From Phytoseiulus persimilis (lineage: Eukaryota; Arthropoda; Arachnida; Mesostigmata; Phytoseiidae), in the NCBI GenBank assembly GCA_037576195.1, contig CM075103.1:23064001-23128000 (forward strand): 64,000 nt of DNA, written 5' to 3'. The notes below the pieces were generated by a model, which searched no databases, was not told where the DNA came from, and was given only the letters and a program-made list of their open reading frames with translations. Shown piece after piece: positions 1 through 64,000 of this stretch (position 1 is its first letter; the number at the start of each line of letters is the position of its first letter). Both the position numbers and the translations under genes were made by a program.

Positions 1-502
1 TAAGCGTGATGATGAACCGATTTCCATCCATGAAGCTCGTGCTCCGCGCTGACCCTGCCACTCGCTGCAGCCGCCGAGCAAACCATACGGGGTTACCGGA
101 TCGTTACCGGCTTCGGCCTCAATTCAGCGGATTTGCAGCATCAAGACTCAGAAATGATCCGTAAATTCTCTGGAGAGCACCCGCCACAGTTCCGAAGTTG
201 TTTTTGGATCCGCCTTCAGCGCTGCATGGCGCAGGCCGCGCGTGGCACCGCTTCGGCTCGAGGTGGGGAAGAGAGACGCGCTCCATTTGATAGGATAGTT
301 GGACTTTTCAAGACATTCTCGCACCGAGCGGCGTTGGAACTCTTATAGAACGCAAGATGAGAGCTCTTCGCATCAGCACCATACATCAGTGAGGAGATAT
401 CCGCACCACTGCATGCTCATATTTGACGAAAGCTCAAGTCGATACCGCAGCTGCGTAGTAGCATCCCAGTGATCAGGAGGCGGTCCACAACCAAGCTTAA
501 GC
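1..502. other. No gene recognised
   Basis: I see no coding or repeat signal here beyond the flank of the U1 gene. Positions about 430-500 should hold the proximal sequence element of the snRNA promoter, but I could not pick one out with confidence. Confidence 0.4.
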
Positions 503-667
503 ATACTTACCTGGTGCCGGGACCTCCATGATCATCAAGGTGGAGACCCCAGGAGGAGGCTCCGCCATTGCACCTCGGCGGGGTTGAGACCTGCCACTCT
601 CCCAAACTGGGAAAGATGGGGCATGTAATTTTTGGTAGTGGGGGGTCTGCGTTCGCGCAACCCCCTC
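503..667 (+). ncRNA. U1: U1 spliceosomal snRNA
   Basis: This is the RNA core of the U1 snRNP, which pairs with 5' splice sites in the nucleus. The 5' end is ATACTTACCTG, the universal splice-site recognition sequence. Stem-loop I follows, with stem CTCCA/TGGAG and loop GATCATCAAGG. Stem-loop II has the U1A/SNF loop ATTGCACCTC closed by CCGCC/GGCGG. A Sm site AATTTTTGG lies near 629-637. The last stem-loop is GGGGGT...GCGTTCGCGC...ACCCCC, as in fly and human U1. Length is about 165 nt, the family norm. The loop I sequence differs from the usual GATCACGAAGG at two adjacent bases, one of which is normally conserved for U1-70K binding, so it could be a variant or an aging copy. The order and spacing of all elements make the identification firm; whether it is expressed is not shown. 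Confidence 0.92.
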
Positions 668-1091
668 TCATTAAAGTTCAAAAAATATGCGCACTAAGAG
701 CAAACGCTGCACGCCGCAAACGGCTGATGTCGGGGACACTCCCTCCTGGGTACGAACTATCGCACTGTGACCCTAATCAGACACGGCGCCTGCTGCATTC
801 CCGATTCATGAGACAGATCTTAATTTCGATTCGAGTATATTAACTGGATCAGGAATCAAAGCCATCGAGTGCCTCGGTGTCTTGTTGGCAGGACGAGCAA
901 AACGTTGCCTGTACGCGTCACGAAAAGGGATGCGTAGAGTTCGTTCACCCCGATCAGGGAATGAAATTATCGCAGTGCGGAGCGACATCAGTTCTGTAGC
1001 TCGGATGAGCCCACAGGATGGAGAGGTCACCAGACTCGTTCCAATGAAGTCGCAATCGAGTTCGAGTCAAGCTCTTGTTTTATTCTTCCGT

Positions 1092-2153
1092 TCAGTCGTC
1101 TATTTTAAACCAATACTGTTTGTTCTTGAGATCCAGCAATGCTAGCACACGACTCAGGGATGCAACAGTTTCTTGTAGTTTAGTCAGATACTGCTTTATG
1201 CTCAACCTCAGTTCTGAATTTTTTACCAAGGTGGAAGTTCTGAACGGAGGTAGTTGAGACTGCATGTGAATATACTTCATGTGCTTCGTGGCGTTCTCGA
1301 CACATACGTCCCGATCCTTCGTCTGACTGAAGCCGTCCAACTTGGGACATAAGAAGCACGACGAGTGGTAAACTTGATCGTTCTCATAGAAGGCTAACAC
1401 AATAAGACGTTCGAAAAATATTGTTGATTTCAAATTCGTTCGAGTCTGCCACGCCGCAAAACACATCAGCTTGACGAAAGGAATCTGTATTTTACGGGCG
1501 TTCACTTCGAACTTTTTTCTCTGAGGCTCAGAGATTTCCGCCGGCGGCGGTTCGAAACAAAGAGCTCTTAGAAATTGATACACAGCCATGCGTAACGAAG
1601 CTAAACTCTGTTCCTCGGTCCAAGAGTAGGAGACCTTCATGCACTTGCGATCCTCAACCGAAGTCACCCAGCCTTCGACGTACGAGCTCGCGAATAGATC
1701 CCAGTGATAGCCGAAAAAGTCGGTGAACGTCCAGCCCTCTCCCGAACTGGTGAACACACGTTGTAGTGTGATGTGATTCCCCTCTGTAAGACATAGAAAG
1801 AAGTCCTTGAGTCTACAGCGCATTTCAGCCGAGCTTGTCAAATCTGTTCGAAAGGGAATCGCAACGACCGCAGAGTGTTTCTACGTCCTCAACGCAGAGG
1901 ATGTAACTCCCCCACTCTGGGGTTCTCCCAGATGTCGGAAGAGGAAGCGGGATCGAAGATTTCTATTCGAGGATCGCATATAAATGGATGAACGGGGGAG
2001 AACCGTGCGCTTACGTTGCTGCTGCTCGCTTCCACCTTCTTGCTCATCTTCCTCTCGTTGTTGCGGCTGTTGTGCTTCTTTGTCCGATCGCACGCAGCCG
2101 GCAGTGTTCTGTTCGTAGTCTTCAAATATCTCCTCTTTGATGATGATGACCAT
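1092..2153 (-). CDS. Family A gene, copy 1: unknown protein with C2-H2 finger (two exons)
   Basis: I do not recognise this family. The reading gives exon 1 at 2153-2015 (ATG at 2153), an intron at 2014-1784 with donor GTAAGC and acceptor TCTTACAG, and exon 2 at 1783-1092. Splicing is phase 1 and gives 276 residues without stops. Exon 1 is acidic and glutamine-rich. Exon 2 is helix-rich with aromatic motifs (WDLF, FLRALCF, AAWQTR) and then a C-x2-C ... H-x4-H pattern (CFLC, later HMKYIH), resembling a BED or C2H2 finger. A conserved QYLTKLQ block lies near the C-terminus. The intron position and phase match copies 2 and 3 at 9.1 and 15.4 kb, which supports the model. This copy ends about 14 residues earlier than copy 3 and lacks its C-terminal tail. 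It is the only copy with both an open frame and a good splice donor. Function is unknown; nucleic-acid binding is inferred from the finger pattern. Confidence 0.6.
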
Positions 2154-5100
2154 GGATTCTGACTCAGTTGCAGCTCCGCTCGTACGACTGTCACCTGCTG
2201 GATTCGATAATCAGGTAATCGAATCTCTGTCGAATCGACTCGGACCTGACTGGACAACATCGTCCGACACCGTCGCTACATCTGAAGGAGCCTCCGTTCG
2301 ATGGTTGGAAGCAAGAGCGCCTTGATCAGGGGATCTCAAACTGTGCCCCATCTTGTGAGCTGCAGTATCCCACACAACAAGGGCATGGTGATCTACGTGC
2401 TCCCGGAGGAGGGTCGTACTGCAGACCACGATGGGGACCGAAGACCCTGCGCGATTGCTGCATGCCTCTAAATGATTGCACAATTGCACTCATCAACGCT
2501 CCATCACAACCAGTTTTAATTTCGAGAATGCCGGGAACGAACTCATTCCATGAATTTTCCAGGAACAGAGGGAATGATTCTCCCAACATCTGGGCAGGAA
2601 CGGTCTCTTCGGCACCGACAAGATCCGATTCAGCCTGTCAGCAGTCTCGGAGTGAACAGTGCCGACGCTACGCTCGGAGCCTCCCCGGGTCATCATCTTG
2701 AAAGAGAAAACGTGATTAATTGGAGAATATCTTTCTTATTCCTCCGAGTCCTCATTCGAGCATTGGAGTGTTGCGTGTGTGGTTCAGCAGCTGAATCGGA
2801 TGCTGAGCTGTCGACGTTGTGGAATCTCAGGACACCGATCGAAGTTTCCTGAATAACTCTCATGGTTTTGGCTGCAGATGACAAATATTTGCCTTGAATA
2901 TCCCGGAGAAAACTTCCGCAGAGCGTCGAAGGATGCGCTGTTTCCGTCAAGGAGAGTAGCCCCAAATGGTTCTAACGGGAGACTCTTTCCGACGACTCTG
3001 ATGTTATCCCATGGGTTTTCCCTGCAATGGATACAAAGTTAGCCAGCGGGCGGCATCAGTTGTGGAGAAGGGGTCGATACCCACCTTCACAAGCCGAAAC
3101 TTGCTCATGGAACTGAAACGGGATGAAACAGAAAAATTATCCGAGAAGCAGCCTGAGCCGAGGAGAGGGAACTAAACTTGGCCCTCATAATCCAGACCAT
3201 ATCGATTTCGCTCCGCAGCCATATGGGGACCATGAATGTTCGGTATCAACGAGCAAAGTGCGAACTTGGCGCGGTTACGGTCACAAAGAGACGCTGCCGT
3301 TTGGAGCCTACAGCTCCGTGGTGCTCGTGAATGACGTCGGAGTCTCTCTCTCGAAACATAGCGTTGGATGAATCCATCCGGTTGAGCTTGCAGGTGGATC
3401 CCAGCAAGCCGAAATGCATTGGAAAACAGAGACGGCCGTACAAGAACAACGAACTCCACTTTCACAGCTGATGAGTTCAGTCCGCCGCCGAGAAACTTCT
3501 TGTAAACACCCAGGAAGAGCCTGTCAGAGTCTTCTCGCAACAGCTGATCACAAGAGATGGCGGTCAGCCCGGTGATCTAGAGGGAGAGGGGAAAACTTGT
3601 CAACAAAGTCGGAGGAGCGAATGTACCCGCGTTCGCCCGCTCGGGAATAGAGCTATCATCGAGTATGCTGTGATTTCGATGTCGAGATTGCCTGATCGAC
3701 GCGTGTTTCGACCGCGGTTCAAGAGTATCGTTTGTGGATTCGAATTCACGCGGCTTCCGGTCCTCTCTCACTCCGCGCGAGGTGAAGCTCTCTCCTAAGG
3801 CGTGGATGGCACGCGGCCTGTTTAACGTCGAGCCAGGCGATGCGCTCTGTTCCATTGCGATGCGCCAGCGCTGCTTTCCGGAACTAATGTGAGGACGATA
3901 GACGGACTTCTGCCGGCTATAATCGTGCCCTGCCACATGAAGTCTGATTCAAAGATTCTGGACAGAGGTATCGAACCAAGGGGAGGAGCCGCACCGTCCA
4001 CACGATTTCTCTGTGCGAGGACGATGGAATATGATCGAATAACAGAGGCAGAGCCAGTGGAGTGCCGCTGCGAAACGACACCCGGGGCCAAAGTGACTTT
4101 GAGAATATGCCGCCCCCTCTGACCGCGTAGACCTGATCAACAACTGAACAAGCGACCCGCGAGAAGTCGCAATGCCGCCTCTCGAAAAGCTCGAGAATCT
4201 TGAAACCTTAGGGCGCTTTCGTGAAAAAGCTCTGTTGAGAACAGCGTTGAACCCCTCGAGATCTATGGACAAACTCAGGATATCAGAGCAGCGGACATCT
4301 GGTCCCAGATCGCAAGCAAGTTCGGGGTCCGAGCCGCTCTGCGGCAAGGTTCGGCGATCGCGAAATTGATGTTGAGGGCCCTGAAGGCTGAAGAACAGCG
4401 TTGAACCGCTCGAGGTCATGGGAGTATCTTCTCAACATAACCGATGTTGATCCCGAATTTTGCAAATATCGCTCCAACTCATTGAGATTCATTCGTTCAT
4501 TAACCATTTCTTGTCCATATAAATCTCGTTACATGTCAGATATCCCATGCGCGGGGGCGAGTAGACTCTGCTGGTCAGGATCAGTCGTTGATCTTGCGGG
4601 GATGTATTCCTTCGTTTCTTTCTCTCATCTTTCTAGACTTCGTTTGGTCCACTCTACTTTTCCTTTCATTGAGTCTCCATGTTGGGCTAGCCTTCTGCAG
4701 ATCTCGTGCATGCTTTGATTCGTTCTTCCACCTCTTTTCGGAAAGTTTTCCGGCTTCGACAACCTCCTGTCGAACTCCCTCTCCTCCCAAAGCTCTTTCA
4801 ACGTTTCGGCGAGACGTTCCCTGACCACTGTTCTGGAAAAAGATAAGTCAGAAGGCTCAATGGGAATCTGCCGTCACCTGTTCTCCAGATTCTCGGAACG
4901 ATTGTCCCGAAGATGGTCATCGGACCCCCGAGGGCCGTACATCCTGGGCAGGGTCGAGACTTCAGTCGTGGGAGTTCCATCTCGCGGGGGCACGTTATTC
5001 ATTCATTGTCGGGAAGCGGTCCGTTCCCACTAGCTCATCAAATGACGATATTGAGGTGAACCGTACGACTGAGTCGCTCCGACAGCCTGAGTTGTTCCGT

Positions 5101-5253
5101 ATTCCAGAAGTTGTCCCCCGGCATACCGGAGACAATGTCGACAAAAATCACGACGCCAGCGGAAAAAATGGCACCAGGGAAGGCACCGGGTCCTAATGGA
5201 AGACGGCCGGAAGTGGAAGACGGTATCTCCTCAGCGCGCATAATCCTAAAAAG
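2154..5253. other. No gene recognised
   Basis: Both strands have only short, unsupported open frames. I see no repeat structure, RNA gene or transposon end in this 3.1-kb stretch. Confidence 0.35.
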
Positions 5254-5604
5254 GTGAAAGATGCCAACTTCAGACAGGGCGACTCAGCCCCAGCATTCGC
5301 TGACGGAAAGGTCTCGAAAAGTGTACGAAGGGAGGCACGTGGCACCTGCGTCTTCATCCTCCTGGACGTTAAGACCCATGCTAGACAACATACACGAGAG
5401 AGGAGTCAGCACCCATTTCAGAAGGATGATCAAATCATATCCTGCAGAGAGATGGGTCGCTTGGAAATCCCAGGAGCTCAGGATCACCGCAGGAGCCCCA
5501 ACCTCCATAACAAACCTGCGAATGATGCACCCCCCACGCCACATGAGGGCGATACCACCGTAGTTGAGACTCCAGCCGTAAGCTTCAGCAGCTTCGCGGA
5601 ATAA
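5254..5604 (+). pseudogene. R1-like LINE reverse transcriptase remnant
   Basis: Two overlapping frames give parts of one reverse transcriptase. One carries the start of catalytic block A (VFILLDVK). The other carries LDNIHERGVS, then FRRMIKSY and ITAGAP, which resemble the stretch leading to the GVPQGS block in R1-type LINEs. The match breaks off after that, and the YADD box was not found. Frameshift and truncation mark it as dead. The call rests on short motifs, so confidence is moderate. Confidence 0.45.
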
Positions 5605-6129
5605 CATGAGTCCTCGCGCATACGACACGATTTTGGTCAAGTCCAGCGCTGGTTTACAGTGTGACAGGGCAGTCTGACCAAAGCACGTCATCTGGCCACG
5701 AGTAAGAATGATTCCACCACGAGTAAACTTCGACGTCTCGAGCATCGGTGAGCCTCGCAACGCGGTTTCCCAGAACGGCCGTCACCCACGCAGTCTTCCC
5801 GCAGCCGGTTTTTCCGAGCTTCTCGCCGGGCTCGCCACGACGACGCGCTAGCACCGGAGATGCCGCGAGGGCCGGGAAAACTCGGCCACGTGCACCACCT
5901 ACTTAGTCAATCGAGTCGCAGCGAAAGGCACCGAGAAGCGAGAGGGGAAGCGAGTCAATCACTGGACATCATATTCGAATGGATTGAGGGAAACGACCTC
6001 GCTGCCGAGCTCACACTTAAGCAGAGGTTGTGATGCTGGGAGATCGGAGAGATGAATCCTCGCGCTCGTGGCTTGAAAAATATTGAAGCAAACCTGTGGA
6101 GGCTGATGAATACTTTGGAGTTTTCGTAC

Positions 6130-6290
6130 GAATCTACGGGATCTTCGGTCCCCCGCCAACTCGGCTCCAACCAGCCGCTCATGGTGCCCAGCACCGATTT
6201 CGCGTGTCCCCGCTGAACATCCGACGACAGGCGCCGAGCTAAGAAGCGTCCAAGTCTTTTGTCTCCTGTTGCTCGCTCAAGTGCGGAATA
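6130..6290 (-). pseudogene. C-terminal tail of a non-LTR retroelement polyprotein
   Basis: The minus strand reads ALERATGDKRLGRFL followed by RRLSSDVQRGHA. This fits a C-terminal block (GD.R...FL.qRLs...qRGNa) that I associate with a group of invertebrate retroelement polyproteins. A closely similar copy lies on the plus strand at 19.7-19.85 kb and a third, more distant, at 8.64-8.79 kb. Homology with the 19.7-kb copy continues for some 50 bases past this block, through the stretch reading GWLEPSWRGT. Confidence 0.5.
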
Positions 6291-6320
6291 GCAAAGAAGA
6301 TAACCCTTACGATCTAGGGG

Positions 6321-7821
6321 ATGGCGATACCCAGCGAAACGCACTATAAATACCTGGGAAACACTGTATCAGCCTTTGAGAACTATCTGGATCGTCAGGA
6401 GGCTCTCTGGCTAGGAAAGTCTCACAGAGCCCAAAATCAAGTGCGGGCGAGAACACTATGCGGATTCAATCGATTCGAAATCTCAAAGACTCTGTGGACA
6501 GCGGTGGCTGTTCCATCGATCACATACGCAAATTCAGTGGTTTGGGTCCGGAATGCCGAAAACCCGAAGTACCGAAAACCCGAAATACCAAACGCCCTGA
6601 ATCCCGAAAACCCAAAATGCCGAAAGGTGTTCCCCTCCCGTCGAAGAGCAGCTGAGACTTCTATGTCGAGCGCCGAGCCCGGCCGTGGAGGCTTACTCGA
6701 AAGCATTGACGTTCGCGGAGGCCTGCCGGAATCATTCGCCGAAGCCTACCCGGATCATTCGGGAGCCGTTGCATGCTGGGTTGAGCCAAGCAAGGTTGTC
6801 AGGAATCTTGGAAATCTTATGACCGTCCTCGAAAGTTCGAGATTCTTTGATGAATGCCAGTCCTGATAAGCCTGCTCTGCCCGGTTAAACTTGAAACTTG
6901 GCGAAACTTGAAGTCGAATTTTCGGAAGAGCTCGCCTTGTTCCGTACAAGAGTGGCTGATTGACCACGAAAAGCCCACACACGAGGCCATCTGAATCTGA
7001 AATCCTCATCTGTTCCCTTCAATCGTATCTGGTTGTATACGGAACCCGTGCCGGCGCTCGTTAGACGATCAACGTCAGCGCTGAACTGAGAACAGCATTG
7101 CAGATCTGGGAGCTATACGCGGTTTCAAATAGGTTTTGGGTTGGTGGTGAAACGGGACCTCTTCGACCTTCGGGACCTACCAGCGAAGCGGATCCCCGAC
7201 TGCTCTCGTATATGTGAGCGGCTGCTGTATGTTGGATACGATTAAGAGGAGACTTGCTCACGGATTCGGATTTGAACCGTTCTGGAATCCATGGATGTTA
7301 GTGCGCGCCGTCGAATCCACTTTCATAGCTGGAATCCGCACTCGGCATAGAAGCCTCGGTTGATGTTACACGAGACCAAAAGGATTTTCGGTATTCTGGG
7401 TTTTCGGGGTTTCGAGCGTTCGTTATTTCGGGTTTTCGGTATTCCGGGTTGTCGTTATTTCGGGTTTTCGGGATTCCGGGTGCACACCAATTCAGTTGCA
7501 GTCATGTCCGAGGAAAGGTACGCTCTTGGTGTCCCCAACAGTGGAGTGGCAAACGAATTCGTCACTGGAGAGCTGGGCTGCTCTTCGTTCAAGGCGACAA
7601 ACGCTCTCATCAAGATGAGATATTTCTCCAGAAGGGAGTCCATGCCTAACAACAGATGGCCGGAACCCATTCTACACACGACGTCATTGACGGGAGTGAA
7701 ATCAAAAGCATATGGGAGAGTACAGGAGCTGCGTCGTGTGCCCGAATGTGGAGACGTGACTCTGACATACACAAAACAAGGTAAACCTTGCCAGGATATA
7801 ACCAACAGAGCGGTGAAGTAA
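6321..7821 (+). pseudogene. LINE polyprotein C-terminal part, split by an inserted element
   Basis: The first part (6321-6538) reads HYKYLGNTVS, then CGFNRFEI, LWTAVAVPSITYANSV. This is the stretch after the reverse transcriptase domain in a LINE group common in chelicerates. The second part (7489-7821) resumes with MSEERYALGVPNSGVANEF, CSSFKATNAL and MPNNRW, and ends at a TAA codon. The two parts are split by the 950-bp element at 6539-7488. That element plus one 8-bp duplication is 958 bases, exactly the frame difference between the two parts, so the coding frame was open when the insertion occurred. Upstream catalytic parts are missing. A TAGAATAAATG stretch follows about 35 bases after the stop and could hold the polyadenylation signal. 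Confidence 0.75.
6539..7488. mobile_element. Non-autonomous DNA element with minisatellite arms, 8-bp target duplication
   Basis: The element is flanked by a perfect AATTCAGT duplication (6531-6538 and 7489-7496). Its ends are inverted: GGTTTGGGTCCGGAATGCCG on the left and GGTGTGCACCCGGAATCCCG on the reverse complement of the right. Inside each end the inverted repeat turns into a short tandem array of CCGAAAACCCGAAATA-like units (about 6550-6630 and 7385-7480), in opposite orientations. The middle 750 bases hold no recognisable gene. Eight-base duplications fit hAT, P or Merlin elements. The GG start does not fit hAT, so the superfamily is left open. The insertion boundary is exact because it interrupts a LINE frame. 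Confidence 0.85.
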
Positions 7822-8635
7822 AGAATACGGGGAGTTGAGTCGGTCAACTGGGTAGAATAAATGAGTAAAGAGAGCTCCCAGACAAACTCCGCACCGGGAT
7901 CAGAATCTACGGGCGTCGGATGTGGAATTCACCCGGAAACCCTGTGCCATGGAATGCAGCGAAATATAGCACGAAGGAGACAACATAACAGTCAATCGAC
8001 CAGGGCTTGACGGAAACCTTTTTCTCAGAGATGACGAGCCACACGAAGTGGCTCCTGCCGCAGTTGGAGGATGCCGATACCAACTCGTCATTGAATAACC
8101 CGTCGCCGGCACAACTCATCGCGAGATGAAACGTCGGCAGGAGTCCGACATGTAACCACTTAGGGATGATCCGATCGGGATTCCTTCTCTGGCCCTGGCA
8201 GCGATAAGCTGCCAGAATGAGGTCTCAAGCGATCGCCAGAGAGACTTCTCTCTCGCCCAGATTACGTAAACAGTTGGATGTACGGGCGGAAACTAGAAGA
8301 AGGCATACTTCGCAGGGTTAATTTCCTTGAAGGGACTCTAAAGGGACAGCTCAAACTGCTTCGCTCGCCCGGGCCCTAACCTAAGCTCGACCAATCGCTC
8401 GCGCTGATCCGGTTGCGATTGCTGTCGGTCAGATCGGACCGGCTCAACAGCTCTACCAGGCCCTGATCTAACTCCAACCTGATCTAATAGCAATGACCAG
8501 TACGATCTATGTGGAAACTTCCGCAGCGGTTTTAAGCAATACTTTGCGCCCCCACCCTCCATGGAATGTGGAGATCGAGGGAACAGCATCATGAATTTTC
8601 CCACAATCTCCATTGGCATCGTTGGGTCATCTAGG
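7822..8635. other. No gene recognised
   Basis: This follows the LINE stop codon at 7821. The first part may be LINE 3' untranslated sequence. The rest shows nothing I can name. Confidence 0.35.
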
Positions 8636-8790
8636 GAGGGCTTCTTCAAAGGCCTGGGAAGCCGAATCGAGATCGCCTCTGGAGACGAACGGGCGTCCGA
8701 GTTCCTTTCCCGAAGACTTCCGATCGAGACTCGAAGGGGCAGCAGCGCGGCAATTCGCGGGTTTCTTCCGAGCGTGCCGAACCTTCCCGG
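8636..8790 (+). pseudogene. Diverged C-terminal tail of a non-LTR retroelement polyprotein
   Basis: The plus strand reads KGLGSRIEIASGDERASEFL and then SRRLPIETRRGSSAAI. It has the same GD.R...FL..RL....RG pattern as the copies at 6.1 and 19.7 kb. No upstream domain is attached. The fragment ends next to a stretch shared with the 3' flanks of family B genes. Confidence 0.4.
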
Positions 8791-8850
8791 CAATGGTTGT
8801 CGTGCTCTTAACATTCAGCTCCACACTGATCGCTACTTATGACGAATGGC
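8790..8850 (+). repeat. Orphan fragment of the family B 3' flank
   Basis: The run around 8808-8848 (CTTAACATTCAGCTCCACAC then TGATCGCTACTTATGA) closely matches the 3' flanks of B2 (near 51990) and B3 (near 62900). There it ends in TGATGAATAAA. Here the AATAAA is lost (GACGAATGG). No family B coding sequence is adjacent, so this is either a dispersed repeat or the relic of a lost gene copy. Confidence 0.5.
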
Positions 8851-9077
8851 CATCATCGTTGGCATCATGAACGTTTCGTACTCTGGGAAGACTCTGGGAC
8901 TTCAGTTGTACAAATCCATACAAACAGGAAATTCATTCGAAAATCGGATCAACTCATGCAAGAATCTTTCCACATATAAAAACGGTTGCTCAATGTTATT
9001 GAGGAAATCAAGAGTTCACAACTGCGATCAGTGAGATTGCTGGAATCGTCGCGGAAGTGCAGCTGTCTCGAGAGAGT

Positions 9078-9952
9078 TCATTCAAAGTGGTCAGACATCT
9101 CTTCCTGGCTTCGTTTCGATGTCTGCCCCCTGTACCAGTATTCTTCGTCCTTCAGCGCCAGGAAGGCCAACGCTCCACTGGTTGATGCTATGTTCTTCTG
9201 TAGTTTCGTGAGATACTGGTCCAAGTTGACATAAATTTCCGAGCGCTTCGGATGATCAAAGATGAGGTCTCTGAGAGGTGACTTTCTGCCTGCCTTCCTC
9301 AATGCTGCTCGTTGACACAAGTCTGTCCAACTTTGGGCACACAATACAAGATGAATGGTACGTATCATTGTCAACGCGATGCGTCACAACAACGGGGCTC
9401 GCGAAAGTGATTCTCGAATCCGAATTCCCTCGTGTCTGCCGTGCGATGTAACAAATCAACTTGACGAACCGAACCTGGACTTTGTGCGAGGTTTCGGTGT
9501 TCTGTTCTTTCTGTGATGATGGAAGGCGGCATGAAGCACAAAGCCCTCAAGAATTCGAATACGGCAACTCGTAGTCGATGCATCAACGAATATGAAACCA
9601 CGATTGTTCTCGCCATCCCACTAACGGGGCTGAAAACGTCGACCGGCAAAACCCAACCATCCACGTAGGACTGCGCGAACAAATCCCAGAGGGCGCTGAA
9701 GAAACTGATGAAACTTCTGGTTCCACCGGACTGGTGCAGGACGAGCTCCAATGTGTCGCGTGGTATCCCTGTGGAGCATCGAGAATCGGCATGAAATTGG
9801 ACAAAGCAGAGTGATGATCTACGGAATGATATCAGCTCCATCATACCTGGATCATGCTGCCTCAGATCTCCGACATCTTCCTCTCCGGATTCGTGTGGTC
9901 CTCCGAGCGGTTCCGAGTCTTCATCGGTCGTTGGCTCGTAATCTTCTGACAT
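9078..9952 (-). pseudogene. Family A copy 2, frameshifted
   Basis: This is the same family as 1092-2153. The ATG at 9952 opens an acidic exon 1 (9952-9847). An intron at 9846-9769 has donor GTATGA and acceptor CTCCACAG, again phase 1. Exon 2 starts well (DTLELVL, FFSALWDLF, FEFLRALCF), shifts frame near 9490, and shifts again at about 9280-9340. It then recovers the C-terminal QYLTKLQ block and ends in QEEMSDHFE. The C-x2-C pair is present (CIVC), but the matching histidines are not seen in the expected place. The last residues resemble a PCNA-interacting motif (Q-x-x-M-x-x-H-F). The shifts make a full-length product unlikely. Confidence 0.65.
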
Positions 9953-12887
9953 TTTTTCTTCGGCGTTGTCGTCCGTCGTCTCCGACAGAACATCGCTTCC
10001 GAAGTCACAGTTGATGCCTGCTGGAGGAGGTTCTGGTTTTACGACGCAATGGTTAGATTCTGAAGTTGCGGCGAGAATCGCGAGTCAGGGCAATGCTTAC
10101 TGGACAAGCGGCCTCCTCGCGGCATAATGAATCGCAAGAGGTATGGATCATCCTTTCGCTTTCGAATGTCGTCAAGCGCAGATATTTGTGGCCCTGGCTG
10201 CCCCTCTGTGTTTCCTCCCCTCAACCGTTGGACATCGTATAGGCAGGCAAAGAGACCGTTGAAAGCGATATGGGCTAGATTCCACTCTGCATTGCAATGA
10301 TCATTATCCGTTATTTGAATGGCCTGTGTTCCGACTCAAGGAAGACTGACGACGGCAGCACTCTCTATCAAATTGTCGCGGTCATACAGTCCCAATATTC
10401 CGAGCGCAATCTGAGGGCATGAGTTGATCAACCGCGTGATAACGCTCTCATCGACCGTCACTCCATATAACATCCATGCGCGTTGACCAACGCGGTTGGC
10501 TGACGCAATCGTCACAACGTGGAAGTAATTCATACGAAGTCATGTCTGAGATCCTGAATTTTATTGAGGAAGCTAAATGGATCCCACTGTATGTAGACAT
10601 CGGAGTCCCCATCGTACGAACCAGTGCACGCGCACGACGCCAATCGCGGTTTAGCGCCCGCGGAATCCAGATCTAGAAGAAGACGGCGTGATTATGTTGC
10701 GAAATACAGCTGTATGTACAACACCTCCATATTCAGGAAACTCGTCCAATATCCTGGCTTGACAAGGTTCCATTGCGCATGGTATTGCCGTATCGAAACT
10801 AAGAAATCTTGCAAACATTCCCGAGCCGATTTCGGTCGGAAAATATCCAGCAGAAGATCGATTCTTGACAGCGCCTCAAGGGATCCATAGTTTCTACGAT
10901 ATCCTCCATAACTTATCGGTGGAAGTTCTCCGACACCTTTCCTCTTCCGATTCATCTCCGGAACCTGGCGGCACCCCCATTGTTCTGGAGACTGCGAGCT
11001 ACTTGACGCACAGAGCTGTTCTCAAAGATTTACACAACATCCATGGGTGGGACGGAGAGAAGAATCTGCTCAAAACTCAGCTATCGATCCGACGCACGTG
11101 GCTCACGCAGCCGAATCTGAATTTCTGTCTTTCAAGTTCAGAACCAGAGACAGCACGATCACTTAGATTGAGGTGCGTCGAAAACTCGCGAGGGCAGCTT
11201 TGGTGGATAGCGGCTCGGTTCCACGGCGAATGAACTTCCTCTTGCGGCAATGAACTTCGGAGAACGCGGGGTGTTCGAAACATCCGTTACCGACAAGCAA
11301 AAAGTACAGAGCGCGATCGAGGGGAGTCGGGGGAGGAATTCGAGGAGAAGAGATGACTTCGATCCAAGGTCCTGTGTTTCCGAGGGTTTCAAAGCTCGTC
11401 AGAAAGATCCTATGTCCGAGACGCCGACGATGCGCTGCAGCGAATTTCATGGGGTTAGTCTTAAAATCGCCGTCATTCAATCAGGGGTCGAGTTGCACAT
11501 TGCTGAGCGTTTGAATCATCGCGGGCTCGTTTTCAAATGTAAACAGCTCACAAGACGGGTGCCGCGGGTGGAGGGCTACGTTTAAATGAACTTCCACGTG
11601 CTCCGCGATTGTAGGGCGAGCTCGGTTACTTTCTCAATCTATATCAAATACCAGTTCCGTCGGAGAGTGCCCGCCGATCTATAAACTACGTCAAAGTTGA
11701 TCGAATGAGAAAGCGATACTAAAGAGACGGTGATCCCGGGAGGTCAGGGAACGGCGACGACGGCGCTGTTCTCGGTGTCAGAGGCCTCCTCTCACTTGCG
11801 TAGGAGAACTGCCGGTCCTCATCTATTTGTTCCTTTTGACTTGCACCCGGCTTCGCCAGCAACAGATCTAACGCTGAAGGATTTCGGATAAGCAACCATC
11901 CCAATCGGAGAAATCGTGAGAGAAGATGATAGAATTCCACGAGCCAGTCAACGAAGTCATCGGTTGCTGACGGTATTTCAAACTCCAATTCGCTGAATCG
12001 TGGGGCTCACCTCGCAAACAACGCGGCTGTTGTTGGTTTCCGGCTTTCCGAGGCTTTCCGCAAACCTCGATGGAAGCTCATGGGAGCTTTCGATTTAGCT
12101 GCTGCTTCAGTCGAGTTTCATCCATCTCCTCTGTATAACAGAGGAAATTTAGCCGTCAAGATTAATTCCATTGCACTTATCCATTGTACTCGTACGTAAC
12201 TCGCGCATCCGGAGTTGATCCTCGGAATCCCTGGACCCGGTCACGCCATCCGGTGAATTGATATCTATAGTCCCTTTGAGATCTGTAACCAATAGCTCGG
12301 AAGTCTGTTTTCGTGGCCTGCGGCTTCCCCACCACTTCAGTTGTCTGGATTCATCTCCGCCAGAATGCTAGTCGCATCGACATCTCTGAATCCGTCGGCA
12401 GGACGTCGGTCGTCAGAAGCGCTCTGCGGTGCAGGGCATTCGGACCCTTCACAGACAGCGGAAACGCCCAAGTCTGTAGGTGTCTCGCCATTGGCCACAA
12501 TCCCTGTTACGCTTTCCACAACTCCGCTCCCTCGTGCACCAATCAGAATTTCACGAAAAAATTATGGGAAGCTCTCGGAGGGTTCTGAATTGAAGGAGGG
12601 TGCAGGATCCATCCCTCGCTCGGAGACCTGGGAAATCGACTCCTACTCAACAACCGAGGATAGCTTCATGAGATTAGTCTGAAAGTCCTCGACTGTTGGG
12701 GTTTGCGTCGTCCGAGCCGAAGCGATATTCGAAGCCGATCATCCGCCGCAGAAGAGCCCCGCACGCTGTTAGCGGATTCAGCTCTCTCCGGCTATGATTT
12801 CCGGGATATCTTGGGCGAACATTCGTGCTGACGGCGAGACGATAGAAGTTGTAGTCAGCAGCGGAGGATGATATCGATGAGAGTGAC
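9953..12887. other. No gene recognised
   Basis: Short open frames occur on both strands but none shows a motif I know. At 11.8-12.0 kb the minus strand has an open stretch flanked by a good acceptor and a GTGAGA donor. I could not join it to any other exon. Confidence 0.3.
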
Positions 12888-13091
12888 CAGTGAGCGAGGA
12901 TGTGATGATGATTTTCATCATCCTCGTCGCGAGCTTTTCATCACGTGATCAACATGGCTTTAGAGCCAGTGAGGATTTTCCTGATGAGGCTGAATCTTTG
13001 CGGAACACTTGCGCCCGTCAAAATAGAGTTCAATATTTTCTTCCCCATACTATCGAAGAGTTTTGGAAGACGCCCCCTGGGGGCGGCACTG
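12888..13091. mobile_element. Degenerate hAT-type MITE
   Basis: The sequence from GATGTGATGATGAT through CCCCATACTATCGAAGAGTT closely matches the clean MITE at 14153-14402. The ends have decayed to CAGTG and CACTG, and no convincing target duplication remains. It is an older member of the same family, about 1.2 kb from the younger copy. Confidence 0.6.
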
Positions 13092-14152
13092 GACAGACTG
13101 GAACTGATCTGAAATCGTGAGCAAAAGTCAAAGCGGGCTTCATCGATTATTATCGATCGCCCCAAAGACAGTTTGAGAGCCTTCGAAATGGGGATCGAAC
13201 GGGAGCCATCTCTCAGCGTCAGATGTTCAGAAAAGGCTTGTGCCATTAGTAGGAAGAATATTCTGGGTGCAATATCAAGCAGGAGCACTCGGGAGGAAGT
13301 TTCTCGCCATAAGCATCTTTCCTTGACACAGAATGAATGGACAACGCTGTTCCCGCTCGAGCTCTACTTGGAGATCTCTATTTCTGAGCTCAACCAAGTT
13401 CTGACTGAGAGAAGGCCTCTCAGGTTCCCCGTGGAGCTCCGTGAGGTTCTTCGAGTCGACACAGATTCATGCAATACCGTCTTGGTATTTACTTCGTTGG
13501 TAGTTTTCAGTCGCGAACATTTGAAAATCGCTTCTTGGCACGCCCGTCTTCGATGGAGCATCATGGCGGCGAATGTGATACTCGAATGAGATTTCTGTCG
13601 AGATGCACTTTTCTTCAACTGTGTTCTCAATATTCATATTGAATTCTTCAAACGGTCCGCCCCCAAGGAGGACGTTTCCCTCTCCATTGGCTGCCTTGAA
13701 TATGACTTTGCTGTCCTTCTTAAGGTGGTATCGTGGCCTAGAGAAGATCCCTTGGAACGATCTGGAACCGCCATTCGACATCCAACTAAAAATTCTACTT
13801 CCGGATGACTTGCTCCACGAACCAAGCGCCGCCAACTGATGTGGTTTGTTCGTCCTCGCTCAAAGTCGTCGCTGCCGTTCTCAAATATTTTCTGTTCGCT
13901 CGGACCGTTGTAGCCGTGCACAGAGAAGTTCTGAAGAGAAGCGTCACAGTCGGGTAGATATTTGACCTGATGTCGCTCCTTCTGTGATCCCTCCTGAGAC
14001 TCTGTGTTAGCTCCGGAAATCCATGAAGCTCTCGGATGGACTCGGAGGGGTCACCCCTAATATTCTGGCTTGAGAACCTGGACCACCGCGCAATGAAGCA
14101 GCGATTTCACACAACAAGCTCCAGTCGTTGTAAAATGGGACTGCTTCCCACG

Positions 14153-14402
14153 CAGGGGCGTACCCAGCTTTTTTGGGGGGGGGGGGGGGGCAAGGATGTG
14201 ATGATGATGATGATCATCGTCTCGAGATTTTCATGACGCAATCAACATGGTTTTCAAACCTGTGAGAATTTTCCTGATAAGACTGAATCTTTGTGGAACT
14301 TTTTCGTCCATTAAAGTAGAATATAATCCACCCTTCCCAATATCATCGAAGAGTTTTGGGGGGGCCATGGCCCCCTTGGCCCCTCCCCAGGGTACGCCAC
14401 TG
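14153..14402. mobile_element. hAT-type MITE with perfect 8-bp target duplication
   Basis: This 250-bp element starts CAGGGGCGTACCC and ends with the inverted form of CAGTGGCGTACCC. It is flanked by identical TTCCCACG duplications (14145-14152 and 14403-14410). CAG ends and an 8-bp duplication are the hallmarks of hAT elements. Inside are a run of about 17 G at 14175-14191 and no reading frame. It must have been moved by a transposase coded elsewhere. Confidence 0.85.
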
Positions 14403-15374
14403 TTCCCACGATAAACTCCTTTCGAGGTGACTCGGAAATTCCCATGAGCACGAGTATTCCCACTCACGACGCGAATCCAGAGGTTGAAGACTCCACATGT
14501 CAGGGCAGCGTATCACACCATTCAGCGAGAAATATTGCTTGTTAGAAGGCCTGGAACCAGCTTGCTGATTCGGTTCGGCCCTACGATGAAGAACTGTTTA
14601 AAGGCCTGCGGTCATGTTCCTCTCTTTTGTGGAGAGCACTGAGGCTTGACGCTGGAGAAATTCATTCGATCGCAGAGAGGTCTTCGATAACGGGTGACAT
14701 CAGGATAAAGCACCAATATCATGTATAACTCATAAGTAGAGCCTGAGAGTTGAGGCATTCTACAGAATTCCCCCCTCAGCTGTTCATGCCGTGCATGGAT
14801 GGTTCGCTCGGTGAAACGCGCATTTCCGCTGAAAAGGCTGGAGACTTCAGGAATCAACCTTGAATTCCATGTGCACCTACGGAGTGCGAGTCCGTGTCTC
14901 TCGCGAATCGCCCGTGGATCGTGGTCAGCAATTAAGGCACCGCTAAGCAATAATGGTTGCTGGAGTTGATGTGATTATTTTGTGAATTATTGCTGGTAGT
15001 AGCTTTCTATCACAGGCATCGAAGCTGATGTCGCGTCATCCAGCTGAAATTCGTGACCTCCCACAACCAGTTTCTGTATTTTTCGCCGATTAGAATAGAA
15101 CAGACTCTCATTGAGCTCTGGAAAGATTTATTTGTGCACTGGAGTCCACGGTCCATCGTCTTCGTTCTTGCGAGGTCGCTCACTTTTCCGGGGACTGCGC
15201 ACGCGAACGATGGGTGAGGAAGCCATGCGAGCGATCCGGTCAGAAAAGATTTTTGGGAAGAAAAATGGTGGAATTACAGTTACAAAAATGATAGCTTCAC
15301 GGTTCACCGGAGAGGCACTCCCAGGAGAACGGCAGAATGCGAGAGTCTGCGTTTCACTCCTGCGGCAAGATATC
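14403..15374. other. No gene recognised
   Basis: I see no motif-bearing frame or repeat. The last 80 bases lie just past the 3' end of family A copy 3 and could hold its 3' untranslated region or a further exon. Confidence 0.3.
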
Positions 15375-16379
15375 TTACCTGAAGTAATCGGTGACCCTCT
15401 GTTTCCGTCCCTTCGGAATGGACTTCTTGAACCAGTATTCTTCCTCCTTGAGATCCAGGAAGGCCAACGCTCTGCTGGTAGAAGCTATGTTCTGTTGTAG
15501 TTTTGTTAGATACTGAGCTACCGTGAGCTTCAACTCCGTACATTCCCTAGTTCGGAAAGCTAGCTTCCTGAGAGGTGCAACGCGCCGCTGGTGGAAATTC
15601 TGCAGATGTAACGCAGCCTTCTGCACTCCTATGTCGAGCTTATTCGTCGGTTCGAGTCTATCCAACTTCGGGCAGAAAATGCAAGAAGACCGATATATTT
15701 TCCGATCCTCGAGATACGCCACCACAATAGCACTCTTGAAGGATACAAGCGAGTCCGATTTCCTTCGCGTCTGCCATGCTGCATAGCATAACAACTTGAC
15801 GAAGGGAATCTGAATTTTCCGCGATTTGATCGCGTTCTCCTCCTTGCGAGACTCCGATGTGTCAATTGGTAGCGGTCTGAAGCAAAGAGCCCTCAGGAAT
15901 CTGTGGACAGCCATTCGCAAAGGGTCCAGAGTGAATTCTTCCATCAGAGAATACGGCACCGTGACGACTTTCGTGCCGCCCAAGAGAGGATTGAACACGT
16001 CGATTGTCGTCACCCAGTTCTCCACGTAGGATTCCGCGAACAAATCCCAGAGCGCACCGAAGAAGCTGGTGAACGTGTTGTCGCCACCGGGACCCCCGAA
16101 GACGAGACTCAGCGTGTCCAGGCGAACTCCTGTGAACCCGCCGAAGGAACCCGGTAAGGTCAGTGTTGGCGGTGTCCCATTGCTCCGATTTCACGTCCTC
16201 TTGCCTTTATGTTGTTGCTCATCCCCTTCGGCATCTTCCTCCCCCGGTTGATGGAATTCAACGAACGACTCCGAATCTTCATCACTGGCCAGCTCGGATC
16301 CGTCAGAAAGCTCTATCACGACACCATCCTCGGCTGCTTCTGCTCGAGCGTTGTATCCTGCTGAATCAAGGAAGAACAT
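15375..16379 (-). CDS. Family A gene, copy 3: finger protein with PCNA-like C-terminal motif, splice donor mutated
   Basis: The first ATG is at 16379. By alignment to copies 1 and 2, exon 1 is 16379-16211, the intron 16130-16210 and exon 2 16129-15375, phase 1, about 307 residues. The donor base pair reads AT (ATAAAG) where copy 1 has GT (GTAAGC). An in-frame TGA at 16191-16193 lies in the unspliced intron, so normal splicing may be lost. Exon 2 itself is fully open. It holds WDLFAESYVENW, FLRALCF, the C-x2-C ... H-x4-H finger (CIFC, then HLQNFH) and the QYLTKLQ block. It ends in KQRVTDYFR, which fits a PCNA-interacting box with Lys in place of Gln. The final codons (AGG TAA GA) also form a perfect splice donor, so a further exon is possible. 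It is either a recent pseudogene or a gene with an altered first exon. Confidence 0.55.
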
Positions 16380-19249
16380 TGGAACAGAGTTTCGATCCCC
16401 GAGCAGCGGTAAGCGGTCAATGTTTGCGATCAAGTAAACCAACTTTCTCGTGCTGATCGCTCATGGTACGGAGCTTCGCTGCCCGATGAGACGTCGTCTC
16501 CAGCCGTAGTCTTTGAGCTTGGACAAGTGATGAAAGGCTTGGTGTCTGCGACCCCCTCGTTCGGCTCATCACTTTCGCTCGATCGGTTGGAATCGCGAGC
16601 TGCGAAGCCAGCATCACATTAGTTCATAGGAACCAGTCGTTTTTGGTTCGTCCGTGCAATACATGATACGCACAGTAATCAGCGGTTTCGGCTCGTGCCC
16701 TATCAAAATCAGTGACCGCGCCGACAAAAGGATCCGGAAGCGAGTCCCAAACTCATTTATTCCAACGAAAGCTATCGCCGTTCCCAACATTTTCCAGGGC
16801 TTCCAGAGGACGGAAGCTCGGCGACCGAGATTATGATCGACAAAGCCAGACGCAATATTTTGAAGAGGCACCGCTATCTTCGAGTCGGTACACACTGCCT
16901 CCTCATTTCCTCAAACATTGTTCAGCGCCATGCGAAACGGCAATAAATTCTCATGCATCTCAGGTATCACGGTCCTCATCTTGAAGAAGACGGCGTCGTT
17001 AATTCTAGAGAAAGATTCTTCGATCGTTCCTTCCAAAGAACTCATTTGAATGCCCCAGACCCCTCCTGCGCGCGGTGAAGCAGCTGACGCCTGGTTTCTG
17101 GTTGTCGGGAAACTTCCATTGTCGTGATCCATCCTTCCGGGAACACCAAGTCCTCCATACCTGAAAAGAGGGCATTCGAACCAACAGGAAGTCCGCAAAC
17201 CGACAGAGCTGACGAAACCGGGAGTGCGCATCAACGCAGGGCGTCGAGTCATGACGTCGCGTCAACTGTCATCGTCCCCTCGACGCCTCCGTCAGAGCTG
17301 AGACACTTGTCACGCGATGCGTAAGAACAACATGAACGATACACAAGTATGGTTCCCACTCTGCATACGCTGTGTAGTTCAGAGACAATTTCGTTGACTA
17401 AGCAGAAACGTTCGATTCATTCCGTAATAACCAACGGCCAGGCACGGCGGGCATCTAGCCAGAGCTGCAGGAGGGAAGGGAAACGCGTATAGGTAAACAG
17501 TCTCTCGGGTCCTTCCGCGATTCCGAATGCTAACATCGAATGATCGGATGCCGCCTTCAAGATAATCTTAGCGGTCGAAACCTGACGATCCCATATCGAA
17601 CGCCTCAACTTGAGCGTTGTGGTGAAACACTTCATCTGTTTGAAACGGCGCGGGTCGTGGCGATTTCGAGATTTGCGGGAAGAGTGTTGAGTCATCTCCC
17701 GATTGAGCCACGCCGCGAGGGAACCACTCGTTCTCACCGAAGCTGGCGGTCGGCAGCCAGTGCACACCACAAACGAGCAACATGTTGTAACGGGGCTGAC
17801 TGTACGACGGAACAGTGGGAAGAGGCGATGCAGCATTCTGAGTTGATCTTCGAAAAGACGGGAATGAGCTCACCGCAGTGCAGTTCGGAACGACACGTGG
17901 TTTGGTCGACGGGCTTGCTGAAAGTTTGGCTCGTCGGGGCTCGGCGCTCGGATGAAACACAAGTTCGAGAGAGATGCTCCCCGTCAGTTCCCTTTATTCG
18001 GCTCTCTTCCAGAGATACTGTTACAGATTTCAATGGTCGACTCGTGACGATGGTGGCTCCGCTGTTGTCGTCGGCGATGGTTGCCCTCCTACTGCGTTTG
18101 ATGTTACTTGTCCCCAGCCCCCTCGAGGGTTTCGTCCACATGTCCGTCGCAACTGGACCGATTGGAGCGCGCTTCGTATCTATACGATATCGAGTACACG
18201 AACCGATCTCCACAGTTCTGAGCAGATATTTTATAGCCCCACGAGTCATATGCTGCCTCGGATCCTGTGGTGTTTCTTCTATCCGAGATCCTCCGCGGTT
18301 TTCCCACGCTGTCATGAATATCCGTCACAACATCCTCATGCAGATTCGACATGATATACTTTTCCGTTGAGCGATGCGGGACACACAAGACCGATAACTG
18401 ATTTTCTGCCGCTCTCTTCTCTGACAGAATGCTCATGCAGCAAAGCGGAGCACTCGGTGCGACGAGCGATATGGTTGAAATCGAAGTGACTCCGTTGCGA
18501 GGAAGTCGAGGATTCATTCACAAACTGCAATGGCTTGGCGCAGTTCTTGCTATGAGAATCGTAGGAAAAAATTGTTCCGAGGCCAAGATGAATGTTCGGA
18601 TAATATACTTCACGGCATTTCCATCCTTTGAAGCCATCGACGACCGAGACAAATTTCCGGAAGAAGAATATGCTTCTCGTTGTTTCCATTTTTATTGTGG
18701 CAGCGTATTTTCCGAGGCGCATTCCATTGAAACGGTCTACATCCCGTTTTTCCGGGAATCCGCTCGTTGTGTTTCGACTTCGCTCTTGAAACGAGCCAAC
18801 TCCGGGTCGGCTCAGCAATTAACCTGCAACAAGTGAGTCAATGATTGGACTTGACGCGAGTCATTCCTAGAGACAGGACAGGTTCCCTTCGATTACCACG
18901 AAGGTGGCCTAAGCCCATCGGTGTGGAGGCTCTGGATCATTTTACGGGTTTGGCAGGCGCCGTCTCGTCTTCTCTGCGACTCTCATTGATGCTTTCTTCG
19001 TGTTACCGGCGAATTCTGAGAAGCGGGAACTTTCACCGGCAAGCGAAGGTCTCATGAAACTGCCTACAAGAATACAATGGGATCAGAATACAAGAATCAT
19101 AAACGTCGTCCTCTTAGCTTATGAATTCGGCCCGATCTGCTCCGAGCCCGCGACTCGTTCTGTCCGTGTCGGCTCGGACACTTCTTCATGAGAAGTCGGC
19201 GTTTTCGACCTGGTGCGAAAATTTTTCCTTCCTGAGGCCTAGGCGTCTT
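16380..19249. other. Unassigned sequence with long open frames on both strands at 17.4-18.4 kb
   Basis: No transposon or RNA motif is seen. The part from about 17400 to 18370 is poor in stop codons on both strands; the longest frame is listed separately. Confidence 0.35.
17540..18370 (+). CDS. Hypothetical ORF, 276 codons
   Basis: An ATG-started frame of 276 codons, longer than expected by chance in this composition. I do not recognise the product. It has scattered cysteines and one hydrophobic stretch in the middle (PLLSSAMVALLLRLMLLV) that could span a membrane. A 193-codon frame lies opposite on the minus strand (18315-17734), so the open stretch may come from local base composition or from an old mobile element read on either strand. 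There is no TATA box or splice evidence. The call is weak. Confidence 0.2.
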   Translation: MIGCRLQDNLSGRNLTIPYRTPQLERCGETLHLFETARVVAISRFAGRVLSHLPIEPRREGTTRSHRSWRSAASAHHKRATCCNGADCTTEQWEEAMQHSELIFEKTGMSSPQCSSERHVVWSTGLLKVWLVGARRSDETQVRERCSPSVPFIRLSSRDTVTDFNGRLVTMVAPLLSSAMVALLLRLMLLVPSPLEGFVHMSVATGPIGARFVSIRYRVHEPISTVLSRYFIAPRVICCLGSCGVSSIRDPPRFSHAVMNIRHNILMQIRHDILFR

Positions 19250-19850
19250 TCGTCGCAAAACGGGATGCTCTCTCCGCGAAGTTATCCGCCTTTGCGGCGG
19301 AAGCCGGCAAACTGGACTCGCAGCGGGCTTGGATGGAAAAGGTCCACGAAATCTCATATGAGTCCCTGTTGAGTGAGTCCCGGCGGACTGCCTCGCTACG
19401 AAGCTGGACGACCCTTCTGCCAGGGTTCGCGTCGGACTCCGATTGAGTGTAAACTTGGTTGAGCCGCATCGGGACGCATGTGGGGAGCCTGTTGCTCGCC
19501 TCGCTCGTCACGGCCCGTTTTGCGCCCTATCGACTGGTCGTCGACCGCGTCACGCTGCTCTCAACGACACCCTCAGCCTGGCCCTCCGTTCAGCCGGGAT
19601 ACCCTGCATGCTGGAGCCCTCTGGTCTCAAGCGGGCAACACTTTTCGCCGTTCGCATTCGAGACCATGCGTGGTCGCGGCTCCCACACCAGGAGCCTGAT
19701 CGATCAGGTTGGATAGGCCCTCGAGCGAGCAACGGGAGACAAAAGGCTTGGACGTTTCTTGGCTTAACGCCTGTCCTTGGATGTTTAGCGGGGCAACGCT
19801 GGCTGGAGCCGAGTTGGCGGGGAACCTAAGATCCCGCCGACGTACACTGA
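19250..19850 (+). pseudogene. C-terminal part of a non-LTR retroelement polyprotein
   Basis: Several frames together give a recognisable C-terminal region: SLRSWTTLLPGF, VRVGLRLSVNLVEPHRDACG, RPRHAALNDTLSLALRSAG, CMLEPSGLKR, HFSPFAFETM, and ALERATGDKRLGRFL with RLSLDV. The order and wording match the tail of retroelement polyproteins in many invertebrates. There are at least two frameshifts and three in-frame stops. The last 130 bases are closely similar, inverted, to 6130-6290. Confidence 0.6.
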
Positions 19851-21288
19851 GGGCTTATCTTTGGGCTGAATAATGCACTTTATAAAACTCGATTAAACCA
19901 TCGTCTTCTCAGCTGAAAAAGAAATTGCTTTAGTTCACTCTCTCATCGGCGAAATCCTAGTGGTGATGTGCTCATTCTTAAGAAGAAAATCATCGGTGAA
20001 CGTACCGGGGGCTGCTGGTGGATTGACGGACCTGTCCAGCTCTCTGTGGGGCGAGTACCCGCCCTAAGCGGATAGAGGTACCATCTGTAACTGTACCTCG
20101 GAGATCACTCTGAAAATCTTGCTGTCCGTCGACGTACGATCAGGCTAGTCACTGCGGATGTTCCGCACGAGTTTCGAGGGATTCCCGGAATGCTTTTCGG
20201 CCACCTCGACATCCTTAGCTGCTTACATAACGTGATGGATCACATGCGCTCATTGCTCCACAAATTACACGGAAACCGTCGCAGGGCAGTGATGACCGAG
20301 GGCGTCGATAGCGGTTGCCGGCTTGTCGTTCGATGGTTTGCTCATCTGGCTGTCTCACCATCTCTGATCATGGGAAGCAAAAACGGTTCTGCTGGGTTCT
20401 CGCTCCGTGTCTGGCTTGCACACAGCCAGAGGAATGACACATCGATTTCGAGCTCAGCGCATGTCACCGAAGCTACTGTAAAAGCTCGTTGGAGTCGGCA
20501 ACAGGGTTCTCTCTCGACGATTGTAGCGGAAGAATTACTCCCGATCGCCTCAAGAGCATCAGAGGAATCCAGGGCCTCCGATTTCATATGTACAGCCAAT
20601 GGGCGGAACAGCGCCGCGAAGCACTTTGTCACCAGTAAGGAAATGATGAGCTCGCATTCACAGATTGCTGACAGCTATTCCTCTACTCGACCTCCTCATT
20701 CGCCTGTTTCGCCGGCTCCTCTTGATAGCACGTAGTGGAGACATACGAGTACCTGGGATTCCAGGCGTCTGCCTCGAAAATTACCTGGCGAAGCGGGAGA
20801 CCGTTCGGGGAGTTAAGCCCCGCGATCATTGACCCGAGTGAGAGTAAGTTTCATATAGGGTCTCCAGTATATTCGGAGTTTCCACAGCACAATGAAGAGC
20901 GATCGCAAGTCGGCAGCTGACGTGCGGGAGCCCGGACCTAGTTTCGGACGGGGAAGTTCCTCGAAGCTTCAGAAGAGAACTAACGGGAAGAAGGCAGGAG
21001 GGCCCGAGTGTTTTCGCCACAGGAATCCGAATGAACTCACCACTTGAGAACTCGGCTTGTCCTCGTTTGAGGCAAGGGAAGCAGAAAGCGAAATCAGGTT
21101 CAAGAATGTAATCGAAATCATGGACCTCTGATCCAGGCCGGAGCCGTCCTGAATGTTATGTCGACTTTGGTTATCCCTATTTATTGAGAAACCACGCAAA
21201 CGGGCAACAAACGCAGCAAGTCCTCGGAAACTGGGAGGAGAGGGCCAATGATCTGCTTGATACGGAAGAAGACTGATGATTTATGTAT
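19851..21288. other. No gene recognised
   Basis: A 181-codon ATG frame at 20190-20735 shows no motif and is not called. The region ends at the Gypsy 5' LTR. Confidence 0.3.
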
Positions 21289-21403
21289 GTAGGGAACGGG
21301 AGTATTGGCATGTTTGGAAGGGAATGGACGTGCACGAGAAGGACTGTTACGTAGAAAGCACGAGCAGTGCGTCTAGTGCCTTTGACAGAGAAGCAACGTC
21401 GGA

Positions 21404-23653
21404 ATGAAGCGTCGAGAGTTATTTGAATTGGATTCGAGCACTCGGGAGAGCGAAGGGACGATGGAAGGCGAACAGGCCATGGCGGCCCTGGCGAAGATGC
21501 TGGTTAAGCATCTCAAACTGGAACTGAGCCGAGAAGAGCTGTAGACCGAGGCCGAAGAAACGGAAGCGAGGAAGCCAAGTATGGTCAGGTCGGTGGAACG
21601 ATTCTCAGATACCTAAAAATCGGTGGAAAAATTTTCTGGCGGAAGTGAACTTGAGGCGGAACTGTGGCTGAGTCCGTTGGAGATCGCGAAAACGACCGGT
21701 GGGTGGCCTGAATGGTTTCTTAAGGGAGTTTCGTTGGAGAAACTGGTTGGAGCGGCTCGATTGTGGCACCAGAATGGATTGGCCGAATGGGCGAGCTGGG
21801 AGGATTGGGTGACGCGGTTCAGGAGAAAGTACATTCCGGAACGAAACCGGACGGCAATGTTCGAGGAGCTGATGAATTGTTATCAGCAGAGAGGGGAGTC
21901 ATTGGAAATGTACGTGGCCAGAGTAGAGCAACTCACGAAAAGATTGGATTGCACGAGGGGAGAAACGAGGAAGAGAGTGCTGATAGGGCTAGCAAGCGAA
22001 TTCTATCAAGTGAGGCCATATGTGAGTAGGGGAGAACATGGAAATACTGATGAGCTCATCCAACATATAAAATATACGGCGCGGATGCTGAAGGATATGC
22101 AGTGGAATCGGGGGTATCGAAGGCAGGCACGAGGAAGAGTGATTGCGTGCTTCATGTGTGATCAGGGGAGCCACAAATCACTAGCGTGTCCAATGAGGGG
22201 ACGAAATCTCGGGGAGCAGATGAACGCGAGCGGCATGTGGCGAATGCAAAACGCGAGAGAGCCGATGGGCATGGCGAGCGGTTGGAGCCGGTCAGTGCCG
22301 ACAAACATGGGTGGAGACAATGAGTTGAACAGAGCCAACCAGAATACAGAGAGCGGTCAGGGGTGGCGATCGCCTGTTTCAATGAGAGCCGGACCGCCAA
22401 GTAATTTAACGATACGCCTAGTCAGGGTCATCGCGAATCGCGGCGGAGCAGTGGCGGTGAGAGAGCGGTCAGACGTACATGTGGCGGCCGAGCCAATAAC
22501 GTGTTTCAGGTGCAAGCAACCGGGACACATAGCAAAAGATTGTACGCAGGTTAGACGGATCGACGAATGCGAATCGCGGGAAGAGCGGGAACAGGAGGGG
22601 AAACAGAACAAATTGACGAAGGAAGTGGAGATCGATGGTAGAGAGTGGACGGCAAATTTGTATACCGAGGTGGATCTAAGTGTGATTGCGGAAGAGGCGG
22701 CTAATGTCTTAGAACTCGCAGTGCAACCAAGCCTAATTCGAAACGTTCGTGGAGTCGGGGGATCATGTGTTCCAGTCGGACAAGCGGTTGTAAAATTGGA
22801 AATAGATGGGCTCGCATTCGAAAATACGACTCTGACTGTTTTGCCGAGGGGTGTGTTGAACGAGAAGGAGATACTGATCGGGAAGGAGCTGATCCACAGC
22901 GGAATAGTAACAATCTTTCACGAGGGTGAAGCATGGATTCTCAGAAAAGAGGAGTTTGCGAAGATACAAAAGTTGTTGCCGAAGACACAGGTTCAATTGG
23001 CGACCAGAGAAAAAGTCAGTGTGAGACCGAAATCGGTGTGTTTCGTGAGAACGGAGCCGGTCGGGTGGAATGGAAATCAGATTCGGTACGAGAACGACAG
23101 TAACATTGAGGCGATATATGAGATTCGCGGTGACGGGGTCTCGTTGCCGATCATAAATCGTGGAGAAGAGGAGCTGAGTGTGAACGACAGAACGGTGGTA
23201 GCTCGAGCAAGTTGGGTAGATCCAGAGGAAGAGGAATATTTCACGCTGAGAAAAGTGGGAGTTCGGGCATTCACGGTAAAGAGCGAAACGGGTGCAATCA
23301 AAATCGAAGATCCAGTGGTCAACGAAGACATTCCGGGGGAATGGAAAGAAGCCTTAGTAGGCCTTATAAACAACTACAGGACGGTGGTGGCGACATCGAT
23401 GAAGAAACTTGGAAGAGCCAAGGGAACGGAATTCGAGATAAACGAAGTACCAGGGAGCGCACCGGTGCGATGCAAGCCGTTCAGATTGTCGATCAAAGAA
23501 AGAGAAGCGTTGCAAGAAATTCTCAAACAGATGAAAGAGGCGGGAACGATCGAAGAATCACAGGCGTCTTATGCTAGTCCGGTAATGCTGGTGGAAAAAC
23601 CAGATGGGAGTTTCAGGATGGTGATTGGCTATCGGAAATCGCACAAACGGTGA
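21404..23653 (+). pseudogene. Gypsy gag-protease-RT frame
   Basis: One frame runs from an ATG at 21404 to a stop at 23651, with stops at 21542 (TAG) and 21614 (TAA); 676 codons follow uninterrupted from 21623. Gag is seen as WEDWVTRFRRKY ... RTAMFEEL ... LEMYVARVEQ. A CCHC knuckle (CFRCKQPGHIAKDC) lies near 22500. In the protease the usual D-T-G-A is replaced by Y-T-E-V before DLSVI, so the catalytic aspartate is gone. Reverse transcriptase begins with KPFRLS ... LVEKPDGSFRMVI and shifts frame at the YRK block near 23640. The product would not be a working polyprotein. Confidence 0.8.
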
Positions 23654-23960
23654 AGTCGAATTACCCATTGCAACTAATCGACGATGTACTCGATGAGGTC
23701 GGAGGACGGAATTTTTACTCCACATTCGACTTGGCGTGGGGCTATTTTCAGATACCGATGTCGAGAACATCCGCGGAAAAAGGCGAGCTTCATAACGAGT
23801 GACGGCATTTTCTCGCCGACAGTCATGATGATGGGGTTGTCGGTCGCGCCAGCCAAGTTTCAAGAGGTAATGATGAAATTTCGAGAAAGTGCGGGAGGAA
23901 AACAAGTACATCCGTTATTGGATGATCTCATGACGGCAGGGGATGGTTTCGAGGAGCACT
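23654..23960 (+). pseudogene. Gypsy RT catalytic core, frameshifted
   Basis: Two other frames continue the reverse transcriptase: NYPLQLIDDVLDEV, then FYSTFDLAWGYFQIPM (catalytic block A). After another shift come FITSDGIFSP and GLSVAPAKFQ, and the block C position reads LLDD instead of Y-x-DD. It ends at EEHL, where it runs directly into an unrelated acidic frame. The first Tyr of the active-site box is therefore replaced, and the thumb and RNase H are missing. Confidence 0.75.
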
Positions 23961-24490
23961 TGGATGGCGCGGATCGGCTTGGGAGAGTCGGAGGCCGAAG
24001 ATCGCACGGTGGCGTTCGCGACGGAACGGACGACGGTGGAGTTCCACCAAGAGGACGAAGTGGACGTGGAATGTTTGGTGGTCCAGGAAACGGTGGCCGT
24101 GGATGGCGAGATCGTGGACGAACCGATGAAGACGGAGGAAGTGGAACCGGCCGCGACGAAGGACGAAAGCGGAGCGAGCGCCGAAGAAGAGGACGGACAC
24201 GACCAGGAAACGAAGACGTCGAACGCAACGGAACCGGTCACAAGCGGGCAGTGCGGCGAGTACCGCCATGATCGCGTCAACACGGTCTGTGCGGCACAGA
24301 CAAAGAAGTGCTACCACTGCGAACAGATCGGGCATCTGTCCCGACTGTGCTCCGCCAAGGCATCTATCCAATGTTTGTGGTGCAGCTAGCGGGGGCACGA
24401 AAAGCGGCACTGCGAGCGGTTCCGAGAATACCTGCTGGAGGTGGGACGGAAACGGCGGCAGATAGACGACGACGGCGTGTACCGAGCATA
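23943..24490 (+). pseudogene. Acidic ORF with two zinc knuckles joined to the Gypsy RT
   Basis: An ATG at 23943 opens a frame that overlaps the RT end. It is rich in Glu and Asp, then carries a CCHC knuckle (CYHCEQIGHLSRLC) and a second one split by a TAG at 24387-24389 (CLWCS, stop, RGHEKRHC). The frame continues past the stop to about 24491. This could be the gag end of another LTR element joined by deletion, or an extra nucleic-acid-binding frame of this family. Base composition between 23960 and 24240 is markedly richer in CG dinucleotides than its neighbours. Confidence 0.6.
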
Positions 24491-24760
24491 ATCGGCTATA
24501 TATATATATATATCCATGATAGAGATACTAATTTGTACTGTTAGTCAAGCGGGTACTCAGTCTTAGGAGCGGTCTAGGTAAATGAGGGCATTTATGGTGG
24601 GTAGCGGTGGTCGAACTGTAGGGAACGGGAGTATTGGCATGTTTGGAAGGGAATGGACGTGCACGAGAAGGAATGTTAGTGGCACGTAGAAAGCACGAGC
24701 AGTGCGTCTAGTGCCCTCGAGAGAGAAGTAACGTCGGAATAAAGCGTCGAGAGTTTCTAC

Positions 24761-27159
24761 ACCGGATTCCCCGATCAGTCCCCACATGTACCATATCCGG
24801 ATCAATATTAACATCCCATTCTTTTCCCTGAGGCATCGATGATTCCATTCCGAACAGTGAGACTAGTGTACATGGCATGCTTCGAACCGCTCCGTGAATA
24901 TTTTCGAAAATTACATCTCATGCTTCGACTTAAAACCTGATTCTCGGGACGCAGGGAATTCACACCATGTCCTCGAATCAAAACCACCAATGTCATCAAA
25001 AGTGGGGATACTAGTACCTTCGACACCGAAGAATGAGAAGAGACGGGAGGATTCGTGTCGCCCGAGCGAAGGAACTTTGGGAGATCAGAAAGTTTTCGCC
25101 GCGGTTCATCGCAGTGTGCAGTGCATCAATAGGGAGTGCAGCAGCGTTTCATCGTAAGAAGAACAGAGTCATCTTGGAGGAAGATTCCGGTTGCCAGGAT
25201 CACCAAGTGCCAGGTGGTACACAACGGCATGCTATGCTTCGCTTGCTAAGCCCCATGGTCCCTCCTGACACAGAAAAGAGTCGAACCCTTTCGGAAAGCC
25301 AGAACGAGGCAGGTGGCAGCGCGTATGGGAAAAATCCAGCACCTGAAGATTGACGTATCGCCGATGTGGAAGCATGGTACGAAAAAGAGTTCGGTGCTCC
25401 GAGCTACCATATGACACTGATGCTAACGAGGTATTGTCGCTCCAAGAGCTACTTGCAGTTCATCGAGAAGGCCGCATCGAAGAAACACTTGTTCTCTCGG
25501 TTTCGCTCGGAATCTTTCTGTGATTCTCTTCCGATTCCGTTGTGCTGTATCGGATCTGTTCTCCGACGTCTCGAGATTGTTTATTCAACTCGGAGCTCAG
25601 ACTGACTCTCGCTTTCCTCTTTTGAATGGTCGGAGTCCAATGGCTACCGGATGGAATCCCGCCGTTTACAAGTCTTGCTCAGGGATAGCTAGGAAAAAAA
25701 AAAAAAAAAAAAGTATGAAAAAAAGTTCGAACAAACGACCGCAGTTGGCGACAAGAAGTGGGACAACTTGAGAGCGTCATTCTCATCGGCTAATTGAGTC
25801 ACGTTCCTTTCCCCTGGAAACCGAGAACGAGCCCGAGACGACATGTCACGTGCTTAAGTCTCAGATTCCACTAGGGTCTCGGTTTCGTTGTCTCGTCCCC
25901 CCAGCTGCGAAGAACAAAACGGAAACACTAGGGATACGGTATCTGTCTCTATTTCTATCTTGTGAATCATCGGAGCTCCTGATGCCAAGTCTTTGAAGAG
26001 CTCAGTTCGATTACGATTCGACCAGGTAGGAGTAGCAGTTGCTTGGGCACCAAGATGTCCAAGAGACAGGTGTCTGACGTCCACCAACTACTCTCATCAG
26101 ACGTTCTCCGGTGGGAACCACCGCGGGCGGAGTCGTCACCTGACTATTGACCGAAAATAACATTGCTCTCTGCATTCCTCCGAGAGGAGGAATATTCCTC
26201 TCCGAGCACGTTTGCAACCATCTCAAGGGTGAACCCATTCCGTGGAGCTCACTGGCAGCGATAAATTCTCCGCTTTCAGTTGCGTCGTGGGAGAAACAAC
26301 TCCCGGCGAGCTTCTCCACTGCAGCAGTGTGCAACTCAGCTCACCGAGGACAACACAGTAAATAATATCTGTCTCCACGAAAAACAAGCGGTAGCATGTA
26401 ATGCTACCCATCTGGAGTTTTTTTTTTATCATTTCTTCATCTGTTCCCGCGCCGCGGAAAGCGGGAACACTTTCTCCGGGCGGAGCGGGAAGTGTTTCTG
26501 TCCCCGCCAGCGCGGAAAATTCACATCCGCTTCGGTCAGCGCGGGAATGAATTTGGAGTCTTCTCGATGGGTATTTAAGTGGGCTGAGGGTTCCTCTGAG
26601 CGATTATACCGAATAAGTACTTATTAGAGCCGGCCTCTTGCATTCCACATGCTTTGATGCACACGCCCTGCGACTCGTCCTGAGGAATCGTCAGCTCAAG
26701 GAGTCATCAGCGTACAGGCCTGATAATGATTTTCGCGGTCATGGCGAAGGAAGTAAGAGTTTCCGCGCCAAGTGTAATGGAACTTATTTCTGATCTCAAG
26801 AAGCCAATCCGGCATCAGGCCTGGTTCGGTGGGAAAATTTTTGCTTCGATTCGCGCAGGAATCCTTACTCATTGTCATAATCACCGATTATCATTATTTC
26901 TGCTGGTATTGGGGCGGAAATCAATATGGGCCCTCACGGTGAGAACCTGGCCCTAGATGCCTGGTGGACGAACTCCGCCGACGGAGATGTCGATGACTTT
27001 GAAAAGTTTCAAACTAGACAACGAAGTTTTTCCGAAAGCGATGAGCGAAAAACACACGAAATGCAGCGTTGTCTTTCTCGGAAGCCGGGCTTAGTCGTTG
27101 AATTGGAGGGGATCCGGAAGTCTCGGTCTCTCGAGTCGGCATGCTCGTGCACAGAGCTA
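24761..27159. other. Unassigned sequence with a poly-A tract and a GCGGGAA cluster
   Basis: A run of about 19 A at 25694-25712 could be the tail of an old retroposed sequence. At 26440-26560 GCGGGAA-like heptamers recur about every 30 bases, with an inverted pair GTTCCCGC/GCGGGAAC at its start. I see no gene. Confidence 0.4.
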
Positions 27160-28010
27160 ACGATGAGGGAGGAGAGGCTGAATTTGGTTCTCTTCGTCTC
27201 GGGCTTCCGATTGGGGAATTCGCTGTTTCTTCCGCCGCGCATTTGCTGTGTATCATATAAGCCTCCGGAACGCGTGGACTGTTCAAGTGGAGCCGAAATC
27301 ATTAGCAAGCCGTGGACGAAGGACTCTATGAGCTACTTTCGAGGAGCGATGCCTCCCGGCAGAGCACAGCATGACCGGAAACAGACGGGCGGTCTGCAAT
27401 GTCGCCAGTCACCTTCGAGTAGAAACTCAGCGCCCAAAGACGAATGTGTAAAGAGTTGCAAGAATCGCAACTTTCCCATCATATGTCCTGGCTGGCTGAA
27501 ATTTTACCCAGAGGTTGGTGGCAATGGTTAAAATGCAATCTTCAAACGGGTGTTCGTTTCCACCGTTTCTCCTTCATTCTCCCCATCAGTGAGTCCTCTC
27601 ATCGACCATTTTGATCGATTCTCACCGCTATTCGGCGTTTCCGCCTCTTCCAGCTTAGTATCATTGCCGTGGTTATTCGCAGGGCCCCTGTTCGAATTCT
27701 CATTGACCTCATTGGCCCTTTCCCTTCGACATCCAGCGCGAGCCAAAGAGAAATCCTCTGTGGTGATTTCAACGATGACGTTAGGGTGGGAATAAAAAAA
27801 TGGTCTGATCCATTTCATGCAAATCATGTCCCGTCCGGCTTTGCCAAACTATCAGGATGAAGCGGCAGCCTGCAACGGCACAAGTCTTGATGTCATCTTC
27901 ACCACTCGTTCTGTAACCGTGCAAACCATCAATCTCAAAAGCTACTTCAGCGGTCATAGGCCACACTATGGGAGTGAAATTAGCAGGAAGACATTCGCGG
28001 CTGAAGGGAT
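27160..28010 (+). pseudogene. LINE endonuclease domain remnant
   Basis: Three frames together carry parts of an APE-type endonuclease. First is a block ending CCVSYKPPERVD (the usual vYrPP region). Next is ILCGDFNDDV near 27757 (the GDFN metal-binding box). Then GTSLDVIFTTRSV and YFSGHRP near 27880-27965 correspond to the LID..FT and SDH end blocks, with the final SDH replaced by SGH. There is at least one frameshift between GDFN and the end. No reverse transcriptase follows. Confidence 0.6.
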
Positions 28011-28445
28011 TCGGCTCATCGGTGGCTATCTCTGTCAACATGCACGGCCTCGTTTGGTCATTGGTGTGCAGTGTGCCTCACGCGTGCAAAGAGTCCAGGC
28101 TGATTCCTCGCCAAGAGGCGACTAATGCCCGGGCGACTTCGGGCAAGAGGCTGTACACGACGAGTCGGGCAAACTCGTAGTAGACGATAGAGTTGTAGCG
28201 ATCGCTCCGCCTCACGTGGCGAAACTGCAAGAGGCTCCCAAAAAAGCTTCAACTTGCTTCACCGAGGCAAAAATACGACCGATTTGTTGGACAAAAATTC
28301 CCATGCAAGGTCGGAGCCCTTTCATGAGGAATCTGTTGAAGCAGTGGTGCGCGAGCACACGTTCGCCACACTGGCATGCGTGAACAACGTCTCTGAACAC
28401 CGCGCGGGAATAACGAGAGCCCACGGTAAGAAGAGGAAGATGAAG

Positions 28446-28506
28446 CCCTTGCTCGAAGAATCCCGCGCACGCCCTTGCTCGAAGAATCCCGCGCACGCCC
28501 TTGCTC
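28446..28506. repeat. Short tandem repeat, about 28-bp unit
   Basis: The unit CCCTTGCTCGAAGAATCCCG plus CGCACG occurs twice in full and then in part. I see no gene connected with it. Confidence 0.8.
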
Positions 28507-29005
28507 TCACTGTACCATGTCCTCAGTGAAAAATGACGATTGGGGAGGAAATACGAAGCTGGTCTGATCTCCTATCGCTCACCTGGCTTCGGAATGAAAG
28601 TCGGAGCGCTTCGCTGACCGTAAAGAGCCGGATTCAACCGAGGCTCCCATTGGACCCCCGCGAGAGCGTTCACGCACTGTCCATTCTGGCGGCAATCTGA
28701 TGGTAAACTCAGATTGTTTCTGAATCCCGACTCTCCGCCGTGGACGCGATTCTACGGAGGCGCAGCTTTCGGCGAAGCGGCGGCGATCACCAACGGTGAG
28801 TTTGGACAGCACTTCATTGGGTAATATTGACGTCTTTGTTTGACTGCTGAACACACAACTGCGTCCATTGCATCCACCGGTCCGCTGAAATCCTCATGAA
28901 GAGCTGAGCTTATATTGTCTGTGCGAATCGGCCTCAACCTTGAGGTCGATGAGGCATCTCGATCGAACGATCAAGAGACATACAGTGAGAGGCACAGAAG
29001 GGCGG

Positions 29006-29012
29006 TATAAAA
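29006..29012 (+). promoter_or_regulatory. TATA box of family B gene B1
   Basis: TATAAAA stands 151 bases before the ATG. A TCATCC motif whose A lies 35 bases downstream (29041) is at the same spacing in all three family B genes and is a candidate cap site. About 230 bases before the TATA box are recognisably shared with B2 and B3. Confidence 0.75.
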
Positions 29013-29156
29013 CGGGAAAACCCTATTCCATTCCTGCCTCATCCTATTGGCACTCGCGGGTGTTTTAGTTCACCCATAACGAGCAATCAGGCCATATATC
29101 TCCGCCCCTTCCCTCAAAGCAACTGAGCGATCGTGAAAGAGAACCTTGGATACACG

Positions 29157-29851
29157 ATGCGATCATCAGCAGGTTCCGTTCTCGTGCCCCTCATCGTATT
29201 GCTTGGTTTTGTCGTTGTTCTCGATGCTGGCGGTCCCAGCAAAATGAAGAAACCGAGACCAATAAACTGGAACCACTCGTATTACTCCGGGAAGTTCGAC
29301 CTCTGTAAGAAATTACGAATCTTCAATCCCGTCGAGCTGGTCAAAGCTCAGTCTTGGGCCGTCGCGGCCTTCCGGAAGTGCGGCCCGAAGTTAATAGTGA
29401 AATATGCCACCAAGTACAATTTTCCCGCCTTCGGTAAGTCATCTCGTCACGGGATACGAGTTCAGAACAGGTGATGAAGAGAGGAACACGTTTTCATGCT
29501 CAACTCGACCATAACTCCCCAGGCCTTGAGTTCCTCGCACGTTTGGGCTGCCTAGGCATCACCTTCAGCTACAGCTACTTTGCTGGCGACGGCACCTTGG
29601 TCATCCCCGACAACGTCAAAACCGTTTGGTTTTATGACCTCGCGATGATAGCATTCAGGGCGCTGACGGCGGCGAATTATACCCTCACGCTGAGACGTCG
29701 AGGCTACAAGACTGTAAGGTATACACTCAACGAAGCGGCCGAAGTCGGCTTCGAGGGTTTAAGATGCGTTTTCGACGAAGAGTTCGTCACACAAACGGAT
29801 GGTGATGTTCTGAAGCACGCAGTGAATCACGTCAAAGTGTTACTGCTTTGA
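29157..29851 (+). CDS. Family B gene B1: secreted basic protein (two exons)
   Basis: Exon 1 is 29157-29433, the intron 29434-29522 (donor GTAAGT, acceptor CTCCCCAG) and exon 2 29523-29851. Splicing is phase 1 and gives 201 residues. I do not recognise the family. Residues 1-24 form a clear signal peptide ending near VVVLDAG. The mature part is basic, with four cysteines (CKKL, KCGP, GCLG, RCVF) conserved in B2 and B3. Two N-glycosylation sites are conserved in position (NHS and NYT here). The blocks FNPVELVKAQSW, YFAGDGT, IPDNVKTV, RRGYKT and DGDVLKHAVNH are nearly unchanged among copies. The protein ends in KVLLL. It is probably exported; an extracellular function is inferred only from the signal peptide. 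The ATG was chosen because the signal peptide starts there in all copies. B1 is the most diverged of the three. Confidence 0.85.
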
Positions 29852-30515
29852 CAGCGCCACCGTTCGGATAAGGAGCACCAGACCGCCTCCAGATCATCCA
29901 CAGCTTGTCGCTGGAAATGCCTCGGACGGTTTGTAACGAAACTCCGATCGATCGAAGCGTTGAATCAAAAATCGCTGGAGAAAAAGAGTACAATTTTTTT
30001 GATTCCAACGGGACGTTTGGCAAACCACGCGTAAAAACCGGCTAACGTTCACAACTGCTAGTTACCCCACCTCAGAAATACATATGTTCTCGCAGACTAT
30101 CGAGTCCCCTCGTCTGCTTTTCCCAGAACTCTCAAGCGAACCGGATGGATGCACTTCAGGGCCGAACGTTCCCGCGCCAAATGATGGCGGCAAGCGCGCA
30201 TGTAGCTGCTCATAGTCTTTATATTCTCCGAGCTATTTTCCATGATCCTTCTATTATGCCGCCTTTCAATTCTAGAATTTCCGAAGACCGCGGTCGAAGT
30301 GTCGGATTTCGCACCGGGGGAGAATGAGGAGGCATTAAATCGGAAGTTCGACGCGGCCTCCAGCGATAGCACCGGGGCCGGATCGAGGAAACTGAGCGCT
30401 GGTGACGTCAAGGGAGCCTCTCTGAGCTTCCATTGAGTCCTCCAGTAGATTCCCTCCCGAACATGCACCGTCGACTCCCGGAGTAATTCTTGCATTGATG
30501 GAGGTTTGCTCAGAG
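29852..30515. other. 3' flank of B1 and unassigned sequence
   Basis: The first 40 bases after the B1 stop are recognisable in the 3' flanks of B2 and B3; after that similarity is lost. The stretch ends at GCTCAGAG (30508-30515), the target duplication of the nested element that follows. Confidence 0.5.
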
Positions 30516-31142
30516 CAGTGTTTCCCAAACTTTTTTGGCCTGGGCCAAACTTGATATTAGCCCAGATCCTCGGACTCCACCAGGCGTCAATTGAGAATGT
30601 CTGTCCGGATATGAGCACGACAACCTTCTGCTTGAGATTCGTCTCTAGCTAAACTCGACCTCCTTTATTGGAGGAATGTCGCGAGACCGCAGGAATCGTT
30701 GGAGAGCGCCAGATTTTGGCGCCTTATTTGGAACATGGAATTGTGCAGTAGAGCAGGACTTCTATAACCATCAAATTACGAACGTTCCCTCGGGGTTATT
30801 CCATGAAGTGGTACAGGGAAGGTTCTGAATTGTACAACTCCGATTCCAGCCAGATGGATTGAGATCAGTAGGCCTACCTATGATATGAAAAACGGCTGAT
30901 GAAACTTTTCTCAATGGGCCGTCGTTTCCGAGCTACAGAGCCCTCGAAAATTGAAATTTAGTATGGGCTGCCATGGAGGCCTGTCGGATTGGTGGGAGCC
31001 AAAGCCAAGCAAGCTCTGAAAATCGTTGTGAAAGGTTCCTGGTATCGGGAATTGTCCGGAAAAGCGCGCTACAAGACGGTGGTGTCACCAAAGACGGACG
31101 AGGAAGAGAACGAACTGTCGGGTTTCGAATCAATGAAAATGG

Positions 31143-31330
31143 TTATTCATGTAGAAACATCCGCAACACAAAATACTCTAGCAATGCGCGCATCGAATGA
31201 ATGGTACAAGGCGCAAAACTCGTTGAACCGGCAGGGAAAACTTTCACTGCGACGACTTTCCCCGGGATTTCGTAGATTTCTTGATCGCTGTGGCCTCCCC
31301 ACGAGTCGACGAACAGGACGCATCTGTTGT
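31143..31330 (-). pseudogene. CENP-B/pogo-type DDE transposase, C-terminal part
   Basis: The minus strand reads DNRCVLFVDSWGGHSDQ, then FPAGSTSFAPCTIHSMRALL and ends at a stop at 31143. This is the second catalytic block (LLLDSW.GH) and the following region of the same transposase family as at 44313-45416. The gene was cut by the BEL insertion exactly before DNRC. The usual TSxxQPLD block is altered to TSFAPCTIH. Confidence 0.75.
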
Positions 31331-31905
31331 TGTCACGAAAGGCAGTCGGACCCCAGGGTCTCGACACGTTCGAGGACGCGATTTCAAGTAGTTCCGCCGT
31401 CGGTCACCGTGGGGCGCCACAAGCGCACCGGTCGGAACTACTGAATCGCTCCATTTGGGATTGGATTGGATGTATTTTGATCTTCCATATGCACATGTGG
31501 TCCCTTCCATTCCAGAGTGAGTCGTATTGCGTTCACAGATCTTGTCGCTCCCAGTTAGTTAGGGTCACCTTCGCGTTCCGCAGAACTTCATGTTTGCTAT
31601 TGAGTGAGAGTCCAATTCGGATATTTTCAGTGGAAATACCCAGAGAGGAGCGCCACGGCGCTACATACATTCACGTGTTTAGGGAAAGCGTCAGCCAGCA
31701 GTACGGCTTAACAATATGAAATGGAAATAAAGACGGTCAAGACGTTCCCACGGTGCCCGGCGGACAGCTGTCTCACAGCGTCTGCGTGTCGGCATGTTGC
31801 ACGTGCAGTAGGAAACTCCCCGTTCGAGAGAACGGTCACGAGAGCCAGCGCTCTCAAAAATAAGTGCAACCCGACGATCACCAGAAAGAGACCACGCAAG
31901 AGCCA
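31331..31905 (+). repeat. BEL/Pao 5' LTR
   Basis: It starts at TGTCACG after GTTGT. It matches the 3' LTR over its length, with two extra segments. One is a LINE tail at about 31457-31626. The other is a run of about 60 bases near 31690-31760 that is absent from the 3' LTR. The right border is uncertain by some 20 bases. Confidence 0.7.
31457..31626 (-). mobile_element. 5'-truncated LINE tail inserted in the BEL 5' LTR
   Basis: Compared with the 3' LTR this stretch is extra. Its minus strand ends in a simple tail (ATCCAATCCAATCC). Its last 70 bases resemble those of the longer copy at 32431-32861. A short T-rich repeat of four or five bases at both borders may be the target duplication. Confidence 0.6.
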
Positions 31906-32040
31906 GCGGTCGAGCAGGGTCACGGAAGGTCACGTGCGGACGGAATTGCCGAGTGACGTTAGAAGATTCCTCGTGGCAAAATGCCAGTGGAGGAGAAAGT
32001 TGATGTCGAACAGTCGGGACGAGAGACTTGAGGCGGAAAT

Positions 32041-32430
32041 GTGGAAGGCCTGAAGCGGGAACTCTCGTTAGCCAGAGCCCTCGTCACCCGGTCGATCACG
32101 CGAACCAAAAATGTGATTGAACAGGGATCCTGTGAGAAAGCAGGCGCAAATGCCAAGGAGGCAGCCAATTTGCTGAACTCGAGGATGTTTCCGGATGACG
32201 TGCAGGAAGCGGAAGCTGCGAAAGCAATGGATTACGAGCTAAAAATCGCCGATGCGAAGTTCGAGATCGGGGCGCTCATCCGGAGCTAAGAGCCAGGGAC
32301 TTCCGACAGCGCGGGGACACCAGGCCCAAGGAGCTCATGGAAGGACATTTTGGAGCGGATACCAAAATTCGATGGCGATCCCACGAGGTTCCGAAGATGG
32401 AAGAATGCATTCGTCTTGCATGTGGACTCA
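32041..32430 (+). pseudogene. BEL/Pao gag, N-terminal part
   Basis: The frame at 32041-32289 gives an alanine- and glutamate-rich helical stretch (LARALVTRSI ... ANAKEAANLL), as in Pao gag N-termini. It ends in a TAA. A second frame from 32350 gives RIPKFDGDPTRFRRWKNAF, the conserved gag block (F.Gd...f..W...F). It is cut at VLHVDS by the LINE tail that starts at 32431. There is no clear ATG. It is dead as read. Confidence 0.65.
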
Positions 32431-32861
32431 TTTGATTTGATTTTATTGGACCTTACATATGCACATATGTTCCCTTTCATTTCAGGGGTGAATTGTATTG
32501 CTTTCACAGATCATAGTTCGTTGTTCTCCCATCGCCTTAGGATATCCATCGTCCTTCTCAGGTTCCTCGCTGTTGAATCAGGGTGAAGTCCTAGTCGGTA
32601 CGCGAATTCCGTCTGGGAGTATTTTCCTTCCTCGCATTCCAGAATGACATGTTTGTCGGTTTCGATAAACAGTTAAGGTGGATCTGGACTCCATATTTCG
32701 TCTCCATATGAGGTCGAAATTATCCCGCACTCTCGTTTTGAGTTTTTTGCGGAAAATATTCCACATTGGTTTGTTTAGTGTATTTCTGGTCAGACTGAGA
32801 TCTTCAAGGTCATATTGGGTTCTCAAACTTCTGTGTCTCTCCATTGCCTTCATCATCGACA
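32431..32861 (-). mobile_element. 5'-truncated LINE tail inserted in BEL gag
   Basis: The gag frame is broken between HVDS (ending 32430) and IDPLERF (from 32862). On the minus strand the insert reads LRTQYDLEDLSLTRNTLNKP, then FRKKLKTRVRD and ESRSTLTVYRNRQ. This looks like the extreme C-terminus of a LINE polyprotein, with a stop at 32578. About 150 bases of 3' untranslated sequence follow, ending in an ATCAAATCAAAT tail. Fragments near 60.0-60.3 kb have a similar C-terminal pattern. Confidence 0.65.
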
Positions 32862-33932
32862 ATAGATCCGTTGGAGAGGTTCGAGCTCATGCAGAAAACG
32901 CTGTCGGGAAAGGCAGCGAGATGCCTGGGAGGTCGGGACATCACGGCTTTGAATTACGAAGATGCAAGGAACTCGCTTTACGACAGATTCGACGACATAG
33001 TCCTGGCCGAGGAGCAGCACGTCAACACGGTGATAAGCCTGTGTGGCTGGAGCTTCAGGCGGGAGGCGGTGGCCAATCGCAAGTTCGTAGACTTCGTCGA
33101 AGATATCGCACAGAACACCGACTCGCTAGTCCTGTTGGGAAACAGCTACGAGGGTATGTCAGCTTCTGCTTCGACGTTGATTATGCAGTCGTTAACGTAT
33201 GATTTGCGGAGAGATTTCGATAGGACACACAGAGCTCAGCCAGAGGGAGAAAGGGAGTCGAGGCTGGAGGCGTTGGTCGCTTTTTTGTTTGAGGAGAAAA
33301 AACAAGTCGAACGGCTGAAGTTACCGTCGAGAGGCATCGCGAATGCGGCAAGTCCTTCAAAGAATACGAAGGGAAATCGTTTCGGCGGCGCCTCGGCCAG
33401 CAATCCTTTCCGGCGAGAAGAAAACAATAGGTTCAGTGTTTCCGGTGCAACCGGGGCTGTGAGCAGCCAACACTCATTTGCAGTTCATGCCACGAATCAA
33501 TCCGCAGATCAGGCGTGCATTTCTTGTTCCGAGCAGCACCCTAGTAATAAGTGTAAGAAGCCGATGTCTCAGGAGGAGCGTAGGAAGTATTCAACAACGA
33601 AGAATTCTTGCTACAAATGCCCGAACCGTAATAACCGGGTCAACAAGTGCAAGGCCAAGCCTTGTGCGAGATGTAAGGGGAGAGATCACGAGTTACTGTG
33701 CGTAAAATCGAACGCAGGTGTCGCGGCGTCGGCCCCGGTTGTGGCTCAAACGATGAGGAGTGCTAGCGTGAATTCCATTAGGATAACGAATGTATCGGAA
33801 AGACGGCTTCACACGGGGTACGTACAGGTGGGGAGCGGGGTCCACTGTGAGGCGGTTGGTAGGATCGTCCTTGACACGGGGCCGCAGAAGACGCTTATCT
33901 CAAATCGGTTTGCGGACGCTATTAAGGCGTAA
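32862..33932 (+). pseudogene. BEL/Pao gag C-terminal part, zinc knuckles and protease start
   Basis: One open frame reads IDPLERFELMQKTLSGKAA, then a long helical gag region. A cysteine-rich stretch follows (CISCSEQHPSNKC, CYKCPNRNNRVNKC, CARCKGRDHELLC), typical of Pao gag. The frame ends in VLDTGPQKTLISNRFAD. The protease active site D-T-G is intact. A TAA at 33930 then cuts it about 15 residues after DTG. Confidence 0.8.
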
Positions 33933-33959
33933 TCGGAGGGCACGGATAAATTTTTCCTA

Positions 33960-34620
33960 CAGGCGGCGGGTCAAGCAGCGCCGAAAATATGCAAGGGAAG
34001 AATTGTCGAGATCACGTTAAAGAGTCGGTTGTCGAATAAGCATTTGGTCATACACGCAACTGCGTTGCCAAATGAGGTAGAAGGTTGTTTGTCGGAGGCA
34101 GGGTGTGTAGGGGACCTGAGTCCAATAGCCGACGGAAACGAAGGTCAATGGTCGAGTGAGATTAACATCCTCATCGGAGTGGATTACTTGTATCCAATTG
34201 TTGGGCAGTCCATAAGGAAAGTTGGGGGGTTCGTAGCATTCGAGACGTTGTTCGGGTATTTCCTGCGTGGAACGGGGCAACACCAAGAGACTCAAGCAGA
34301 CTCACCAGTATTGTCGGTCACTAGACAAAAGAGGGAATCTTGGTCGGGTGGGAAGGAACCGAAAGGTGAGACAGCAGTTTCGTTGGCGGTCGCGGTACGC
34401 GCGAAACACGAACCGGAGGACATTTCTTTTCTCTGGGACACGGAAGTCATGGGCATCGAACCATACTTAAAAGAGAATGACGAAGCGCCGAATGAGGAGA
34501 TCAGGCCGAATCAACGACAACGAGAGACCCGGATGGTCGATACGCCATTCAGCTGCCGTTGAAGCCAAATATTCAAAGCGTAGGAGACAATCGGGATCTC
34601 ACAGGAGTTTATAGAACTCA
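33960..34620 (+). pseudogene. BEL/Pao protease end and RT start
   Basis: The frame at 34029-34562 gives INILIGVDYLYPIVGQS and VAFETLFGYFLRG, the protease end, then FLWDTEVMGIEP, the block before reverse transcriptase. Near 34540 the frame shifts to RYAIQLPLKPN, the usual RT entry (gRY.v.LP.k). After that no RT motif is found up to the border of the foldback element at 34765. Confidence 0.75.
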
Positions 34621-34764
34621 CAGATCCTCCGAAGCCTGGAGAACGGTCTCATTATTCGCCGTTGCTAGCAGTAATCAAGAAGCAGGCTACATGGATTTAA
34701 TTTATATCAGAATTAAATCTGAACCATTTTAAGACCCGAGCCCACCGCCCGGCAAAACTCGGTA

Positions 34765-35475
34765 AAGGGTCTCGGCAGTTTTTCGGCACTTTTGGCCTCG
34801 GGTCAGAGATTCGAATGAGATATATTGTTGTGGATACCCCATCCCAAGAGAATACTTTTTGTCCAGTCGGCGGGCTGCTAGCTGCCTTGTTTTATTTATA
34901 GCATGAAACATCTTCTGCACCGATGGAAACCGAGCGAGATTTGAAAACTTAAAATGCTCATATCTCCGTTATCTGAAGGAGTTCAGAGCTCATAAAGTGG
35001 GTTTTGAAAAGCTTGTGAATCCAGCTTTACGATGCGTCCCTCAGAGTTTTTCCACGATCAATTTTAATACCTTCAAAATGACCAACTTCAAAGTGAATGT
35101 TTCTAACCCACTTCCTGGAGGTTGACCACTTTCTAGTTTGTGTCATATTATGCCCCCCTTCAAAGCGAGCACAATGCGATAGATAGATCAAAAAAATATT
35201 TGGGGGACCAAGGTGAAAAAACTAAAAAACTGTCGTTGGTCACCCTGAATTGATCGCGTTTCATGCTCAAACTCCAGAATATTTGATGGTAGAAGGTCCC
35301 GAGCCAGGGAAAATCATATTCTGAGCCGTTGAACACACGGAATCAGCCGCCCAGACACCCAAGAGTTTGGTCAGATCGGTCCCGGAATTACCCGCCCAGA
35401 CTCCCAAAGGTATGGTCAGATTGGCCCCGAAATCACCCCTCCAGACTTGTGAAAACTATGGTCAGATTAGCCCCG
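34765..35475 (+). repeat. Left inverted arm of the foldback element
   Basis: It pairs with 41035-41708 in inverted orientation. The part before 35345 is unique sequence. From there to 35475 are about three satellite units, in the orientation opposite to the main array. Confidence 0.85.
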
Positions 35476-35629
35476 GACGATGATGCCCGGACCTCGTGAT
35501 GCATTATTTTCATGCGTGCATGTGGCGTGGACTGCAGCGTCACCGCTGCGCGGCCATTTTGTGCTAGTACACACAGTTCCGATTGCCCCAGCTTGAACAC
35601 TCTCGAACAGCGAATCAACGCCTCCAGAC

Positions 35630-36252
35630 ATGCCTAAGTTCGAAATCGCCGAGTGTGCAGTTTGTAATGTTCGCCTTGATAAGGGAGTGGGCAGAATTAA
35701 GATCGTGCGAACGCCGGAAGAGGCCGCAAGATTCACTGAATACCACGGCACGCAGATATCTCTGAACGATTCTCTCTGCGGACGCTGCCGTATCTTACGA
35801 GGTAGCACCGGAGGATCTTCCCGGGCCTGACACGTGAGGATTTACTCCTGTTGACTTCAGGACCGTTCCGACTCAAGCTGGTATGCTCGTGCTTGGCGGA
35901 ACTCTTGACAGGCGACAACAATGCCCTACTGAGGTTTGTCGAAGAAACACCCAATATCGTTCGTGTAGAAATCAGGTCGCGCCATTGTGGACCCAGCAGC
36001 AGAAAAAACTACCATGTATTCATCGATTACGAACCAAACCTGCATCAACTCGACGGCATTCGGGGATACTGGTGTGACTGTCCTAATGGGGCACGGACAG
36101 TGGGCTGCTGTTCGCATGTGGCCGCGTGCATCTACTACCTGTCTTTCGCCAGGCATGAGCCACGAATTCGGCTGCCGGCACCGGAACTAACGGACCTCTT
36201 CATGCCATCTGGAGACGATACAGAGTCAGAAGACGATGGAACCAACACTTGA
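35630..36252 (+). CDS. SWIM zinc-finger protein (two exons), carried by the foldback element
   Basis: Exon 1 is 35630-35801, the intron 35802-35860 (donor GTAGCA, acceptor TGACTTCAG) and exon 2 35861-36252. Splicing is phase 1 and gives 187 residues without a stop. C9-x2-C12 and C50-x2-C53 could bind one zinc. C129-x-C131 and C141-x-H143 (CDCP ... GCCSHV) form a SWIM finger, followed by a hydrophobic helix (ACIYYLSFARH). The tail is acidic. SWIM fingers bind DNA or protein and occur in MULE transposases. Short proteins with this finger wording (GARTVGCCSH) recur in invertebrate genomes; a mobile-element role is inference. An AATAAA follows at 36261-36266, only nine bases after the stop. The ATG is the first in frame. 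It is the only open gene in this nest. Confidence 0.75.
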
Positions 36253-36399
36253 GGAGCGAGAATAAACGAAACCGCTCGAGACCACCGAACGTGTTCTCAA
36301 TTTTAGCTCGAAGTCGATTTCTCCGAGGGTGTCTCGGCTCATAACGTGATTCTTTCTTGCTTTGGGCCTGACACGGTCAGATTATTTTGAGGTTTGTTC

Positions 36400-39300
36400 G
36401 AAATCGACCAATCTGACCACAGTTTTTAAAGCTGGAGGGGTTATTCCGGGACCGATCTGACCATACTTTTCAAAAGCTGGAGGGGTGATTCCGGGGCCAA
36501 TCTGACCATACTCTTCCAAGTCTGGAGGGGTGATTTCGGGGCCAATCTGACCATACTTTTCACAAGTCTGGAGGGGTGATTCCGGGACATATCTGATCAT
36601 GGTTTTCAAAAGCTGAAGGGGTTATTCCGGGACCGATCTGACCATACTTTCCAAAAGCTGGAGGGGTGATTCCGGGGCCAATCTGACCATACCTTTGGGA
36701 GTCTGGGCGGGTAATTCCGGGATCGATCTGACCATACCTTTCAAAAGCTGGAGGGATTATTCCGGGACCAATCTGACCATACTTTTCCAAGTCTGGAGGG
36801 GTGATTTCGGGGCCAATCTGACCATACTTTTCACAAGTCTGGAGGGTTGATTCCGGGACATATCTGACCATGGTTTTTAAAAACTGAAGGGGTTATTCCG
36901 GGACCGATCTGACCATACTTTTCAAAAGCTGGAGGGGTGATTCCGGAGCCAATCTGACCATACTCTTCCAAGTCTGGAGGGGTGATTTCGGGGCCAATCT
37001 GACCATACTTTTCACAAGTCTGGAGGGGTGATTCCGGGACATATCTGACCATGGTTTTTAAAAGCTGAAGGGGTTATTCCGGGACCGATCTGACCATACT
37101 TTTCAAAAGCTGGAGGGGTGATTCCGGGGCCAATCTGACCATACCTTTGGAGTCTGGGCGGGTAATTCCGGGATCGATCTGACCATACCTTTCAAAAGCT
37201 GGAGGGATTATTCCGGGACCAATCTGACCATACTTTTCCAAGTCTGGAGGGGTGATTTCGGGGCCAATCTGACCATACTTTTCACAAGTCTGGAGGGTTG
37301 ATTCCGGGACATATCTGACCATGGTTTTTAAAAGCTGAAGGGGTTATTCCGGGACCGATCTGACCATACTTTTCAAAAGCTGGAGGGGTGATTCCGGGGC
37401 CAATCTGACCATACTCTTCCAAGTCTGGAGGGGTGATTTCGGGGCCAATCTGACCATACGTTTCACAAGTCTGGAGGGGTGATTCCGGGACATATCTGAC
37501 CATGGTTTTTAAAAGCTGGAGGGGTTATTCCGGGACCGATCTGACCATACTTTTCAAAAGCTGGAGGGGTGATTCCGGGGCCAATCTGACCATACTCTTC
37601 CAAGTCTGGAGGGGTGATTTCGGGGCCAATCTGACCATACTTTTCACAAGTCTGGAGGGTTGATTCCGGGACATATCTGACCATGGTTTTTAAAAGCTGA
37701 AGGGGTTATTCCGGGACCGATCTGACCATACTTTTCAAAAGCTGGAGGGGTGATTCCGGGGCCAATCTGACCATACTCTTCCAAGTCTGGAGGGGTGCTT
37801 TCGGGGCCAATCTGACCATACTTTTCACAAGTCTGGAGGGTTGATTCCGGGACATATCTGACCATGGTTTTTAAAAGCTGAAGGGATTATTCCGGGACCG
37901 ATCTGACCATACTTTTCAAAAGCTGGAGGGGTGATTCCGGGGCCAATCTGACCATACTCTTCCAAGTCTGGAGGGGTGATTTCGAGGCCAATCTGACCAT
38001 ACTTTTCACAAGTCTGGAGGGGTGATTCCGGGACATATCTGACCATGGTTTTTAAAAGCTGAAGGGGTTATTCCGGGACCGATCTGACCATACTTTTCAA
38101 AAGCTGGAGGGGTGATTCCGGGGCCAATCTGACCATACTCTTCCAAGTCTGGAGGGGTGATTTCGGGGCCAATCTGACCATACTTTTCACAAGTCTGGAG
38201 GGGTGATTCCGGGACATATCTGACCATGGTTTTTAAAAGCTGAAGGGGTTATTCCGGGACCGATCTGACCATACTTTTCAAAAGCTGGAGGGGTGATTCC
38301 GGGGCCAATCTGACCATACTCTTCCAAGTCTGGAGGGGTGATTTCGGGGCCAATCTGACCATACTTTTCACAAGTCTGGAGGGGTGATTCCGGGACATAT
38401 CTGACCATGGTTTTTAAAAGCTGAAGGGATTATTCCGGGACCGATCTGACCATACTTTTCAAAAGCTGGAGGGGTGATTCCGGGGCCAATCTGACCATAC
38501 TCTTCCAAGTCTGGAGGGGTGATTTCGGGGCCAATCTGACCATACTTTTCACAAGTCTGGAGGGGTGATTCCGGGACATATCTGACCATGGTTTTTAAAA
38601 GCTGAAGGGGTTATTCCGGGACCGATCTGACCATACTTTTCAAAAGCTGGAGGGGTGATTCCGGGGCCAATTTGACCATACCTTTGGAGTCTGGGCGGGT
38701 AATTCCGGGATCGATCTGACCATACCTTTCAAGAGCTGGAGGGATTATTCCGGGACCAATCTGACCATACTTTTCCAAGTCTGGAGGGGTGATTTCGGGG
38801 CCAATCTGACCATACTTTTCACAAGTCTGGAGGGTTGATTCCGGGACATATCTGACCATGGTTTTTAAAAGCTGAAGGGGTTATTCCGGGACCGATCTGA
38901 CCATACTTTCCAAAAGCTGGAGGGGTGATTCCGGGGCCAATCTGACCATACCTTTGGGAGTCTGGGCGGGTAATTCCGGGATCGATCTGACCATACCTTT
39001 CAAAAGCTGGAGGGATTATTCCGGGACCAATCTGACCATACTTTTCCAAGTCTGGAGGGGTGATTTCGGGGCCAATCTGACCATACTTTTCACAAGTCTG
39101 GAGGGTTGATTCCGGGACATATCTGACCATGGTTTTTAAAAACTGAAGGGGTTATTCCGGGACCGATCTGACCATACTTTTCAAAAGCTGGAGGGGTGAT
39201 TCCGGGGCCAATCTGACCATACTCTTCCAAGTCTGGAGGGGTGATTTCGGGGCCAATCTGACCATACTTTTCACAAGTCTGGAGGGGTGATTCCGGGACA

Positions 39301-41102
39301 TATCTGACCATGGTTTTTAAAAGCTGAAGGGGTTATTCCGGGACCGATCTGACCATACTTTTCAAAAGCTGGAGGGGTGATTCCGGGGCCAATCTGACCA
39401 TACCTTTGGAGTCTGGGCGGGTAATTCCGGGATCGATCTGACCATACCTTTCAAAAGCTGGAGGGAATATTCCGGGACCAATCTGACCATACTTTTCCAA
39501 GTCTGGAGGGGTGATTTCGGGGCCAATCTGACCATACTTTTCACAAGTCTGGAGGGTTGATTCCGGGACATATCTGACCATGGTTTTTAAAAGCTGAAGG
39601 GGTTATTCCGGGACCGATCTGACCATACTTTTCACAAGTCTGGAGGGGTGATTCCGGGGCCAATCTGACCATACTCTTCCAAGTCTGGAGGGGTGATTTC
39701 GGGGCCAATCTGACCATACGTTTCACAAGTCTGGAGGGGTGATTCCGGGACATATCTGACCATGGTTTTTAAAAGCTGGAGGGGTTATTCCGGGACCGAT
39801 CTGACCATACTTTTCAAAAGCTGGAGGGGTGATTCCGGGGCCAATCTGACCATACTCTTCCAAGTCTGGAGGGGTGATTTCGGGGCCAATCTGACCATAC
39901 TTTTCACAAGTCTGGAGGGTTGATTCCGGGACATATCTGACCATGGTTTTTAAAAGCTTAAGGGGTTATTCCGGGACCGATCTGACCATACTTTTCAAAA
40001 GCTGGAGGGGTGATTCCGGGGCCAATCTGACCATACTCTTCCAAGTCTGGAGGGGTGATTTCGGGGCCAATCTGACCATACTTTTCACAAGTCTGGAGGG
40101 TTGATTCCGGGACATATCTGACCATGGTTTTTAAAAGCTGAAGGGATTATTCCGGGACCGATCTGACCATACTTTTCAAAAGCTGGAGGGGTGATTCCGG
40201 GGCCAATCTGACCATACTCTTCCAAGTCTGGAGGGGTGATTTCGAGGCCAATCTGACCATACTTTTCACAAGTCTGGAGGGGTGATTCCGGGACATATCT
40301 GACCATGGTTTTTAAAAGCTGAAGGGGTTATTCCGGGACCGATCTGACCATACTTTTCAAAAGCTGGAGGGGTGATTCCGGGGCCAATCTGACCATACTC
40401 TTCCAAGTCTGGAGGGGTGATTTCGGGGCCAATCTGGCCATACTTTTCACAAGTCTGGATGGGTGATTCCGGGACATATCTGACCATGGTTTTTAAAAGC
40501 TGAAGGGGTTATTCCGGGACCGATCTGACCATACTTTTCAAAAGCTGGAGGGGTGATTCCGGGGCCAATCTGACCATACTCTTCCAAGTCTGGAGGGGTG
40601 ATTTCGGGGCCAATCTGACCATACTTTTCACAAGTCTGGAGGGGTGATTCCGGGACATATCTGACCATGGTTTTTAAAAGCTGAAGGGGTTATTCCGGGA
40701 CCGATCTGACCATACTTTTCAAAAGCTGGAGGGGTGATTCCGGGGCCAATCTGACCATACCTTTGGGAGTCTGGGCGGGTAATTCCGGGATCGATCTGAC
40801 CATACTTTTCAAAAACTCGAGGGGTGGTTCCGGGACCAATCTGACCATACTTTTCCAAGTCTGGAGGGGTGATTTCGGGGCCAATCTGACCATACTTTCC
40901 ACAAGTCTGGAGGGGTGATTCCGGGACATATCTGACCATAGTTTTTAAGAGCTGGAGGGATTATTCAGGGACCGATCTGACCATACTTCTCAAAAGCTCG
41001 AGGGGTGGTTCCGGGACCAATCTGACCATACTCTTCCAAGTCTGGAGGGGTGATTTCGGGGCCAATCTGACCATACCTTTGGGAGTCTGGGCGGGTAATT
41101 CC
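36400..41102. repeat. 45-bp satellite array with 181-bp higher-order repeat
   Basis: About 104 units follow head to tail. Four unit types alternate in fixed order. Three are 45 bases long: type A with GACCATGGTTTTTAAAAGCT, type B with GACCATACTTTTCAAAAGCT and type C with GACCATACTCTTCCAAGTCT. Type D, with GACCATACTTTTCACAAGTC, is 46 bases, giving 181. In several places (for example near 36.7, 37.15, 38.7, 38.95, 39.4 and 40.75 kb) two further types with GACCATACCTTTGGGAGTCT and GACCATACCTTTCAAAAGCT make a six-unit version of about 270 bases. The minus strand reads as a 15-residue repeat (YGQIGPGITPPAFEK), but the 46-base unit breaks the frame once per 181 bases. It is not a gene. Confidence 0.97.
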
Positions 41103-41708
41103 GTGTCTTCCTAGGCTCAAAATATGATTTTCCCTGGCTCGGGGCCTTCAACCATCAAATATTCTGGAGTTTGAGCATGAAACTCGATGAATTCAGGGTG
41201 ACCAACGACAGTTTTTTAGTTTTTTCACCTTGGTCCCCCAAATATTTTTTTGATCTATCCATCGCATTGTGCTCGCACTGAAGGGGGCATAATATGACAC
41301 AAACTGGGAAGTGGTCAACCTAAAGGAAGTGGGTTAGAAACATTCACTTTGAAGATGGTCATTTTGAAGGTATTAAAATTTATCGCGGAAAAACTCTGAC
41401 GGACGCATCGGAAAGCTGGATTCACGAGCTTTCCAAAACCCACTTTATGAGCTCTGAAATCCTCCACGGGTTAGCCCGTCGGCTGTGTCGGGAAGGCTGG
41501 GTTAGCCTTCAGGTAACGGATATATGAGCATTTTAAGTTTTCAAATCTCGCTCGGTTTTCATCGGTCCAGAAGATGTTTCATGCTATAAAAAAAAAAGGC
41601 AGCTAGGAGCCCGCCGACTGGACAGAAAGTGTTCTCTTGGGATGGGGTATCCACAACAATATATCTCATTCGAATCCCTGACCCAAGGCCAAAAGTGCCG
41701 AGACCCTT
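41035..41708 (-). repeat. Right inverted arm of the foldback element
   Basis: Inverse of 34765-35475. It carries about 44 extra bases near 41465-41510 containing GGGTTAGCC twice, which is absent from the left arm, and a longer A run near 41588. Confidence 0.85.
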
Positions 41709-41710
41709 TA

Positions 41711-43072
41711 TCACAACAAGATATCCCGATGCGACCGTTACTTTCCAAGATGAGATCATCAAGTTTCTGGGCGTCCGGTGGAATCAAAAAGCGGATTCGG
41801 GGCATATAGACGCGACGAAGACGATCGAGTACTTCAAGGCTGGTTCTCCGTCAAAGAGAGCTTTGCTGAAGGGTGCCAGTCAAGTATTCGATCCGATTGG
41901 TCTCGTCGCGCCGATAATGCCAGGATTCAAGAGACTACTCCAGAAGTACTAGCAGAAAAAGTTGGATTGGGACGCACCGCTGGATGAGGCGGATGAAGTG
42001 GAATACTTGGAAACCACGGGTCGCCTAAGACAGGTGGAAGAAGTTTCATATCAATCGGAATTCCCGGAATTTTCGTAAGATGTTCGGGCAGAGTTGTGCC
42101 AGCGCGCAGGAACTACACGTGTTTTGCGATGCCAGTTTGCTGGGTTATGGTTGTGTAGCCTATGCGAGGGATATCGGTGAACCGGGTAATGTGAAGGTAG
42201 CCTCCACAATGGCGAAGGGCAGAGTAGCACCGTTGAAGGGGGAATGGTCCATTCACAGGCTGGAGCTCTTGGGGGAGAAAATAGGCGAGGCGGTGAACAT
42301 TATTTTTGTGTCGGTGAGTTTTTGGTGCGACAATGCGTGTGTCCTAGCCTGGATTAGAGATCGACCGGAGCGGTGGAAGAGCTTCGTTGAGAACCGCATA
42401 AGGGAAATCCAGAGTAGTTCGGAAGCACGGCAGTAGAGATATGTCAGAAGAGCGGACAATCCGGCCGATCTTGTTTCGAGATTCTCAGCACTCGATACGG
42501 CGGAACTCAGAAGGTTCTGGTTGTCGGGACCGAGCTGGTGGAGCACGGTTGGCATGCCTCAGAGTCATTGGCTGAATCCAGACGAGCTAGAGCGGGAGGT
42601 TGCAAACGAGAGGAGGTCTCAGTGTTCCGTTGGCGCAATCGCGGCAAACGCAGGATCTCTAGTCATACCCTTGGGGTCTTCATGGGCGAAATCAATAAGA
42701 ATCTTGGCGTATGTTTTCCGGTGGAAAAGGTACAGGAGGGCCTGTAAACCACAATGGTTGCAGACGGTTACGGCGCCGGAATGGCAAGCTACGAAATGGG
42801 AAGTGTTCAAACGAGTGCAGCATCAGCATTCCGGAGCAGAACTCAGTCAAGGGCTCAAGGATCTGTCGAAAAAGAGCGAAATTTTCCAGTACAGTCCATT
42901 TCTGGATGCGAAGAGGCTCATTGGGTGTCGGTCGAGGCTGAGCAATCTCAAGGATGTCACGTTCGATGGGAAGAATCCGGTAATCCTCCCGGGAGAGGAC
43001 GAGGTGGTCGCGGCATACATTCGGTGGACGCACGAGCAGTTGTGTCTGCACGCTGGCGCGGTGCGAAGGTGA
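41711..43072 (+). pseudogene. BEL/Pao RT end, RNase H and integrase zinc-binding part
   Basis: The first frame resumes with RYPDATVTFQDEIIKFLGV, FDPIGLVAPIMPGFKRLLQ, a stop at 41950, then LDWDAPLDEADEVEYL. A shift near 42075 leads to a frame open to 43072 except for one TAG at 42434. That frame has ELHVFCDASLLGYGCVAY and RVAPLKGEWSIHRLELLG (RNase H), DRPERWKSFVENRIREIQ and ADNPADLVSRF. It ends with PFLDAKRLIGCRSRL and NPVILPGEDE, the integrase zinc-binding region. The integrase core with its D-D-E residues is absent. Confidence 0.85.
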
Positions 43073-43620
43073 CTGGCGGTCCTGGCCGTGACGCTGGTGG
43101 CCTGCGGTGGCGGTGTACACACAGGTTGCGGAGGCAGGGGGATGGGCGAGATCGGCTGAGGCGGGGCGCGGAGAGTCAAGAGCCAGCCAGCGTCGATTAG
43201 GGCCGTGGCCATTCGCGACAGGGCGCGGGGACAGCCGACGCGCCGGCAACCTTCCCCGCTGGCGGCAAGGGTGCGCAGCGCGGCCGGACCGGCCGCGGCG
43301 AGGTAGCTGTCGAGGCGCTGGCCTCAGGCGGTGTCGGGAAGTGCTTCGAATCCAGGGCGGGTGACGCGCCACAGGAGATTGAGAAACCCACTAGGGGTGC
43401 AGGCATACTAAAGCTGCATACCGCGTCGGCCGACGCGCTCGTGGACATGCGGGAATGGATCGGACATAATGACGCTGAAAGCAGGGAACATTGGAGAACT
43501 CGGCCGAAGTTGGGAACGAATGATCCGGTGCGGGAAGGCACAGTGGGTGGACTTACGTGTTGAAGGTAAGTTGGAGAAAATACTGCACTACGGCTCACAA
43601 AGGTAGTCCGACGGAACAAG
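43073..43620. other. Very GC-rich stretch replacing the BEL integrase core
   Basis: By hand count about 73% of bases at 43071-43340 are G or C, against roughly half in the surroundings. No integrase motif is found in any frame. The change starts just after the stop codon at 43072. From about 43470 the composition returns to normal. It could be a later insertion of foreign or unrelated host DNA, or a GC-biased untranslated segment. Confidence 0.5.
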
Positions 43621-43962
43621 TGAAAGGGGAGGTCGTGGCAGGGGTTTTATAGTCGAGAGCACGGTAGGGGTGGAGTAAAAGTCACCGCCAGTGCGGTATC
43701 AAAAAGCGATTCGTCAATGTTCTTCCAATCAAGTGTCTTGGTCTTGCATGAGAAGATACCGGAGATGCGGTGTTAAATGGCATGGCGGGCGTTCTTCGGC
43801 GTTTCAGATGTGCAGCACAACGGATCCCTGAGGATCATGTAACGCCGGGCCATCCGGTGGTTGGAGTCGAGCTGATCGACGCTCTCAAAATCGATGTCGA
43901 GATTAGGTACAACGAGATTAATTCATCATGTTAGTCAGAACCGAAACCCGGTTCGGCGGGAG

Positions 43963-44312
43963 TGTCACGAAAGGTAGTCGGACCCCAGGGTCTCGACACG
44001 TTCGTGGAAGCGATTCCAGGTAGTTCAGCCGTGGGCCACTGGGGGGCGCCACCAGCGCACCGGTCGGAACTACCGAATCGCTCCATTTTCAGTGGAATTA
44101 CCTAGAGAGGAGCGCCACGGCGCTATATGTATTCATGTGTTTACGTGAAGCGGTGGAGAGCTGTCTCACAGCGCCTGCATGTCGGCATGCTGCACGTGCA
44201 GAAGAAAACTCCCCGTTCGAGAGAACGGTCGCGAGAGCCAGCGCTCTCAAAAATAAGTGCAACCCGACGATCACCAGGGACGGCCGAGGCCGGTACAACG
44301 CCATCCCAGCGA
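43963..44312 (+). repeat. BEL/Pao 3' LTR
   Basis: A 350-base direct copy of the 5' LTR. It begins TGTCACG after the purine tract GGCGGGAG and is followed by the target duplication GTTGT (44313-44317). Confidence 0.8.
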
Positions 44313-45416
44313 GTTGTCAATTTCCCAGGTTGGAGCCAGTTAGGATTTGCATCAGTTCTCATGCAAGCGATCCACGATGTCCTTGAGGACAGTCTCACTC
44401 CACATAGGGACAAGCTCTTTCCTCAACTTTCCCGGTTTCGTGCAGGTCACATACATATTTGGATGATTCGGCATGGAAGCCTCCACAATGGGACCGAATC
44501 GATTGCTCGTTCTTCTTAAGTTGACGTAGAGTTTCCCAACAAGCGCTCCGTCCATGTTGATCACAGGTTGGATTGTGTAACTGATAGTGAGGGATCCGAG
44601 AGCATTCACGGTCGCCGTTGTCAACCGTTCTCTTGTGTGAGATAGCGTGCGATTAGTGTGGACGATGTAAGAGAAACCCGATTAGTCGGTGTTGAAGACA
44701 TACGTCGGGTCGTTATCTCCAAACTGATCTCCGTGCTGCACGACCAGCTCAACCGCCGCATTCTCGATGTGTTCTCTCGATCGGTGCTGTTTGTAGGTGA
44801 CAAACTTGACGATTTTCCGCGACGATATTCTGTGCGCATTTTTGAATTTGGAGATCCAAGAATGACTGGCCGTGAAGTCGCTCATGTTCAGCTCACGAGC
44901 TTTTTGAATGGCCCACATCCTTACGGTCCGATCGTGAATGATCAGTCCATTCGCCCGCGAGACGTCGAACATCTCCTTACAGTGTTCGGATATTTTGATA
45001 AACCGATCCCTCCGAGTTCACATTTGTTCTTCGTAGAGTCTGAACCTCGTGATATAGTGCGGTTGCCGTACACGGGGGGAGATCGTGTTGTATTGATTTG
45101 AACTTCCTGTTTTGATTGGAATCAATGCAGTCCAGGATCCGACAGATTTGCCCGAATGTTGTCCTTGCGGTCCCCCCATGTCCAGGTCTTCGATCAGAGG
45201 CTCGTGATCGTCGCCATGGCCGTACGACTCGTACAGTTCCTCGACCTCCTTGACGTCTACGGAATCTTCGTCCGCGAACTTCTTCACCGTTGACACGATA
45301 TCAGCCGCTAGTTCCTTCTCGATCTCCCGGGCGTCTTCTCGAGCACTTGGGGCGATATGCCAGGACTCCAGCTGTTGCTGGATCAGCGACACCAATGCAT
45401 TGACTCTGGTCGACAT
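44313..45416 (-). pseudogene. CENP-B/pogo-type DDE transposase, N-terminal and central part
   Basis: The ATG at 45416 opens a frame that continues without frameshift to 44313. In-frame stops lie at 45018 and 44682 (the latter after NTD, where a Gln codon is usual), at 44352 and shortly after it. An acidic N-terminal region is followed by a CENP-B-type DNA-binding helix-turn-helix region (RMWAIQKARELN, HSWISKFKNAHRISSRK). Then comes the first catalytic block (YVFNTD, SGF, RTLSHTRE, SYTIQPVINMDG, VYVTC-like NMYVTCTKPGKL). The C-terminal part lies at 31330-31143 on the far side of BEL. Removing BEL and one GTTGT copy (12,987 bases, divisible by three) puts both parts in the same frame. Confidence 0.8.
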
Positions 45417-45891
45417 CACAATGACTGCTTTAACGACTTTCCTGGTTTCGAACAGAGATCTCACCAAAGCTCCAAGTAATGCCGCAGAAAAAGAACAGAG
45501 CGCGTGGAGAGTGCAGACAGTTTGTTCATGAAATTGAAACCAGCGCTTTGGTGACACCACCGTCGCGTGGCGCGATTTTCCGGACATTGCCCGATACCAG
45601 AAACCTTCCACAACGATTTTCAGAGCTTGCTTGGCTTTGGCTCCCACAAATCCGGCAGGCTCCCAAAGGAGCTCATGTTAAATTTCAGGTTTTGAGGGCT
45701 CTGTACCTCGGAAGCGACGGCCCATTGCGAAAAGTTTCATCAGCCGTTTTTCATACCCCGGCTAGGCCTACTGATCGCAATCTATATGGTTGGAATCGGG
45801 GTCGTACAGTTCAGAACCTTCCCTCCTGAATGGTACCCGGGCCCCGATGCAACGGCTCAGGCCCCATAGTTTGAGGACCACTGGCTTAGAG

Positions 45892-46994
45892 TCTTCAAGG
45901 AGCCGCCGCTGGAGGTCTCTGGGCGTCAGTGGGATCCCCAGGGCAGATGCCCCGTCAGGTGGCTGTATGTATGGAGAAGGAAACAATGAGATATGTTCCT
46001 CTGCGTTGTCTGATTTTATTTGCCCATCGTTCCAACTTGTTGTCCGAAGATTACCGAACGAGATATCCAGCGGGTTTCGATGTCAGACGCGAAGTACGGA
46101 GGAACACGTCCGCCGCGAGAAATCGAGCCAAGAATCAGAGCCTGTGTCATTTGCAAGCTCCAATGAACCAACGAGGATGGCTGAACTAGACCCCATAGGA
46201 AAAGCAATTATCACGCTAATGCCATAGGAAGTCGTGATGGAAGACACCGATTCTGCCACAGAAGATTCCGTCGATATCCGCATGGAATGTTCATTCCCAA
46301 GAAAACTCACGGGGTTCGTTCCCGACGGTCTGCTCTGAACCGCTTTAGTATCAGAACCACCGCTGTCCATGAGGCGATGACTCTGACTATTTCTGCCATT
46401 GTTTGATGCGAGAACGGCCTCCTCGCTGGGTTTTTCTACGTTTATGCGGTGTTTCTACATCCAACGGACGCATGTGCTGCCTTGGACTCGTCTCTGAATG
46501 CTGTGGGTTATTCACCAGGAAGGTTTTGGGAGGTCGCGTTTGGAATAAGCCCACAATCAAAATCAGAACTTTCATTATCGTACCAAAACTGCCTCAGAAG
46601 TAGGTGTGTGAAGTTACCGACAATCGTCAAAAACGGCATGAATAGCATGTTTCACGGTCAGGCATTACTAGCCCAAATCAGACGCCCGACTTTTAGTTGC
46701 CCGCGTCTCCGAGCCCGACCACTTGCCTCACTCACTCCTTTCGCGACGGGGTATGGGCCTGCTACGAATTGGACTTCGGCCCACATTCGGAACTCGGTGA
46801 ACTGATGACGCTCGAGAGGGAATACTACCCAGTCATCATAAGCAATTCGACTCCAGTGGCATCTGAGACTTGAGTATCTAAGAGCCGGGCATCTGAGTAG
46901 GTGCCGTTTTTCGCGGTTGCCAAGTGACGCAAAAGAATCGATATCAAGAAGAAGGAGCTGCTGTGCATGAAACATCCACTGAATGCGGATCAAA
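45892..46994. other. No gene recognised
   Basis: No motif-bearing frame seen. Part of it may belong to the LINE fragment that follows on the minus strand. Confidence 0.3.
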
Positions 46995-47500
46995 TCACCA
47001 GGCGTCCAATTGAACTACCGAAAACTCACAAACCTTCGAGATTGTATGCGAATGAACCGATTGCGAACTACAGTACGCTCTGCCGGACGCTAGTTCGTGC
47101 CCTGTTCTGAGCCTTTGGTATATCACTTGCTGTGCGGCGGAAGGGGGGGGAAACCCATTCCAAATGAAGAGCCAGGGAACGCGGCTTCTCGATATTCCAG
47201 GATCACATGAAAACATGCCTCAAGACGCCTCTGTTCTGCCCGAGAAACCGTCTGGACGAACCATCAAAGGAAATCATTCCCATGAATTCGTCTTCGAGGT
47301 ATTCGTAGTGATCCTGGAATACAATCCTCTTGGCTTGCGCCGTCAGTTCTCTTAGCTCCTTTGGCCTCTCCGTGTCGGAGACAACGGTTGTACTCTTCGA
47401 TGGGTTGAAGGTGAGATCTGGTGTCCTAATAACTCATCGATCTCTTCCACAATGGATACGAATGATCATCATACACGTAGCGGTTCGGGCGCGCAATCAC

Positions 47501-49940
47501 TAGGAATTGGATGTTCAGGCAAAATGCCATAAATGCCTGGAAATGCCTTTTTCGACCATTATCTCATCATTCTGCCTCTTTCTGAGATTTCCTGGGCTTT
47601 TCGCCTATTTCGGTTCATTTTTGTCCCAGAACGCTTATTTCCAGAGCTTTTTAGGACAGCGTTGCTCCGAAACGGGAATTCCACTCAATATGAAGGCACG
47701 GGACGCGCGATTCCGCTGCTGCGTCGCACCGCTTCGCGTCGATTGGAGAAGACATGCTCGCGGAAAACTGAGAGGTTCTCCGCATTTAGCTCACGGCACG
47801 GATGCGTAGGATTTTGGGAGAGGGCGCAACATGACAGAGACCATGAAAGCAAAGAGCCATCAACTTTGCCCCGCTTGATAACTCATCTTTCATTATCTCA
47901 CATGTCGTGAATTTCATGCGATCAACGCCGTTCCTCTTCTGTGTGCCGAATTCTCTGTCCTCGTCAACGTCTGTTTCATGCGCTGCGCACTCTCGGAAAT
48001 CACTTTTGAAAGATCGGCGCCAAAATCCGTTGTACGTTCCGGGCTGTAGACGCAAGCTCCGTTGTGTCCGTCGTCAAGTTGGCACGTTTTCGTTTCTGTC
48101 CCCTCGCATCAAGCTCTGAAGTACCAGTTCTTTGTCGATGTCCTGTGGCGTCCGTCGTCGGAACTCTTCGAGTGTGCTGAACTGAAAAAATCACGCCGAA
48201 ACAAGGGCTTGCGGCGCGCGAGAAGATGCAACTATATGTGAAGGACTTCGGGTCCGACTTTTCCACAACTGACGGGAAAGTTCTGACTTGCAAAGTCTGT
48301 GAGCAGGACGTCAACGCGAAGAAAAGAGACTATGTGCAACAACACATCAACACTGATCGACACAAGAAGCGCCTGAGACGTGAAGGAGGGAGTAACCAAA
48401 GTATTTGCTTACTAACCAACTTTTTGGAGCTATCGAGCAAGGAAAGCGCATTCAACCTCGATTTATGTCAGATGCTGGTGGAATGTAACATACCGCTGTT
48501 CAAAATCCAGCATCCGTCGCTCCGAAACTTCTTGAAGAAGTAAACTAAACAAGACGCTCCAGACCACACGACACTACGGAAGAACTATCTGGCGGAGCTC
48601 TACGAAGCCACCCTCCTCAAGATTCGAACCGCTGTGGGCGAGAATCGGATTTGGATCTCCGTAGATGAGACCATAGATGGGAAAGGACAGTACGTCGTTA
48701 ACACTGTCATAGGATGTCTGAAATCCGATAAACCTTCGACGGCGTTTCTGATAGGATCCGAAATCAGTGAACGTTCAAACCACGCGACAATTGCGCAGAG
48801 TTTCGTGAACTCCCTCAGATTGCTATGGCCTGAAGAAATTCACCATGACAGAGTTCTGCTCTTCGTGTCGGATGCAGCTCTATACATGAAGAAGGCTGCC
48901 GAGGGCTTGAAGGTCCTTTTTCCAAAAATGATCCATGTAACCTCTCTAGCCCATGGAATTCATCGCGTGTGTGAAGAGGTCCGTATTCTATTCCCTGACG
49001 TCGATGGCTTGGTGGCGAATGTTAAAAAGGTGTTCTTGAAGTCCCCTTCCTGCGTCCGTATCTTCTAAGCCAACGTACCCAACCTCGCGTTGCCTCCAGA
49101 GCCTGTAGTCACCCGCTGGGGCACTTGGATCTCGGCTGCGTTGTACTACGCCGAGAACCTGGAGGAGATAGAACGTGTGTTCTCAGAGCTCAACGAGGCA
49201 GATGCCGCAGCTATCAAAAAGTCCAAGGATCTTCTCCTCGAACCCGCCCTGAAAGCCCATCTCACATTCATCGCCGCGACGTTTTCGGCCGTACCAGCCC
49301 TGATACAGAAACTCGAGTGCAAAACTCAGTCACTTGAAGCCACCCTAGGTATACTCGCTGATGTGAAGCGTACAATCGACGCCGCTTTGGGATCTAATGG
49401 CGAACAAGTCCGAAACAAGCTGCAGAAAGTACTCCAGCAAAATCCAGGTTTAGAGATCCTCGCTCAGATTCAATTAAGTCTTCAAGGCCACATTGCTACC
49501 GCGGGCATCCCGGACCTGACGGTGTCCGATATCTCATCCTTCAAGTACGCTCCCCTAGTCAGTGTGGACGTAGAGAGGTCGTTCTCTAGATACAAGGCTC
49601 TGCTCTCAGACCGAAGATACCGTTTGACTCCAGAAAACGCGAAGCCACACGTGATACCAATGTGCATTTCGTCAAATTCAGAATAAAGATTATTCGATCC
49701 CTCATAAGTCCGAATGTTGTTCTTCCTGTTCCTTCCGCACTCGCTTCGTATGGTTCATCTGGTCTTTCTCTGCCCCATCGACGTGTCATTTTCCCGGTCT
49801 GTATCGCCCACCTTGCCGCTTTCATCGCCGTTTTCCAGGTATCAAGTGCCTATTTTCCACTTTTGACTGCCTTTTTTCCTAGTTTAGACTGCCTTTTTGC
49901 CTTTTTCTCTCATTTATAGTCTCTGAACATCCAATTTCTA
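47501..49940 (+). mobile_element. hAT element with CGGBP1-like BED finger transposase
   Basis: Inverted ends TAGGAATTGGATGTTCAG (47501) and TAGAAATTGGATGTTCAG (reverse complement, ending 49940) match at 17 of 18 bases. The flanks GCAATCAC and CTCATCAC agree at five of eight positions, which fits a worn 8-bp hAT duplication. Subterminal motifs recur on both sides: AAATGCC three times near 47523-47550, and TGCCTTTTT-like units near 49846-49900 in inverse orientation. Such repeats bind transposase in other hAT elements. One transposase frame fills the interior. Confidence 0.75.
48226..49686 (+). pseudogene. hAT transposase with two in-frame stops
   Basis: One frame from ATG 48226 to 49686 (486 codons) is interrupted only by TAA at 48541 and TAA at 49066, with no frameshift. 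A zinc finger of BED/CGGBP1 type is at residues 22-46 (C22-x2-C25 ... H40-x5-H46). The first catalytic region reads WISVDETIDGKGQYVVNTV. The second reads LLFVSDAALYMKKAAEGLK with VTSLAHGIHRVCEE. The C-terminal dimerisation block reads VSVDVERSFSRYKALLSDRR. Two stops without indels suggest recent loss. The first stop lies in a weak donor-like GTAAAC, so an intron there cannot be ruled out, but I find no matching acceptor in frame. Confidence 0.85.
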
Positions 49941-50150
49941 CTCATCACCGAGACCGTTGATCGTTGTCACGCTGTATGTGCCCGAACAACTCGCGCACCT
50001 CCGTTGGGTTGTGTTAGCTTGAGGTTTCACCGATTTTATCTTTCAGTGAAGTCGGATTTCTATTCAATTTGTGTAAGCGGTTCTTCTCCGGGGTGAGCGC
50101 TCCATCAGTTTCACGATGCCGCGCTGGAACTCGATTCCGACACGCTTTCA

Positions 50151-50679
50151 AGGAGAGCAGTCACGCAGGCTCTAGCCGGCGGCCGAATCTGGCGGAGTCG
50201 ACGAAGAGGGTTGGTCGGAGGCCCGGCATACTATACGTGTCCACTTAAGAATGCGTGAGCGGCCGGCGATCTAGGATAGCTGCAGAAACAATCGCACTCC
50301 ATTCCGATAACCGGCAACGATTCTCGTCGACTGGCAAGCTATCGAATAACGCGCCTGAGAGGGGGGGGGGGGCAGCTCCGCTCAGCACTTGAACGGAGCC
50401 GACTCAGGAGCCGCGGACTTAGATTGATCCGGTTATCAATTCTTCGTTGCAGATGAAACACCACGACCGTGAAGCGTTCGTAGACCCGGCGGCGATGACC
50501 ATCGGTGAATCCGGACAGCTCGTTTTCTAATGATACGGGCGTCTTTGTTCGACAGCTGAACCTACAAATGCGACCACTCCATGAATTCTCCGACTGGAAC
50601 TCTCATAGCGAGCTGAAATGACATTGCGTGGCATCGACCTTGAAGTTATTCGAACGCTTCAATGAGCACACATTGGGAG
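50151..50679. promoter_or_regulatory. Upstream region of B2
   Basis: From about 50458 onwards the sequence is a close duplicate of 61411-61632 before B3, and more distantly of 28779-29005 before B1. Conservation in all three copies suggests promoter-proximal elements. The part at 50151-50457 is unrelated to the B3 side. Confidence 0.5.
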
Positions 50680-50687
50680 TATAAAAG
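50680..50687 (+). promoter_or_regulatory. TATA box of B2
   Basis: TATAAAAG, with the shared TCATCC motif (A at 50715) 35 bases downstream, as in B1 and B3. Confidence 0.75.
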
Positions 50688-50864
50688 GAGCAAACCCGAT
50701 TCAGTTACTGCCTCATCCCTCTAGTTCTCACGAGTGGCTCAACTCTTCCATGACGGGCATCACCCGACGTTTCTCCTGAGCAACTGAGCGCTCTCCAAAT
50801 AGAATCAGCCTCCATGGGGTAGGAGCTGCTCGAAGCGATTGTGAGAGAATATCCTCGATCTACG

Positions 50865-51587
50865 ATGCGATTATCGAAGAGTGTCGTTCTTGTGACCCTC
50901 ATCGGACTGCTCGATTTGGTCGTCGTGCTTGATGCTGGGAGACCCGGGAGAGTGAAAAAAACGAAACCAAAGCCAATAAAGTGGAACGACTCGTATTACT
51001 CCGGGAAATTTGAGCATTGTAAGAAATTACGAAACTTCAATCCCGTTGAGCTGGTGAAAGCACAGTCTTGGGCCGCTGAGGCCTTTCGGAAGTGCGGGCC
51101 GGAGATAATAGTAAAATATGCCACCAAGTACAATTTCCCCGCTTACGGTAGGTGGTATTGACGTGAAACTATTAATGCTACTCTGAGAGAATATAAATTC
51201 AAAACTGATGATAGAAAAAGAGCACTGTTGGAATTTGAGCTGAACGGTCACTTCACAGGCCTCGAGACCCTCGCACGTTTAGGCTGCCTAGGCGTCACGC
51301 TCAGCTACACTTACTTTGCCGGCGACGGAACTCTCATCATCCCGGACAACGTCAAAACCGTTCAGTTCTACGACCTCGGTGCGCTAGCATACAAAACGTT
51401 GACGGCTGCGAATCATTCTCTCAAAGTGAAACGTCGGGGCTATAAGACGTTGAGATATTCAGTCGACATAGCAGCTGAAATTATATCTGAAGGCTTCAGA
51501 TGCCTTTACGGAGGAGAGTTCATGACACCAGTAGATGGTGATGTTTTGAAACATGCAGTGAATCACGCCAAAGTACTGTTGCTCTGA
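50865..51587 (+). CDS. Family B gene B2: secreted basic protein (two exons)
   Basis: Exon 1 is 50865-51147, the intron 51148-51258 (donor GTAGGT, acceptor ACTTCACAG) and exon 2 51259-51587, phase 1, 203 residues. Signal peptide residues are 1-24 (LLDLVVVLDAG), followed by a lysine- and arginine-rich start of the mature chain. The four cysteines and two glycosylation sites (NDS, NHS) match B1 and B3. The last third carries changes not seen in B3 (DIAAEIISEGFRCLYGGEF instead of a DxxADFGFEGFRCLFDEEF-like run). Frame, splice sites and promoter are all intact, so it is most likely active. Function unknown; see B1. Confidence 0.85.
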
Positions 51588-52017
51588 CCGAACGTCAGCA
51601 TCGATAGGAGCATCAGACCGCTCCAAGTTTGAGTACCTGCTGGTATCGCGACACATAGCTTGTCGCCGGTAGGGCCGCGGACAGTCACAACTGAAAGCTG
51701 AACCGTCGGTAGCGACCGAAACCGGAAGATGAAGCGTCCTCATCCTCATCATGCTAACACGTGATACATACACTATCCACAGAAACTTCCGAAACCAGCC
51801 CTGAATTCGGAAGATGACGTCTCAAATGACTTCTAAGAGACTTCTGATTTACGGATACGGGAACCACCGTTTGTAGTTTCACTTCTGGCACGAGTGCATT
51901 TCGAAAGATCAAAATAATCAGCTTCCTTGTCATTGGAGCAACAGTGGGGCCGGACCTACGCGGCACTGGTTAACGTGTTCGTAACATTCAGCACCACACT
52001 GATTGCTACTCATGATG

Positions 52018-52023
52018 AATAAA
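52018..52023 (+). promoter_or_regulatory. Candidate polyadenylation signal downstream of B2
   Basis: AATAAA about 430 bases after the B2 stop, in a stretch (CTACTCATGATGAATAAA) kept in the same place after B3. It may serve B2 or an unknown downstream transcript. Confidence 0.45.
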
Positions 52024-52270
52024 CTCTACTTCCTTGTCATGCTCATTCTCAATCTAGTTCCCCGCCCCTAGCACAACGATGGTATCGTGAATGATGTATC
52101 GGAGAGTCGCTCGACGCTCGGCTGTTCACTTTTTTAACGGGAGAGGAACGGCGTGGACGATTCTCAGCCCGATCTCTGTAGAAGCTCCAGAGGTGCAATA
52201 TGGGAGAAACACATCTTTCATCCCATTTGTACCTGATCGCTGAAACGATCATCCCACGTTCTCCGCTTGT

Positions 52271-53029
52271 GGGTAACATGCTCAAGGCTTGGTCGAAGAG
52301 AGTTCCATTGGCTTGACTTTGATGCGCGAGCACCCAGATTGTTTTGCTACCGCTGACGGAGAGATCGGCATTCTCGCATTAAATCGAAAGAGGTTGGAAC
52401 CGGGACTTTGGAAGGAGTCACAAATTCCTCTGAGAGTAAAAAGAGCTGCCCTCATGCAAGTGAATATTGGTCATGGTTATTTATCGATCCTTCGTCGTGT
52501 TATCCTCATTCGTTCTATCGACATCTCATATGGGAATCATTTCTAGGGCGGACGTTAGTTCAACGAATCTCTCGGCTTCCTCTCTCAAAGTTTTCCAGGC
52601 TCATTACCGTATCTCCCCATGCCTCCTGACCGAACTCCCCAGTCAGACCCGAACTTCTGACAGGCTCTTCCGTCCCGGGTTTATTGGTAACTAGTGTACT
52701 CGATCGCGCTTCGCTGCGACATCCGAGGTAGTTCGTGGCAGGGGTCGACAAACTTCCTCCGCTCGGGGCCCAAAATATGCTCCAGATCATAACGCCGGGA
52801 AAAGGAGTGCTCCTCCGGGTGATTTTTCTCTGAGTGCCTCTGGGTCAACCTGGAATGATCTTTGAACTCCAGAACTCTTTCCGGAGCAGATTTCGGATAC
52901 GAATAGCATCTGGGTGTAGTTGTCTCTCCCCATTTGCATTATCCCGGCGTCATGGAAATTCCTCTGGGTATTTGAGTCCGTGCCCCACGGAGACTTCTCT
53001 AAGATAATTTCGCCCCGAGCTGAATCATA
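52271..53029. other. No gene recognised
   Basis: The similarity with the B3 flank ends near 52270. After that I see no motif until the satellite relics. Confidence 0.35.
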
Positions 53030-53400
53030 TTTTTCCTCTGACCATACTCTCTAGGCTTCATGGATGTGATTCCGAGGATGATCTTACTATACTTTTTGTG
53101 GTCCATGTGGGTGATTGCGAGGTCGATCTTGGAATCTTGGCCCGGGAGATATGGTCAGACGGACCTCGGAATCACCTCCATGGAGCCGAGAAGTATGGTC
53201 AGATCGACCCAGGAACGACCTCCATGAACCCTCAGAAGAATGCCGAGATCCACTCAAAAAACCGCCCCCCTTGATCCCGGAAAGAATGGTCAGATCAACA
53301 CAGGAATCATCTCCATGTACCCCCAAAAGTTTGGCCAGATCGACTCCGTCATCGGGCCCGAATCTGTCCCAAAAACATCCCGAGGTCGACCCCGGATATC
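53030..53400. repeat. Diverged satellite units in two orientations
   Basis: Two units in plus orientation (CTGACCATACTCTCTAGGCT, then TTACTATACTTTTTGTGG) are followed from about 53150 by several in minus orientation (ATATGGTCAGACGGACCT, AGTATGGTCAGATCGACC, GAATGGTCAGATCAACAC). Spacing is again about 45-60 bases. This is an old, inverted relative of the 36.4-41.1 kb satellite. Confidence 0.75.
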
Positions 53401-54612
53401 CCCTGCCTGAGCACGGGGCCAGATCCCTGGTCGCCAGCTATTTTGTCCCAGGGCCCTGACTTTGTCGACCCTTGATGTGCCGCATCTAGGTGATTCATTC
53501 AACAGATTATGTATCTGTCTCCATGATAGAGGAGGCTTATCCCCATTGTCATGCTTTTCATTATCCTGTCGCCATGATCCTCTTCGGGGAGACCTTTTCA
53601 TGTCCGAGGGGATTTGTCCCGAATTGTTCTCTGGGCGGATCCAGGATGAGGTTTGGGGACGTTCTAGATATAATTGACCATTCCTGCATTTCGCGTTTCG
53701 TCCCTCGATGACCTTTCCGACGGGAAGAGGTTCGACCACCATGCAGATCACCCAGAGGATCTAGCACCAGATCGATATGGTTTCATCCGCAACGTACTGA
53801 TAGGACTTTCGTCTTCCCCAGTTTTGGTCAGGAATGGTCTCATGAGTCGCAGAGATTCTTATTTAGTAAGTCGGAAGGAGATAGTGTTGTGCTACTTACC
53901 TCCTTCCATGCCTGGGAAGAAAGGAGGGGGGGGGGGGGGGGGGTGAAATGCATCAGCCGGTATCGATTTATTCGGTCGAGGGTCTCTTCGAATATTGTAG
54001 GATTGTGAATGATCTCGCCCCATGTAGCTCCAACTCTAGGTATCGCTCATTGTTCCCGCCTCCGCTACAGAGCGCCCCGGCCATCTCGGAGAACATGATG
54101 CGCGGGCGGAATTGGAAAGGAGAATTAGAAGTTGATCATAAAGAGAGAACAGAGAGACACTTCTTCGGCACACGGAATCGAGATCGGTCGCATCCGCGCT
54201 ACCCGGTTGAGATTCAGAGAGCCAGCGAATAAACGCGAGTAAAAAACCCCAAGTTCAGGCAGTCTTACAATATTTTCTCTCTTGTCGTGCTGATTGGCTT
54301 TGCGGGCTTTCGGGCTTCAGCGCCTTCGATCTAACGCAATGTCGCAATGTTCGAAGTTCTTCATAACCATGATTGGCGCTCTCTCCTCTGAGCTCGCGGT
54401 TCAGGCGGCCCAGGGCGTCATGATCGCTGTCAACAACGTCAACTGCATCTGTCGTCGTTGACAACATGAGCTTATGATTGATCTCTCGCACTTCAAGGAT
54501 GTGGAGCAGGATTTGCCGTCTTTCGGAACAGCTGAGTACTTGAAGGAGGTTGCTTCCTTTTCTGGGACGCCAATCTTGACAGTTGATCAATTGCACTGCA
54601 CCTACTTCAGGG
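53401..54612. other. No gene recognised
   Basis: A run of about 18 G lies at 53926-53943. No frame with a known motif is seen. Confidence 0.35.
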
Positions 54613-55275
54613 ATGACCACGATGAAATCCACGGTGCGGTTCACATCAATTACGGTCCACCTTTACCTTAAAGTTATGAAATGGTGTGGATGTCCGCAAC
54701 GGCGGAAGAGCGTTGACGGTCGGGCCGTGGAGGTGACTGTCGCAGGTGAACCTTACCGTGCTTGGAAGCAAGGCGACCTGAGCACTCCTCGTATCGTGCG
54801 GGCAGCCGTCCGACTTTCCTCGTTGTGCACCGTGTCGTCACAGGCTCTGGGGCGTCAAGCGACGGCCGAGCATCATGAAGCGAGCAGCTCGATGCGAGCG
54901 CCGTCAGACACGATAAACGAACAAACGCACTCGAATCGCTATGCAGGCCTTTCGGACAGAGCAATTCTTCAACACGCAACGACAAAGTTACCGAGTTTTC
55001 TCGGTTTGTTGCCGTGGAAAACACAGCCACAGCCGAAGCGGCTGGGCGAGGCGCGCCCTTCCGAACTAGAAGATACTGCGGCTGGCGACAAGGAAGTTGT
55101 CAAGTCTCCTTCGTACTCCGGAGTTTTTCAAGAGGAGTATCAGGCGGCCTATAACCATTCGGGGCCGATTCTGCCTGAGTATGCGAGGTTTCGTCAAGCT
55201 CCAAGCCGCTGCCCTGGCGTCTATTCGGATCACAGGTTAGACCGGCCGGCGTCTTTTATATATATAGATTGGTGA
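54613..55275 (+). CDS. Hypothetical ORF, 220 codons
   Basis: A single open frame from an ATG at 54613. I do not recognise it. It is rich in Ser, Pro and Arg, has no signal peptide or zinc motif, and ends in a TA-rich stretch (TTTTATATATATAGATTGG). A second frame at 54474-54671 overlaps its start. It could be a fragment of a retroelement or a chance frame. Confidence 0.2.
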   Translation: MTTMKSTVRFTSITVHLYLKVMKWCGCPQRRKSVDGRAVEVTVAGEPYRAWKQGDLSTPRIVRAAVRLSSLCTVSSQALGRQATAEHHEASSSMRAPSDTINEQTHSNRYAGLSDRAILQHATTKLPSFLGLLPWKTQPQPKRLGEARPSELEDTAAGDKEVVKSPSYSGVFQEEYQAAYNHSGPILPEYARFRQAPSRCPGVYSDHRLDRPASFIYIDW

Positions 55276-55359
55276 CGCATTTCATTTCAATGTGACTGAT
55301 GGTTTCCGGGTCCCGTCCGCATGTTGCGCACCGGTGGTCGATCATCTGGTATTTCGTAA

Positions 55360-55520
55360 GTGCGCTGCGCGGTCGATCTGATCATACTTTTCAGAGTCCA
55401 TGAATATGACTCCAGGGTCGATCCGCCCATACTTTTTGGGGTCTATGGATGTGGCTCCGAGGCCGATCGGGACATTTTCTCGGGACCTAGGTGGGTGATT
55501 CCGGGGTCGATCCTATCAGA
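55360..55520 (+). repeat. Diverged satellite units
   Basis: Three units of about 48 bases (GATCATACTTTTCAGAGTCC, CGCCCATACTTTTTGGGGTC, then a decayed one) are related to the 45-bp satellite, closest to the subfamily at 53030. Confidence 0.75.
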
Positions 55521-55721
55521 GTTGTGCAATGAGAAGCAGAAATATTGAAGACGAGCCAATGACAACTCACTATCGTCGTTATCTACCCGAGATAATCATA
55601 GTCTTTATTCGACGATTGACTTTCATAGGCGACGTGGTGACGATCCATCATTATCCTACAACAGTAACTTTACCACTTCCCCTTGTTGTTTGGTTTAGAA
55701 TGATGAGGGAGGAAGAAGTTC

Positions 55722-58700
55722 TCAGGACATTCCCGTGAGTTTACACAAATACTTGTGTCTGCTCCTCTCAAGCGGCTTGGTCAGGATATCGGCAACTTGT
55801 CTTGCCGTGGCAATTGGAAGAACTATCAGCTCCTTCTCAAGGACCTCTCCTCTCACGAAAGAATGACGAACCCCAACATGCTTCGTTCTTCTGTGGAACT
55901 CCGGATTTTCCGAGAGGCGTGTCAACCGGTTTGCACTTGCAAAAGTTTTACCTCTCCAAGATTTTCCTTGCCTGTGGAGCCTGACTGATTCTTATTGAAT
56001 CACCGTCCACTCTTATCTCGAGCCCCAAGAAGTGTGTTGCTGCCTTCGACGTAATTTTGAACCGAAGCTTCAGACCTTCCAGACATGCTTTCAGTGTCTG
56101 ATGAAGCTGCCATCAGTCAATCGACGACGTATACCGCAAAGAGCAAATTTTCCTTCCCAGACTCTCTCATGAACAGACATGGATCAGCCTCACTCACGGC
56201 CAGTACCATCTTCTGAATATAGTTCATAAATCGTCGATTCCAGCAACGCGCCGCTTGCTTCAGGCCGTACAAACTACGTTTCAGTTTGCCGACTTCCCCG
56301 TCTGGGAATTCGTAGCCTTCCAGGCTCTTCATGTAGATGTCGAGATCATTTTCCAGCTCCCCATACGGGAAAGCTGTTGTCCCAAATGCAGTGCCACGTT
56401 GGCTGCAACGCTCAGAACTGAACGGAGTCAGTCGAGCAACCGGACTGAAAGTTTCTCTATAATGCGAAGCGCTTGCTGTAGCTTTTGATGACTAGTCGTG
56501 CCTTGTATCGCTCAATATGTCCGCATTGGGTCTCCTTCACCCGAAATACCCACTTGCATGGTATCGCCGTTGCATCGTTGGGAAGGTCAACGACATCCCG
56601 AGTATCGTTTTCCTTCAGAGATGCCAGTTCTGAATCTATCGCTTCTCGCCATTCAGAGCTCTCGTGACTTTGAATCGCATCAGCGTGTGTCTGAGGAGCT
56701 GCAAACAGATTGAATGTTTCAACGTTCTCGACAGATGTCGCATACTCATCCAAGTAGACTGGCTTCTCCAGCGTCAGCGGGTTCTTTGAGAAAGCCCTTC
56801 CCCCACTGCAGAACTCCACTGGCTGCATCCTTGATCGGCGATCCGCCGCCGTCAGCGCGTTTCTCTTCAACTTGACGATTTCCTCTGTCTTCACTGTCCT
56901 CGACTGGACGACGTTCTTCGTCTCCTCTTTCTTCCTTTTTGCCTTGAACCCGGAGTTCTCCTTCGATGGGCCGCACTGATTGCACATCCCCGCTCTCTTC
57001 GGCAACCTCGTTTCTCGTCCGAAATAAGCGCGAAGCGGGGACAGCCTATCACGCGCATATGCCTTTTGCGAGGCTTCTCCATCACCCAGAGCTCTTGTGG
57101 CGTCTCTCCCTCAACGGAAGACTTCCCTGTTCGGTTCAGGATGTAGATAGCCGTACGCACGAGCCCAGCCGAAATCGCTTGCGGTTAGTCGGTATCCGGT
57201 TTCGTATACTTCAGCGTTCGAGCCATCTCCACAATAGTTCTATTCTCTCTCTCGCTCCCTCTGTTCTGCTCCGGGCAATAAAGAGCAGTGAGTCTCTGAG
57301 TGATTCCTGAATGCGCCGAGACGCTCCTGACCTTATTGTTGTCGAATTCCCCTCCGTCATCGCTCAAAAACTCCAAGATTATACGTCCCAAGTTGCTGGC
57401 GTGAGCGATCACCTGCCCAAGGACTGTTGGAACCTCACCCTTGTGTTTCAGGAAGAATCCATACTTGAATCTCGAGAAGTCATCCTTGAGGACGACCACA
57501 TAACTTTTCTTCTCAAAAGTTGAGTCCAACGGACCTACAATGTCCGCTGAGAGCGATTCGCCTGGCCTCATCGCCCTTTTCCTAGTTCCGAACGTCGATC
57601 GATGTAACTTCCCGTGTACGCATAGCTCACATACCTCTTTGGTCATCAGAACATTGGTCCCAAGCTCTCTCCTCGCAGGGTCCCTTACATGCCTCTTGCT
57701 CTGTTGTTCGAACCTCTCGTAATACAGCTTTAGTTGAAAAGCTTTGTTCTCGCTAGAGTTTACCTTACTTCGACAGCGAGCCGATCCAAACCCTGCGTCG
57801 TACAAGATGCCGTTCTCTCGACGACGCCCACGAAACATAACTTTGTTTCTAAAATTGAAATGACTCTCCGTAGCCTCGGAAACGAGTGTGCTGTCACCTG
57901 ACCTGTCGTGAGCAACAAGCACCGAAAACAAGTTCCTCGAAACCTTTGGCACGAACCAGACTTTTGGAGCTCTTCAAAATAGTCCGAACAGTGCGTTACG
58001 TGCTGAGTTGCTCCATCCTCAACCCACCAGCGAGTAGAATTCGACGCGCTCTCGCACAACTCGTGAGATAGAGCCGAAGCCATGTTCTCTGTGTCTACTT
58101 CATGTGCCGACCTGCTTTGAGGGCGTCTACCGTCGCGACCCGGCCTACGATCCGCAAACCACTTTTCGCAGTGTCTCTTGAGGTGACCTTGCTTCTTACA
58201 GTAGATGCACTGGTCATTCCTTTCATTCCTCTTCTGAATCGGTCACCATAGATCGTTCTGCGCAATCTGCAGGACTTGTGGTTTCTCACAATCTGGTCCC
58301 ACCTTGGAATTCCTCCCGAACAAGCACAGTTGATCAACCAGATCCTCAGAGCTCTTCTCGGTGTCTTTCGATAATGACATCTAGTTCGAGCGAAAGTTTT
58401 CGTTAGTCGACGGCAAAATCTGGAGTGCTTCACATACTAATAGTGGACTTTGGAGTGGATTTTGCTTCTTTTCTCGTAGCCCGAGGTTCAGCTCATTGAA
58501 CGGGCCCGATAACTTGGCTGTATGTGTCGACACATCGTTTCCTGGCGACCACCCGAACGCGAAAAAACCCGTGCAGATCTTGAAGAGTTGGTCCCGTAAC
58601 GACGCCTCATACAGTAGTTCAAGTGCATCCAGAGTGTCTTTCGCAGACTCCGTATCCATGACCTTCTGGTAGACGCTATTAGCTACTGCGCTCGAAACCA

Positions 58701-58956
58701 GGGTCTTTGCATAGCTGTTGGCTTTCCTGTATAGATCCATTTTTGCTCTGTACTCTTTCCAGCCCTCCGCTGATGCACCCTCTTCGATGGGCTCTAGCTT
58801 CACCAGCTTGCCATCCACTACATTCAGCGTACCTTCGTGATGATCGTAATATGAGCATACTCTCGGGGGTCGTGGCAGGAGATTCCCAGGTCGATCTTCC
58901 CTGTTTCCTAGCGGCCAGGGAAAAGAATGCCTGACGAAGACCATACCACAGCTCAA
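55722..58956 (-). pseudogene. Copia-type LTR retrotransposon remnant
   Basis: Domains follow in order on the minus strand. Gag gives GWKEYRAKMDLYRKANSYA ... LYEASLRDQLFKICTGFFAF. A zinc knuckle reads CIYCKKQGHLKRHC. At the protease site WWVEDGATQHVT the usual D-S-G is replaced by E-D-G. Integrase has ELCVHGKLHRSTF, then ADIVGPL, FLSDDGGEF and a Glu after PEQNRGSE. RT gives SSEWREAIDSELASLKEND and KLKRSLYGLKQAARCWNRR, ending YVVD plus stop where YVDD is expected. The polyprotein end reads ATARQVADILTKPLERS. Frames change at least seven times and most of RNase H is missing between 56.1 and 55.9 kb. No 5' LTR or tRNA-binding site was found next to gag. Confidence 0.85.
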
Positions 58957-58999
58957 GCACGAACCGTAAGAGTCGCAAACCGACCGAAAACCTAGTGAT

Positions 59000-59880
59000 G
59001 CACTGACCCCCGCTTTCGGGCGGGGGTGCCGCTCTCACGGACGGAACTGGGTGAACATCACTTCGAACTCATGGGAGCGGGCTCCTTTCCCCGCTCCCGC
59101 TCTCCGATGTATCCCGGAGTTCACGACGAGCGGTAACCTCCTTGTCCCCCCTCGCTGTTTCACCCATCATTATCCTCCTCGAGTAGCCTGAGAAGCTTCC
59201 CACTCATTTCCCCCTCCCCCTGAGCCCGAAACCCACCATATCCCTCAGAACAGTCCCTCGAAAAACCTCCCTTCACATAGATGCCTCGAAGAGCGTCGCA
59301 GTCTACCCCGTCGGACTCACCGGACGCGCACGATTCGGCGATATCGAAGTCCCTTTCCCCTATTTTCCACCAAGATTGCCTGGAACTGCCCATGCCAGGT
59401 CTGCACGTGAGTCAGCTCCTAGTTCAAATCGCCGAACTCACAGTCCACCCAACCCTTGAGATCTCTGATTGATTCCCTTCTCCGTTTCCCATTCGAGACC
59501 CCGGCCAGTCCCGCATTTCATTCCCTCTGCCATTGTCCCATAGTATCATCCCTGACTATTTCCCGTCCCTCCCATTCCAGCAGCCGTCGCTTCTCTCTTC
59601 AAGCCCCGCCGACCCTCGACATCAGCATGTCCAGCTGGTGTCTTCGCCCTTGTCGCCGCGTGCATCACGTGCTCCCCTTCCGGGAGCGGGCGATCCAGCC
59701 TAATCCCTAGATATTCCACCCTTTCCACTAACTGGATGTCTATCCCGCCCAAGCTCATTCTGATCTCCCTTGCTTTCTCCTTACAGATCAGATACAATGC
59801 TTCTGTTCTTTGCGGCGCCAGCTCAAGTTCGATTTTCCCCATGCTTTCATAAGTTGCCCTCAACGCCAGATACCCCAACC
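59000..59880 (-). pseudogene. R1-like LINE reverse transcriptase C-terminal part
   Basis: The minus strand reads LELAPQRTEALYLICKEK, IRMSLGGIDIQLVERVEYLG and IRLDRPLPEGEHV. This is the region after the active site in R1-clade LINEs (L.lAp.KTEa ... eyLGi.lD). A shifted frame adds a block with LMSRVGGA and REKRRLLEW. Further fragments run to about 59160 (KLLRLLEEDNDG then a stop). It directly abuts the Copia gag end. Confidence 0.7.
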
Positions 59881-59961
59881 TCTCTACTTTCCCTCGCGTA
59901 CGCTAACAGTACGCTAAAGTAGCAGGAGAGGGACAATATCTCGAAGACAAGAGGGTTCGTA

Positions 59962-60660
59962 TTACTGGTTCTGCTGGACGTGAAAAAGGCCCCCCAATTC
60001 GTTGTATGGTCGAAATTGTATTGTATGGTAAAAAAGTATGGTCGGATAGATCGCGGAATAGACTCTGTAAATCGGTGGGCGCCCATCGGAGTACAAGCCT
60101 CGGAAACGGGTGTCGAACCCGGTTCTGATACCCCCAGTCGCTCGTTCTCTCCACAATCGATATAGGGTTAGACCTGGTTTAGAGTTCATTGCCTTCCTCC
60201 AGGTCCGATCCATCGCTTCTGGTATTCGCGTCCTCACGGCTTCATTGGAGAGTCTGGATCAGTTTTCAAAACTCCCCGTATTCGAGAGGAATATCCGAGC
60301 ATGAGTATTGTTTTTTCCACAGCCATAGTCCACGAATCGCTCCTGTGTAGATATCCTCGGATGCCATCATGCAAAAGAATGATCCTTGGCTATCTGGTTG
60401 GATCCATGGCACTCATCGTGCGAAGTAGCGGATCTCGCTCCGAGCCCCTCTGGCTTCGAAGGTTGACGATCCTAGCACGAACTCGGAGGCAATCTTGTGT
60501 CCGGCGATTTCCATAGCCCTTGATGCCAGCGCCGCATTGGCATATGCCAGTTTGAGCACTCCAGTGGCTATCCGTTGGATCCTGGTGATTTGGAATCGGT
60601 TGGTTGAGAATTAGCATGGCTTGGGCAAGTAGTCTTTGCAACGTATTGTGTGCCTCTCTC
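59962..60660 (-). pseudogene. LINE C-terminal fragments
   Basis: Minus-strand frames give GVLKLAYANAALASRAMEIA, then RGARSEIRYFAR, a stop, and finally RTWRKAMNSKPGLTLYRLWR. The last resembles the C-terminal pattern in the LINE tail at 32578-32862. Several stops and shifts. The clade was not determined. Confidence 0.5.
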
Positions 60661-60738
60661 TTTCAGTCTTGTTCGTTTTGGCATGGGTAGTTAGGTGCGT
60701 TGCGCATTCTTATTCCCAGGTAGAGTGATCTCCCTTGG

Positions 60739-61130
60739 ATGGGTTGACTGTGAGATCTGGTGTCGTAATATCTCATCAATCACTCCTCGCTAGGGTTACG
60801 AATGATCATAATGCGCGCCTCGCTAGGCCGCACGAACAGGCGTTTTTTCCTCCTTCTCCATGAGCTACAGAAAGGGATGTGTGTGCATGTTCTTCGTCGC
60901 GCACGTTCACATCCCCCAAGGCTCATTCTCGAGGGCCTTGATCGTGAGTACGTCGCATGTGGCCAAAGAACTGGCGCACCTGCGTTCTTCCCTGGGTTTG
61001 TGGCATCTGGATTTTTGCCGATTTTATCTCTTAGTGTGCTCGGATTTCCATCCAATTTGTGTACGCGGTCCTTCTCCGGGATGAGCGCCCCACCATTTCC
61101 ACGTTGCCACGCTGGAAATCGATTCCGACA
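60739..61130 (-). pseudogene. LINE reverse transcriptase fragment, second copy
   Basis: The minus strand reads DLTVNPSKGDHST, the block that follows the RT active site. The region resembles 47400-47480 and 49985-50150. It lies before the B3 promoter as the other copy lies before B2. Confidence 0.45.
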
Positions 61131-61632
61131 CGCTTTACTTCGTGCGCTGGTCTCGCTCCCCTATGCAATTACCGCGCGGGTTCGGGGCGATTGTACGTCA
61201 GCTGGGGGCGAATACGTCCGACCGGTGACCTACCACTGAGGTGCGGCCCCCTTGCCAACTACCTCAGGGTCATGCCCATCCACAACGGGAAGATTGCGGA
61301 GTTCTTCCGTGTTAGTAATCCAGGCTCGCCTTTGTACCCTCGCGAGGAAATCATTGATTGCATCGCGTCGAGCCCGTCGGCCAGTTGCCGACTTGCTACA
61401 CCAGAACTGCATACTACGACCGTGAAGCGTTCGTAGACCTGGCGGCGATGACGATCGGTGAATCCGGACAGCTCGTTTCCTAATGATACGGATGTCTTCG
61501 TTTGGAAGCTGAACCTACAAATGCGACCATTCCATGAATTCTCCTACTGGAACTCTCATAGCGAGCTGAGATGACATAGCCTGGCATCGACCTTGAAGTT
61601 ATTCGTTAGCTTCAATGAGCACTCATTGGGAG

Positions 61633-61640
61633 TATAAAAG
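61633..61640 (+). promoter_or_regulatory. TATA box of B3
   Basis: TATAAAAG, with the shared TCATCC motif (A at 61668) 35 bases downstream. Confidence 0.75.
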
Positions 61641-61817
61641 GAGCAAACCCGATTTAGTTACTGACTCATCCCTCTAGTTCTCACGAGTGGCTCAACTCTT
61701 CCATGACGGGCATCACCCGAGGTTTCTCCTGAGCAACTGGACGCTCTCCAAAAAGAATCAGCCTCCATGGGGTAGGAGCTGCTCGAAGCGATTGTGAGAA
61801 AATATCCTCGATCTAAG

Positions 61818-62540
61818 ATGCGATTATCGAAGAGTGTCGTTCTTGTGACCCTCATCGGACTGCTCGATTTGGTCGTCGTGCTTGATGCTGGGAGACCCGG
61901 AAGAGTGAAAAAAACGAAACCAAAGCCAATAAACTGGAACGACTCGTATTACTCCGGAAAATTCGAGCATTGTAAGAAATTACGAAACTTCAATCCCGTT
62001 GAGCTGGTGAAAGCACAGTCTTGGGCCGCTGGGGCCTTCCGGAAGTGCGGCCCGGAACTTATAGTGAAATTCGCCACCAAATACAATTTCCCCGCTTACG
62101 GTAGGTGGTATTGACGTGAAACTATTAATGCTACTCTGAGAGAATATAAATTCAAAACTGATGATAGAAAAAGAGCACTTTCGGAATTCGAGCTAAACGG
62201 TCACTTCACAGGCCTCGAGACCCTCGCACGTTTAGGCTGCCTAGGCGTCACGCTCAGCTACACTTACTTTGCCGGCGACGGAACTTTCATCATCCCGGAC
62301 AACGTCAAAACCGTTCAGTTTTACGACCTCGGTGTGCTAGCATATAAAGTGATGACGGCTGCGAATCATTCTCTCAAAGTGAAACGTCGGGGCTATAAGA
62401 CCTTGATGTATTCACTCGACAAAGTAGCTGACTTCGGATTTGAAGGCTTCAGATGCCTTTTCGACGAAGAGTTCATGACACCATTAGATGGTGACGTTTT
62501 GAAACATGCAGTGAATCACGCCAAAATACTGTTGCTCTGA
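61818..62540 (+). CDS. Family B gene B3: secreted basic protein (two exons)
   Basis: Exon 1 is 61818-62100, the intron 62101-62211 (donor GTAGGT, acceptor ACTTCACAG) and exon 2 62212-62540, phase 1, 203 residues. It is very close to B2 in coding sequence, intron and flanks. The signal peptide is identical to B2, and the four cysteines and two glycosylation sites are kept. Differences cluster in the last 70 residues, where B3 agrees better with B1 (GFEGFRCLFDEEF against GFEGLRCVFDEEF). It is intact. Function unknown; see B1. Confidence 0.85.
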
Positions 62541-62935
62541 CGGAACGGCAGCATCGATTGGAGCATCAGACCGCTCCAAGTTTGAGTACCTTCTGGTATT
62601 GCGACACATGGCTTGTCGCCGGTAGGGCCGCGGACAGTCACAACTGGAAGCTGAGCCGCAAGTAGCGACCGAAACCGGAATCGGAAGATGAAGCGTCCTC
62701 ATCCTCATCATGCTAACACGCAATATATACACGATCCGCAGGAAGTTCCAATACCACTCCTGAATTTGGAAGAGAACGTATCAAATGACACTTCAGAGAC
62801 CTCTGATGTACCGTGATGGGAGCCACGGTTTGTGGTTTCGCTTATGGCACGAGTGCAATCCGTGGGGCCGGACCTACGCGGCATTGGTTAACGTGTTCTT
62901 AACATTCAGCTCAACACTGATTGCTACTCATGATG

Positions 62936-62941
62936 AATAAA
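62936..62941 (+). promoter_or_regulatory. Candidate polyadenylation signal downstream of B3
   Basis: AATAAA about 395 bases after the B3 stop, in the same conserved stretch as after B2. Confidence 0.45.
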
Positions 62942-63204
62942 CCCTACTTCCTTGTCACGCTCATTCTCATTCTGGTTCCCCGCCCCTGGCATGACGATGG
63001 TATCGTAAAAAATCAAACGGAGAGTCGCTCGACAGGAAAGCTCGGCAGTTTTTTTTTTTCGGAAGGGGAACGGCGTCGACTTCTCCCAGCCCGAGATCTG
63101 CAGAAGATTTGGATGAGCAATATGGGAGAATCACATCGTTCATCCCAATTGTGCCTGATCCCTTCTTGACAATGCCACGAAACATGTCGATTTCACAAAT
63201 CTTG

Positions 63205-63640
63205 GCCTAATCGACAAACCTGCCGTGGGCGGCTGTAACGGCAGCGAAGATACGAGGCATTCGATCGGTGAGTTCCTCCAAAATCGAGGGTCCAATCCCA
63301 GTATATTCTCTCCGTAAGAGATTCCAGAGCATGCCAGGATTCGTGGCGCTTTCTGAGCGAATACCTTGACCCAAGCGATCTCACGGGAGATCTGTCGTGT
63401 TACAAAATCCGGGCTCTTCGGTGGTCTCACCAAGACTCTCAGATCTCTCTTGGATTGTTCCGAAAGAAGATGACCCCCGCAGAAGTAAGACGTATGCTTC
63501 GTCACGTTATCCTGCTGGGGCGTGATCCCACCACCGATAAAGCAGAGACACAAAGGCACTCCGTGATAGTGTTTTGCATTCATGGTACCTCCGACGTCTT
63601 GGGTGTATGCCACATCACTCGGCCTGGTAGTTCCTCTGAC
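63205..63640 (-). pseudogene. Tc1/mariner transposase C-terminal part
   Basis: The minus strand reads GGTMNAKHYHGV, FIGGGITPQQDNVTKHTS, LRVLVRPPKSPDF. The Gln-Asp-Asn block holds the second catalytic Asp, and PPKSPDF stands where PaQSPDLNPIE is usual. After a frameshift another frame gives MLWNLLRREYTGIGPSILEE, then TDRMPRIFAAVTAAHG and a stop, the typical Tc1 end. The N-terminal DNA-binding part is not seen. Confidence 0.75.
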
Positions 63641-64000
63641 TGAGGATTTTTTCTGCCGGATTTGATAGTCGCTGCAAAATCCGAAGTTCGATCATTAAGC
63701 CTGAAAGTACCTTTTTTTGTCGTTCGTCGCAACCCTTCGCCTATTTCTGAGATTTGTCAGACGATTGGCCAATTCTAGCTTTTCTTTCCAGCATCTATGG
63801 CAAGATTCGCAATATACCGTCAAGGGACGGGATACGAGACTCATGTAGAAACAGTGCTCCAGAAGCAGAGCAAGACCGAGACGGGATCTTGATTCGAATC
63901 AATCGGGAGCTACCAAGCGTCGGCTCGGCGCGGAGCTAAAGGTGAGACTCAGAGTGGAAAATATGCTCACAGGTTGGGAGTCTTAAAGGAGTCAGAGGTT
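63641..64000. other. No gene recognised
   Basis: May contain more of the Tc1/mariner element. I could not read its N-terminal part here. Confidence 0.3.

Follow-up and report, generated by a model that had tools for sequence, protein, structure and literature searches.

The Spy group of DNA transposons, in the PHIS superfamily, is described as going into AAATTT without duplicating this target, and its terminal inverted repeats have a published range of 5 to 691 bp (PMC4482050, PMC11304231). An AT target duplication is a feature of ISL2EU, and a TWA duplication is a feature of PIF/Harbinger (PMC4482050). The active cgSpy comes from Colletes gigas (PMC11304231). Galileo, of the P superfamily, has a transposase with a THAP domain and carries tandem repeats in long inverted arms, which are said to hold additional transposase-binding sites. 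Tetris of Drosophila virilis, placed in Mutator by its authors, is a non-autonomous element with 8- to 10-bp target duplications. Its inverted arms contain tandem repeats with a unit of about 220 bp, which also forms long satellite-like arrays elsewhere in that genome, and its transposase source was not found (PMC4079207). In the available text of the literature that we found on Spy/PHIS, tandem repeats, satellites, and mite genomes, tandem repeats in Spy arms are not named. The main texts of PMC4482050 and PMC11304231 do not mention a SWIM finger, and the available text of PMC8504770 does not mention Spy.

We analysed the window, the whole 64,000-nucleotide stretch of Phytoseiulus persimilis DNA, in which the original prediction had placed an undescribed class of foldback element carrying an intact two-exon SWIM gene. 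We found that the 6,940-bp element is very probably an internally deleted, non-autonomous, foldback-like derivative of a Spy transposon (Table 1). This assignment, made from sequence, rests on the target site, the absent duplication, and homology. Like the published Spy elements, the family has an AAA/TTT target, no duplication, terminal inverted repeats, and a PHIS-type DDE transposase of about 700 aa (PMC4482050, PMC11304231), the last of these being found in relatives and deleted in the window copy. It differs from them in the 45-bp tandem repeats of its arms, with which the left arm reaches 711 bp, and in the internal deletion of the window copy. With target site, absent duplication, and transposase all of Spy type, the element does not belong to a new class: the group is known, and internal deletion is an ordinary fate.

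Table 1. Features of the Spy-type element and its insertion site (window coordinates)
Feature	Position	Strand	Basis or remark
Host target site AAA, left	34764..34766	.	Empty site AACTCGGTAAA/TTTATCACAAC in BEL paralogues
Whole element, internally deleted Spy-type transposon, GGGTCTCGGC...GCCGAGACCC	34767..41706	.	Ends, empty site, arms common to genome-wide copies
Left arm (terminal inverted repeat)	34767..35477	+	11 extra bases near tip compared with right arm
Transposon sequence preceding coding remnant	35478..35629	+	About 96% identity to L049
5' transposase remnant: start codon, C-x-x-C...C-x-x-C region	35630..35820	+	Aligns with L049 up to 1596
Exon 1 of the original prediction, reconstructed	35630-35801		
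Deletion scar, 4 bp CTTC on both sides	35817..35820	+	Alignment pieces on either side share four bases
3' transposase remnant: SWIM motif, stop codon	35817..36252	+	Alignment to L049, SWIM pattern
Exon 2 of the original prediction, reconstructed start	35861		
Transposon sequence between coding remnant and right-arm repeats	36253..36405	+	About 94% identity to L049
Expanded 45-bp repeat array of right arm	36406..41080	-	About 103 units, higher-order period 181 bp
Outer part of right arm (terminal inverted repeat)	41081..41706	-	Inverted-arm and copy comparisons
Host target site TTT, right	41707..41709	.	BEL match continues through TTT

The original prediction had set the element at 34765 to 41708, bordered by TA, inside a BEL host. 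The BEL host was confirmed, as BEL paralogues match around the insertion. The span did contain the element, and its ends needed correction, the proper ones lying two bases further in on each side. The border is AAA-element-TTT, as seen at empty sites and at the ends of other copies. Among the BEL matches that we compared, the three best paralogues carry the empty site, ...AACTCGGTAAA/TTTATCACAACAAG..., with the element at the slash and no duplication; one of the three reads CAA/TTT. The left side of this empty site is short because the window and the BEL paralogues are identical over only 11 bases left of the insertion, a SINE-like fragment having replaced the BEL sequence further left (40 of 974 candidates scored). 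A TA duplication was rejected because the base preceding AAA differs among copies. We also rejected ISL2EU and PIF/Harbinger, since neither the AT nor the TWA target duplication is present at the BEL empty site, and a Mutator-type foldback element, since its 8- to 12-bp target duplication is absent.

Copies with the same arms lie across the genome, many of them also with the SWIM coding piece, and the original call of a mobile element with foldback-like arms was correct. The left arm plus the first coding piece matched at least 135 places in the 181-Mb assembly (40 of 1,070 candidates scored). The left end matched 58 times (up to three mismatches) and the right end 66 times (up to two mismatches), and the reversed end patterns had no match in the genome. 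We compared 20 regions, 18 of which are complete copies with two ends; L056 and L060 were excluded from the end count as rearranged or lacking one end. Among these 18 copies, AAA or TTT stands at 34 of 36 ends, a count that is slightly favoured, since AAA is itself part of the pattern by which the ends were found (with up to two mismatches). This pattern also matched internal sites, which were set aside as non-ends. Two copies, L057 and L058, sit inside copies of an abundant SINE-like repeat. Three empty SINE-like copies matching their flanks, compared from a search in which 40 of 1,018 candidates were scored, read AAA/TTT across the insertion point with no duplication. We rejected the possibility that L057 and L058 are a single inverted locus: they are insertions at separate places, in opposite orientation, and both occupy the same AAATTT of the SINE-like repeat. 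Insertion between AAA and TTT was found at complete copies, at BEL empty sites, and at SINE-like empty sites, and comparison with three BEL and three SINE-like empty copies shows no duplication.

The inverted arms, composed of unique sequence and 45-bp units as had been predicted, are complementary over blocks of 291 nt (89%), 184 nt (93%), and 114 nt (94%). In the left arm, positions 35338 to 35477 hold 3.1 units of the 45-bp repeat. Seventeen of the complete copies are 1.7 to 2.6 kb long, and one, L049, is 3,963 bp long including the flanking AAA and TTT.

The original prediction had suggested a search for a full-length relative with a transposase, and L049 is a longer relative that carries one. 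This copy has the same arms and spacers as the window copy and about 1.5 kb more between the two predicted exons. We found that in L049 the first coding piece continues in frame into a DDE domain and that this protein ends with the last piece, giving a transposase gene with an N-terminal cysteine region, a DDE_Tnp_4 domain, and a C-terminal SWIM finger. PF13359 matches it at positions 71 to 150 with 38 bits, in partial coverage. The L049 copy is itself broken, since its coding sequence is divided between two open frames (405 and 372 codons) that overlap. Six related loci, found in a search in which 150 of 338 candidates were scored, have the DDE and SWIM parts in single open frames of 664 to 733 codons, with PF13359 found and 56 to 57% identity in the SWIM part. 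When one of these six open frames and six homologues were scanned against Pfam, the best matches of the seven proteins were DDE_Tnp_4 and DDE_Tnp_1, and no Mutator family was listed.

The SWIM finger is part of the transposase, since its C-x-C...C-x-H pattern is invariant across 22 aligned relatives (21 of 120 listed homologues plus the C-terminal half of L049). The D of DRGF and the E of VE.VHG are invariant in the same alignment and were taken for the second and third catalytic residues. The name SWIM rests mainly on the invariant pattern, because the Pfam SWIM model does not exceed its cut-off with these proteins; on the window remnant, PF04434 gave 15.8 bits against a cut-off of 19.6. Homologues numbered 188 among 7,996 scored, and Colletes gigas protein P0113 is among them. 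Homologous transposases with SWIM as their C-terminus are named from wasps, bees, a flea, beetles, a moth, and mites. These results bear on the idea of a host SWIM gene taken up by a foldback element of a new class. The arms, the repeats, and the SWIM coding sequence do occur together in many copies, which fits a capture. However, the SWIM sequence is the C-terminus of homologous transposases, neither a host gene nor a separate protein that the element carries, and the element sits in a Spy-type target site. L049 and the alignment already refute the capture, to which we give virtually no chance.

The window copy aligns to L049 with a jump from 1596 to 3043 across CTTC, so that 1,446 bp of L049 sequence is gone. 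The deletion took the whole catalytic domain and left two parts in different frames. The predicted intron, 35802 to 35860, spans the deletion scar, and its GT and AG fall within coding sequence in L049. We concluded from this alignment that the "two-exon gene" is a single-frame transposase gene joined across a deletion. The deletion probably arose through faulty repair at the 4-bp microhomology. The deletion junctions of L050 and L060 map elsewhere on L049 than that of the window copy.

A protein could still be made from such a remnant if the 59-bp stretch acted as a cryptic intron. The product, a putative 187-aa, non-catalytic protein with the SWIM tail directly after the N-terminal cysteine region, would bind the arms or repeats and damp transposition in trans. 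Truncated P-element repressors are the comparison for a remnant protein that acts in this way. GT and AG do lie at fitting places, and the stretch between the splice sites measures 59, 131, 107, and 1505 in the window, L050, L060, and L049, respectively. Each of these lengths is 2 mod 3, so that one splice would put all three deleted copies back in frame. If the deletions were independent, the chance of one shared frame class would be about 1/9, and that of this particular class 1/27. In L054 and L056, a methionine in frame with the SWIM part lies upstream of it, inside repeat-like sequence. We consider the shared relative frame and this methionine weak support. Against them, both splice signals belong to the normal coding sequence of a one-frame gene, and L050 has a further gap in its SWIM part. 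The N-terminal piece is missing from 10 of the 11 other short copies compared, L060 alone having it, and 9 of the 11 have no in-frame start codon ahead of SWIM. The 3' remnant of the window copy likewise contains no in-frame start codon ahead of SWIM.

Selection on the remnant, for which its open frame had been taken as a sign, was also rejected. In the C-terminal part of the window copy (435 bp), we found 9 nonsynonymous and 6 synonymous changes, compared with neutral means of 10.3 and 4.3; the chance of 9 or fewer nonsynonymous changes is 0.32. Changes were counted base by base in the window and in 13 of the 20 regions; the others cover the part incompletely (L058, L061, L067, and L068) or have no match (L052, L065, and L066). 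Across the 13 other copies, the distinct changes comprised 20 nonsynonymous, 9 synonymous, and 1 stop, compared with neutral values of 20.5, 8.6, and 0.9. The one counted "stop" is in L049, where the frame is open, and arises because the codon there has two changes. The N-terminal piece differs between the window and L049 by 6 nonsynonymous changes and 1 synonymous change. The pattern of change looks neutral in both pieces, and the absence of any sign of purifying selection tells further against a spliced repressor, which we regard as highly improbable. Most likely, the SWIM remnant of the window copy has no function.

The open gene within a broken BEL host had also suggested a recent arrival. 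Relative to its own family, we rejected this, since arm differences do not place the window copy among the youngest copies. Its arms differ from those of 14 nearer copies by 4 to 8% and from those of L065 to L068 by 7 to 12%, compared with 0.2 to 0.3% between L053 and each of L055, L057, and L059 (left arms). These four young copies have neither the first coding piece nor a start codon ahead of SWIM, which suggests mobilisation in trans. By the same route, the window copy may have been moved by a transposase produced elsewhere. This source is inferred, since the L049 coding sequence is split over two frames and no intact transposase of exactly the window subfamily was seen among the candidates scored (40 of 1,070 and 150 of 338).

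The original prediction had counted about 104 satellite units, and we found 103.5 units of 45 bp in the array. With one mismatch allowed, we counted 103 matches to an anchor motif in the orientation of the right arm, compared with 3 in the left arm. Array segments are 99% identical at spacings of about 452, 1,807, and 2,259 bp. By the same anchor motif, the right arm of L049 has three units and that of L053 has four. The array is best taken as the right arm's own repeat block, enlarged, since it has the same orientation, is continuous with the arm, and corresponds to the three or four units of L049 and L053. It probably grew later through unequal exchange. As a working model, the 45-bp units would be putative extra transposase-binding sites that are able to grow into satellite DNA.

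The units are not confined to the window family. We checked 24 loci overall, two of which (L028 and L047) overlap, and found 45-bp arrays in 8 of the 13 more distant Spy loci (L025 to L028 and L030 to L038): L025, L026, L027, L028, L030, L034, L035, and L038. The other five (L031, L032, L033, L036, and L037) have no 45-bp array within about 3.4 kb each; at this length, the outer arms of the more distant loci may lie beyond the DNA examined. Nearer the window family, L024 has 45-bp arrays, and L023, of the window's own family, has none within the DNA examined. Eight DDE_Tnp_4 loci (L039 to L046) have no 45-bp array. Inward-pointing units lie clearly on both sides of the transposase sequence in L026, L027, L038, and L047, the last of which has a full open frame. 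In L025 and L030, units were found on one side within the DNA examined; the L035 array is one-sided, and in L034 we saw no more than one doubtful unit, on one side. The window repeat matches seven distinct loci among 14, a set that leaves out L035, at about 71 to 75%, and the window's unique arm sequence has just one match in the 14, of 68 bp (L033). The units have in common a core like GGAATCAC...AAAAGTATGGTCAGATCG.

Among candidate matches to the array, 40 of 2,420 were scored. Two free arrays outside Spy were examined: one (L083/L085) has 151 units and both edges, and the other (L082/L084) has at least 191 units and one edge. In the flanks examined, which right of L083 cover only about 0.3 kb, neither is accompanied by arms, ends, or transposase of Spy. 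Four arrays have a common flank of 66 to 84 bp. These free arrays, the common flank, and the five more distant loci without an array are consistent with a satellite of independent origin that entered the arms of several Spy families, as opposed to a repeat that began within Spy and escaped. We consider this possible origin rather less likely than not. However, the inverted, inward units on both sides in L026, L027, L038, L047, and the window family fit an old part of the element better than they fit capture time and again.

We also put forward, tentatively and as a rather unlikely reading, that in one Spy lineage the 45-bp unit serves as a transposase-binding platform that feeds a genome-wide satellite. 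The unit would be recognised by the cysteine-rich N-terminus or by the SWIM tail; loci with diverged transposases would keep related inward units on both sides, and expansions like that in the window would feed the satellite. Binding of the repeats by a SWIM-bearing protein is a reasonable guess for the whole transposase, not for this remnant. The window family resembles Tetris in being non-autonomous here, with tandem repeats in inverted arms and long satellite-like arrays elsewhere, and Galileo in its arm repeats (PMC4079207). It differs from Tetris in its absent duplication, its shorter repeats, and its superfamily, and from Galileo in its transposase superfamily; that its units bind transposase is a proposal only. 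Tetris had brought up a connection between foldback arms and satellites. Because a transposase-bearing relative is present here, unlike in Tetris, the arm repeats become testable as binding sites and as satellite seeds.

A candidate new class of element is thus removed and replaced by a clear Spy case, in which one genome shows Spy relatives, deletions, target site, and repeat expansion together. The invariant SWIM finger of Spy-type transposases helps to spot orphan "SWIM-type" proteins as transposon remnants. The interesting side of the locus is the repeat-bearing arms common to several Spy loci, together with a repeat block grown to satellite size. If the units do act as a binding platform, one transposon lineage would both use and continually make satellite DNA.

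We found that three copies of the window's Spy family, the window element (scar at 35817-35820) and the copies at loci L050 and L060, carry three different internal deletions, and that all three share one common relative frame of both coding parts. At L050 (465-480), we also observed that the Spy copy adjoins the end of another family (AAAGGGTCTGGGGG...), with 5 bases separating the TTT of one family's end from the AAA of the other's. At L056, a further region with a copy of the family (C4:4920100-4926200), the right end of a Spy copy and its flank occur three times in tandem at a spacing of about 1,442 bp.

A second Spy family, with the ends AAAGGGTCTCGGCCATTA, was seen at the more distant loci L031, L033, and L036. 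The ten bases following AAA are common to this family and the window's. Its transposase frames are long and open, and we found no 45-bp array at the three loci examined. At another distant Spy locus, L035, the SWIM part is 55% identical and an array lies on one side; this array may be part of a neighbouring copy.

Coordinates of arrays, flanks, and other features
Feature	Location	Remark
Abundant-repeat fragment, tRNA-like head	window 34693-34751	directly left of insertion
Open frame, 262 codons	window 1092-1880	minus strand
Open frame, 271 codons	window 15375-16190	minus strand
45-bp array	L035 2988-3352	one side of Spy locus
Array-end flank	L082 4151-4234	82-87% identity across the four flanks
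Array-end flank	L083 5464-5541	82-87% identity across the four flanks
Array-end flank	L062 2963-3046	82-87% identity across the four flanks
Array-end flank	L007 627-692	82-87% identity across the four flanks

Within the window, a piece of a very abundant repeat, which we take to be SINE-like, replaces about 0.5 kb of the BEL element beside the insertion. The two minus-strand frames look similar to each other by eye and are possibly copies of a single protein family.

The 45-bp arrays at four loci, including the long free arrays of L082 and L083, terminate in a common flank of 66 to 84 bp. These arrays may therefore be carried on another repeat.
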